A stretch of DNA of 37,945 nucleotides. Origin: Thermoproteota archaeon. Lineage in GTDB: Archaea > Thermoproteota > Bathyarchaeia > Bathyarchaeales > Bathycorpusculaceae. The notes beneath the pieces are model-generated. The model was given only the letters and a program-made list of their open reading frames with translations. It did not search any database and had not been told where the DNA came from. The position numbers and the translations under genes are program-made. This document shows, one piece after another, positions 1-37,945 of the stretch. The stretch is taken from contig JAAZBP010000084.1 of the NCBI GenBank assembly GCA_012513715.1, positions 1 to 37,945 on the forward strand, read 5' to 3'. Position 1 is the first letter of the stretch. Each line of letters starts with the position of its first letter.

Positions 1-206
1 ATGGGTAGCAGATATACCCTACCTGATAATCGAGGATCAGTTTGTATAGTGGCTACATTTGGATTGATTAAAACGGTTTTTATACCTTCTTCATTTAGAG
101 CTTTTAGGCATTGACTACCAGAGTAATCGAATTCTGCGGCTTCACCAATTTTAATGGCGCCACTTCCCAGAACTAGTACTTTCTGTATCCAATCTAACTT
201 GGGCAT
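1..206 (-). CDS. carB: Carbamoyl-phosphate synthase large subunit, second copy (N-terminal part only)
   Basis: Reading leftwards from an ATG at 206, the first 68 residues start [16 protein letters not shown] and run into the window edge without a stop. They match the start of the first ATP-grasp half of CarB (motifs [25 protein letters not shown]) and agree with the complete CarB at 1485-4658 at roughly 70% of positions, so this is a diverged paralogue and not a recent duplication. The ATG lies one base after the carA stop codon, so carA and this copy are almost certainly co-translated. By family, CarB makes carbamoyl phosphate from bicarbonate, ATP and ammonia delivered by CarA. Whether this copy is full length cannot be seen here. 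It is most simply the partner of the adjacent carA, leaving the role of the other copy open. Confidence 0.93.
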
Positions 207-207
207 T

Positions 208-1347
208 TTAGTGAACCTCTAAATTTTTAGCAAAAACATCAAACAATAATTCGGTATCATAAGGCCCAGGTGAAGCTTCAGGATGCCATTGCACAGCAAA
301 AACAGGTTTGTTCTTGTGACGAATACCTTCTGTGGTTTTATCGTTTGGGTTTATGAACCAAGGCTCAAGCTGGGTCGCCTTAAGAGATTCCATGTTTATA
401 GCGTAACCATGATTTTGTGTTGTAATATAACAACGTCTATTGATTAAATCAAGCGCTGGCTGATTTTGTGCACGGTGACCGAATTTAAGTTTGTATGTGT
501 CTGCGCCCATAGCCAAAGCGATAATTTGAGCGCCTAGGCAAATGCCCATAACAGGCAATTTTTCACATAATTCTCTTATTGTTGCTACTGTTTGAATACA
601 TTTCTTTGGGTCACCTGGACCATTACTGAGCAAAATGCCATCAGGATTATAAAATAAAACATCATTTGCTGAAGTATCATAGGGTACGCGAACAACGTTT
701 ATTCCTCGTTTAAGCAGATTTCGTATAATACTATACTTTACTCCACAATCAATTAGCACAACTGTTTTTCTCCCGTTAACATTATAGGTTACTGGATTTT
801 TTGTTGTAACTTTCGCCACCAAATCAGTCAGGTTAGGATCAGCGATAGTCTTACAGTTCTCAAGCAAAACATCAAAGTTAGGGTCGTCGTTTTTTTCAAA
901 AACCTGCAGTAAACCAAGCATAACTCCACGGTTTCTAAGTTTCTTAGTTAATCTACGTGTATCTAAACCATAAATTCCAGGTATCCCCTCTCCAGATAAC
1001 CACTCATTTAGTGTACTTGAAGATGCCCAATGATATGGTTCATGGCATAAGTCATGAATTACTAAACCATTGACTTGAATTTTATCAGACTCAAAATATA
1101 AAGGTAAATCTAAATCAAGAACTTTTGATGGAACGCCATAATTGCCTACCAGAGGATAAGTTAAGCTTAAGATTTGACCCTTGTATGATGGATCAGTTAA
1201 AGCTTCTGGGTAACCAACCATCTGGGTTGAAAAGACTACTTCTCCAGAAGTTTTTCCAGTGGCACCAAAACCGTTACCTAGAAATAGTGTTCCGTCTTCT
1301 AGAACCAGAACTGCTTTTTTATTGCCGGTGGAATTAAAGTTTAGTAT
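208..1347 (-). CDS. carA: Carbamoyl-phosphate synthase small (glutaminase) subunit, apparent ATA start
   Basis: This is the glutamine amidotransferase subunit that releases ammonia for CarB, feeding arginine and pyrimidine synthesis. The class I amidotransferase triad is visible: Cys in GICLGAQ (about residue 270) and His/Glu in WHPEA (355/357). The first ATG in frame (1221) would cut off the family's conserved N-terminal strand. The frame stays open upstream and encodes [19 protein letters not shown], just what CarA starts with. Between the upstream in-frame stop and 1221 there is no ATG, GTG or TTG. A strong ribosome site GGAGGG (1358-1353) sits five bases before an ATA at 1347-1345, so I place the start there (379 residues, a normal CarA length). 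A sequencing or assembly error in the start codon is the alternative. The stop is one base before the second carB. Confidence 0.9.
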
Positions 1348-1352
1348 TGAAA

Positions 1353-1358
1353 CCCTCC
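1353..1358 (-). promoter_or_regulatory. Shine-Dalgarno site that fixes the carA start
   Basis: GGAGGG on the minus strand, five bases upstream of the ATA codon at 1347. It is the only good ribosome site near the 5' end of carA. The internal ATG at 1221 would discard 42 conserved residues, so this site decides the start. Confidence 0.65.
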
Positions 1359-1400
1359 ACCTAATTTTGATTAGTACTCTTAAATGTTACCCATTTATTT

Positions 1401-1410
1401 CATATACCAA
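1401..1410 (-). promoter_or_regulatory. Candidate TATA box for carA-carB
   Basis: Minus-strand TTGGTATATG in the 137-base gap between the upstream carB stop and carA. An archaeal start site about 25 bases downstream would give a leader of roughly 30 bases. A T-rich tract (TTTTTTTGTTTT, near 1436-1447) lies between carB and this box and could terminate part of the upstream transcript, so carA-carB may be transcribed partly on its own. Confidence 0.4.
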
Positions 1411-1484
1411 AAAAGGAATCGTTTATCATCAGCATAAAACAAAAAAAGAGAGCATAATCAAAAATATTAGAAGATTGGGGCGGA

Positions 1485-4400
1485 TTAGCTTATTTGTAGG
1501 TTTATGTTATTTCGCAATGCATTAGCTAGACTATCAACTAATTCTAAATTCGTGAAAACTGGAACACCCAATTCAACAGCTTTTCTACGAATAAGGTAAC
1601 CGTCTGTAATCGCCTGTGCCACAATTCGATTTGGATGAGGTATATTGAATACAAAATTAATTTTCCGCTCAGCCAAAAGGTCGAGAGCATTAGGTTTCTT
1701 TCCTTCACTTATTTTATAAACTTTCTCGCACACAATACCATTTGCGGTTAATGCGTCAGCTGTGTGGCCAGTAGCAAGTATCCTGTAACCATTGTGCATA
1801 ATTTTTTTGGCAGTCTCAACAGCTTTTTCTTTTTCGCCGCCCACGCTTATAAGTATAGAATCGCCTGGTTTGGGTATTTTTGTACCACCAGCTATCATAG
1901 CTTTCAACAGAGCTTCCTCAAAACTTCTACCGAAGCAAGCAACTTCTCCAGTTGAAACCATTTCTACTCCAGTGATGGGGTCTGCACCCTCAAGACGCAT
2001 AAAAGAAAACTGTGGATATTTAACTCCAAATTTTTCAACTACCGCTTCTCCATCTTCGATTTTCTCGCCTAACATTGCGTTTGCAGCTATATCCATGAGG
2101 TTTTTACCTATTGCTTTGGAAACAAAAGGCATGCTTCTAGAAGCTCTGAGGTTACATTCTATGACGAATACATCACGGTTTTTTACTAAATATTGAATGT
2201 TGAAAGGACCTTTGATACATAGATCTCTTGCTATTTTCCTAGTTATTCTGCGTATCTTCTCTTTAGTTATCTCATCTATTGTCATAGCAGGTAAAGACAT
2301 TGTGGCGTCTCCGGAGTGTACACCAGCATTCTCTACATGTTCGATTATTGCACCTACAAAGACGTTTTCTCCATCGCAGACTCCGTCAACTTCAACTTCT
2401 CGAGCGTTTAACATGAACTTTGAAATCACTACTGGGTGTTCTTTTGAGACATCAGTTGCCTTTTTAAGGTAGTCTTCAAGTTGTGTTTCGTCATATGCAA
2501 CACTCATTGCAGACCCTGATAAAACGTAAGAAGGCCTAATTAGTACTGGATAACCAATTCTACTGGCGAAAACTTTAGATTTTTCTAAACTTTCTAGTTT
2601 ACTCCATTTGGGTTGCTCTATTTCCAAGTCATCTAGTAAATCACTAAATTTAGATCGATCTTCTGCACGGTCAATGTCTTTTGCAGTAGTTCCTAAAAGT
2701 TTTATTCCGTTTGCATCAAGTTTAAGTGCTAAATTGTTGGGTATTTGACCGCCTACACTAACTACTACACTAGGATGATTTTCTTTTTCCACAATGTCTA
2801 GTACACGCTCTAATGTTAACTCTTCAAAATACAGTTTATCTAAAACGTCAAAGTCAGTTGATACTGTTTCTGGGTTACAGTTTATCATAACTACTTCTTT
2901 AATTCCTCTTTCCTTCAAAGCCCAAGTAGTGTTAACGCAACACCAATCAAATTCTACACTAGAACCAATACGATAACAACCTGACCCTAATACGATTGCT
3001 TTGTTTGATTCAGAGAAATTTACTTCATCAGTTTTATCACTGTTGTAGGTACAATAGAGATAGTTTGCTTTTTCAGACCACCGTTTTGCTGTTTGAATTT
3101 GTTTAACTGCAGGTTTAATGTTGAATATTGAACGGAGTTCTCTAATTGTATCTTCATTCTTTCCGAAAAGTTCTCCAATTTTTTTGTCTGAGAACCCGAG
3201 AAGCTTTGCTTTCTTGAGACTTTCTTGAGTTAAGCCTGTCGCAGCTAATTCTTTTTCATATTCAACTATTTTTTTTATGCTCTCAAGAAAGAGGGGCACT
3301 ATTCCAGTTAATCTATTCACTTCTTCAATAGCTATTCCTTTTCGTATGGCTTCAACCACATAAAAAAGACGCTCATCTGTGGGATGTTTTAACTCGTTTT
3401 TAATAATGTTCAAGTCAGTCTCATTGAGTTGATTGGTCAACTCTCTACCGTTACCAATCATTCTTACTGCTTTCTGCAAGGCTTCCTCAAAAGTCTTACC
3501 GATAGACATGACCTCTCCGACAGATTTCATTTGTGTACCTAAACGACGGTTGAGGTTTCTGAATTTCTGGAAGTCCCATCTGGGCATTTTTACTACTATG
3601 TAATCAACAACAGGTTCCAAGATACCTGCAGGTTTCCCAGTGAGTTTATTGACTATTTCAGGTAATCTATAACCTAAAGCCATTTTTGCTGTGACATATG
3701 CAATAGGATAACCAGTTGCCTTAGAAGCTAAAGCAGAACTCCTTGATAATCTTGAATTGACTTCTATTACTTTGTATTCGCCTGTAACTGGGTGAACTGC
3801 ATATTGAATGTTACATTCTCCAACTAGACCAAGAGCTTTCAATACAGCAAAACTAGTAGATTTCAATTTTTGGAATTCTTCATCACTCACGGTTTGAGAG
3901 GGGGCAACTACTATACTGTCACCAGTATGAACACCCATAGGATCAAAATTTTCCATACTGCAAACAATCATGCAGTTATCATCTAAATCTCTCAAAACTT
4001 CATATTCTATTTCTTTCCATTTTCCAACATATTCTTCAACCAAAACCTGAGAGATTCTACTATGAACCAAACCAATCGAAGCAACACGCCGCAACTGTTC
4101 CTCATTAAATGCAGCACCAGTTCCTTGGCCACCTAGAGTGTAGGCTACCCTGACCATTACTGGATAACCTATTTCGTTTGCTGCTCGAACAGCTTCTTCT
4201 ATAGAATTCGCCTTTTTACTTTTTGGGATAGGTACACCAGCGTTGATCATTGTTTTTCGGAAAAGGTCTCTATCATCAGCTTTTTCTATCGCCTCAACGC
4301 TTGTACCTAAAACTTTGACGTTATACTTTTCTAGAATGCCTTTCTCTGCTAGTTCGGTCCCACAGTTCAAAGCTGTTTGACCTCCGAAACCAAGTAAAAT

Positions 4401-4658
4401 CCCATCTGGGCGCTCTTTTTCTATTACTTTTTCAGCGAATTCGGGAGTTATCGGTAAGAAGTAAGCTTTATCGCCAACGAATTTTTTATCAGTTTGTATT
4501 GTAGCTACGTTAGGGTTTATTAAAACAACTTCGATACCTTCTTCTTTTACGGCTTTAATAGCTTGGGCACCTGAGTAATCAAATTCGCCGGCCTCACCAA
4601 TTTTGATAGCGCCGCTTCCAAGAATCAGGACTTTTTTAATATTTTCGAATTTCGGCAT
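1485..4658 (-). CDS. carB: Carbamoyl-phosphate synthase large subunit (complete copy)
   Basis: Full-length CarB of 1057 residues (E. coli CarB is 1073). It has the usual two homologous halves, each with an ATP-grasp domain. The first begins [18 protein letters not shown] and contains NVATIQTD and GGQTALNCG. The second begins near residue 555 with VLGSGCYRIGSSVEFDW and contains NCNPETVSTD. A C-terminal MGS-like domain (from about residue 930, ISVGGEKEKAVETAKK) is where ornithine and nucleotides bind in studied enzymes. The ATG at 4658 directly abuts the argH stop codon, so it is in the argG-argH operon. It is oddly placed upstream of carA while carA has a second carB just behind it. It may serve the arginine branch while the other copy serves pyrimidines, but that is inference. 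Confidence 0.97.
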   Translation of the reverse strand: MPKFENIKKVLILGSGAIKIGEAGEFDYSGAQAIKAVKEEGIEVVLINPNVATIQTDKKFVGDKAYFLPITPEFAEKVIEKERPDGILLGFGGQTALNCGTELAEKGILEKYNVKVLGTSVEAIEKADDRDLFRKTMINAGVPIPKSKKANSIEEAVRAANEIGYPVMVRVAYTLGGQGTGAAFNEEQLRRVASIGLVHSRISQVLVEEYVGKWKEIEYEVLRDLDDNCMIVCSMENFDPMGVHTGDSIVVAPSQTVSDEEFQKLKSTSFAVLKALGLVGECNIQYAVHPVTGEYKVIEVNSRLSRSSALASKATGYPIAYVTAKMALGYRLPEIVNKLTGKPAGILEPVVDYIVVKMPRWDFQKFRNLNRRLGTQMKSVGEVMSIGKTFEEALQKAVRMIGNGRELTNQLNETDLNIIKNELKHPTDERLFYVVEAIRKGIAIEEVNRLTGIVPLFLESIKKIVEYEKELAATGLTQESLKKAKLLGFSDKKIGELFGKNEDTIRELRSIFNIKPAVKQIQTAKRWSEKANYLYCTYNSDKTDEVNFSESNKAIVLGSGCYRIGSSVEFDWCCVNTTWALKERGIKEVVMINCNPETVSTDFDVLDKLYFEELTLERVLDIVEKENHPSVVVSVGGQIPNNLALKLDANGIKLLGTTAKDIDRAEDRSKFSDLLDDLEIEQPKWSKLESLEKSKVFASRIGYPVLIRPSYVLSGSAMSVAYDETQLEDYLKKATDVSKEHPVVISKFMLNAREVEVDGVCDGENVFVGAIIEHVENAGVHSGDATMSLPAMTIDEITKEKIRRITRKIARDLCIKGPFNIQYLVKNRDVFVIECNLRASRSMPFVSKAIGKNLMDIAANAMLGEKIEDGEAVVEKFGVKYPQFSFMRLEGADPITGVEMVSTGEVACFGRSFEEALLKAMIAGGTKIPKPGDSILISVGGEKEKAVETAKKIMHNGYRILATGHTADALTANGIVCEKVYKISEGKKPNALDLLAERKINFVFNIPHPNRIVAQAITDGYLIRRKAVELGVPVFTNLELVDSLANALRNNINLQIS

Positions 4659-6164
4659 TTATTTTCTCACTTTTTTATTAAAGTCATTTTCTACTGATAA
4701 CTCTGAGATAGAATAAGTCTCCACAACATCATTGAGTTGTTTAGCTCTATTTTCATAAGTCTCTTTTATTTTGATAATTTCATCTTTTAGCAGCTGTAAA
4801 GCCTCAACCTTTTTTGCCAAAGTATTTTTAACTATTACCGGTGATGGCCCACCTTTAACCTGATAGGTTTCAACGAGTTTACGCGGATTACTGCATTCAC
4901 CTATATCCTCAGTTTTGACAGTTAACTTTAAGCCTACACTTTCATATGCAAGTTTTTCAATAAGCTGAGGTGTTGTATCAGGCAATGTTTTTTTGGAGGC
5001 GACCAATTCTTTTACTATTGATCCAGTAATTTTGTGAGCTGTACGAAAGGCAATATGATATTTTCTAACTAACATATTAGCTAATTCAGTAGCACCAACA
5101 AAGCCTACAGCTGCCTTATGTTCAACGTTACCTGAAACTTTTAAGTTAGGAATAAGTTTAGTGAAAATATTCAAAGACGCACATAAGTTATTGGTAGCAG
5201 CCCAAAGTTTAGGTGTCATTTCTTGAAAATCGAGGTTATAGGTAGAGGGTAAACTTTTAAGGGCAGCAATTACTGCCACATAGTCACCTATTATATAACT
5301 TGCTCTAGCGCGTATAACCTCAAGAACTTCAGGATTCTTCTTTTGAGGCATTATGCTACTTGTTGAAGTGAATTCATCAGGCAACTCAATTGTACCAAAA
5401 TCTGGTGAACTCCAAACAATTAAGTCCTCAGCTAGACGACTTAAATTCACTGCATTCAAAGCTAAATTAGCTAAAGTTTCAACTATGAAATCTCTACTAC
5501 CAACTGCGTCAATCGAGTTCTCTAGTACATCACTAAAACCTAGAAGTTCAGCAGTCCTACTACGATTTATGGGAAAACTGGTCGTTGCTAATGCACATGC
5601 ACCAAGAGGGCACAAGTTTACTCGAGAATAAGCATCGCGCATACGTTGCAGATCCCGGTCTAGAGCATCAAAATGGGATAGAAGATAGTGAGCAAAAGTT
5701 ACAGGCTGAGCTGGTTGAAGATGAGTATATGCTAATATTACTGTATCAACATGTTTTTCAGCTGTTACCAGAAGACTTTCTTGCATCTTTAATATTTCAA
5801 ACATAATTATTTGAAGTTCTTGACGAAGACGCATTCGGATGGCTGTTGCAACTTGATCATTTCGGCTTTTAGCAACATGCAGGTTCCCACCGATTTCTGG
5901 CCCTGTTTTAGCTAAAACAGACTCTTCTAAAGCCATATGAACATCTTCTGCATGAGGGTCAAGATTACTTGCTGACTGGGTTAAAAGCGCTTTGAGAAGT
6001 TTTACCCCGTCTTGCCAAGGAATAATTTTTTGCTCCATTAACATAACTACATGTGCTTTGTTAATCGAGATTACAGAATCGGATAGACATAAATCATTTT
6101 TTCTTGAAGAGGTAAAAGCGGCAACATCATCTCGAACATCACCCAGTCGTCCACCATGCAGCAT
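4659..6164 (-). CDS. argH: Argininosuccinate lyase
   Basis: Last step of arginine synthesis: argininosuccinate to arginine and fumarate. It belongs to the fumarase/aspartase superfamily, whose three conserved regions are visible: SRNDQVAT (residues 100-107), YTHLQPAQP (146-154, with the His used in the family) and the signature TSSIMPQKKNPE (about 268-279), which carries the catalytic serine loop. At 501 residues it is somewhat longer than the usual 450-470; the extra length is a C-terminal helical stretch. The ATG at 6164 is the only start: an in-frame TAA lies just upstream, and the GGAGGG there is an unusually long 15 bases from the ATG. Its stop touches the carB start and argG lies 44 bases upstream. 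Confidence 0.97.
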   Translation of the reverse strand: MLHGGRLGDVRDDVAAFTSSRKNDLCLSDSVISINKAHVVMLMEQKIIPWQDGVKLLKALLTQSASNLDPHAEDVHMALEESVLAKTGPEIGGNLHVAKSRNDQVATAIRMRLRQELQIIMFEILKMQESLLVTAEKHVDTVILAYTHLQPAQPVTFAHYLLSHFDALDRDLQRMRDAYSRVNLCPLGACALATTSFPINRSRTAELLGFSDVLENSIDAVGSRDFIVETLANLALNAVNLSRLAEDLIVWSSPDFGTIELPDEFTSTSSIMPQKKNPEVLEVIRARASYIIGDYVAVIAALKSLPSTYNLDFQEMTPKLWAATNNLCASLNIFTKLIPNLKVSGNVEHKAAVGFVGATELANMLVRKYHIAFRTAHKITGSIVKELVASKKTLPDTTPQLIEKLAYESVGLKLTVKTEDIGECSNPRKLVETYQVKGGPSPVIVKNTLAKKVEALQLLKDEIIKIKETYENRAKQLNDVVETYSISELSVENDFNKKVRK

Positions 6165-6208
6165 TTTTGACGTTTTTTACCCTCCCTCAACTACTTTCTT
6201 ATGCTATT

Positions 6209-7411
6209 TTAGGGTTTCTTGCTCGCTTTCTTAAGTGTATTATAAATTCTGGTTTGCATACCCCATAGTTCTATAAACCCTTTTGAGGATGATTGATCAA
6301 AAGTTGTCTTGATATTATAGTTCGCCAAGTTTTTATCATAAAGCGACATCGGTGATGAACGACCAATAACTTGGAGACCGCCCTTGTAAAGTTTGAGTTT
6401 GACTTCTCCGCTTACTTTTTCCTGTGAACAATTAATAAACGCATCTAAATCATCTTTTAAAGGATCAACCCATAATCCAGCGTACGCTAAGAAAACCCAT
6501 TGGGCATCAATCTGTTGTTTGAATAAAACTTCATGGCGAGTCATAACCATCTTCTCTAAATCTTTATGGGCTTCTAAAATAACAGTCGCAGCAGGACATT
6601 CATAGACCTCACGTGATTTTATTCCCACTAAACGGTCTTCAATATGATCTATACGACCTACACCATGTTTACCTGCTATGCTATTAACTTCTTTAATAAG
6701 TAATAGAGGCGCCATTTTCTTGCCGTTGACTTTGACGGGCACACCTGCCTCAAAAGTTATAGTGATTAACTCTGGTTTGTCAGGTGCTTTTTGGGGTGAA
6801 ACAGTCCAGTCATATGCATCTTCCGGAGGTTCTTGATTTGCATCCTCAAGAAGACCACATTCTATAGCGCGGCCCCAAATGCTAGCATCAATGCTATATT
6901 TTTTTGCATCTTCAGAAATCGGGATTCCTTTTGTTTGTGCATAAGCGATTTCTTCTTCACGTGTTAATCCCCAATCACGTATTGGTGCTAGGACCTTTTT
7001 GTCAGGAGCAAGAGAACTAAGAGTTATATCAAACCGTACTTGGTCATTTCCTCTTCCTGTACAACCATGAACTAAACCTGTGGCACCTTCCTTTGCTGCG
7101 ATTTCAACCATTTTTTTGGCGATTAATGGTCTGGATAGACTTGTGCTTATTGGATATTTACCTTCATAAAGAGCATTAGCTTTGATTGCTGGAAAAACAT
7201 ATTCTTTTGCGAATTCTTCTTTGGCGTCAATTGAAAAATGTTTGATAACCCCAAGTTTTTGGGCTTTTTCTTCTGCTGCTTTTAGGTCTTCACCTTGACC
7301 AACATCAACTGTTACAGTAATTACTTGCGCATTACATTTCTCTTGGAGGTATTTGATTAATACTGATGTATCTAATCCTCCAGAATAAGCTAACACGAAT
7401 TTTTCAGACAT
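6209..7411 (-). CDS. argG: Argininosuccinate synthase
   Basis: Condenses citrulline and aspartate using ATP. The N-terminal PP-loop AYSGGLDTS (residues 8-16) and the following VTVDVGQGED are diagnostic. The segments VHGCTGRGNDQVRF, APIRDWGL and the C-terminal WGMQTRI fit the family, and 400 residues is the normal length. It is the first gene of the minus-strand operon argG-argH-carB-carA-carB. The leader ends in a strong ribosome site (GGGGGAG, about eight bases before the ATG). Its promoter region (7465-7525) shares a long block with the lysW promoter and is divergent from the HTH-ACT regulator at 7538. The missing ornithine carbamoyltransferase (argF) is not in the window. Confidence 0.98.
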   Translation of the reverse strand: MSEKFVLAYSGGLDTSVLIKYLQEKCNAQVITVTVDVGQGEDLKAAEEKAQKLGVIKHFSIDAKEEFAKEYVFPAIKANALYEGKYPISTSLSRPLIAKKMVEIAAKEGATGLVHGCTGRGNDQVRFDITLSSLAPDKKVLAPIRDWGLTREEEIAYAQTKGIPISEDAKKYSIDASIWGRAIECGLLEDANQEPPEDAYDWTVSPQKAPDKPELITITFEAGVPVKVNGKKMAPLLLIKEVNSIAGKHGVGRIDHIEDRLVGIKSREVYECPAATVILEAHKDLEKMVMTRHEVLFKQQIDAQWVFLAYAGLWVDPLKDDLDAFINCSQEKVSGEVKLKLYKGGLQVIGRSSPMSLYDKNLANYNIKTTFDQSSSKGFIELWGMQTRIYNTLKKASKKP

Positions 7412-7464
7412 TTATCTGCTCCCCCATTTTTTGTTTTAAAGTATTCCCTGTACCTTGAGGGCTG

Positions 7465-7526
7465 TATTTTTAAACGTTGTGACTTTTTTGCCACTTAAGA
7501 AGCTTTAAATGTACCATTTGATACAT
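7465..7526. promoter_or_regulatory. Divergent promoter/operator of argG and the HTH-ACT regulator
   Basis: A TATA-like box faces each way: minus-strand GTTTAAAAATA (7475-7465), giving argG a leader of about 34 bases, and plus-strand CTTTAAAT (7503-7510), whose predicted start lies only a few bases before the regulator ATG at 7538. Between and over them are two dyads: TTGTGAC (7477-7483), six T, GCCACTT (imperfect), and a perfect ATGTA-N8-TACAT (7509-7526). Bases 7468-7525 align without gaps to 26030-26087 in front of lysW at 44 of 58 positions. The TATA-to-ATG distance is also matched (64 versus 63 bases). It probably binds an amino-acid-responsive repressor; which one is not visible. Confidence 0.75.
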
Positions 7527-7537
7527 CACACAAACAC

Positions 7538-8116
7538 ATGACAATAGCACAGAATGTTCGAAACCATCTACGAAATAAGCCATATTTACTGGAAGCTTTA
7601 GAAAAAGGCATCGTAAATCTAAGCGAACTTTCAAGACAGATTCAAAAAGAACTAAAAACAGATAATGCAAGTGCAATTAAAGCTGCTTTGAGACGATATT
7701 CTGAGGAACTACAGAAACACAGGCAAAAAAGGGAAGAAAAAGTCCTTCAACTTCTAAAACGCAGCGGAATAGCGATTTATGACCGTAAATCAGTAATTAT
7801 CACCTCAAAAGAACTTGAATCAAATACAGGAATGAAAGTTGATTTACTAGATAAATTTGTTTATCTCCTTGATAGAAGCGATTTACCTGACCGAATAAAT
7901 GCATTGGTTAAACACGAAAATTGTACGATGATGGTAATTCATTCTCCAGAGGAATTAGAAGCAACACCAGGTGTCGTAGCATTTTTAGCCACATTACTCG
8001 CAGAACAACACATTAACATTGTTGAATTCATATCCTGTTGGACTGAAACTATAATGGTAGTTGATAAAAAAGACAGCCTAAAAGCATACGAAGTTCTATC
8101 TAACTTAATGGGTTGA
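7538..8116 (+). CDS. ACT-domain protein with N-terminal helix-turn-helix-like region (probable amino-acid sensor/regulator)
   Basis: 192 residues in two parts. Residues 1-75 are helical and basic and read like an HTH (LEKGIVNLSELSRQIQKEL, then AIKAALRRY). Residues about 110-190 have the ACT pattern (TMMVIHSPEELEATPGVVAFLATLLAEQHINIVEF), the family that binds free amino acids. No catalytic domain is present. It is the first gene ahead of threonine synthase, homoserine dehydrogenase and aspartate kinase, and faces argG across a shared promoter. It is therefore a good candidate for the regulator that links arginine and aspartate-family synthesis. The predicted transcript is nearly leaderless. 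DNA binding is inferred from the HTH-like segment only; it could act solely as a ligand-binding protein. Confidence 0.75.
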   Translation: MTIAQNVRNHLRNKPYLLEALEKGIVNLSELSRQIQKELKTDNASAIKAALRRYSEELQKHRQKREEKVLQLLKRSGIAIYDRKSVIITSKELESNTGMKVDLLDKFVYLLDRSDLPDRINALVKHENCTMMVIHSPEELEATPGVVAFLATLLAEQHINIVEFISCWTETIMVVDKKDSLKAYEVLSNLMG

Positions 8117-8166
8117 ACTGTCCAATGGTGAGCAACAAAATTAATAATCATTAGTAAATATCTGTG

Positions 8167-8176
8167 GATATATACG
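8167..8176 (+). promoter_or_regulatory. Candidate internal TATA box for threonine synthase
   Basis: GATATATACG about 35 bases before the thrC ATG, in the 91-base gap after the ACT regulator. This spacing would give a leader of roughly 10 bases. It suggests thrC-hom-lysC can be transcribed apart from the regulator. Confidence 0.4.
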
Positions 8177-8207
8177 AACAGTCGATTACCTAACGGAAGA
8201 TGCGAAA

Positions 8208-9458
8208 ATGGTTCATCAAGAATGTATAAAATGTAAAACAAGTTATGGAATAGATGAAATCGTCTATTTCTGTAAAAAATGTGGAGATATTCTGGAAGTA
8301 AAGTTTGACCAAAAAGAGTTACTGGAAAAAATAAGTGGAAAAGACTGGAAAACTTCACCCCTTTCTGTATGGAGGTATAGAGAGTTAATGCCTATTCATG
8401 AAACCACAAAAGTGGTTACATTAAATGAAGGGGGCACTGGATTACATAGAGCTCAAAGGTTAGGAAGCGAGTTGGGTCTAAGTAATCTTTACATAAAAAA
8501 TGAAGGTGAAAATCCTACAGGGAGTTTTAAAGACAGGGGAATGACTGTCGGGGTTACAAAAGCTGTTGAACTAGGCGCACGTCATGTTATTTGCGCTTCC
8601 ACAGGTAATACTAGTGCCAGTTTAGCAGCTTACGCTGCACGTGCAGGAATCAAATGTACTGTACTAATTCCTTCAGGCAAAATTGCTTATGGAAAACTCT
8701 CTCAAGCAATGATACATGGAGCTAAAGTGTTACAGGTTAAAGGTAATTTTGATGAAGCATTAGAGTTTGTTCTTAAACTTGCTGAAAAGCACAAAACAAT
8801 CTACTTATTAAACTCGATTAATCCTTTCCGCATCGAAGGACAAAAATCTCTGGGTTATGAGATTTGTGAACAGCTAAACAATGAACCCCCAGACCGCATT
8901 ATTGTCCCAGTTGGTAACGCAGGAAACATCAGTGCAATATGGAAAGGACTAAAAGAGTTTTATCAGCTTGGTCTGATTAAGAAATTACCCAAAATGACAG
9001 GTATACAAGCTGTTGGTTCTGCACCCATTGTTCAAGCAATTAAAACCGATTGTGACAAAATTATCCCAGTTGAAAATCCCGAAACAGTCGCCACTGCAAT
9101 CCGAATAGGTGCTCCGGTTAGCTGGAAAAAAGCTGTAAATGCAATTCGAGAGTCACATGGTACAGCTGAAACTGTAACAGATGAAGAAATCTTGAATTCG
9201 CAAAAGCTACTAGCACAAATAGAGGGGATATTCGTAGAGCCTGCAAGTGCAGCGTCTATAGCAGGGTTGAATAAGCTCATTAAAAGGGGAATAATACTCG
9301 AAGATGAACGGGTTGTTTGTGTAACAACTGGACATGGATTGAAAGATCCTGATACCGCAGTGAAGATGAGTGAGAAGCCTATTGAAGTTGATGCAGAGAT
9401 GACAGCTATAGAAGAGGCATTAGGTTTGAGAAATAAAGTAAGTATATTGGCGCAGTGA
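8208..9458 (+). CDS. thrC: Threonine synthase
   Basis: PLP enzyme converting O-phosphohomoserine to threonine. It starts with a small zinc-ribbon-like segment (Cys 6, 9, 22, 25), typical of archaeal and plant-type ThrC. The PLP lysine is in NPTGSFKDRGM (Lys108), and the phosphate-binding loop follows (STGNTSASLAAYAA; VPVGNAGN). 416 residues is normal for this type. It lies six bases before homoserine dehydrogenase and is co-directional with aspartate kinase, so threonine synthesis is grouped here. Homoserine kinase and aspartate-semialdehyde dehydrogenase are not in the window. Confidence 0.95.
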   Translation: MVHQECIKCKTSYGIDEIVYFCKKCGDILEVKFDQKELLEKISGKDWKTSPLSVWRYRELMPIHETTKVVTLNEGGTGLHRAQRLGSELGLSNLYIKNEGENPTGSFKDRGMTVGVTKAVELGARHVICASTGNTSASLAAYAARAGIKCTVLIPSGKIAYGKLSQAMIHGAKVLQVKGNFDEALEFVLKLAEKHKTIYLLNSINPFRIEGQKSLGYEICEQLNNEPPDRIIVPVGNAGNISAIWKGLKEFYQLGLIKKLPKMTGIQAVGSAPIVQAIKTDCDKIIPVENPETVATAIRIGAPVSWKKAVNAIRESHGTAETVTDEEILNSQKLLAQIEGIFVEPASAASIAGLNKLIKRGIILEDERVVCVTTGHGLKDPDTAVKMSEKPIEVDAEMTAIEEALGLRNKVSILAQ

Positions 9459-9464
9459 GCAAAT

Positions 9465-10484
9465 ATGAGGATAATTTTAGTTGGTTATGGTGTAGTCGGT
9501 AAGGGAGTTAGTACGATTCTTGCCAGCCGATATACCGAAAAATGTAGAGATTTTGGGTTTAATCCGAAAATAGTTGCTATAGCAGACATAGACGGTGCAG
9601 TGATAAATCATAGAGGAATAAAGCCTGAAAAATTGGAGGCGTTAAAAAAAGTTCGACCGGTATCATCTGATCCTGAAATAGGTTATCCAAACATGTCGGC
9701 TTTAGATGTTATTGAGGAAGTTGAAGCAGAAGTCGTTGTTGAAGTTACTCCAGTAAACATAAAAACCGGTGAACCTGCAATGTCTCATGTTACAAAAGCG
9801 TTTAAAACTGGAAAACATGTCGTAACAACAAACAAAGGACCTCTAGCACTTGCTATGCCGGCACTAACAGAGTTAGCTGAATACAATAATGTCTATCTAA
9901 GATTTAGCGGAACAGTTGGGGGTGGAACACCTATGTTAGAATTCGCTAAGAGGTGCTTGGCAGGAGACAGAATACTGGGTATACGTGGAATATTAAATGG
10001 TACAACTAACTACATATTATCTGAGATGTCTCAAAACAGAATTAGTTTCCAAGAGGCTCTTGCTACTGCACAAAAACTTGGTTATGCAGAAAGAGAACCA
10101 TCAATGGATATTGACGGATTTGACACTGCATGTAAAGTAGTTATATTAGCCAACTGGATAATGAACAGAAAAATAACTTTAAAAGATTTAAACATAAAAG
10201 GAATCAGAGACATTTCTCTGCAAGAACTTGATGAAGCTTCAAAGCGAGGCAATACTGTGAAGCTTATTGGGTCGATAGATGGAAATACACCAACAGTGAA
10301 GCAGATGGAAATACCTAAAAACAATCCACTATGTGTAAGCGGGGTTCTAAATGCAGTAACTTTCTCTACTGAATTTGCCGGAGAACAAACCCTAGTAGGC
10401 AGAGGAGCGGGTGGAGTAGAAACTGCAAGTGCAGTTTTAAGAGACCTGTTAGACATAAGACATAAGTTAGCAAATAGATACTAA
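9465..10484 (+). CDS. hom: Homoserine dehydrogenase
   Basis: NAD(P)-dependent reduction of aspartate semialdehyde to homoserine. The Rossmann nucleotide loop is at the start (ILVGYGVVGKGV), followed by the family segments VVTTNKGPLAL (with the catalytic-region Lys) and RGILNGTTNYILSEM. At 339 residues it is the short form without a C-terminal ACT domain, so feedback control probably rests on the adjacent aspartate kinase or the upstream ACT protein. It begins six bases after thrC and ends 22 bases before aspartate kinase. Confidence 0.96.
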   Translation: MRIILVGYGVVGKGVSTILASRYTEKCRDFGFNPKIVAIADIDGAVINHRGIKPEKLEALKKVRPVSSDPEIGYPNMSALDVIEEVEAEVVVEVTPVNIKTGEPAMSHVTKAFKTGKHVVTTNKGPLALAMPALTELAEYNNVYLRFSGTVGGGTPMLEFAKRCLAGDRILGIRGILNGTTNYILSEMSQNRISFQEALATAQKLGYAEREPSMDIDGFDTACKVVILANWIMNRKITLKDLNIKGIRDISLQELDEASKRGNTVKLIGSIDGNTPTVKQMEIPKNNPLCVSGVLNAVTFSTEFAGEQTLVGRGAGGVETASAVLRDLLDIRHKLANRY

Positions 10485-10506
10485 CCTAAAGGAAAAGGCG
10501 AGAGCA

Positions 10507-11916
10507 ATGAAATTAGTGATGAAATTTGGTGGAACAAGTGTGGGTACTGGCGAGAATATTCGCCACGTAGCAGACATAGTTGCAAAGTATCGTGAGAAAA
10601 GTGACAAAATAGCAGTCGTGGTTTCAGCTTTAGCAGGTGTCACAAACTCACTCTTAGAAGTCTCCTGCCAAGCTAAGAAAAGCGATGATAAAAAAGTTCA
10701 AACATTCACAACAGAACTTCTAAAGAAGCATAAAGAAGCTATTACTAAAGCTATTACAAGCAAAACAATACAAGAAGAAGTTACCAGAATAGTTGAAAGA
10801 ATAGTTACTGAACTAGAAAAAGTTTTAACAGGCATATGTTATGTAGGGGAACTTACTCCGAAATCAAAAGATTATGTAGTTTCTTTTGGCGAAAGATTAT
10901 CTGCACCTATAGTGTGGGGTGCCTTAAAAGATCATAAAGTAGAAACACAATTTTTTACAGGAAAAGAAGCGGGTATAGTAACTGACTCTAACTTCGGGGA
11001 AGCAGACCCGCTTATGAACTATACAACTCACCTAGTTCGTGAAAGACTGATGCCACTATTTGATAATGGTGTAATACCAGTTGTAACAGGATTCATTGCA
11101 GCGAACCAAGATGGAGTAGTGACTACTGTAGGTCGAGGTGGATCAGATTATACTGCCACAATTTTGGGTGTTGCATTGCAGACAGATGAGGTTTGGATTT
11201 GGACAGATGTGGATGGAATAATGACTACTGACCCCAAAATTGTCTCTACAGCACGTATGCTTCCTCAACTTAGTTATCAGGAAGCAGCAGAGATGGCTAT
11301 TTTCGGAGCTAAAGCAATGCATCCGAGGGCTTTAGGACCTGTAATTAAAGAAAACATACCTGTAAGGATCAGAAATGTATTCAATGTAGATAATCCAGGC
11401 ACATTGATAACTAAAGAGCCGAACTCGAATACTTTTGGAGCGGTCAAAGCTGTGGCATTGATAAAAGATGTAGCAATGGTAAACGTTAACGGTGCAGGAA
11501 TGGTTGGAGCACCAGGAAGCTATGCTAAAGTCTTCGAAGTACTTGGCAAGAACAACATTAATGTGATGATGGTATCTGCAGCTGTTTCCGAAGCCAACAT
11601 ATCAATGGTAGTAAAACGGGGATTACTAGGTAGAGCAATTAGCAGCATAGAAATTGCATTACTTGAACGTGGAGGAATAGTAAATGAAGTTACAGCCGAA
11701 GACGACGTTGCAGTTATAGCAGTTATGGGAGCTCACATGAAAGGCATGCTTGGTGTAGCATCAAACATTTTTAGCACTGTAGCCAAAAGAGGTATAAATA
11801 TTAGAATGATAGCACAAGGCAGCTCAGAATTAAACATATCATTTGTCGTCAAAGAAAAAGATGGAGTAAATGTTGTTCAAGCAATTCACGAAGAATTCAA
11901 TTTAGATAAAAAATAG
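10507..11916 (+). CDS. lysC: Aspartate kinase with two ACT domains
   Basis: First step of the aspartate family. The amino-acid-kinase domain shows KFGGTSVG (residues 6-13), SFGERLSAP and TVGRGGSDYTA. Two ACT-type repeats follow, at about 318-375 (AMVNVNGAGMVGAPGSYAKV) and about 397-455 (AVIAVMGAHMKGMLGVASNI), the usual allosteric sites for lysine or threonine. 469 residues is normal for the monofunctional enzyme. A GGAAAAGGCGAG ribosome site precedes the ATG. It is last in the thrC-hom-lysC group and is followed by a terminator-like region. Confidence 0.96.
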   Translation: MKLVMKFGGTSVGTGENIRHVADIVAKYREKSDKIAVVVSALAGVTNSLLEVSCQAKKSDDKKVQTFTTELLKKHKEAITKAITSKTIQEEVTRIVERIVTELEKVLTGICYVGELTPKSKDYVVSFGERLSAPIVWGALKDHKVETQFFTGKEAGIVTDSNFGEADPLMNYTTHLVRERLMPLFDNGVIPVVTGFIAANQDGVVTTVGRGGSDYTATILGVALQTDEVWIWTDVDGIMTTDPKIVSTARMLPQLSYQEAAEMAIFGAKAMHPRALGPVIKENIPVRIRNVFNVDNPGTLITKEPNSNTFGAVKAVALIKDVAMVNVNGAGMVGAPGSYAKVFEVLGKNNINVMMVSAAVSEANISMVVKRGLLGRAISSIEIALLERGGIVNEVTAEDDVAVIAVMGAHMKGMLGVASNIFSTVAKRGINIRMIAQGSSELNISFVVKEKDGVNVVQAIHEEFNLDKK

Positions 11917-11930
11917 GCAAAATCAAATCT

Positions 11931-11990
11931 AACTCAGACAAGTGAGTTGATAACCACGCTTTGAGGTTTTCACCTCAACTTATTTTTATC
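11931..11990 (+). terminator. Tandem hairpins and T-rich tract after aspartate kinase
   Basis: Two inverted repeats lie in series: AACTCA-N6-TGAGTT (11931-11948) and TTGAGGT-TTTC-ACCTCAA (11961-11978, seven perfect pairs). They are followed by TTATTTTTATC. The second with its T-rich tail resembles an intrinsic terminator. The first could be part of it or a separate RNA structure. Confidence 0.6.
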
Positions 11991-12143
11991 TTCCGTGAAA
12001 GAACATTTAGAAACTGTTTTAGTAAAAGGAGTAAGGTAAAAGTCTGCGAGAATATTTTTGCCAAATAAAAATTAGGTGATAAAATATTAACTAAAGGTTG
12101 AAGTGGTTCTTGAATTTGAGTGGATACAAAAAGTTAGATATTT

Positions 12144-12650
12144 TTAAAGTCTGTTCTGAAATATTTCATCGCGCCACTTTTGTTGCCAACTAGCCCAGCC
12201 AGTCTTCACTAAACCTTCTCGTAAGTTGGGAGATTGACCTACCCATTTTAAAAAAACCCAGAATCGTCTCTTGTTTTCCAGTAAATCCTTTGGAACACCC
12301 TTTTCAACACACCATCTAACATAGGCGTCTTCGACTAAATGCTTAAGATTTCCAGTGTCTTCAACTTTTTGGACGTTAAAACCTTTTTTTTCAAGGTGAC
12401 TTATTACTGTAGATAATACATATTCTGAGCTTACCCTAAAACATGTTTCATCATCAGGCTGCATAACGTCAACAATCTCATCTACAATTTTTATTGAGTC
12501 TTCGAGATATTTTTTATTTTTAAAATTTGGAGGTTGAAAAGAAGATACGGAAATTCTGCGTTCCATAAGCATGCGAGAGGGTGGTTTAAGTGCACCAACA
12601 ACTACACCTAGTAAAAGGTCACTCCATCCTGACGCGTCGATAATTATCAT
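12144..12650 (-). CDS. Uncharacterised protein, start DASGWSDLLLGV
   Basis: 168 residues with the start at the ATG 12650. A longer TTG start at 12680 is possible, but a TATA-like GTTTAAAA at 12689-12682 would place the transcript start near 12660, favouring the ATG. I do not recognise the family. It is a soluble protein. The opening IIIDASGW then GVVVGAL, with a later helix-rich half (VSSEYVLSTVISHLEKKGFNV, HLVEDAYVRWCVEKGVP), recalls an RNase H-like strand order with an early Asp, but no full set of catalytic acids can be assigned. It stands alone between aspartate kinase and the divergent site-2 protease. Confidence 0.75.
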   Translation of the reverse strand: MIIIDASGWSDLLLGVVVGALKPPSRMLMERRISVSSFQPPNFKNKKYLEDSIKIVDEIVDVMQPDDETCFRVSSEYVLSTVISHLEKKGFNVQKVEDTGNLKHLVEDAYVRWCVEKGVPKDLLENKRRFWVFLKWVGQSPNLREGLVKTGWASWQQKWRDEIFQNRL

Positions 12651-12681
12651 TTTACCAGGAAGAAAACAGTCTAAAGCCAAT

Positions 12682-12689
12682 TTTTAAAC
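12682..12689 (-). promoter_or_regulatory. Candidate TATA box of the 12144-12650 gene
   Basis: Minus-strand GTTTAAAA about 32-39 bases before the chosen ATG, in line with a leader of about ten bases. Confidence 0.45.
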
Positions 12690-12844
12690 AACCCCACAAA
12701 TTATCTAATTGAATATATAATAAATGCATCTCGACTTTTTTAGTTAATGGTCAATTATTTTTTTGGATTAAACAATAGCACGAAATATACAGAAAAGTAT
12801 AGGGGCGCATTTTTAATAGAAATTAGAGAGACATAACATTTCAG

Positions 12845-12857
12845 GTTTAAATATTTA
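12845..12857 (+). promoter_or_regulatory. Candidate TATA box of the site-2 protease
   Basis: GTTTAAATATTTA on the plus strand. A start site about 25 bases downstream would leave a leader of roughly 35 bases to the TTG at 12913. Confidence 0.4.
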
Positions 12858-12912
12858 CGCTAAAGGTTTATTTTTTAGAAAATATGACTTTTTGAGCTGA
12901 GCGACAGATAAT

Positions 12913-14142
12913 TTGACAGAAAATACTGAACACGAAAATCAGCAGACAAAACAACGTAGATTAGAATTCAATTTTCCAATGTTAATTGTGAGAACAGAAA
13001 AGTTCTCAGGTGTATTCGAAAAGTTAGGAAAGCTGAAATTTTCAAAGTTTATTTCGTGGATATTTCTGTTATTAGTTCCCTTTGTAGCAGGAATTGCACT
13101 TTATCTATTTATAAACAGCTTAATTGGTATAATATCAATGCCTATGGCTGGCGAGTTAATCCGTGAGTTAGGACCAGGAGTAATCTTGATGTTACCAGGT
13201 CTTAACCCTATTCTTCCGATAGTTTATGGTTGGGTCGGAATTATTTGTGCTATAGTAATACATGAGGGAGCACATGGAATAATCGCAAGAAACGTCAATT
13301 TAGACGTGAAATCTAGTGGGTTACTGTTTTTTCTGTTTATACCCATAGGTGCATTCGTTGATGTTGATGAAGAACAAATAAAGAAGGCTAAACCGAGAAG
13401 TTCTCTAAAAGTAATGGCTGCAGGTGTAGGTGGAAACATACTTGTGGGAGCAGTATGCCTTCTAGGTGTTCTGCTTATCGTCGGAGGTCTAAGCCCTGTT
13501 GTCGAGGGAGTTTACATTAATGATGTTACAGATGGAATGCCAGCTCAAGTTGCAGGATTACTACCTGAAGATGTTATTATTTCACTTGACCAAGTTAAAG
13601 TGAACGACATAAACGAGTTAAAAGCCATTTTAGATAATAAGACAGCCGGAGACCAAATTCAGGTAACTGTAGCTAGGGGAGAAAGATGGCAGAACCAAAT
13701 TTCAATGACAGTTAACCTGACTTCATCAGAGAATCGAACAGTCATGGGCATAAGTGTAGCTGATTTAATGCTTGAAGAGAGGCTACAAGAGTATAGGACT
13801 TTTTCTCTTGACAGATTAGCGATATATATTGTACCTCCAACTTTAGCGTCTGGGTTAACACCTTTTTCTGATGCACTAACACCGTTCTATACACATTCAA
13901 TACCCTACTGGAGTATACTTGCTAATTGCCTTTTTTGGATCTGGTTTGTTAACTTTAACCTAGCAATATTTAATGCATTACCGATTTACCCATTAGATGG
14001 TGGGAGAATATTTCAAATATCATTGAAGAAGGTAGCAGGTAAAAAAATGAGTGAACGTAAGGTATATTTGACAACTGTTGGAGTAACCATCGCTTGCGTG
14101 ACTCTCGTAGTGTTAGTTACTGCGTTACCATTTGTTTTGTGA
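12913..14142 (+). CDS. Site-2-protease-family membrane metalloprotease with PDZ domain
   Basis: Polytopic membrane zinc protease of the S2P/RseP (M50) type. The zinc motif HEGAH (His117, Glu118, His121) lies in a transmembrane helix, and the third ligand is in NALPIYPLDGGR (Asp362). Between them is a PDZ domain (about 193-270, GVYINDVTDGMPAQVAGLLPED). Hydrophobic segments occur near 47-75, 104-125, 165-190, 325-350 and 385-405. The start is a TTG; the next ATG would remove 22 hydrophilic cytosolic residues. Family members cut transmembrane segments of anti-sigma factors or signal-peptide remnants, but the archaeal substrates are not obvious and no partner is encoded beside it. Confidence 0.92.
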   Translation: MTENTEHENQQTKQRRLEFNFPMLIVRTEKFSGVFEKLGKLKFSKFISWIFLLLVPFVAGIALYLFINSLIGIISMPMAGELIRELGPGVILMLPGLNPILPIVYGWVGIICAIVIHEGAHGIIARNVNLDVKSSGLLFFLFIPIGAFVDVDEEQIKKAKPRSSLKVMAAGVGGNILVGAVCLLGVLLIVGGLSPVVEGVYINDVTDGMPAQVAGLLPEDVIISLDQVKVNDINELKAILDNKTAGDQIQVTVARGERWQNQISMTVNLTSSENRTVMGISVADLMLEERLQEYRTFSLDRLAIYIVPPTLASGLTPFSDALTPFYTHSIPYWSILANCLFWIWFVNFNLAIFNALPIYPLDGGRIFQISLKKVAGKKMSERKVYLTTVGVTIACVTLVVLVTALPFVL

Positions 14143-14453
14143 TTTGGATTTAATTTGAAACAATCCCGCGATTAAACACCAAAGTTAAGGTAATACTAAA
14201 AAAGTAATAAAAATGGAAATGGTAATCCTAAATACCTAATTGTATCGTAAGACATTACTGCCTGTTTTTAATAGTAAAACTTTTAAAAATACGGAAATTA
14301 AGATATCTTCGTAAAAACAAAAGGAAACCAATAATTTACAGAAAACTCAAAATCATTTTTAACAATAAATCGGCAGCGAACAATGGATATTTATCGAAAA
14401 TAATTAACCTAATAGTGAACAACTTCAGACAATAAACAAGGTGTAACAATAGA
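14143..14453. other. AT-rich intergenic stretch (311 bases), nothing recognised
   Basis: Very AT-rich with many stops in all frames. I see no tRNA fold, repeat or strong hairpin. TATA-like stretches exist (for example GGATATTTATC near 14383) and one may drive the gene at 14454, but none stands out from the base composition. Confidence 0.5.
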
Positions 14454-14774
14454 ATGGTACAACACTTCAGTGAACAAAAAATGCAGCAACTCTTAAAAGC
14501 AGAATTAGGATGGGACAAACCCCTCAAATGCCGAGAAGGATTCTGGATAAACAGTTACACACTAATCAAAGCTGATGAGGTACGGGTAGTGAATGTGGAG
14601 CGACAAACACTCGACGGAGAAACCAACAAAGGTCCTGTACCTTTGGCTATCTTTGAGGGAGTGGTTGAACTAATTATTGACAAGGAAAACAAAATAGTAT
14701 CAGTTGACACAAGAGATAAACTTGGGTTATGGATAGATTCACTGAGAAAGATAATAAAAGAACAAAAACATTAA
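14454..14774 (+). CDS. Small uncharacterised soluble protein
   Basis: 106 residues, no membrane segment and no cysteine motif. The ATG is preceded by GGTGTAAC about ten bases upstream. The central part (SYTLIKADEVRVVNVERQ, then GPVPLAIFEGVVELIIDKEN) alternates like a small beta domain between an N-terminal and a C-terminal helix (LWIDSLRKIIKEQ). I do not recognise it. It stands alone between the protease and a convergent exported-protein gene. Coding nature is supported by the ribosome site and the ordinary composition only. Confidence 0.65.
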   Translation: MVQHFSEQKMQQLLKAELGWDKPLKCREGFWINSYTLIKADEVRVVNVERQTLDGETNKGPVPLAIFEGVVELIIDKENKIVSVDTRDKLGLWIDSLRKIIKEQKH

Positions 14775-14986
14775 GTTAAAGATCAACAGTAAATGGCTAA
14801 TTAAAAATTTTGACTTGCCAAACCGATATTTGTATAATACAAAAATGGTAATAGTAAAAATTTTTTGAAGACAAAAATTTCATTGATTTAGACTAAAAAA
14901 TTATGAATTAAATCAGCAATAGAAAAAAGAAAAGATTAGGGTCAACTTTAAGTTGAGTTTGGCTAAACAATATTCCAAGTTGCAGT

Positions 14987-15586
14987 TTAGTTAATTGCTA
15001 TATCTACGTTATCAATGAAGTAGGTCATTTGTGTTTCCCATCGAACAGATATGCCTAATGCAACATGGACATCTCCTGAAGAACCTGTATGTACTTCAGA
15101 AGAGAGGCTGTAGGTTTTCCAGCCTTCAGCTTGGTTAGCTGCCCCGATTACTTGAAAGTCTTCTTCTACCTCAGCGGTTTCATTGCCGATGTAGCCAACA
15201 ACTACAGCAAGTTCGTTGAAGCTCTCTGTTTCGCTCCAAAACTGGAAGGATACAGTGACATTTCGTATTGTGTTGGGATCGGTCGAGAATTTATTTTTAA
15301 TCCATATAGTTCCATCGTCTTGTAAGCCATCAATGTAGAACAATAGAGATTTGTTTCCAGAATATGAAATGTTATTTGCAGAATCAATAGTCCAATTAAT
15401 TAATTGTCCAGGTCTATTGGGGTCTTCGGGTACATCTGAGTCGGTTGTCCAATCTGAAAGCCCATCTTCAAAGTCAAAAGAATATGTTTTGTTTTGAGGT
15501 TGTTGTGCAGGCTGAAATAGTATTAGACCTGCTAAAACTGCAACAGCTATAACTGCTACTGCAAAGATGTAGATTGATTTTTTCAT
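14987..15586 (-). CDS. Exported or membrane-anchored protein with a beta-sandwich-like domain
   Basis: 199 residues. A single hydrophobic helix follows MKKS (about 5-25) and a short linker (QPAQQPQNKT), then a Thr/Ser/Asn/acidic-rich outer domain opening YSFDFEDGLSDWTTDSD. That opening, with later SGNKSLLFYIDGLQDDG and a closing TYFIDNVDIAIN, is the pattern of carbohydrate-binding-module-like jelly-roll domains on cell surfaces. No lipobox cysteine is seen, so the helix is an anchor or cleaved signal. Several N-x-S/T sites fit archaeal N-glycosylation. The partner or ligand is unknown. Confidence 0.8.
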   Translation of the reverse strand: MKKSIYIFAVAVIAVAVLAGLILFQPAQQPQNKTYSFDFEDGLSDWTTDSDVPEDPNRPGQLINWTIDSANNISYSGNKSLLFYIDGLQDDGTIWIKNKFSTDPNTIRNVTVSFQFWSETESFNELAVVVGYIGNETAEVEEDFQVIGAANQAEGWKTYSLSSEVHTGSSGDVHVALGISVRWETQMTYFIDNVDIAIN

Positions 15587-15751
15587 TTTTTATTCCATCC
15601 ATTAATTGAGCAAGTAAAAAGTCTGATTTATCACTATACTTTAGAACAAAATGTCTAGAAAATGGACACCTGCATCAGTCAAGCACAAAACTGTGTTGGA
15701 GCCAATATTGCCGCACTTAATTTGATGAGGATAAAATAAATGAGCCTTTTG

Positions 15752-18700
15752 TTACTTCTCTGATTTAACGTATATCTCAATTCCTACAGAGGCTGTTTGC
15801 TGACCAAGAAAATCTGATATGTCACCAGCCCATTTCGGTTTTGAATCAGCAGTAAAACCAACTGTTGCAGAAATACCACGCCACAATAAAGCTTTATCGT
15901 AGTCACGCGCATCTTGTGGCATAAACTCAAAAATTGATCGACTAGCGACAATGATTAACTTTTTCTTCATGCGAGAGATAGCAACATTAATACGATTAAG
16001 GTTTAGTAAAAATTCGCTTTCAGTTCTCACATAATCAGGGTCGCTTACAGTAGAGGAGATTATTATTAGGTCAGCTTCTCCACCCTGATAACGTTCGACC
16101 GTATCAACTCTCAAACCTTTGTAGTCAATCAATTTATTCTTCAGCAGACCTTTCTGTGCATTATGCGGAGTTATTATACCAATACTTTCAGACAAAGAGT
16201 TCCTCACCAGAGCCTCTACAATTTGTACCTCAGTAGGGTTAGATTGGAAACTTTTGGCTTCGTCATGCACTATCAGAACAAAAACATTTTCAGGTGCTAA
16301 AGCTATGTTCAAACCTTCGGTTTCTGTTTTTATAGGAGCTAAGGTTTCTAATTGATCAGAATGAAAGTCAATTTTATCTTTCTCATAAACCCATTCTCTG
16401 AGAAACTCGGCAACAACTTGGTGACATCTATGACTTTCACATAAACGTACCGCTGGAATATCCACACCGAAATCACGTTTAATGCGTTCAATTCCTAAGT
16501 CTTCCTGGCGCAGTAATCTCAGAAAGTCCATTGCTGAAAGAAAAGATGCAGTTTCTTCAAGCGTACGACGATCTTCTTTTTCCCAGTTATGCGCTACGAT
16601 TGGAGGAAGCTGTCGATGGTCTCCAGCGACTAAAATCTGACTATCTTTTGAGAGAAAACTACCTGAAAGGATTAGTTCCGGTACACGCATCATGCTTGCT
16701 TCGTCAACCACAAGTAAATCAAAGAATCCTGATCCCCAAGGAGGATCTTTTTCACCTATCTTTTTCATTAAACCATAAAGTCCAGGCGGCGTCAAGCATA
16801 ATATCATAGGATAAGATGATAAAACTTCACCTGTTAGAGTGGTTTGATTTACTAGACAATTGGCAAGTTCCTCAACGGTCTCTTGGTTTTCGTTATAGTT
16901 TATGTATTTGACGCCTTCTATGCATTGAGCTGAAGAAACTCGGCTACTTAAAACCCGGTAAATTTGGAGGTCTTTTAAGTCTTTGCCTCCTTGACTGGTA
17001 TATTCTCTCCAGCACCGGGCGAGTTTAACTACAAACTCTTGGATGGCTTTATGGGTAGGAGCAACCATTAATACTCTACAGTGAGAATTGACACTATGGG
17101 CAGCTACATGAGCTAAAACTGCCAACTGTAATGTTTCTGTTTTTCCTGTTCCAGGTGGACCCTGTAACATAACAATAGGGTCCGCAGCGAAAACACGTTC
17201 GATTAATCTTTTCTGCTCAGCTTTAGGTTTATGAGCTCTGTGTTCTATCCATTCTAAAAATGAAGCTGCATTAGTTTTTGTTAAAGCAGTATGCATAGAA
17301 CCGCCGGTTTTACCTGCTAAGTAATCGGCTAATAGAAGGTAAAGAACATTAGAGCCAGCGTAGTCAAGACTTTTTGCTGCACGGTCAGATATGATATCGT
17401 CAGCTATCTCATCGAGTATATAGTATCGGTCTACCTCAAATAGCTGCATATACTTATTCTTTGCTTTTTCAGGATCAGTTGTTGGAAGATTATGCCAGGA
17501 ACTGTATTTGCTACCGCGACCACGGGGCCAACAGACTACTTTAAGGGTTATTTCAAGTTTTGGGACGTTCACATTTTCAACTATTGCACGAGCAGATTTC
17601 TCTACTTCTGAGGGTGAACGTCGCTCAAGTTCTTCAAATTGGTCTTGATCATTACGTCTTAATTCTGTAACAACCATCCAGTCTCCGGAACTAGAGTTAT
17701 CTGAGCCCTTAACTCTGCAGGCGTTAGCTACGCATTCAGTTTTAGGTAACCCTATGCCTTCATAGATTAGTCGACCATAAACTAAAAATTCTTCTTCATT
17801 GGCCACAACTGAAGTGCATTGAAAAATCAGTGAGCGACCAGAAGCTACCCTTTGGTAGGGCAACATGGCATAATGCTGGTATAATTCTTGTCTTTTTGAG
17901 AAATATTCTAAGTCTAAGAACTCTCGGCAACTACGCTCCAATGTAGCAGGACCTAAAGAGAACTCGGATATCTTGGGGATAGCTATTGGCTTTTTTCCTA
18001 AACGTCTGTTACGAATAGTTAATGATCGCTCGATGCATTCTAAGGCAATACATATTTTTTTTCCCATCAAGTTGAGTTCTTCATCAGTTATTCTGCGAGT
18101 TTTTCGGTTATAGTCACACCATTTACGTTTCTCTAACTGGATTTTTGCTGGACCTGTAACTTGACTGAAATTGTCTAGTCTACCTTTAGCGCCCCATATG
18201 TATTCTATAGGCAGTTGGTCTCCGAATCGGGCTCTTGCGGGGTAGTATCCATCGGCTACGCCATCTTTGATGAAAGATATTGATCCTCGGGGATTTTTGT
18301 GGTAGGGAAGAGAATAATTGAAAAATCCATCCCGGAAAATTGTACTTAAATCGACGGTTGATCCGTCTTCACGTTTAACTGCCCATTGTTTGTGGTCAAA
18401 GTAACATGCTTGTTCAAGCAAAGGCAGCAAACCATAACTATGGTACCGCAGAGCTTTACGATATGCAACTTCATCTTGGATTATCGAAAACATGGGTTGG
18501 TCAATAGCTTGCCTTAAGCCTAATAAATCTCGAACAGCCTGTGCAGTAATCATTGAGCGGTGACGACAAACTGCCTTCATAAGTGCGTCACGCTCCCATC
18601 TGGTGAAAAAATAGAGGTGAATCGGAGCTTCATCTGGGCTGCCTATTTCGTAGGCAACCTCACCTATCACACAAGTTAAGTCTTTGAAAAAAGACTCTAA

Positions 18701-20089
18701 AAGTTTACGTTCTTCATCTAGACAAGCATCACGGTTTTCAGGTAGACTTGTAATAACATGTGATATACATTGGGAAGTTCCTTTGTATTTAGTGCAACTT
18801 ACTTTGGCGCTTACAATCGAGATTACATCCAACATGTAGTCCCATTCAATGAAGAGGTAAACGCGAATCATGCCGTCTGGACTATAAAGTAACGCTGAAT
18901 CTAATCCAGCTACTGGGCTATCTTCGGGTAGAGTGCCGTAACCTGATCCTATTAACCAAGGCATCCAGCGGCTTCTACTTGCGTAGGGACTTCCAGGTCT
19001 AATACCGCCAAGCATATATTGAGCACGTTGAACCAGCCAATCTATTTTTGACCCTATTATAGGGTCAGTTGCCAGTTCATTTGCTTTAGCTATATCTCTT
19101 GCAGGCAAAGTTTTGTAGAGGTAAGGACGTAAGTCAACTGTGTCAACCACATATTTGATTTTGGCTAAATCTTCAAGCGACTTTAAACCGTGGTTAAGCA
19201 GTGCATTCTGTTCGCCCCTGCTTAGATTAAGCAAAGCTATATTTTCCTTTTCTATCGCTTCAATTATGCAACATTCATTATAGCCGCAGTTGTCACAGCT
19301 CCAGCAGAGTTGATAAACAATTTCGTCTAGCGGAGTATGACGTATGCGGTTTAATTCGCCTTTTTCAGCTAATAAACGCTCTACATCTTGAAGTAAAGGT
19401 GTAAGTTTAAATTTCGGAAGGGCCTCGGCTTCAAGACTTTCTAGAGGGGTTTCTCGATTTATTACACCCCCTTCTAAATCAACTTGTGCAGCCAACTGAC
19501 CTAACTCTTTAGATAGTAACAGCACATAAATTGCCACCTGAATACGATGGGCTGTTTGTTCTTTCCACGAAGACTTTAACTCGAAAATTCTAACTTTAAC
19601 TTTACCGTCTTTTAACGGCCAAACAGCTATCAGGTCTGCTATTCCTTTAACAGCCCAAACACCGATTTTACCCTTCATAGGAACCTGATACACTAAAATC
19701 GGACGATTATCTACTTGTTCACCTGCAGCGATTTGAGATTGAATAACATAGTAGAGGTGGTTTACCGAGTCTTTTGCTTTCTCCCATCCGTCTTTACTAT
19801 GTTGTTTTGGATCATAACGGGTGAAATCGAGATAAGTGGAGGCTTTTTCTTTAAGTTGTAAAACTTTTTTTTCTTCGAGTGCTTTACCTGTGCCGTAGAG
19901 TAGAGGACTAATGGGTTTAAAAGCGCCAAACCGAGTGGTTTTCCGTACTTCTTTACCTTGAAATTTTAACTTGAAGAATCGTGGGCAACAGTTGAAGTGA
20001 ATGTACTCTGCTAGTCCTGACGCAGTTAAAGACCCTTCTTCAACTTGTTCTTCATCTAAATCGTCGATAACGAAATATTCTTCAGTCAA
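15752..20089 (-). CDS. Nuclease-helicase fusion: Fe-S Cas4/RecB-like nuclease plus Dna2/Upf1-type SF1 helicase
   Basis: About 1,445 residues. Residue numbers use a GTG at 20098, but GAGGTG six bases before the TTG at 20089 makes that the better start. Residues 24-280 form a Cas4/RecB-like PD-(D/E)XK nuclease: KGIADLIAVW (Asp155), IFELKSS (Glu173, Lys175), a later Gln187, and an Fe-S-type cysteine set (Cys38; Cys265, 268, 271, 276/277). The C-terminal third is an SF1 helicase: Walker A GPPGTGKT (980-987), DEAS (1132-1135), GDHRQLPP, VERYQGGEAD (about 1330) and NVAISRMKKK. The middle, about 400-600, resembles the RNase H-like region of TM0106/YprB-type proteins but appears to lack the first acidic pair. 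By family it would process DNA ends or flaps; repair and defence are both possible. No other defence gene is adjacent. Confidence 0.9.
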   Translation of the reverse strand: MTEEYFVIDDLDEEQVEEGSLTASGLAEYIHFNCCPRFFKLKFQGKEVRKTTRFGAFKPISPLLYGTGKALEEKKVLQLKEKASTYLDFTRYDPKQHSKDGWEKAKDSVNHLYYVIQSQIAAGEQVDNRPILVYQVPMKGKIGVWAVKGIADLIAVWPLKDGKVKVRIFELKSSWKEQTAHRIQVAIYVLLLSKELGQLAAQVDLEGGVINRETPLESLEAEALPKFKLTPLLQDVERLLAEKGELNRIRHTPLDEIVYQLCWSCDNCGYNECCIIEAIEKENIALLNLSRGEQNALLNHGLKSLEDLAKIKYVVDTVDLRPYLYKTLPARDIAKANELATDPIIGSKIDWLVQRAQYMLGGIRPGSPYASRSRWMPWLIGSGYGTLPEDSPVAGLDSALLYSPDGMIRVYLFIEWDYMLDVISIVSAKVSCTKYKGTSQCISHVITSLPENRDACLDEERKLLESFFKDLTCVIGEVAYEIGSPDEAPIHLYFFTRWERDALMKAVCRHRSMITAQAVRDLLGLRQAIDQPMFSIIQDEVAYRKALRYHSYGLLPLLEQACYFDHKQWAVKREDGSTVDLSTIFRDGFFNYSLPYHKNPRGSISFIKDGVADGYYPARARFGDQLPIEYIWGAKGRLDNFSQVTGPAKIQLEKRKWCDYNRKTRRITDEELNLMGKKICIALECIERSLTIRNRRLGKKPIAIPKISEFSLGPATLERSCREFLDLEYFSKRQELYQHYAMLPYQRVASGRSLIFQCTSVVANEEEFLVYGRLIYEGIGLPKTECVANACRVKGSDNSSSGDWMVVTELRRNDQDQFEELERRSPSEVEKSARAIVENVNVPKLEITLKVVCWPRGRGSKYSSWHNLPTTDPEKAKNKYMQLFEVDRYYILDEIADDIISDRAAKSLDYAGSNVLYLLLADYLAGKTGGSMHTALTKTNAASFLEWIEHRAHKPKAEQKRLIERVFAADPIVMLQGPPGTGKTETLQLAVLAHVAAHSVNSHCRVLMVAPTHKAIQEFVVKLARCWREYTSQGGKDLKDLQIYRVLSSRVSSAQCIEGVKYINYNENQETVEELANCLVNQTTLTGEVLSSYPMILCLTPPGLYGLMKKIGEKDPPWGSGFFDLLVVDEASMMRVPELILSGSFLSKDSQILVAGDHRQLPPIVAHNWEKEDRRTLEETASFLSAMDFLRLLRQEDLGIERIKRDFGVDIPAVRLCESHRCHQVVAEFLREWVYEKDKIDFHSDQLETLAPIKTETEGLNIALAPENVFVLIVHDEAKSFQSNPTEVQIVEALVRNSLSESIGIITPHNAQKGLLKNKLIDYKGLRVDTVERYQGGEADLIIISSTVSDPDYVRTESEFLLNLNRINVAISRMKKKLIIVASRSIFEFMPQDARDYDKALLWRGISATVGFTADSKPKWAGDISDFLGQQTASVGIEIYVKSEK

Positions 20090-20307
20090 ATATTCCACCT
20101 CACACTCGAGTCCAGCATTCCTCTTAAACTAACATTGAGATTATTGTATTTACCGTCAATTAACCTAAAAATCATATTTAACAAGATTTTTTAAAAAAAT
20201 AATTTTTGGAATGCTCATTTTTGATTTAATAGTTGTTCAAAACGAAATTAAATAAAAATCAAAAAATGAGTCCAATTGCAGTCTTGGTTAACAAACTACC
20301 AAAAAAA

Positions 20308-21435
20308 TTACTTAATCCCAGCTTTACTGTTGTGTAATTCAGATATTTTGATAATTGTTTCTTTATAGATTTGGATGGCATTAAGGTAATCGCTTATTTT
20401 AATGTGTTCGTCGAGTGTGTGATCAAGGTGTGAATCACCAGGACCATAGGTTACAATTGGCAAATTCATAGAATTACCTAAGATGTTCATGTCACCTGTG
20501 CCTGTTTTACGTAACAAAGTAGCTGGTTGATTGAGCACTTTTCTAACTGCTGACGACATAACATGAACTAAAGGTAAAGATTTGTTGGCTTCAAAAGGTT
20601 CAACAGTATCTAAAACTGAGGCTTTAACATTAACATTAGGGTGGACTTTCTGGTAGTTTGCTATTATTTTCATCATTTTGTCATAAACTTGTGTTGTCGT
20701 AAATTGTATTGGAACACGGACGTCAAGGTTCATTTCAGCCTCAAAAGGAATAACAGAGTTTCCTCTGCCCCCAATCATTCGTACTAGACATGCAGTAATT
20801 GCGGTAAAAGGAGTTTCTTGGGGTTCAATAGAAGGATAAGTACAAGCTGCTTTGATTGTTTCCCAGAGTTGATATGCTTTCTCTAAAGCGTTATCATAAA
20901 GCCAAGGAGTCGAAGAGTGACCAGTTTCAGTTTTAACTACAATTTTAAGTTGAATTTGTCCTTTGTAACCGATGGTTATGTTTTCGACACCGCTCGGTTC
21001 GCCGAATATTGCGTAATCTGCTTTGATTCCTTGTGTAATCAAATGGCGAACACCCTTACTAGTTGCCTCTTCCTCTACGACGCTGGCAACCAAAATTTTA
21101 CCTTTAAAGTTAGGTTCCTTTGATGCTTCAAGTGCAGCCATAACCATGGAAGCTAAGGGCCCTTTCGCGTCTACTGCGCCGCGAGCATAAATTTTACCTT
21201 CCTCTATTCTAAGCGGCATGTGGCCGGCTACAGTGTCCATATGACCACACAGTAAAATTACAGGTTCTCCTTCTCCGACAACCCCAATGACGTTTCCTAT
21301 CATGTCTATTCCGACTTCAAAACCCATCCGTTTCATTTCAAGGGCTAAAAAATTGGCTATGTCTTGTTCTTTGCCGGATGGACTATAAATGCCCAATAGG
21401 TTAGTTAGAAATCGTACTGCTGCTTGCTCGTCCAT
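20308..21435 (-). CDS. lysK: [LysW]-lysine/[LysW]-ornithine hydrolase
   Basis: Zinc peptidase of the M20/ArgE-DapE family that frees ornithine or lysine from the LysW carrier. Seen: LLSIYSPSG-type opening (LLGIYSPSGKEQD), LLCGHMDTV with the metal His and Asp, EEEATSKGVRHL with the general-base Glu pair, EPSGVENITIGYKGQ, and GTGDMNILG near the end. The frame opens at 21459, but GGAGGAAG lies nine bases before an in-frame ATG at 21435, so the protein starts MDEQAAVRF (375 residues). It still overlaps the end of the aminotransferase by 35 bases. It is last in the LysW operon. Whether it acts on ornithine, lysine or both cannot be told from sequence alone. Confidence 0.93.
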   Translation of the reverse strand: MDEQAAVRFLTNLLGIYSPSGKEQDIANFLALEMKRMGFEVGIDMIGNVIGVVGEGEPVILLCGHMDTVAGHMPLRIEEGKIYARGAVDAKGPLASMVMAALEASKEPNFKGKILVASVVEEEATSKGVRHLITQGIKADYAIFGEPSGVENITIGYKGQIQLKIVVKTETGHSSTPWLYDNALEKAYQLWETIKAACTYPSIEPQETPFTAITACLVRMIGGRGNSVIPFEAEMNLDVRVPIQFTTTQVYDKMMKIIANYQKVHPNVNVKASVLDTVEPFEANKSLPLVHVMSSAVRKVLNQPATLLRKTGTGDMNILGNSMNLPIVTYGPGDSHLDHTLDEHIKISDYLNAIQIYKETIIKISELHNSKAGIK

Positions 21436-22615
21436 TACTTTCTTCCTCCAAAGCCGCATCTAAAGCGGTTATTGCTACATCTATTTGTTGTTTAGTTATA
21501 ACTAGAGGCGGTAGTAACCGAATAACTGTTCTTCCAGCATCCAATACTAATACACCTTTAGCTATCGTCTTCATGAGCACGCCATAAACATCGTAGCGGA
21601 GCTCCATCCCCAGCATTAAGCCTAAACCGCGGATTTCCTTTACAATTTTATGTTTAGAACATAATTCTTCAAGACGTGTCTTGAAGTAGGCACCGTTTGC
21701 AACTGCATTATCTGCTAGTTTTTCTTGTATCAGAACATCAATCGCAGCGCAACCAGCTGCACAAACAAGAGGACTACCACTGAAAGTTGTTGAGTGTTCA
21801 CCAGTCTTAAAAGCTGACATTATATCCTCTCTGGCGATTGTGATTCCGATAGGTAACCCGCCGGCGAATGGTTTAGCTAAACACATGACATCAGGAGTCA
21901 CATTCCAGTTTTGACATGCAAACAGTTTTCCTGTTCGTCCAAAGCTTGATTGCACTTCATCAAAAATCAAAAGAATACCTTTTTCATTGCAGATTTCGCG
22001 GACTTCCGGAAGATAACCGTTTGGTGGCACACGTACTCCTCCTTCACCACGAATAGGCTCCATTATTACGGCTGCTGTCTTATCGGTTATAGCTTCACGT
22101 ATTTTGTCGGGGTTATCTGGAGCAACATGTTTGATGTCGGGTATAAGTGGCTGAAATGGTTCACGGTATTTTTTATCCCAAGTTAAAGATAAGGCACCCA
22201 TAGTTTTACCGTGGAATGCCCCCATTAAACCGATTATTTCAGTTTTACCTGTGGCTTTACGGGCTAGTTTTATTGCGCATTCAACTGTTTCCGCTCCGCT
22301 GTTAGAGAGAAAAGCTTTGTCTAAACCTTTAGGGGTTATTCTGACAAGTTTTTCTATAAATTCTGCTCGTTTATCATTGTAATAGCAACTGTGACAGGTT
22401 ATTAGATTTTCAACTTGAGCTTTCAAGGCTTCAACAATTTTTGGGTGACAATGACCAAGGGCTGCTACACCGTAGCTGCTGGCGCAGTCAATGTATTCTT
22501 TACCGTTAATATCCCACAGTAAAGCACCTTTACCGTGAGTAAGAACAAGTGGTTTTTTAGAGAAAACGTTAGCTAAGTTGCGATTTTCGATAGCCATAAT
22601 TTCTTGGTCATTCAC
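21401..22615 (-). CDS. lysJ: [LysW]-aminoadipate/glutamate-semialdehyde aminotransferase
   Basis: Class III PLP aminotransferase (ArgD/LysJ group) that aminates the carrier-bound semialdehyde. Typical segments are ECAIKLARKATGKTEII, FHGKTMGALSLT, LIFDEVQSSFGRTGKLFA (Asp contacts the PLP ring) and CLAKPFAGGLPIG with the Schiff-base lysine. 404 residues is normal. The frame starts with GTG at 22615, overlapping the kinase stop by eight bases; an ATG six codons later (22597) is an alternative, and neither has a strong ribosome site, which suggests translational coupling. It sits between lysZ and lysK. Confidence 0.95.
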   Translation of the reverse strand: MNDQEIMAIENRNLANVFSKKPLVLTHGKGALLWDINGKEYIDCASSYGVAALGHCHPKIVEALKAQVENLITCHSCYYNDKRAEFIEKLVRITPKGLDKAFLSNSGAETVECAIKLARKATGKTEIIGLMGAFHGKTMGALSLTWDKKYREPFQPLIPDIKHVAPDNPDKIREAITDKTAAVIMEPIRGEGGVRVPPNGYLPEVREICNEKGILLIFDEVQSSFGRTGKLFACQNWNVTPDVMCLAKPFAGGLPIGITIAREDIMSAFKTGEHSTTFSGSPLVCAAGCAAIDVLIQEKLADNAVANGAYFKTRLEELCSKHKIVKEIRGLGLMLGMELRYDVYGVLMKTIAKGVLVLDAGRTVIRLLPPLVITKQQIDVAITALDAALEEESNGRASSSTISN

Positions 22616-23426
22616 TAGTAATCACAGTACCTGTTTGATGATTAAGAACAGAAGATATAGGTTTTTTTGCAGTGCCTGAAGTTACAAGGACTTCTTTAAC
22701 ACCTTGATTTAGAGCCTCAAGACCTGCATGAACTTTAGTGCTCATTCCGCCGCCAATTTTATTTAGAACCTCTTTAACTTCAGTAGCAGCGATTTTTGGT
22801 ACACATTGTCCTTTAAGCATTAAACCTTCTACGTCAGTAAGTAAAATCAGTTTGTCTGCTTTTAATGCACCTGCAATTATTGCTGCAGTACGGTCACCGT
22901 CAACGTTAAGCGGTTCATAGTCTTGGCTTATCGCGATAGGCGTCACAATTGGCACATAACCATTAGTTATCAACATCGTCAGTAGTTCAGTGTTTACTTG
23001 GGTGATTTTGCCTGTATAACCACCGTCAATAACTTTTTTTCGGCCTCTTTCATCGACAGCTATTAATCGGGTTTTACGTTCAGCTTTAAGAGTCATTGCG
23101 TCTAGACCGCTTAAACCTACTGTTGGAATCCCTTGGCGCTGTAAAGCTAATACGATTTGTTTGTTAATTTTACCTGCCATAACCATTGTGTAGATTTCTA
23201 TGGTTTCTTTGTCTGTGTAACGACTTCGAAAGCCGTCAGGTGACATAATGAATTTTTGTTCTTTGCCTAGTTTAGATGCGATTTCAGTTACTTCTACTCC
23301 ACCGCCGTGGACCAGGACAATTTTGTGTTGATTTAAGATTTCTTTAAGGTCACTAACTAGGTCAGCTGATGCGCCTTCTTTTAGAATACTACCGCCCATT
23401 TTAATTACTAACAACATCGTTATCAC
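22608..23426 (-). CDS. lysZ: [LysW]-aminoadipate/glutamate kinase
   Basis: Amino-acid kinase of the ArgB/LysZ group that phosphorylates the side-chain carboxylate of the carrier-bound substrate. Seen: VIKMGGSILKEG at the start, LVHGGGVEVTEIA, the NVDGDRTAAIIAGALKADKLILLTDVEGL nucleotide region and GGGMSTKVHAGLEAL near the end. 272 residues is normal. The first start is a GTG (23426) overlapping the argC TGA. An ATG three codons on (23417) is preceded by GTGAT and may be the real one. It shares the overlapping operon structure of its neighbours. Confidence 0.95.
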   Translation of the reverse strand: MITMLLVIKMGGSILKEGASADLVSDLKEILNQHKIVLVHGGGVEVTEIASKLGKEQKFIMSPDGFRSRYTDKETIEIYTMVMAGKINKQIVLALQRQGIPTVGLSGLDAMTLKAERKTRLIAVDERGRKKVIDGGYTGKITQVNTELLTMLITNGYVPIVTPIAISQDYEPLNVDGDRTAAIIAGALKADKLILLTDVEGLMLKGQCVPKIAATEVKEVLNKIGGGMSTKVHAGLEALNQGVKEVLVTSGTAKKPISSVLNHQTGTVITSE

Positions 23427-24478
23427 ATCGGATGGAATCCAGTGCTCTTAATACCGGTGGTTTCGTCTATGTCCATAAGTAAGTTAAGACATTGCACACC
23501 TTGCCCTGCGGCACCTTTTACCATGTTGTCAATTGCGGAGAAAATTAAGAGACGATTTACTCGCTCGTCTATTTCGAAGCCGATGTCGCAGAAGTTTGTG
23601 CCTAAAGTTATTTTGGGGTCTGGAAGTTGATATGGTCCTTTCTGGTATTTCACTAAGCGAATAAAGGGTTCAGTTCCATACATTCCGCGAAGAGCTTTCC
23701 AGAGGTCTTTGTTGGTCAAAGGTTGCTTGGGGAAAACATGAATTGTAGAGAGAATTCCGCGTACCATATTTACTGCATGTGGTGTGAAGCCAATTTTAAC
23801 AGGTTCATCACTTAACGCAGTTAATTCTTGTTCAACCTCTGCTGTGTGCCGGTGACCCACAACTTGGTATGGACGAACTCCACCGGAACGTTCAGGATGA
23901 TGAGAAGCAAGAGTAGCTTTGCTTCCGCCTCCTGAACTTCCAACTTTGAGGTCTACAATTATTTTGTTATTTTCCACTAAACCATCTTTTATTATTGGTG
24001 CTAAGCCTAAAATTGCGCTTGTCGCCATACAGCCTGGACAAGCAACTAAGTTAGCCTGCTTGATTTCTTCACGGTGAAGCTCAGGTAAACCATACACTGC
24101 TTCTTTAAGCATCTCGGGATGAGCATGAGACCAACCATAGTATAGGTCATAATCACTTGGATTTTTAAGTCTAAAATCTGCACTCATATCAATTACTTTT
24201 AGACCTGCTTCTAAGAGTTTAGGCACTAAATTTACTGAGCCGCCATGCGGAGTTGCAGTGAAAACTAAATCACAGTTCTTCTGCAATTCATCCATGTCCT
24301 GTGGAACAAACTTCAGTTGTGTTAGACCCCGCAGATTTGGATGTATATTGAAAATGAATTCTCCTGCACTTTGACGGGAAGTAACCATAGTTACTTCAAC
24401 TTGAGGGTGCATAAGAAGCAAACGTAAAAGTTCACTTCCCACATATCCTGAACCTCCTATTATTCCGATTCTCATCAT
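23423..24478 (-). CDS. lysY: [LysW]-aminoadipate/glutamyl-phosphate reductase
   Basis: NADPH-dependent reductase of the ArgC/LysY group. The Rossmann motif GIIGGSGYVGSELLRL opens the protein. The catalytic cysteine lies in VACPGCMATSAILGL (about residue 148), and VGSSGGGSKA and HRHTAEVEQEL are family segments, the latter with the active-site His. 351 residues is normal. GAGGAAAAAAG precedes tandem ATGs. It follows lysX by 24 bases and overlaps lysZ. Confidence 0.96.
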   Translation of the reverse strand: MMRIGIIGGSGYVGSELLRLLLMHPQVEVTMVTSRQSAGEFIFNIHPNLRGLTQLKFVPQDMDELQKNCDLVFTATPHGGSVNLVPKLLEAGLKVIDMSADFRLKNPSDYDLYYGWSHAHPEMLKEAVYGLPELHREEIKQANLVACPGCMATSAILGLAPIIKDGLVENNKIIVDLKVGSSGGGSKATLASHHPERSGGVRPYQVVGHRHTAEVEQELTALSDEPVKIGFTPHAVNMVRGILSTIHVFPKQPLTNKDLWKALRGMYGTEPFIRLVKYQKGPYQLPDPKITLGTNFCDIGFEIDERVNRLLIFSAIDNMVKGAAGQGVQCLNLLMDIDETTGIKSTGFHPM

Positions 24479-24502
24479 ATCTTTTTTCCTCTTATTGTTT
24501 AG

Positions 24503-25687
24503 TTAATTTCCAATCAGGCTTTGAGCGCCTTTCAACAAGGGTACTGCAAGGTTAAATCCGGTTGCGAGCCGAGTGTTCTCCCAGAATTCTGGGCATGAAT
24601 TTGACTCGTGAAATACTAGGACATTCTTATTATCATCCAAGTTTTCTTCTATTATATTTGTGATGTTTTGGTATGCAACAGAATTTTTATACGTTGCAAA
24701 AGCTTCTTCGAGTTTACTGTTCCACATTTGGAAATCTGTTAGTCGTTTTTCATCCTGCTTGATTTTTTGAACGGGTAGAAACCCTTGAGCGGCTAAATCC
24801 AGTTGAGATTTAAGGTGGGCTTCGTCAACATTTGTATTATCTTTAACGTTAACCATTGCATCAAGAGCAAAAATCCAAGCGTCACTCCCTTCTCCGAGTA
24901 TGTTACCACATTTTACAGATAGATTCTGAACACTTAATGGTAATTTTGCGTGAAAAACTAGGTTGCCGAGAAAAGTGTTTGTTCGGAAGTCTTTGAAACC
25001 TGCGCGGACCATCGCAGTATCGTGGCAAACAGGGAGTTTACCCTTCTCTTTTGATACGATTATGCGTAAATCATAGAACCATTTATGGATTAGTTCCTGC
25101 CCAACCACACCAATAGGATTAATTATAGTTGGTTTTATTTCTTTTATGTTGGTTTCGAGTTCTTCGCGGTTTTTTGATAGCATTATCATTTTGCCGTGTG
25201 TTCCAGAATCAGCTTTTAGGACGACTCCATCCTTGAGTGAAAGTTCTTTTTCAAGAAGGTCAGCGATGTCTTTTTCATTGTTGATTTCTTTGCCATTTTT
25301 CATTATGTCTGTTGCGTCGCAAGGCACGAAAACGGTTTTCGGGATAGGTATGTTTTGTTTGTTGAAGTTAAGTAATGTTCGGAGTTTACTGTAGCAGATA
25401 AACTCGACTTTTGAGGTGTTTAATGTTTTTTTGCCCAAAGATTCCATTAGGTAGGAAGCTTGTAGACGTCGGTTTTTGCTCTGTGCACGGTTAAGAACAA
25501 CTTCAACATCCTGAAAGGTTTTTGTATAGTCTTTACCTTTTGTTGTAGCGCTGAAACCATCTTTAGATATGGATAAGGCGATTTTTCGGAAAGGAAGATA
25601 TATCAGGTTTATTCCGAGTTGTTGGGCAGTAAGTTTGATGCCGTTTTCGTCGCTTTCAGAGCGTTCATATAAAAGTGCAATACTCAT
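24503..25687 (-). CDS. lysX: LysW ligase (LysX/ArgX-type ATP-grasp) with an extra C-terminal insertion
   Basis: ATP-grasp ligase that would attach glutamate or 2-aminoadipate to the C-terminal Glu of LysW. The family plan is visible: LNRAQSKNRRLQASYLMESLG, VVLKADSGTHGKMIML, FYDLRIIVSKEKG, the metal-site region ALDAMVN (near 274-280) and the closing ESNSCPEFWENTRLATGF (361-378). Typical LysX proteins are about 280 residues; this one has 394. The excess is a block at about 279-356 (VDEAHLKSQLDLAAQGF to IIEENLDDNKN) inserted between the last two metal-ligand segments. Identity rests on the ATP-grasp pattern plus its place directly after lysW and before lysY. Substrate choice (glutamate versus aminoadipate) is not decided. 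Confidence 0.85.
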   Translation of the reverse strand: MSIALLYERSESDENGIKLTAQQLGINLIYLPFRKIALSISKDGFSATTKGKDYTKTFQDVEVVLNRAQSKNRRLQASYLMESLGKKTLNTSKVEFICYSKLRTLLNFNKQNIPIPKTVFVPCDATDIMKNGKEINNEKDIADLLEKELSLKDGVVLKADSGTHGKMIMLSKNREELETNIKEIKPTIINPIGVVGQELIHKWFYDLRIIVSKEKGKLPVCHDTAMVRAGFKDFRTNTFLGNLVFHAKLPLSVQNLSVKCGNILGEGSDAWIFALDAMVNVKDNTNVDEAHLKSQLDLAAQGFLPVQKIKQDEKRLTDFQMWNSKLEEAFATYKNSVAYQNITNIIEENLDDNKNVLVFHESNSCPEFWENTRLATGFNLAVPLLKGAQSLIGN

Positions 25688-25727
25688 CGCCTTCAGCGCC
25701 CGTGAAAAATTTTCTAAAAGAGTGGAT

Positions 25728-25736
25728 TAATATAAA
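25728..25736 (-). promoter_or_regulatory. Possible internal TATA box before lysX
   Basis: Minus-strand TTTATATTA in the 71-base gap between lysW and lysX, about 41 bases before the lysX ATG. It could let the enzymes be expressed separately from the carrier. In AT-rich DNA this is a weak call. Confidence 0.25.
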
Positions 25737-25758
25737 GTAGGAAGTTAGTTGATACTGT

Positions 25759-25974
25759 TTATTCGCCCCAGTCTTCGCCTTCAATAGTTAATTCTTGAAG
25801 GTCTACGCATCCGCTTTGGATTTGTTTGACTTCGAGTTCAAGTCCGCAACTAGGACAACTTAGGATTTCTCCTTTTTCTATATCTTTTGGAATGTCGAGT
25901 TCTGCATCACAGTCTGGGCATTTTGCTTTGATGATAGCATTCATCTCTTCGGGTTGATTTGCTTGTTTAATCAT
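25759..25974 (-). CDS. lysW: LysW-type amino-group carrier protein
   Basis: Small acidic carrier (71 residues) to whose C-terminal glutamate the substrate is linked. Two CxxC pairs form the zinc ribbon (Cys 19/22 in KCPDCDAELD and Cys 40/43 in SCPSCGLELE). The protein ends GEDWGE, the hallmark tail of LysW. Family members are about 55 residues, so the start may be the ATG ten codons on (25944, MNAIIKAKCPDC). The predicted transcript start near 26005 allows either. It heads the operon lysW-lysX-lysY-lysZ-lysJ-lysK. With argG, argH and carAB in the window, at least the arginine branch must be served. Lysine as well is possible, as in archaea where this set is bifunctional. Confidence 0.93.
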   Translation of the reverse strand: MIKQANQPEEMNAIIKAKCPDCDAELDIPKDIEKGEILSCPSCGLELEVKQIQSGCVDLQELTIEGEDWGE

Positions 25975-26025
25975 TTTTTCGTCACATTATTTTTTCTTAG
26001 GAAATGTCATTGTGAGTATTTCGGG

Positions 26026-26087
26026 TATCTTTTAAACATTGTGACTTATTTGTTACAACTTAAACTTTTAATGTTCTATTTGATGCA
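26026..26087 (-). promoter_or_regulatory. lysW operon promoter/operator, matching the argG promoter
   Basis: Minus-strand TATA box GTTTAAAAGATA (26037-26026), 63 bases before the lysW ATG. Directly upstream lies a near-perfect dyad TTGTGAC-TTATTT-GTTACAA (26039-26058; six of seven pairs) and then TTTTAATGT and ATTTGATGCA. The whole block 26030-26087 aligns without gaps with 7468-7525 before argG (44 of 58). The dyad touches the TATA box, a position suited to repression. Confidence 0.75.
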
Positions 26088-26129
26088 AACAAAAAATCAC
26101 CACATACAATCACGGAGAAACTAAAGACA

Positions 26130-26170
26130 ACGGAAAACGAAGTTTTTAACCAACTTATATACGGAAAACG
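26130..26170 (+). promoter_or_regulatory. Promoter of the Lrp-type regulator with flanking direct repeat
   Basis: A clear TATA box CTTATATACG (26154-26163) lies 47-56 bases before the ATG at 26210, giving a leader of about 25 bases. A ten-base direct repeat ACGGAAAACG occurs at 26130-26139 and 26161-26170, one copy upstream and one overlapping the TATA edge, 31 bases apart (three helical turns). It is a candidate autoregulatory site. Confidence 0.55.
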
Positions 26171-26209
26171 TTAAATTTTTCCAAATCGTTAACTGATTAG
26201 GCGAGAAGA

Positions 26210-26620
26210 ATGGATGATAAAGACAAACAAATCATCAAAATACTAAAAGAAGACTCCAGGGCAGGATACAACAACATCGGCTCAGAAATAGGTTTATCTG
26301 AAGGAGCCGTACGCAAAAGAATTAAAACATTGATTGATGAAGGCACAATAAAGAAATTTACTGTTAAATTAGGCGTTGCTGAGGGCGCCCAAGCTATTAC
26401 TTTACTCACCACAAACCCCGCATATCCAACACTAGAAGTATCTAAAAAAATCCGGGACATCCCCCATGTTGAAACAATCTATGAGGTAACAGGGGAATAT
26501 GACATAGTTGCAGTAATCACTGGTATGAATGTTGTAGAAGTTAATGAGTGTATAGAGAAAATTCGCAGAGTAGAGGGAATAATGAAAACCAACACTATGA
26601 TAGTTCTACACAATTGGTGA
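26210..26620 (+). CDS. Lrp/AsnC-family transcriptional regulator (LysM-like position)
   Basis: 136 residues. The N-terminal winged HTH is plain (DDKDKQIIKILKEDSRAG, IGSEIGLSEGAVRKRIKTLIDEGTIKKF). The C-terminal RAM/ligand domain follows (PHVETIYEVTGEYDIVAVITG). Family members bind amino acids and DNA as dimers or octamers. In Sulfolobus the Lrp protein LysM sits by the LysW genes and controls them with lysine. The same placement, divergent from lysW, argues for a similar job here, perhaps sensing lysine or arginine. The ATG follows GGCGAGAAGA. The 3' end overlaps the convergent DUF523 gene by 15 bases. Confidence 0.93.
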   Translation: MDDKDKQIIKILKEDSRAGYNNIGSEIGLSEGAVRKRIKTLIDEGTIKKFTVKLGVAEGAQAITLLTTNPAYPTLEVSKKIRDIPHVETIYEVTGEYDIVAVITGMNVVEVNECIEKIRRVEGIMKTNTMIVLHNW

Positions 26621-27073
26621 ACTCTTTTTTTGAGTAGATTTTTTACTTATCACTTTTATGCCGTTTTTCTTAAGTAATGCTGTGGTTACACCATTCCCTT
26701 GAATTAGTCTATTTGAAAAAGTACCGTCAAAAATTAAGTTAGAACCGCATGAAGGACTCTTTTCAGCAAAAAATGCTTCTTTGGCACCAATTGCCTGAGC
26801 AATCCTTAATGTTTCATATGCACCCTTCAAAAAATTGTTTGTAACATCTACCCCAGCTGAATTAACCACTTTAGCCTTTCCTTCGATAACATCTAAACCA
26901 TCTCCCGCTACAATTTCAGATGGAGATCGTGGAACAGATAAACCTCCTAAAACTTCTGGGCAAACAGGAAATAAATCGCCTTTCACAAAGTCAGCCATCA
27001 AAGCGGAATTTAAAGAGTGGTTACCTTCAAAATTGCATTTGACACCCAATAGGCAGGCGCTTACAATCTTCAT
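26606..27073 (-). CDS. DUF523 family protein (TudS-like thiouracil desulfidase family)
   Basis: 155 residues with the family pattern VSACLLGVKCNFEGNH at the start, PVCPEVLGGLSVPRSPSEI and FFAEKSPSCGS. Cysteines 7, 13, 38 and 109 are the likely cluster ligands. DUF523 members studied in bacteria (TudS) hold an Fe-S cluster and remove sulfur from 2-thiouracil, suggesting a role in thionucleobase salvage or tRNA-thiouridine turnover. Whether the archaeal protein does the same is inference. It is downstream of rpiA but separated by 81 bases, and it is convergent with the Lrp gene. Confidence 0.88.
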   Translation of the reverse strand: MKIVSACLLGVKCNFEGNHSLNSALMADFVKGDLFPVCPEVLGGLSVPRSPSEIVAGDGLDVIEGKAKVVNSAGVDVTNNFLKGAYETLRIAQAIGAKEAFFAEKSPSCGSNLIFDGTFSNRLIQGNGVTTALLKKNGIKVISKKSTQKKSSPIV

Positions 27074-27154
27074 ATATTTAGATGAGAAAAAGGTAACTTA
27101 AGAATGTTACAGCCTACAGCATTAAAATACATTTAGAGTTAAAAGAGAAGTGGT

Positions 27155-27868
27155 TTATTTTCTTGATTTTTCTATTTTTTCTAAACCACAGCTTGTTCCA
27201 ACATAGGCAATGTCAGTTAAACCTACAAAAAGACCTACTTCAACTACGCCTGGAATCATCTTTATAGTTAATTGCAGTTTGACAGGATCTTTTATTTCCC
27301 CAAAAACTACATCCAAAACTATGTTGCCGTTATCTGTAATAACTGGACCCAGCTTACGGATACCTTCACGTACAACAGTTTTTCCACCCAATCTAAATAA
27401 CTGATGGTTAACAGGAGAAAGCGCAAAAGGTAAAACCTCAATTGGGACAAACTGGTTATTGAGACCGAGAAAATCAACTTTTTTCTTTTCATCACCAATT
27501 ATAATATTTTGTTTAGATGATGAAGCAACAATTTTTTCTCTAGCTAAAGCTGCCCCGCCACCTTTAATTAGAAACAGTTCAGGAGTCAACTGGTCAGCAC
27601 CGTCAATGGTTACATCAATTACGGGGTGTTCATCTAGAGTTGTTACAGGTATACCGCATTCAACTGCTAAAAGAAAAGCTTGATAAGAAGTTGGAACACC
27701 CATAATTTTAAGACCTTCATTTTTGATGCGTTCACCAAGAGCAGTAATAGCTAAAGCGGCAGTGCTTCCGCTCCCTAAACCAACAATAAATCCGTCTTTA
27801 ACATGTTTAACAGCTTCAGAAGCTGCTTTTTGTTTTTGTTCAAAAACAACGTCGTGGTTAACTTTCAA
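27155..27868 (-). CDS. rpiA: Ribose-5-phosphate isomerase A
   Basis: Interconverts ribose 5-phosphate and ribulose 5-phosphate. The diagnostic segments are all present: VGLGSGSTAALAI (about 29-41), TIDGADQLTPELFLIKGGGAALAREKIVA (about 86-114, with catalytic Asp/Lys region) and the C-terminal GVVEVGLFVGL. 237 residues is usual. It starts with TTG at 27868 inside the last codons of the upstream membrane-protein gene (11-base overlap), so it is translationally coupled. No upstream in-frame ATG is available. Confidence 0.96.
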   Translation of the reverse strand: MKVNHDVVFEQKQKAASEAVKHVKDGFIVGLGSGSTAALAITALGERIKNEGLKIMGVPTSYQAFLLAVECGIPVTTLDEHPVIDVTIDGADQLTPELFLIKGGGAALAREKIVASSSKQNIIIGDEKKKVDFLGLNNQFVPIEVLPFALSPVNHQLFRLGGKTVVREGIRKLGPVITDNGNIVLDVVFGEIKDPVKLQLTIKMIPGVVEVGLFVGLTDIAYVGTSCGLEKIEKSRK

Positions 27869-28610
27869 TTTCCATCTGTCCTAATCTGTCAAGTACTTTT
27901 TCAACTTCACTTCGAATTGACTCTATTCGCCGTTCAGCTTCTGTTTTAGCGCTAGGTTTTTCTTGAGGTAACTTACGCTTTTTAGCTGGTTTCTTTGAGG
28001 TAGATTTTGTTTCTGTTGTTTTCTCTTCTGTTTCTTCTTCCTCTTCTTCATCTTCGATTTCAGATGGTGCCTGAGGAAGTTTGATTGGAATTTCTTTAAT
28101 AGGTTTAACATCAATCCGTGTTCTAAGTTCTTCAACTTTACTAGTTAATTCACCAAAGCGTTCACTGAAAAGAGCCATCAAGTCCTCTTGCATACTTTCT
28201 AGTTCATGCAATGCAATTATGCTTTCGTCTTTAGCAATTGATTCCTTTATTGTGTTCATACGAACTTTGTAGGTTCCAGCAAGACGTTCCCGTTCGTTCT
28301 CAGAGATTTTACCTTCTGCGTGAGCTTCATATAGTCGCCTAAGAGCATCACCAAGGATTTCTCGTTCTAATTCTAGAATTCTAAGTTCATCCTTTGCAGT
28401 TGAAGCCATTGTTGTCTGAACTGTTTTTGAGACCTTAAAGGGTAAACTGCTGCCATATTCTAGGTCAACGATTGGTTCACGAGGATTATCTTTGGGTGAA
28501 GAAGGCTTTTTTTGGCCATATTTTCGCATAATAAAAATTACTGTGCCGCAAGCGATGATAACCACTAACACGATTATTATAACGGTTATTGGGTCATCGT
28601 ACCAAGCCAA
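27858..28610 (-). CDS. Membrane-anchored coiled-coil protein, function unknown
   Basis: 250 residues starting with TTG (28610), supported by GAGGATGAC upstream and a stop just before in frame. One N-terminal transmembrane helix (about 8-28, ITVIIIVLVVIIACGTVIFIM) is followed by a cytosolic charged region. That region holds helices about 90-175 (LRILELEREILGDALRRLYEAHAEGKISENERERL) resembling short SHOCT-like/coiled-coil segments, then a Glu run and Lys/Pro-rich linker (about 195-225), and a final helix. No enzyme motif is present. It overlaps rpiA, and the link to sugar metabolism is not obvious. Such proteins are often scaffolds at the membrane; that is a guess. Confidence 0.82.
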   Translation of the reverse strand: MAWYDDPITVIIIVLVVIIACGTVIFIMRKYGQKKPSSPKDNPREPIVDLEYGSSLPFKVSKTVQTTMASTAKDELRILELEREILGDALRRLYEAHAEGKISENERERLAGTYKVRMNTIKESIAKDESIIALHELESMQEDLMALFSERFGELTSKVEELRTRIDVKPIKEIPIKLPQAPSEIEDEEEEEETEEKTTETKSTSKKPAKKRKLPQEKPSAKTEAERRIESIRSEVEKVLDRLGQMEIES

Positions 28611-28851
28611 TACATGTCATCCTCGGTATTTGAATGTGCAGCATACATATATTAATTAAGTTATTTGCTATTTTTGGTTGTTCGAGTTTAAATAAATATT
28701 CCAAGCTTATTCAGTTTTTTGCATTATACACTATATCGTTTTAAACTATTAAGGAAACCGTAAAGCCATTGTTCAATTAGGTCTAATTTTTTGGTTTTAT
28801 AAAAAATCAGAAAATAAAAGAACCATTGGGAGTGGAAATTAAAAAAGGCTA

Positions 28852-28861
28852 CATTTAAATC
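28852..28861 (+). promoter_or_regulatory. Candidate promoter of the cysteine-tail/radical SAM cluster
   Basis: TATA-like CATTTAAATC lies 22-31 bases before the ATG at 28883, predicting an almost leaderless transcript for the whole plus-strand cluster. Confidence 0.5.
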
Positions 28862-28882
28862 TGAAATCACTACCCCTTAGTT

Positions 28883-29236
28883 ATGAGATTAATAGCGGTA
28901 ATTGGCGGAGTAATTGCTGCAGTATTGTTCTTTTTTGCAGTAATATTTGCATTAGCTTCATCTGTGCAAGCAACTACATCGCGACTTGCCATAAGCATTA
29001 TCCTATTTGCAGTTGGTTTAGCAATAATTGCTGGAATATACTATGTTACACGTAAACCCAAAACTGTTATCCAGCGCCTTGAGCTTTCTGGAGAAATGAA
29101 AGCTGCTCAAATTCGATGCCCCAACTGTTCAGGTGTAGCTGATGTGAACCAAATAAAAATAGTTTCAGGGGTACCATACATTAAATGTGCTTATTGTGGA
29201 AACATGTTTGAGGTTGTTGAGGAACCGAAATGGTAA
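28883..29236 (+). CDS. Two-helix membrane protein with C-terminal zinc ribbon
   Basis: 117 residues. Two hydrophobic helices (about 4-29 and 36-56) form a hairpin, so both ends face the same side. The tail (IRCPNCSGVADVNQIKIV, then IKCAYCGNMFEVVEEP) is a CxxC/CxxC zinc ribbon, presumably cytosolic. It is not recognised as a named family. The last codons overlap the ATG of the cysteine-tail protein by seven bases, so the two are co-translated. As the first gene of the radical SAM cluster it could help hold or present the tail or the Fe-S enzyme at the membrane. That is inference from linkage only. Confidence 0.82.
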   Translation: MRLIAVIGGVIAAVLFFFAVIFALASSVQATTSRLAISIILFAVGLAIIAGIYYVTRKPKTVIQRLELSGEMKAAQIRCPNCSGVADVNQIKIVSGVPYIKCAYCGNMFEVVEEPKW

Positions 29237-30849
29237 GAAGAAGACAACTTTTATTTTTGATTATAGTTGGGTTATTTGTTTTTTCTTTAGTTAACTTTTC
29301 GGCGGCTCAAAGTATCGAGTATAGTGTTGATCATCAATGGTGTCAAATCTTTATTAATCAAGATGGAACAATCGACTTGAAATACAATGTTACTTTAACA
29401 GTTACTTCAGGAAAAATCAATGGGTTCTATGTGGGCCAACCGAACAGTGATTTTACACCTGGCATAGCTTTAGATCAGAATAACAATTTGTTAGATGTTT
29501 TTGATGCGAGTAGTGGCAGCGACTACAAAATAGATGTAATCTTGTATGAGCCATTAACAGCTGGTAATTCTTTATGGTTCACAGTTACCACTAACGTAGC
29601 AGGTATGATATTCAATGATACCACAAACCCCGGTAACTTAGGGCTTAGATTCGCGCCACAGTGGATTTCAGATAAGACAATAAATGATGTACGGGTACAG
29701 ATTATTTTGCCAGAAGGTGTATCCTCTGGAGACTACGCAACTGAAAACCTTCCCAACGGCACCTCAACAGTTGAAGGCAGATTGGCTCTTTACTGGGAAA
29801 AAGCGTATCTAGAGCCTAATGAAAGGTTCTTTTTCGGAGTTTCTTTTCCAGCTGAATTCATGCCTGATTATAAACCAAGCGAAGACAGCTTTCAAGGTTT
29901 AGCTGTAGTAATTGCGGGTGTTGTAGCTTTCCTGTTTGCAACTTTCAGTTTCATTTTTGTACTCTCTAGAGTTGGGAAAAACAAGTATGCCTCTCCGAAA
30001 ATTAGTATGGAAACTTTAGGCATTAAACGTGGTTTAACAGCTATAGAAGCAGCATACCTTTTAGATTTAAAGCCGCAGCAAATCATTACCGCAACCCTTT
30101 ACAGTCTATTACATAAGAGGGCAGTTTGGGTAGAAAAACCGAATCCAGCAGTTAAAATCAAATTGTTACCGCCCTACGAAGACAAAATTGGCACAAAAGA
30201 AAATCCCTTAAGATACTATGAAATTGATTTTCTTAACTCGTTAAAAACTGATGGTACATTAAACGAGGAAAAACTGGCCCGCACTATTATGACCCTCCGA
30301 GATACAGTTGAGAAAAAGATAGAAGGTTACAGCAGAAAAGAAACAGTAGAGTACTACCGCAAAATAGTGGATAAAGCATGGAAACAAGTGGAGTTGGCAG
30401 GTACCCCTGAATTAGCATCTAACGCTTATGATGAACAGTTACTTTGGTTGATGCTTGATCCCAATCAGAGACAGCGTACAACAACAGTTTTCCAGGATAA
30501 AGTGTTTCAGCCTAATCCGCTTTGGTACTGGTGGTGGTATGGTTACGGAACTTATCATCCGCATCCCACGTATAAGCCGGATGTTAAAGCACCAACGCAA
30601 TCAAGTAAGCCGCCTGTTATTCCAGGCGCAGAATTCGCTGATAACATAGCAACATCTATTGAAACTACAGCAAATAGTATAGTGGCTAATATTGAGAAAT
30701 TTGCTAATTCTATTGTTCCGCCACCGCCGAAAGTATCACATCAACCAGCTCGGAAAGGGAGCAGTTGTGTTTGTGCGTGTGCAGCATGTGCATGCGCCTG
30801 TGCGTGTGTTTCATGTGCATGTGCATGTGCGGGTGGAGGTGCGCATTAA
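29230..30849 (+). CDS. Membrane protein with a cysteine-alternating C-terminal tail (putative radical SAM substrate)
   Basis: 539 residues. A signal peptide (1-26, ending FSAAQ) leads to an outer beta-rich domain (about 27-215) reminiscent of DUF2207 proteins. One transmembrane helix follows (about 223-246, AVVIAGVVAFLFATFSFIFVL), then a cytosolic domain (250-420, GLTAIEAAYLLDLKPQQIITATL). A Trp/Tyr/His/Pro-rich linker (about 430-460, NPLWYWWWYGYGTYHPHPTY) and a helix plus PPPPK spacer come next. The end is unique: Cys at 513, 515, 517, 520, 522, 524, 526, 529, 531 and 533, each separated mostly by a single Ala, then a Gly-Gly-Gly stretch and the stop. Ten Cys in 21 residues facing the cytosol cannot be an ordinary zinc site. 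The radical SAM gene starts at the very next base, so modification of this tail is the simplest reading. Confidence 0.88.
   Translation: MVRRRQLLFLIIVGLFVFSLVNFSAAQSIEYSVDHQWCQIFINQDGTIDLKYNVTLTVTSGKINGFYVGQPNSDFTPGIALDQNNNLLDVFDASSGSDYKIDVILYEPLTAGNSLWFTVTTNVAGMIFNDTTNPGNLGLRFAPQWISDKTINDVRVQIILPEGVSSGDYATENLPNGTSTVEGRLALYWEKAYLEPNERFFFGVSFPAEFMPDYKPSEDSFQGLAVVIAGVVAFLFATFSFIFVLSRVGKNKYASPKISMETLGIKRGLTAIEAAYLLDLKPQQIITATLYSLLHKRAVWVEKPNPAVKIKLLPPYEDKIGTKENPLRYYEIDFLNSLKTDGTLNEEKLARTIMTLRDTVEKKIEGYSRKETVEYYRKIVDKAWKQVELAGTPELASNAYDEQLLWLMLDPNQRQRTTTVFQDKVFQPNPLWYWWWYGYGTYHPHPTYKPDVKAPTQSSKPPVIPGAEFADNIATSIETTANSIVANIEKFANSIVPPPPKVSHQPARKGSSCVCACAACACACACVSCACACAGGGAH
30766..30828 (+). repeat. 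TGTGCA-type coding repeat encoding the Cys-Ala tail
   Basis: 63 bases built mostly from TGT-GCA/GCG units, nearly continuous alternating purine-pyrimidine. It encodes the ten alternating cysteines. Such tracts are prone to slippage in steps of six bases, which would change the number of Cys-Ala units while keeping the frame. Confidence 0.8.
30835..30841 (+). promoter_or_regulatory. Ribosome binding site of the radical SAM gene inside the tail codons
   Basis: GGAGGTG, an exact match to the archaeal anti-Shine-Dalgarno core, lies eight bases before the ATG at 30850. It is made by the Gly-Gly codons near the end of the cysteine-tail gene, so tail sequence and enzyme translation are physically linked. 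Confidence 0.75.
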
Positions 30850-32184
30850 ATGGATTTTTTGAAGAAGAAAAAGATACCGATGGGACGTTACACATATCGT
30901 GGCGAAGGCGAATTTTCAGGCATGTCCCTGCAGCTTCGAGTTGAACAGGCGGGTCGGGGGGTAATGGTGATAAACGCAAACACTGTACTCCACCTTAACC
31001 AGTCAGCTACAGCTTTTGCATATTACTTTATGCAGGGAATGCCAGAAAAAGAAGTTTTATCGAAAATATCGCAGATGTATAGGGTTAAAGCTGAAAAAGC
31101 CAAAGTAGACTACGAGAAACTCATCTATACAATCAGCACTCTAGCGCAAACTGAAAAAATTGATCCAGTGACATTTCTTGAAATTGAAAAAGAAGAACCA
31201 TTCACCTACAAGTATACAGCACCCTTACGTATGGATATGGCTTTGACGTTCAAATGCCAAAACGACTGTGTACACTGTTATGCAGGCGGATCACATCAGA
31301 CAACAGAACTCACGACAGAACAGTGGAAGCAGGTGATTGAGAAATTAAGCGAAGTTGGAGTGTTTATTTTAACTTTTACAGGCGGAGAACCTACATTACG
31401 AGACGATTTACCTGAACTGTTGGAGTATGCTCAGAATAAGGGGATAGTTACAGGCTTGATTAGTAACGGTCGTAAACTAAAAGATGAAAAATACGTTGAT
31501 ACACTAGAGAAAGCAGGTTTAGACTTTGTACAAATAACATTAGAGTCACATTTGCCGAAAGTACACGATGCCATGACCAACTCAGAGGGAAGCTGGAAAG
31601 ACACTGTTAAAGGAATAAAAAACGTTGTAAAATCAGAGATTTATGTGTCCACTAACACAACTCTAAGCAGACACAACGCTGGCGAATTCCTAAAAACCAT
31701 AGACTACATACAAGAGTTAGGGGTAGACGCGTTTGGCTGCAACAGCCTCATCTATTCAGGTAAAGCGTCAACAGTAAGTGAAGAATTCGCTTTAACAATA
31801 GATGAGTTGAAGTCGCTTCTGCCTAAAGTTAAAGAGAAAGCTCAACTTTTAAGCCTCAAATTCCTGTGGTATACACCTACACAGTATTGTCAATTTAACC
31901 CAGTTCAGTTTGGGTTAGGAGTAAAAAGCTGTACCGCTGCCCTGATCAATGCATGCGTAGGACCTAACGGAGATGTCTATCCCTGTCAAAGCTATTTTGA
32001 AAGCTTAGGAAACATACTTACTGAGCAATGGGAAAAAATTTGGAGCCACCCACTGGCAGAAAAACTTCGAAGCAGAAGCTATGCAGAAGAAAAATGTAAA
32101 GACTGCAGCGACTTACAAGTTTGCGGTGCAGGTTGCCCTCTAGAACTTCAAGATAAAGAACATAAATGCACCTCACCAGGTTAA
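30850..32184 (+). CDS. Radical SAM/SPASM peptide-modifying enzyme with PqqD-like N-terminal domain
   Basis: 444 residues. Residues about 25-95 (VMVINANTVLHLNQSATAFAYYF, then MPEKEVLSKISQMYRV) read as a PqqD/RiPP-recognition-like domain, which binds precursor peptides. The radical SAM core has the 4Fe-4S motif Cys136-x3-Cys140-x2-Cys143 (KCQNDCVHCYAG) and the SAM-binding GGEPTLR (178-184). The C-terminal SPASM domain brings Cys361, 369 and 379 and Cys416-x2-419-x5-425-x3-429, with Cys440, the set for two auxiliary clusters. This architecture is that of sactipeptide, ranthipeptide and similar maturases that link Cys sulfur to backbone carbons. The ATG abuts the stop of the cysteine-tail gene. 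The exact reaction is unknown; heme- or quinone-related SPASM enzymes are the alternative. Confidence 0.93.
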   Translation: MDFLKKKKIPMGRYTYRGEGEFSGMSLQLRVEQAGRGVMVINANTVLHLNQSATAFAYYFMQGMPEKEVLSKISQMYRVKAEKAKVDYEKLIYTISTLAQTEKIDPVTFLEIEKEEPFTYKYTAPLRMDMALTFKCQNDCVHCYAGGSHQTTELTTEQWKQVIEKLSEVGVFILTFTGGEPTLRDDLPELLEYAQNKGIVTGLISNGRKLKDEKYVDTLEKAGLDFVQITLESHLPKVHDAMTNSEGSWKDTVKGIKNVVKSEIYVSTNTTLSRHNAGEFLKTIDYIQELGVDAFGCNSLIYSGKASTVSEEFALTIDELKSLLPKVKEKAQLLSLKFLWYTPTQYCQFNPVQFGLGVKSCTAALINACVGPNGDVYPCQSYFESLGNILTEQWEKIWSHPLAEKLRSRSYAEEKCKDCSDLQVCGAGCPLELQDKEHKCTSPG

Positions 32185-32231
32185 ACTATCTTAAAATTTT
32201 GAACGGGAACTTTTAGTGGGAGTGCTTAGAA

Positions 32232-33464
32232 ATGGTTCAAAGGGATAAACAGAAACTGGTGGTCTTTGACGTTGAAGGAGTACTTATCCCTAGAAACCGT
32301 TTTCTATTTGATCTTGGGAAGAAAGCAGGGTTAATTGTTCTTTTAAAAGTGTTTTTCTACGGCTTTCTCTATGAAGCAGGCATATTAAATTTAGAATCAA
32401 CTTTGAGAAGAATTTTTAAGAATTTAAAAGGAACAAAAATTGATACAATCCTTGAAATTTTCAGCAGAATTCCTTCAAGACCATATCTGCAAAATCTTTG
32501 TCAACAACTAAAAGCTAGAAATTGTAAAGTCGCCCTAATCAGTTCTGGAATACCAACCGTAACTCTAGAAAAACTATCAGTTGCTTTGGGCGCTGACTAT
32601 GTTTACGGAGTCGAAGTGGAAATCATAAATGGAAAATTAACTGGAGAAATTTTAGGTGAAGCAATAAGCAAAAATGGAAAATTCAAGATTCTAAGCGAAA
32701 TCCTGCAGCGTGAAGGATTATCCGATAACGACTGCATAGTTGTTGCTGACGACCGAAATAACAGTTGCATATTCCTGCCGGACATGTTAAAAATCGGATT
32801 TAACCCAGACTTCATAATCAGAGTAAAAGCAGACAGAGTTGTCAACGGTAAACTATCAAATATTTTGCCCATAATAGATGGAAAACGCAAACAATACAGG
32901 CTGGAAACTAATGACTTAGTCAGAGAAACCATCCATGCCTCAGGATTATTCATGCCAATAATCGCAGGAATCGTCGGTTTACAATTTGTTGTTTTAACTA
33001 TTATTTTAATAGCAGCTGCGTACACGATATCAGAATTGGCAAGGTTAGAGAAGATTTCTGTACCAGTTATTTCTCATATAACTCGAAATGCTGCATCCAC
33101 TTCTGAACTATACGGCTTCGCTGCAGCACCGCTATATTTTGCATTCGGAATCACCTCAACACTGATACTTTTCCCTACGACAGCTGGGGCAGCAGCCATA
33201 GCAATGTTCTGTTTAGGAGACAGCACTGCATCACTTTTCGGAGGATCAGTTTCTGATGCTTTACCATTTAACAAGGGAAAAACATGGGAGGGTACACTAT
33301 CAGGATTTTTCTTTGCCTTTTTAGGCGGATGCCTTTTTGTTCCCCCATTAATCGCGTTAGTTGGGGCTGCTGTAGCGATGACTATAGAAGTTTTACCTTC
33401 ACCCATAAATGATAATATAACAGTACCAATCATAACAGGTGCTTTGTTGACGTTATTACTCTAA
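32232..33464 (+). CDS. Fusion of a SerB/ThrH-like HAD phosphatase with a CTP-dependent dolichol/phytol-kinase-like membrane domain
   Basis: 410 residues. The N-terminal half (1-215) is a HAD hydrolase: nucleophile in VVFDVEGVLIPRN (Asp-x-Glu form, as in ThrH), VALISSGIPTVTLEKLS with the motif II Ser, and Lys plus VVADDRNNS as motifs III/IV. The C-terminal half (about 230-410) has six or so membrane helices and the SEC59/VTE5-like pattern FCLGDSTASLFGG, KTWEGTLSGFFFAFLGG, AMTIEVLPSPINDN. Dolichol or phytol kinases use CTP to phosphorylate polyprenols. The fusion puts a phosphatase and a lipid kinase in one chain. It begins 47 bases after the radical SAM stop with GGGAGTG as ribosome site, so it may belong to the same transcript. 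The substrate is unknown. Confidence 0.85.
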   Translation: MVQRDKQKLVVFDVEGVLIPRNRFLFDLGKKAGLIVLLKVFFYGFLYEAGILNLESTLRRIFKNLKGTKIDTILEIFSRIPSRPYLQNLCQQLKARNCKVALISSGIPTVTLEKLSVALGADYVYGVEVEIINGKLTGEILGEAISKNGKFKILSEILQREGLSDNDCIVVADDRNNSCIFLPDMLKIGFNPDFIIRVKADRVVNGKLSNILPIIDGKRKQYRLETNDLVRETIHASGLFMPIIAGIVGLQFVVLTIILIAAAYTISELARLEKISVPVISHITRNAASTSELYGFAAAPLYFAFGITSTLILFPTTAGAAAIAMFCLGDSTASLFGGSVSDALPFNKGKTWEGTLSGFFFAFLGGCLFVPPLIALVGAAVAMTIEVLPSPINDNITVPIITGALLTLLL

Positions 33465-33707
33465 ACTTTTAGTTGTAAGATCCAGTTTCTGTTGGTGACT
33501 TAGTTTTTTTATTTCTCGTTCACGCTTCATCGCTTTACTTCGGGAATCAAAAGCCTCTGTGTAAACTACACTTTCAGGTTTATGGAGTCTAGTGTAACGA
33601 GCGCCAGTCCCATTTTGATGTTGTCTAGTACGTTCCTCAACATCTTTGGTGTATCCAGTGTAAAAACTGCCGTCTAAACATTTCAAGATATAAACGTAGA
33701 AAACCAC
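33456..33707 (-). CDS. GIY-YIG domain protein (UPF0213/YhbQ type)
   Basis: 83 residues, a single GIY-YIG fold: YVYILKCLDGSFYTGYTKD with the two Tyr strands, then EERTRQHQNGTGARYT (Arg of the active site) and FDSRSKAMKREREIKKL (Glu). Stand-alone proteins of this size are common and mostly uncharacterised; nuclease activity is inferred from the fold. The 3' end overlaps the convergent kinase fusion by nine bases and the gene follows the 33713 gene by five bases. Confidence 0.92.
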   Translation of the reverse strand: MVFYVYILKCLDGSFYTGYTKDVEERTRQHQNGTGARYTRLHKPESVVYTEAFDSRSKAMKREREIKKLSHQQKLDLTTKSLE

Positions 33708-33712
33708 TAGAA

Positions 33713-34393
33713 CTATAACTCCTCAAACTCCGACGATAGACAATCAAAAATAACTCCTTTCTGCATAGCCATCTTAAGATAAACTTCCGGGTCTACAGCC
33801 TGAACTTTACTCCTATCAACATCAATAATATAGACTACATGTATACGGGCATTGCGGATTTCATCATATGTAACAGGCGGATTTTGATAGTAAGCATCGC
33901 ATAACGCTTTGATTTGTTCAATCTCAAGGATAGTTCGGTTCGGAATCGGTTTCGCCAAAGCAAGAGGAAAAGGCAGAATATAATGTTGTGGCACACCCAA
34001 CGCGAAGTTGCTGGCAAAGCTGCTGTACCTGATTATTTTGCTTGCTAAGCGAGCAGAAGTATAAGTTAAAGGTGACAAAGCAGTTTCAGGTGGAATAAAT
34101 CCAGTCTCTATCTCAACAATAAAATTCTCTAAACTCTTAACCCCATACAAATCACAAGTTAAAAGCGAATTCAGACCATATTCAAGTTCAACGTCGTAGC
34201 CTTCTTCAATAAGGTATTTTGCACAAACAAGCTCCATAACAGAATGATTGATTTTTACCACATTTTCTTTGTGAAGAGTAACAAGCCGATCTTTAAGTAA
34301 CTGCAACTTTGCTTCTACAGTTGGCTCAGAAGTATAAGTTAACCTTTGCAGAAGAATTGTTAAGTCGCGTTCAAATTTTTCTTTGTTACTCAT
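33713..34393 (-). CDS. Uncharacterised protein, possible PD-(D/E)XK-like fold
   Basis: 226 residues from the ATG at 34393, which has AAGGA nine bases upstream. A TTG at 34411 would add six residues. The middle (SVMELVCAKYLIEEGYDVELEYGL, LTCDLYG, FIVEIETGF) follows the helix-strand-Asp-strand order of restriction-like nucleases, with possible acids (numbered from the TTG) Glu60, Asp87 and Glu100, but Thr/Glu stand where the usual Lys would be. It may be inactive or unrelated. It is co-directional with the GIY-YIG gene five bases downstream, so a nucleic-acid role is plausible. Confidence 0.75.
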   Translation of the reverse strand: MSNKEKFERDLTILLQRLTYTSEPTVEAKLQLLKDRLVTLHKENVVKINHSVMELVCAKYLIEEGYDVELEYGLNSLLTCDLYGVKSLENFIVEIETGFIPPETALSPLTYTSARLASKIIRYSSFASNFALGVPQHYILPFPLALAKPIPNRTILEIEQIKALCDAYYQNPPVTYDEIRNARIHVVYIIDVDRSKVQAVDPEVYLKMAMQKGVIFDCLSSEFEEL

Positions 34394-34563
34394 CTGCCCA
34401 TGTCCTTGCAAGTTGCACTTTTTTAGTAACTTTTTGATTACCTTAATTGTGTTTTTCAGATATATAAAACCGCGAAGAACAAGGGTAAATTCTCGACAAC
34501 AAATTTATCCTTAAAATCTTGCAACAGAATTTTCTGCAATATTTTTGTAGTGAACTTTTAGGA

Positions 34564-34743
34564 TTATTCTTGAGTGAGAACTAGTCGCGCGTTGGGAACA
34601 TCAACTTCTGTGATTTTGCACCCTTGAAATTCTTTGGCTTGCCCAAGAATATTTTTAACTATTACTTTGTCGCCATCAATTTTCGCGTAGATTACATCTC
34701 TAATTTCTGTTTTGCCGTTTAAGATAACATTAAATTCACACAT
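34564..34743 (-). CDS. CooT-like small nickel-binding protein
   Basis: 59 residues from the ATG at 34743: MCEFNVILNGKTEIRDVIYA. Proteins of the CooT family begin Met-Cys-Glu and bind nickel through Cys2; the rest (GDKVIVKNILGQAKEF, ITEVDVPNARLVL) matches their small beta barrel. The open frame extends 22 hydrophobic residues upstream, but that extension has no ribosome site and would bury the Cys, so I exclude it. CooT assists nickel insertion into CO dehydrogenase in bacteria. No CODH, hydrogenase or urease gene is nearby, so the client is unknown. Confidence 0.8.
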   Translation of the reverse strand: MCEFNVILNGKTEIRDVIYAKIDGDKVIVKNILGQAKEFQGCKITEVDVPNARLVLTQE

Positions 34744-34932
34744 TTCGATCAGAATAATAAGAAAAAGTTGAAGGTAATAAACTTGAAGTAGAAAGCCTAA
34801 AAAAAACAATATTTTTTTAAAAAAATAAAATGTGACAACTCAATTTACCGTGAAATTTGAAGCGTAAAAGTCAAGTTGTTTTTCATTAAGGAACTTGGCG
34901 GTTGTGTTTAGTGATGTAGATGATTTGTTTGT

Positions 34933-35703
34933 CTATGCGCTTGTGTTGGGTGGTGGTCGTACACGTTTTCTGCCTAATTTAATTCTGATGGCAGTACGGT
35001 AGAGTTTACGTAAAGATTTTATCAGTTGCTCAACAGTAGGCGAAGTTGAGAAAATAAGGGGTATCTGTTCGTATTCTGCTATGCGGATGGCTTCTTCATC
35101 AGGGGGGGTTTTATGGAAGACTACTACACGGGGTTTAAGGCTGCTTACGCGAACAATCATCATAGGCAAGCTTCCCCCGTCAACATTAGTAAATATTAGC
35201 GCCCTCTCGGTGGTAGCGCCGAAAAGTTGCGTATATTCATATCCAGAGTAGGTTTCAACTGTTTTTCTGCTATCGACGACTGTATAGCCATTTACTTCTT
35301 TTACGAATTTTTCTTCGCAGGCAACAAGTTTGCCGTTTATAGCTTTACATAAGTATTCTACTCTAACTGGAATTGGGAACTCTCGAAGATCCATCACTGC
35401 CATACTTGGGGAACTTGTAAGTTTAGAGAATTCTCGGATGAAACGGCTGCCTTTTTGTTCGTCTAACGAGAGTAGAGAAAGAACAAATTTCTTGATAAAT
35501 TTGGCACCCGGACTTTTACGTCTGCTGCTTTCGTAGTCACTTATGACTGATGAAGAAAGCCCCATATGTTCGGACAAACTAGTTTGCGAAACAGCAAAGA
35601 GTTCTCGCCACTTCCTCATTGTGGCACCTGGTTTACCTGAAAGAATAATTTCGCCGGCAATTCTTCGGGCTAAAACTTCTCTGAGACTAGGCGACACAGA
35701 CAT
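34933..35703 (-). CDS. XRE-family helix-turn-helix transcriptional regulator
   Basis: 256 residues. The N-terminal HTH is clear (WRELFAVSQTSLSEHMGLSSSVISDYESSRRKSPGAKFI, cut here as residues 32-70), with the typical Q/S-rich recognition helix. The C-terminal domain (about 95-235) is alpha-beta with VEYLCKAINGKLVAC and LIFTNVDGGSLPMMIVRVSS, as in the archaeal COG1709-type regulators, and may bind a ligand. A TATA box (minus-strand TTTTATAC, 35752-35745) lies about 45 bases before the ATG. It is divergent from alba across a 295-base gap; whether it controls alba is not known. Confidence 0.9.
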   Translation of the reverse strand: MSVSPSLREVLARRIAGEIILSGKPGATMRKWRELFAVSQTSLSEHMGLSSSVISDYESSRRKSPGAKFIKKFVLSLLSLDEQKGSRFIREFSKLTSSPSMAVMDLREFPIPVRVEYLCKAINGKLVACEEKFVKEVNGYTVVDSRKTVETYSGYEYTQLFGATTERALIFTNVDGGSLPMMIVRVSSLKPRVVVFHKTPPDEEAIRIAEYEQIPLIFSTSPTVEQLIKSLRKLYRTAIRIKLGRKRVRPPPNTSA

Positions 35704-35923
35704 GAGTTTTTTCTCCGCACTTGCAGTGTTCCTTAAAGCTTGAAGTATAAAACTATAACGCTTCTTACTAGTTCAACATTGAAGAGTTAATATCTAAATC
35801 AAACAGTATGAAATGACTTATTTTATATGAATAAGATCAAAAAAACAAGAAAACTTGCTGATACATAGTTTTGAGGGTTGAAATTTGTTTATTAGGAAGT
35901 TCAGCGATACTAACCAGTAACGT

Positions 35924-35967
35924 TCGTAGTCTACGACAAGCAAGACAACACGGGCGTTAAACAACGC
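35924..35967. promoter_or_regulatory. Two palindromes in the alba upstream region
   Basis: TCGTAG-T-CTACGA (35924-35936, perfect) and GCGTT-AAAC-AACGC (35954-35967, perfect) stand 17 bases apart, 32-75 bases before the alba ATG. They could be operators or leader hairpins for alba. The rest of the XRE-alba gap shows only a TATA-like TTATTTTATATG near 35817. Confidence 0.45.
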
Positions 35968-35998
35968 AAAAACCACATAAAAAAAGGAGTGAATATAC

Positions 35999-36289
35999 AT
36001 GTCTGAAAAAGCAAGTGATGTAATATTCGTTGGAAACAAACCACCAATGAGCTATGTGCTCGCAATCATAACAGCGTTCTCTTCAGGAACACAAAAAGAA
36101 ATTACCCTAAAAGCAAGAGGCCAAGCAATAACTACAGCAGTTGACGTTGCAGAAATTACCAGAAGCCGTTTCATCAAAGATATCAAGGTTACAAGAATTG
36201 CAATCGGAACCGCAGAGATGCCACCAAGAGAAGGCGAAAATAGGTCCAGAATGGTTTCCACGATAGAGATTACTCTAACGAAAGCGTAA
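35999..36289 (+). CDS. albA: Alba DNA/RNA-binding chromatin protein
   Basis: 96 residues, the standard Alba length. The opening DVIFVGNKPPMSYVLAIITAF, the central basic strand-helix (KARGQAITTAVDVAEITRSRF) and the closing STIEITLTK match the family, which binds DNA and RNA as a dimer and packs archaeal chromatin. A strong GGAGTGA ribosome site precedes the ATG by about eight bases, in keeping with high expression. It is preceded by two palindromes and followed by a hairpin terminator. No second Alba copy is visible. Confidence 0.96.
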   Translation: MSEKASDVIFVGNKPPMSYVLAIITAFSSGTQKEITLKARGQAITTAVDVAEITRSRFIKDIKVTRIAIGTAEMPPREGENRSRMVSTIEITLTKA

Positions 36290-36313
36290 ACCATAGAGGA
36301 CTCAAAATAAATA

Positions 36314-36349
36314 GAGAGTTTAGCTCTCAACCCTTTTTAATTTTTATTT
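36314..36349 (+). terminator. Terminator after alba
   Basis: Hairpin GAGAG-TTTAG-CTCTC (36314-36328) followed by CCCTTTTTAATTTTTATTT. The T-rich tail reaches into the stop of the convergent mrp gene. Confidence 0.6.
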
Positions 36350-37195
36350 AACAGTTTTTAATTGTTCTTGAACTTTAGCTACGATTTCCATGAAAGCTTT
36401 TGCTGCAGCTGAGTCTTTATGTGATAACACAAACGGTGTTCCCTCATCAGAGTCAACGCCTACTTTGGGGTCTATGGGTATGCTACCGAGGAAGCGTACT
36501 CCAGCTTGTTGCGCTATTTTTTCGCCGCCGCCGGACCTGAAAATTTCTGTTTTTTCGCCGCATTTAGGACAAACAAAGCCACTCATGTTTTCAACTACAC
36601 CCAGAGGAGACATTTTCAGGGTTTCTGCGAAAGTAATTGATTTCTTAACTATAGTACTTGAAAGTTCAGAGGGCATAGTTACAATAATTACGCCGTCAAG
36701 TTCAGGTAACAATTGAGCAATGCTTAAGGGTTCATCTCCTGTTCCCGGAGGCAAATCAATAAACAAATAGTCTAGTTCGCCCCATACGATGTCAACTAAA
36801 AACTGTTTAATCGCCCGCATTTTTAATGGTCCACGCCAGATAGTCGGCGAAGCTTCATCTAAAAAGAAGTCAATAGACATCACTTTCATGTCTAATGGAC
36901 CTGTAACTGGGAAAGCCCCTGCAGGACTAGACTTTACCTGCTGACCGGAAACGCCTAACAGCTTGGGCACACTTGGACCGTGAATGTCTGCATCCAAAAT
37001 GCCAACTTTGTGTCCCTGCAAAGCAAAAGCAGTTGCAAGATTTACAGTAACAGTACTTTTTCCAACCCCGCCTTTACCACTGATTACGGCAATTTTATGT
37101 TTGATTTTGCCCATGCGGATTTTAAGAATTTCTTGTTCTTCAGCTTGTTTTTGTCTGTATGCTTCAAGTTGAGCTGTATTGTTCTCTAAAGCCAT
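36344..37195 (-). CDS. Mrp/NBP35-type ATP-binding iron-sulfur cluster carrier
   Basis: 283 residues. The deviant Walker A is ISGKGGVGKST (38-48), followed by ILDADIHGPSVPKLLG and FIDLPPGTGDEPLS (Walker B region). Cys-x2-Cys in FVCPKCGEKTE (near 210) holds the bridging cluster at the dimer face. It delivers 4Fe-4S clusters to apoproteins. The N-terminal DUF59 domain found in many bacterial Mrp proteins is absent; a charged helix (AYRQKQAEEQEIL) takes its place. It is convergent with alba. It might supply clusters to the Fe-S enzymes in the window (radical SAM, nuclease-helicase, TudS-like), but no special linkage is shown. Confidence 0.95.
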   Translation of the reverse strand: MALENNTAQLEAYRQKQAEEQEILKIRMGKIKHKIAVISGKGGVGKSTVTVNLATAFALQGHKVGILDADIHGPSVPKLLGVSGQQVKSSPAGAFPVTGPLDMKVMSIDFFLDEASPTIWRGPLKMRAIKQFLVDIVWGELDYLFIDLPPGTGDEPLSIAQLLPELDGVIIVTMPSELSSTIVKKSITFAETLKMSPLGVVENMSGFVCPKCGEKTEIFRSGGGEKIAQQAGVRFLGSIPIDPKVGVDSDEGTPFVLSHKDSAAAKAFMEIVAKVQEQLKTVK

Positions 37196-37379
37196 AAAAC
37201 ATCAACCGATAGTAGTTATGCGTAAAAGTCAGTCCAATGTTTAGTAAAAAGGTTATGGTCAATTTCTAAAAATCGGGAAATAAGGGTTTAGATAAAAATA
37301 AGTGCTAAAAATGTTTTTGGCTGTTATATCCCAAAAATCAGAGTGTACAACTAAAAGCATGTATTATGTGATAACGGAA

Positions 37380-37865
37380 TTAGCCTAGTTTGTAACCTAT
37401 TTTACGCAGAAATTTTTGCCGATCAATAATGTCACTTTGCGACTCAATACCTTTGCTTTTATATCCGTCTACGACACCCATGACTCCTCTTCCCTGTTCA
37501 GCTTCGACAACAATTATCTCCAGCGGGTTAGCAGTGGCAGCGTAAATCGTACAAACTTCAGGGGCAGCCTTTATTTTTCCTAAAACATTAAGCGGAAAAG
37601 CATTTTTCAAGTATATGATAAAACTGTGGCCACACGCGATTTCAAAGGCTTTATCAGCTGCTAAACGCCTCAGTTCATCGTCATTACCTTCATGTCGTAC
37701 AAGACAAGGACCGGAGGCTTCACAAAAACCCAACCCGAAGGTGATGCCTGGAACAGAATTCACCAAGGCCTCGTAGAGGTCTTCAACGGTCTTAATAAAA
37801 TGTGCCATACCAAAAATCACGTTACAATCTTTAGGCACATCAACCTTAACAGTTTTAAACTCCAA
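37380..37865 (-). CDS. Adenosine-specific kinase (DUF355 family)
   Basis: 161 residues matching the small archaeal adenosine-specific kinase family: VPKDCNVIFGMAHFIKTVEDLYEAL, GLGFCEASGPCLVRHEGND, NPLEIIVVEAEQGRGVMGVVDG. By family it phosphorylates adenosine. The start is a TTG (37865) with GGTGA six bases upstream; no in-frame ATG is close. It lies 184 bases from mrp with no visible operon partner inside the window. Confidence 0.92.
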   Translation of the reverse strand: MEFKTVKVDVPKDCNVIFGMAHFIKTVEDLYEALVNSVPGITFGLGFCEASGPCLVRHEGNDDELRRLAADKAFEIACGHSFIIYLKNAFPLNVLGKIKAAPEVCTIYAATANPLEIIVVEAEQGRGVMGVVDGYKSKGIESQSDIIDRQKFLRKIGYKLG

Positions 37866-37945
37866 CTTCTTTCACCAAAAAAACATACCAACACCACAAA
37901 TATAACATTAAGCATCCAACACAAAAATAGACAGACAAAATAAAC

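Follow-up and report, generated by a model that had tools for sequence, protein, structure and literature searches.

The carA gene of an uncultured Bathycorpusculum-like archaeon (Bathyarchaeia) is probably translated from an AUA codon at 1347-1345 of the minus strand through initiation assisted by a Shine-Dalgarno (SD) sequence, with AUC as the probable counterpart in a second genome of the genus, loss of the ancestral UUG start and a reduced supply of CarA. The window, that is, the whole stretch of DNA analysed, is contig C36 of 37,945 bases, and belongs to a genome of 2.13 Mb in 247 contigs (hereafter G000), whose named relatives are Candidatus Bathycorpusculum and other Bathyarchaeota. In this genome, carA is present as a sole copy, the other match being a different GATase (30%); it is adjoined by the arginine genes argG and argH and has a carB gene on either side, carB1 upstream and carB2 downstream, as expected of a CarA locus (Table 1). 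The product also carries the domains that define CarA, with matches to Pfam PF00988 (CPSase_sm_chain) at residues 14-146 counted from the ATA (6.6e-48) and to PF00117 (class-I GATase, 2.9e-52), both far above the curated cut-offs. Elsewhere in the window (29230-32184, plus strand), a membrane protein with a Cys-Ala repeat tail (CVCACAACACACACVSCACACAGGGAH) is directly followed by a radical SAM/SPASM-like gene, as recognized by eye, and the two may form a peptide-modification pair.

Table 1. Features of the carA region in the window, with positions counted from its first base.
Feature	Position	Strand	Remark
carB2, 5′ part	1..206	-	cut by the contig end; the remainder appears to be on contig C86
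carA	208..1347	-	379 aa if begun at the ATA; the stop codon ends at 208
First canonical in-frame ATG	1219..1221	-	residue 43 with the ATA as residue 1; within the conserved domain of CarA
ATA, proposed start codon	1345..1347	-	no other near-cognate codon lies at SD distance; ATC at the matching site in G009
GGAGGG, SD sequence	1353..1358	-	complementary to CCUCC of the 16S tail GGATCACCTCCT in G007; conserved in G009
TTTAAG, TATA-box-like	1379..1384	-	~24 nt upstream of GGAGGG; TTTAAA in G009; inferred from the consensus only
carB1	1485..4658	-	extra CarB gene, between argH and carA

The carA frame is open from a TAA at 1389-1387 (minus strand), after which the codons read CAT TTA AGA GTA CTA ATC AAA ATT AGG TGG AGG GTT TCA ATA CTA AAC TTT AAT TCC ACC GGC AAT AAA AAA GCA, and ATG, GTG and TTG are absent until the ATG at 1221-1219. 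These in-frame codons bear out the statement of an earlier note on this DNA that no canonical start precedes residue 43; the coordinates that it gave for a GGAGGG five bases before an in-frame ATA are likewise right, since TTTCA (5 nt) separates the GGAGGG at 1358-1353 from the ATA at 1347-1345. For the 31-codon segment that begins at Ala12 and stops just short of Met43, the comparison with six relatives gives a dN of 0.09-0.17 and a dS of 0.85-2.9; this strong purifying selection upstream of ATG 1221 argues that the CarA N-terminus ahead of Met43 is translated. Residue 2-3 of the Escherichia coli CarA chain aligns with residue 10 of the G000 protein counted from the ATA, and there is no sign of a frameshift in carA. 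A truncated CarA begun at ATG 1221 was considered and rejected, since it would drop conserved and selected residues.

The 16S rRNA gene is absent from the G000 assembly, and the anti-SD was therefore read from the genus member G007, whose 16S ends in GGATCACCTCCT, with CCTCC as the anti-SD; more than 60% of the assigned starts have at least four bases matching it at a suitable distance, an upper figure because the starts were partly chosen by their SD. The motif GGAGGG is found 52 times in 2 x 517 kb of G000, or one per ~20 kb of strand, and its occurrence by chance within ~30 nt of the carA N-terminus has a p of ~0.0015. An ATH codon follows ~22% of the GGAGG sites at an SD-like distance (any register), and is thus not rare alone; the case for the AUA start is therefore carried by the lack of a canonical start taken together with the SD and a similarly arranged relative. 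When 517 kb of G000 were compared with 1.2 Mb of G007, 133 conserved G000 genes were closed on their 5′ side, and four of these were candidates for the lack of a canonical start before the conserved sequence, namely carA, a CBS-domain gene broken by a TAA and two cases of weak alignment at the 5′ edge. Only carA lacked such a start in an intact frame, which indicates that AUA starts are not general in G000, and a genome-wide use of AUA is not supported. The CBS-domain-like gene (L113:9337-10353, contig C6), with its in-frame TAA, is 89% identical to the G007 homologue.

Within the genus, 29 of 32 genomes yielded a carA, 28 of them with a readable start region; the canonical start is missing in only two of these 28, G000 and G009 (JAAYYI010000092, isolate AS06rmzACSIP_217), which was separately assembled, and the remaining members have TTG or ATG. 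The majority of the relatives have a TTG slightly upstream, in the context TAGGGCTTTGGTCC and ~30 nt after a TATA-like CTTAAAAA; one subclade carries an additional ATG further in, six codons ahead of the conserved KKA, and in the outgroups the usual carA codon is TTG, set in GGG-rich sequence. The start region of G009 reads TGGAGGGTTTCCAATCAAAGAATATAGCTCC, with GGAGGGTTTCCA-ATC, so that GGAGGG-TTTCA-ATA in G000 stands against GGAGGG-TTTCCA-ATC in G009; neither ATG nor GTG was found at this site in the relatives, a check that the earlier note had proposed. When the codons were aligned by eye with those of L053 and L058, TCA in G000 and CCA in G009 took the place of the ancestral TTG, and the codon after it, GTN, had become ATA and ATC, respectively. 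The leaders of the two genomes align across the entire carB1-carA gap, including the TATA-like TTTAA(G/A) and TGGAGGGTTTC. Overlapping this TATA-like box, there is a tiny ORF, ATGGGTAACATTTAA (MGNI*), at 1380-1394 (minus strand), with the counterpart ATGGGGAATGTTTAA (MGNV*) in G009; it is probably a promoter element, a leader peptide being the alternative.

The organization of the leader also bears on a different reading, which is unlikely, though the most probable of the rivals, and in which another non-canonical codon is used (ATT 1365-1363, ATC 1371-1369 or a CTG inside the first strand), or the start is set by the 5′ end of a leaderless or very-short-leader mRNA rather than by the SD. The distance between the TATA-like box and the TTG of the relatives suggests leaderless-like carA mRNAs, and, from the corresponding TTTAAG of G000, located ahead of GGAGGG, the carA leader is expected to be very short; the transcript would then begin near GGAGGG, and the SD could thus sit at the extreme 5′ end or be partly absent. 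Nevertheless, the ATT and the ATC are upstream of the SD and neither has an SD ahead of it, the CTG is replaced by TTA in G009, and the AUH after GGAGGG is the only such codon common to both genomes. The SD, as part of GGUGGA, can also pair with a downstream UCCACC within 1327-1361 (minus strand), leaving the AUA in the loop, and a similar stem is possible in G009; this pairing could mask the SD, but shuffled sequence gives predicted stems that are at least as strong.

An assembly or sequencing error hiding a canonical carA codon, which was the alternative raised in the earlier note, is very unlikely: the assembly is fragmented and a single base would suffice, since a G-to-A change turns ATG into ATA, but the rest of the carA frame is intact and conserved, and the independent G009 assembly, with the same layout and an ATC behind the same SD, likewise lacks a canonical start at this site, which makes a coincidental error improbable. 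Initiation at AUA remains the best reading of the region, in partial support of the earlier interpretation.

The usual gene order in the genus is argH-carA-carB, as observed at all the other loci with enough flanking sequence and argH in place; the extra carB1 between argH and carA is restricted to G000 and G009, and within the genus the genomes with two carB genes are precisely those with an AUH start. Between these two genomes, carB1 is 88% and carB2 83% identical; the identity of carB1 to the carB2 of the genus is ~60%, and its closest homologues elsewhere in the class reach 66-74%. The hypothesis that G000 and G009 are sisters sharing one inherited insertion was rejected (AU p = 7e-7), forcing them together costing 103 log-likelihood units in the argG+argH+carA+carB2 tree; since they are not sisters, either the carB1-leader segment has passed between lineages or several other lineages have lost it. 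Among the class relatives, carA was not detected in G210, G112 and G144 (L243, L244), drafts 70-92% complete with carB1 homologues at 67-74%, and in G170 and G076, also with carB1 homologues, carA lies beside carB. The carB open frame of G210 encodes 2110 aa. The arrangement in G210, G112 and G144 suggests a stand-alone CarB, and, because carB1 homologues occur in carA-less genomes, it may be speculated that carB1 works with ammonia alone. That carA is decaying and has lost full expression, with carB1 acting as an ammonia-dependent synthetase, is the least probable explanation, since the homologues in those three genomes and the weakened start codon in both two-carB genomes are outweighed by the intact domains and purifying selection at the 5′ end of carA, the strong SD kept in both species, the carB2 still downstream in G000 and the incomplete state of the carA-less drafts.

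Under SD-assisted initiation at AUA, the GGAGGG would hold the 30S subunit, and the normal initiator Met-tRNAi (CAU) would pair with the first two bases of the codon, the mismatch at the third position being tolerated. Most likely, the AUA start arose when a second carB, bringing along a downstream leader of its own, became placed between argH and carA, with loss of the ancestral UUG; the strong SD would offset the weak AUH codon, yielding CarA at a reduced level. A CarA output lower than that of the two carB genes is plausible; low output would be expected because AUG, GUG and UUG are the archaeal starts named in a review (PMC7531240) and aIF1 of Sulfolobus solfataricus favours discrimination against non-canonical starts (PMC6237735), an activity that also counts against the use of AUA. 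A low level of CarA may be either useful in the presence of two carB genes or merely a tolerated accident; it is rather unlikely that AUA/AUC has been selected to restrain the translation of CarA in connection with a transferred carB1-leader segment, such that an ammonia-using stand-alone CarB1 and a glutamine-using CarA-CarB2 would share one operon with CarA fixed at a low level. From these sequence comparisons, we infer the use and efficiency of AUA, the succession of steps and a benefit, if any. If real, these starts would mean that AUA/AUC on a gene of core metabolism can be accepted in archaeal start selection by aIF1/aIF2, and would provide two natural, testable sites within one genus. 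Moreover, gene finders commonly accept only ATG, GTG or TTG, and the annotation of carA would therefore lose its first 42 residues and misplace the leader.

A weak start on the same gene is found in E. coli, where carA is reported to start at UUG, as most Bathycorpusculum carA genes also appear to do; UUG is an accepted alternative start, whereas the AUA of G000 carA is of a very rare kind. AUA starts are known in kind from bacteria and apparently unreported in archaea, a limited literature search having found no report of one. In the study of Staphylococcus aureus (PMC13009471), the AUU starts of E. coli infC and pcnB are cited; translation of both is limited by an inefficient AUH start, as proposed for G000 carA, but infC is autoregulated by IF3, and nothing comparable is known for CarA. 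In S. aureus itself, AUA starts with extended SDs have been shown experimentally for infC, ccpN and citZ, with ~10% of the expression obtained from AUG, a figure that for ccpN rises in rich medium to as much as 30% (PMC13009471), which supports the feasibility, not the efficiency, of such a start in an archaeon. These bacterial starts are under the fidelity control of IF3 and were established by ribosome profiling and reporters, whereas the carA start of G000 would be handled by archaeal aIF1/aIF2 and is predicted from its sequence. The likeness lies in the combination of elements: in S. aureus infC, ccpN, citZ and cvfC1, an AUA or AUU codon is directed by a strong, extended SD, as proposed for the AUA of carA; the weak codon of the S. 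aureus set is conserved, and citZ encodes a metabolic enzyme (PMC13009471).

Follow-up and report, generated by a model that had tools for sequence, protein, structure and literature searches.

Bacterial ArgR/ARG-box regulons place dispersed arginine genes under one operator. In Sulfolobus, arg promoters carry an 'ARG box', through which the arginine and LysW genes have a common promoter element. LysM of Sulfolobus acts at lysW in an activating role (PMC2995911, PMC8578740). Operators of the archaeal Lrp proteins Ptr2, FL11 and Ss-LrpB consist of regular dyads that lie close to the promoter at spacings of two or three turns (PMC2995911). Joint control of arginine and LysW genes in archaea, as by Sulfolobus LysM, is already a known kind of regulation.

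The window analysed here is the whole of contig C36 (37,945 nucleotides), which belongs to a genome of 2.13 Mb that is 91.7% complete. It contains an argGH-carBA operon and a LysW operon that are each preceded by a 58-bp block. As in Sulfolobus/Saccharolobus, the LysW operon is accompanied by the gene of a LysM-like, putatively amino-acid-responsive Lrp, the putative operator lies beside BRE/TATA, and arginine and LysW genes have a promoter element in common. In contrast to LysM-lysW of Sulfolobus, the favoured candidate regulator is a DUF7523-ACT protein and not an Lrp, the dyads are different and have a fixed two-dyad layout, and the targets include a structured RNA and an orphan lysW. Evenly spaced dyads by the promoter also characterize the bipartite operators of Ptr2, FL11 and Ss-LrpB; here, the favoured ACT-domain protein belongs to another family. 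The resemblance to the bacterial ArgR regulon lies in a single operator for dispersed arginine genes, probably together with an arginine signal and autoregulation, whereas no ArgR is implicated and operator sequence and architecture appear to differ. As far as our analysis shows, novelty lies in the regulator family, in the layout with two dyads and, most of all, in the RNA targets; a limited literature search for Bathycorpusculum and arginine found nothing. The results provide an uncultured archaeal class with a specific operator, a small set of targets and a possible sensor from a family without an assigned function.

Likeness and anatomy of the argG and lysW blocks

A recount of the two blocks gave the 44 identities over 58 ungapped positions that had been reported originally. 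This pair ranks second among the 58-mer self-matches of the window, the top match (47/58, 115 versus 4567) being between two carB-type genes. Over 1000 dinucleotide shuffles of the block, the number of identities reached anywhere in the window averaged 31.8 and peaked at 38, and the binomial expectation for a 44/58 match is about 2e-9. The block was kept in all 19 argG upstream regions of the Ca. Bathycorpusculum family (Bathyarchaeia), our own locus included, and in 30 of 30 fetched lysW upstream regions, with lysW of G032 and G034 in addition. Information per column reaches 1.60 bits in the argG block and 1.45 bits in the lysW block versus 0.35 in the preceding 60 bases, and the edges are sharp. 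As shuffles did not exceed 38 identities and conservation spans the block, a likeness due to chance or to the TATA box alone was rejected, and the early judgement that the match is far more than a shared TATA sequence was borne out. The distances to the start codon that had been given with it (64 and 63 bases) need correction: the gene-side edge of the block is 56 bases from the ATG of argG and 55 from that of lysW, and the earlier count seems to have begun at the edge of the TATA box that faces away from the gene. Positions 3-206 of the window, past carA, hold the beginning of a second carB-like gene that resembles the carB start at 4658.

Table 1. Genes and promoter elements of the two loci (window coordinates)
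Feature	Coordinates	Strand	Evidence or remark
argG, argininosuccinate synthase	6209..7411	-	TIGR00032, 527.7 bits
argH, argininosuccinate lyase	4659..6164	-	TIGR00838, 470.4 bits
carB, carbamoyl-phosphate synthase large subunit	1485..4658	-	TIGR01369, 1433.8 bits
carA, carbamoyl-phosphate synthase small subunit	208..1221	-	TIGR01368, 419.8 bits
DUF7523-ACT protein, favoured candidate regulator	7538..8116	+	Pfam DUF7523 44.1 bits and ACT_7 37.7 bits, both above cut-off
lysW, amino-group carrier protein	25759..25974	-	NF041070, 65.2 bits (cut-off 75); Zn_ribbon_LysW, 46.5 bits, above cut-off
Remainder of LysW cluster (lysX-like ATP-grasp, lysY/argC, lysZ/argB, lysJ/argD and lysK/argE types)	20308..25687	-	Pfam
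LysM-like Lrp regulator, divergent from lysW, rival candidate	26210..26620	+	NF040947, 174 bits (curated cut-off 180)
argG block (argGH-carBA operon), 58-bp operator-promoter	7468..7525	-	44/58 to lysW block; 19 loci; 54 bits with profile R1
argG distal dyad TGTATCAAATGGTACA	7510..7525	.	Symmetry centre 8.5; between TATA box and start of divergent ACT gene
argG proximal dyad AAGTGGCAAAAAAGTCACAA	7477..7496	.	Alignment; abuts argG TATA box, overlaps BRE position
argG TATA box GTTTAAAA	7468..7475	-	Alignment of 49 sequences
ACT-gene TATA box, probable (CTTTAAAT)	7503..7510	+	Sequence; kept in argG blocks adjoining ACT gene
lysW-operon block, 58-bp operator-promoter	26030..26087	-	30 lysW loci plus G032 and G034; 58.9 bits with profile R1
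lysW distal dyad TGCATCAAATAGAACA	26072..26087	.	Symmetry and alignment
lysW proximal dyad TTGTAACAAATAAGTCACAA	26039..26058	.	Symmetry and alignment
lysW TATA box GTTTAAAA	26030..26037	-	Alignment

Gene annotation confirmed that a candidate regulator gene diverges from argG and another from lysW, as the original prediction had it (Table 1). The lysX-like gene of the LysW cluster (24503-25687) is unusually long (394 aa) and scores 76.9 bits with the LysX model, against a cut-off of 275.6; its product may act on either glutamate or aminoadipate.

Read toward the gene, the block comprises a distal dyad (TGTACCAAATGGTACA, block positions 1-16), a proximal dyad (TTGTAACAAATAAGTCACAA, 30-49) and the TATA box (GTTTAAAA, 51-58), of which TTTAAA never varies across the 49 aligned blocks. 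The symmetry centres of the dyads fall at block positions 8.5 and 39.5. The separation of 31 bp, or three turns, puts both dyads on the same face of the DNA, adjoining BRE/TATA, and their left half-sites (TGYANCAAAT) recur at 30 bp. Dyad symmetry by itself is not outstanding, as it is sometimes reached by column shuffles, and it is clearest in copies of the lysW2 type (TTGTGACATAAATGTCACAA). The TTGTGAC-N6-GTTACAA dyad described at the outset is good at lysW (+ strand), whereas at argG of the window its second arm is degenerate (GCCACTT). This proximal arm (7490-7496) contains GTGGC, in place of which the 18 relatives have mostly GTAAC or GTTAC and, in one case, GTGAC. The ATTTGAT element noted at the same time is present at both loci, and the distal dyad that encloses it had been overlooked. 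In a group of lysW operators (L061-L065, L068-L070 and L051) the cores of both dyads have jointly gone over from AAAT to ATTT, which would fit recognition of the two by a single protein.

Halfway along the argG block lies the element ATTTAAAGCTT, which probably serves the divergent ACT gene as its TATA box; it is absent from the lysW block. Blocks of argG that no longer adjoin the ACT gene have lost this element (L015, L022 and, partly, L024), and ACT genes that are parted from argG keep it together with the distal dyad (L121, L124 and L125). Its position about 30 bp before the ATG implies a leaderless message.

Operator sites in the genome and in relatives

Profile R1 was built from sequence only, on the 49 argG/lysW blocks, and was run on the 61 genomes in which argG and lysX had been searched for and, in a more sensitive search, on the own genome. 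There it detected six sites at E < 0.1, namely lysW, argG, a second, orphan lysW (C170) and three sites on C245, C8 and C21 with no reading frame after them. E-values were 3.5e-9 for the second lysW (lysW2) and 1.1e-5, 1.4e-4 and 0.015 for the three RNA copies described below. Matches in relatives were found at lysW2, carA, ACT-gene and RNA promoters, and a matrix applied to loci totalling 0.68 million positions gave nothing above 0 except operator sites. Random scatter of the matches and a lack of conservation in relatives had been named beforehand as outcomes speaking against an operator; the profile matches are not random and the block is kept in relatives. Its range, among the genomes examined, is confined to the Bathycorpusculum family. 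A DNA similarity search with the block returned the block itself and two chance matches, and a pattern search using a 16-bp core gave mostly noise.

Conservation and genome scans thus strongly support, at the level of sequence comparison, an operator common to the arginine and LysW operons. The membership found is that of an arginine regulon, with the operator common to argG/carA, lysW, lysW2 and the ACT gene; the argF, argJ-type and lysine genes that had been expected to belong to it are not included. As for argF, the gene is present, but it has no nearby R1 site among the own-genome matches and was rejected as a member. The orphan lysW (L103:1634-1816, C170) encodes 60 aa and has its own operator copy, and similar orphans occur in G013, G017, G022 and G024. 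In genomes without argG (G010, G012 and G031), sites are found ahead of carA or carB, from which the ACT gene diverges. At three such loci (L123, L128 and L129) it is carB or carA that now stands under the operator, and argF stays. Several of the named argG-less genomes are termite-gut isolates, and the pattern suggests that the last steps of arginine synthesis were lost. In G003 and G017 only, an operator copy is found 30 bases ahead of a TFS-like zinc-ribbon gene (L119 and L120).

Candidate regulators of the operator

Sequence comparisons across families favour the DUF7523-ACT protein over the LysM-like Lrp as the regulator. An ACT orthologue (63-92% identity) exists in every family genome that holds a strong argG/lysW block, and the named relatives with a 77-92% identical protein are Candidatus Bathycorpusculum and other Bathyarchaeota. 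Five families (f1, f3, f5, f6 and f9) have this gene oriented divergently to argG. In f3, f5, f6 and f9, the distal dyad of argG follows the form GACC-N-GGTC (the GACCANTTTNGGTC type) and is accompanied by a proximal element next to the TATA box; by our own measurement, the dyad centres at L037 (f9) are about 30.5 bp apart. The proximal element of relatives outside f1 is frequently a half-site only. Where the ACT gene and argG have become separated, the distal dyad is retained at each. One possible reading of the f1 block is that it represents an altered form of this older argG operator, to whose targets lysW, lysW2 and the RNA were later added. To our knowledge, DUF7523 has no established DNA-binding function. 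The N-terminus of the ACT protein appears helix-turn-helix-like in our own reading, and a PDB sequence search with the protein gave weak matches only, either unrelated or to aspartokinase ACT domains.

We consider it fairly probable that promoter and bipartite operator are combined in the block and that the DUF7523-ACT protein binds there cooperatively, with arginine-dependent repression and autoregulation. Dimers or a tetramer of this protein would occupy both dyads cooperatively. Its ACT domain would bind arginine, or possibly lysine or a related amino acid, arginine being suggested as the signal by the targets and by the ACT domain. The amino-acid-bound protein would then cover BRE/TATA of the target genes and repress them, and occupancy of the distal dyad would lead to repression of its own leaderless gene. 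The LysW carrier pathway and the arginine branch, which it supplies, would be controlled jointly, and copies of a class-wide RNA would have been brought under the same control in the Bathycorpusculum family. The placement of the proximal dyad over the BRE position and of the distal dyad between the TATA box and the start of the ACT gene fits repression and negative autoregulation; activation in place of repression, on the analogy of LysM in Sulfolobus, may also be considered.

We regard as unlikely the alternative that the block is bound by the LysM-like Lrp whose gene diverges from lysW and that this protein controls the arginine and LysW genes as an activator or repressor. That lysM diverges from lysW in nearly all family genomes and the NF040947 score of its product (Table 1) both point to it, as does a promoter-adjoining pair of sites with three-turn spacing, which is typical of archaeal Lrp proteins (PMC2995911). 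In family f6, however, lysW has no block although LysM (60% identity) is still divergent from it, so that the operator does not follow LysM across lineages; this comparison presumes that LysM specificity is unchanged at 60% identity. Conversely, the block is kept at lysW of G034, where lysM is located elsewhere. No lysM neighbours the lysW2 loci, argG or the RNA sites, and the TATA box of lysM itself is about 120 bp off.

Slightly less probable again is a third, unlinked regulator, such as another Lrp or a growth-rate factor, for which the arginine genes would be part of a wider, RNA-containing regulon. The case for it comes from G018, which has RNA copies with the operator, yet no ACT, LysM, argG or lysX orthologue was found there, from genomes in which RNA copies are the most numerous extra targets, and from the block before the TFS-like gene. 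But G018 is also without a thrC orthologue, which indicates that a region of 30-60 kb was lost or unassembled, so the absence of the regulators may be an assembly gap; moreover, the ACT gene keeps the distal dyad in several argG-less genomes, suggesting autoregulation. That the block is no more than a strong core promoter, made up of BRE, TATA and an upstream element and free of any regulator, is highly improbable. The invariant part is indeed the TATA box plus AA of the BRE, but conserved sequence extends over about 58 bp and includes a distal dyad at 40-60 bp from the TATA box, and the block is limited to a handful of functionally linked genes, with only about six sites in one genome of 2.1 Mb.

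A structured RNA downstream of operator copies

The operator sites that lack a reading frame are followed by a conserved sequence of about 230 nt. Its consensus RNA fold contains 60 pairs, of which 37 are changed on both sides, and two pseudoknots were added by eye (loop CAGC with GCUG and loop ACGGC with GCCGU). With the pseudoknots included, 92.3% of cells pair, against 31-39% for slid controls. Compensatory (double) changes occur at 41 of 69 pairs versus 22.2 in shuffles. Both tests used the alignment that had yielded the structure, which works in its favour. A coding explanation was rejected on account of the strong compensatory pairing and the absence of a conserved reading frame. Short relatives of 133 nt have a folding z of about -8. 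As searches of Rfam 15 over the RNA copies (E up to 0.5 and 5) returned no relevant match, the RNA is apparently undescribed, judged by Rfam 15 and a limited literature search. Control in common with arginine synthesis offers a regulatory clue to this RNA and makes its function testable.

A covariance model located the RNA in 22 of 40 near genomes and, across the class, in 63 of 250 sampled genomes (18 of 107 genera); no copy was detected in many argG-less genomes of the genus. The operator precedes 20 of the 23 full-length copies of the genus that score above 100 bits, 23-25 nt before the 5' end. The three copies without it (C235 of the own genome, G014 C8 and G016 C1:1120049) have a promoter with TTNTGCAAAA and then TATA, like copies elsewhere in the order. 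This order-wide type of promoter implies that the RNA predates its link to the operator and that the operator-driven copies are an addition of Bathycorpusculum. We tentatively picture a class-wide RNA of Bathyarchaeia, built of one or two pseudoknotted modules (about 133 or 230 nt), that was copied in Bathycorpusculum under the arginine/LysW operator and would respond to amino-acid starvation, with DUF7523-ACT as a new kind of arginine regulator; taken as a whole, this picture is possible but falls somewhat short of probable. The copies of the own genome are located at L105 C8:3727-3960, L104 C245:4803-5029, L106 C21:68-302 and L153 C235:2833-3054.
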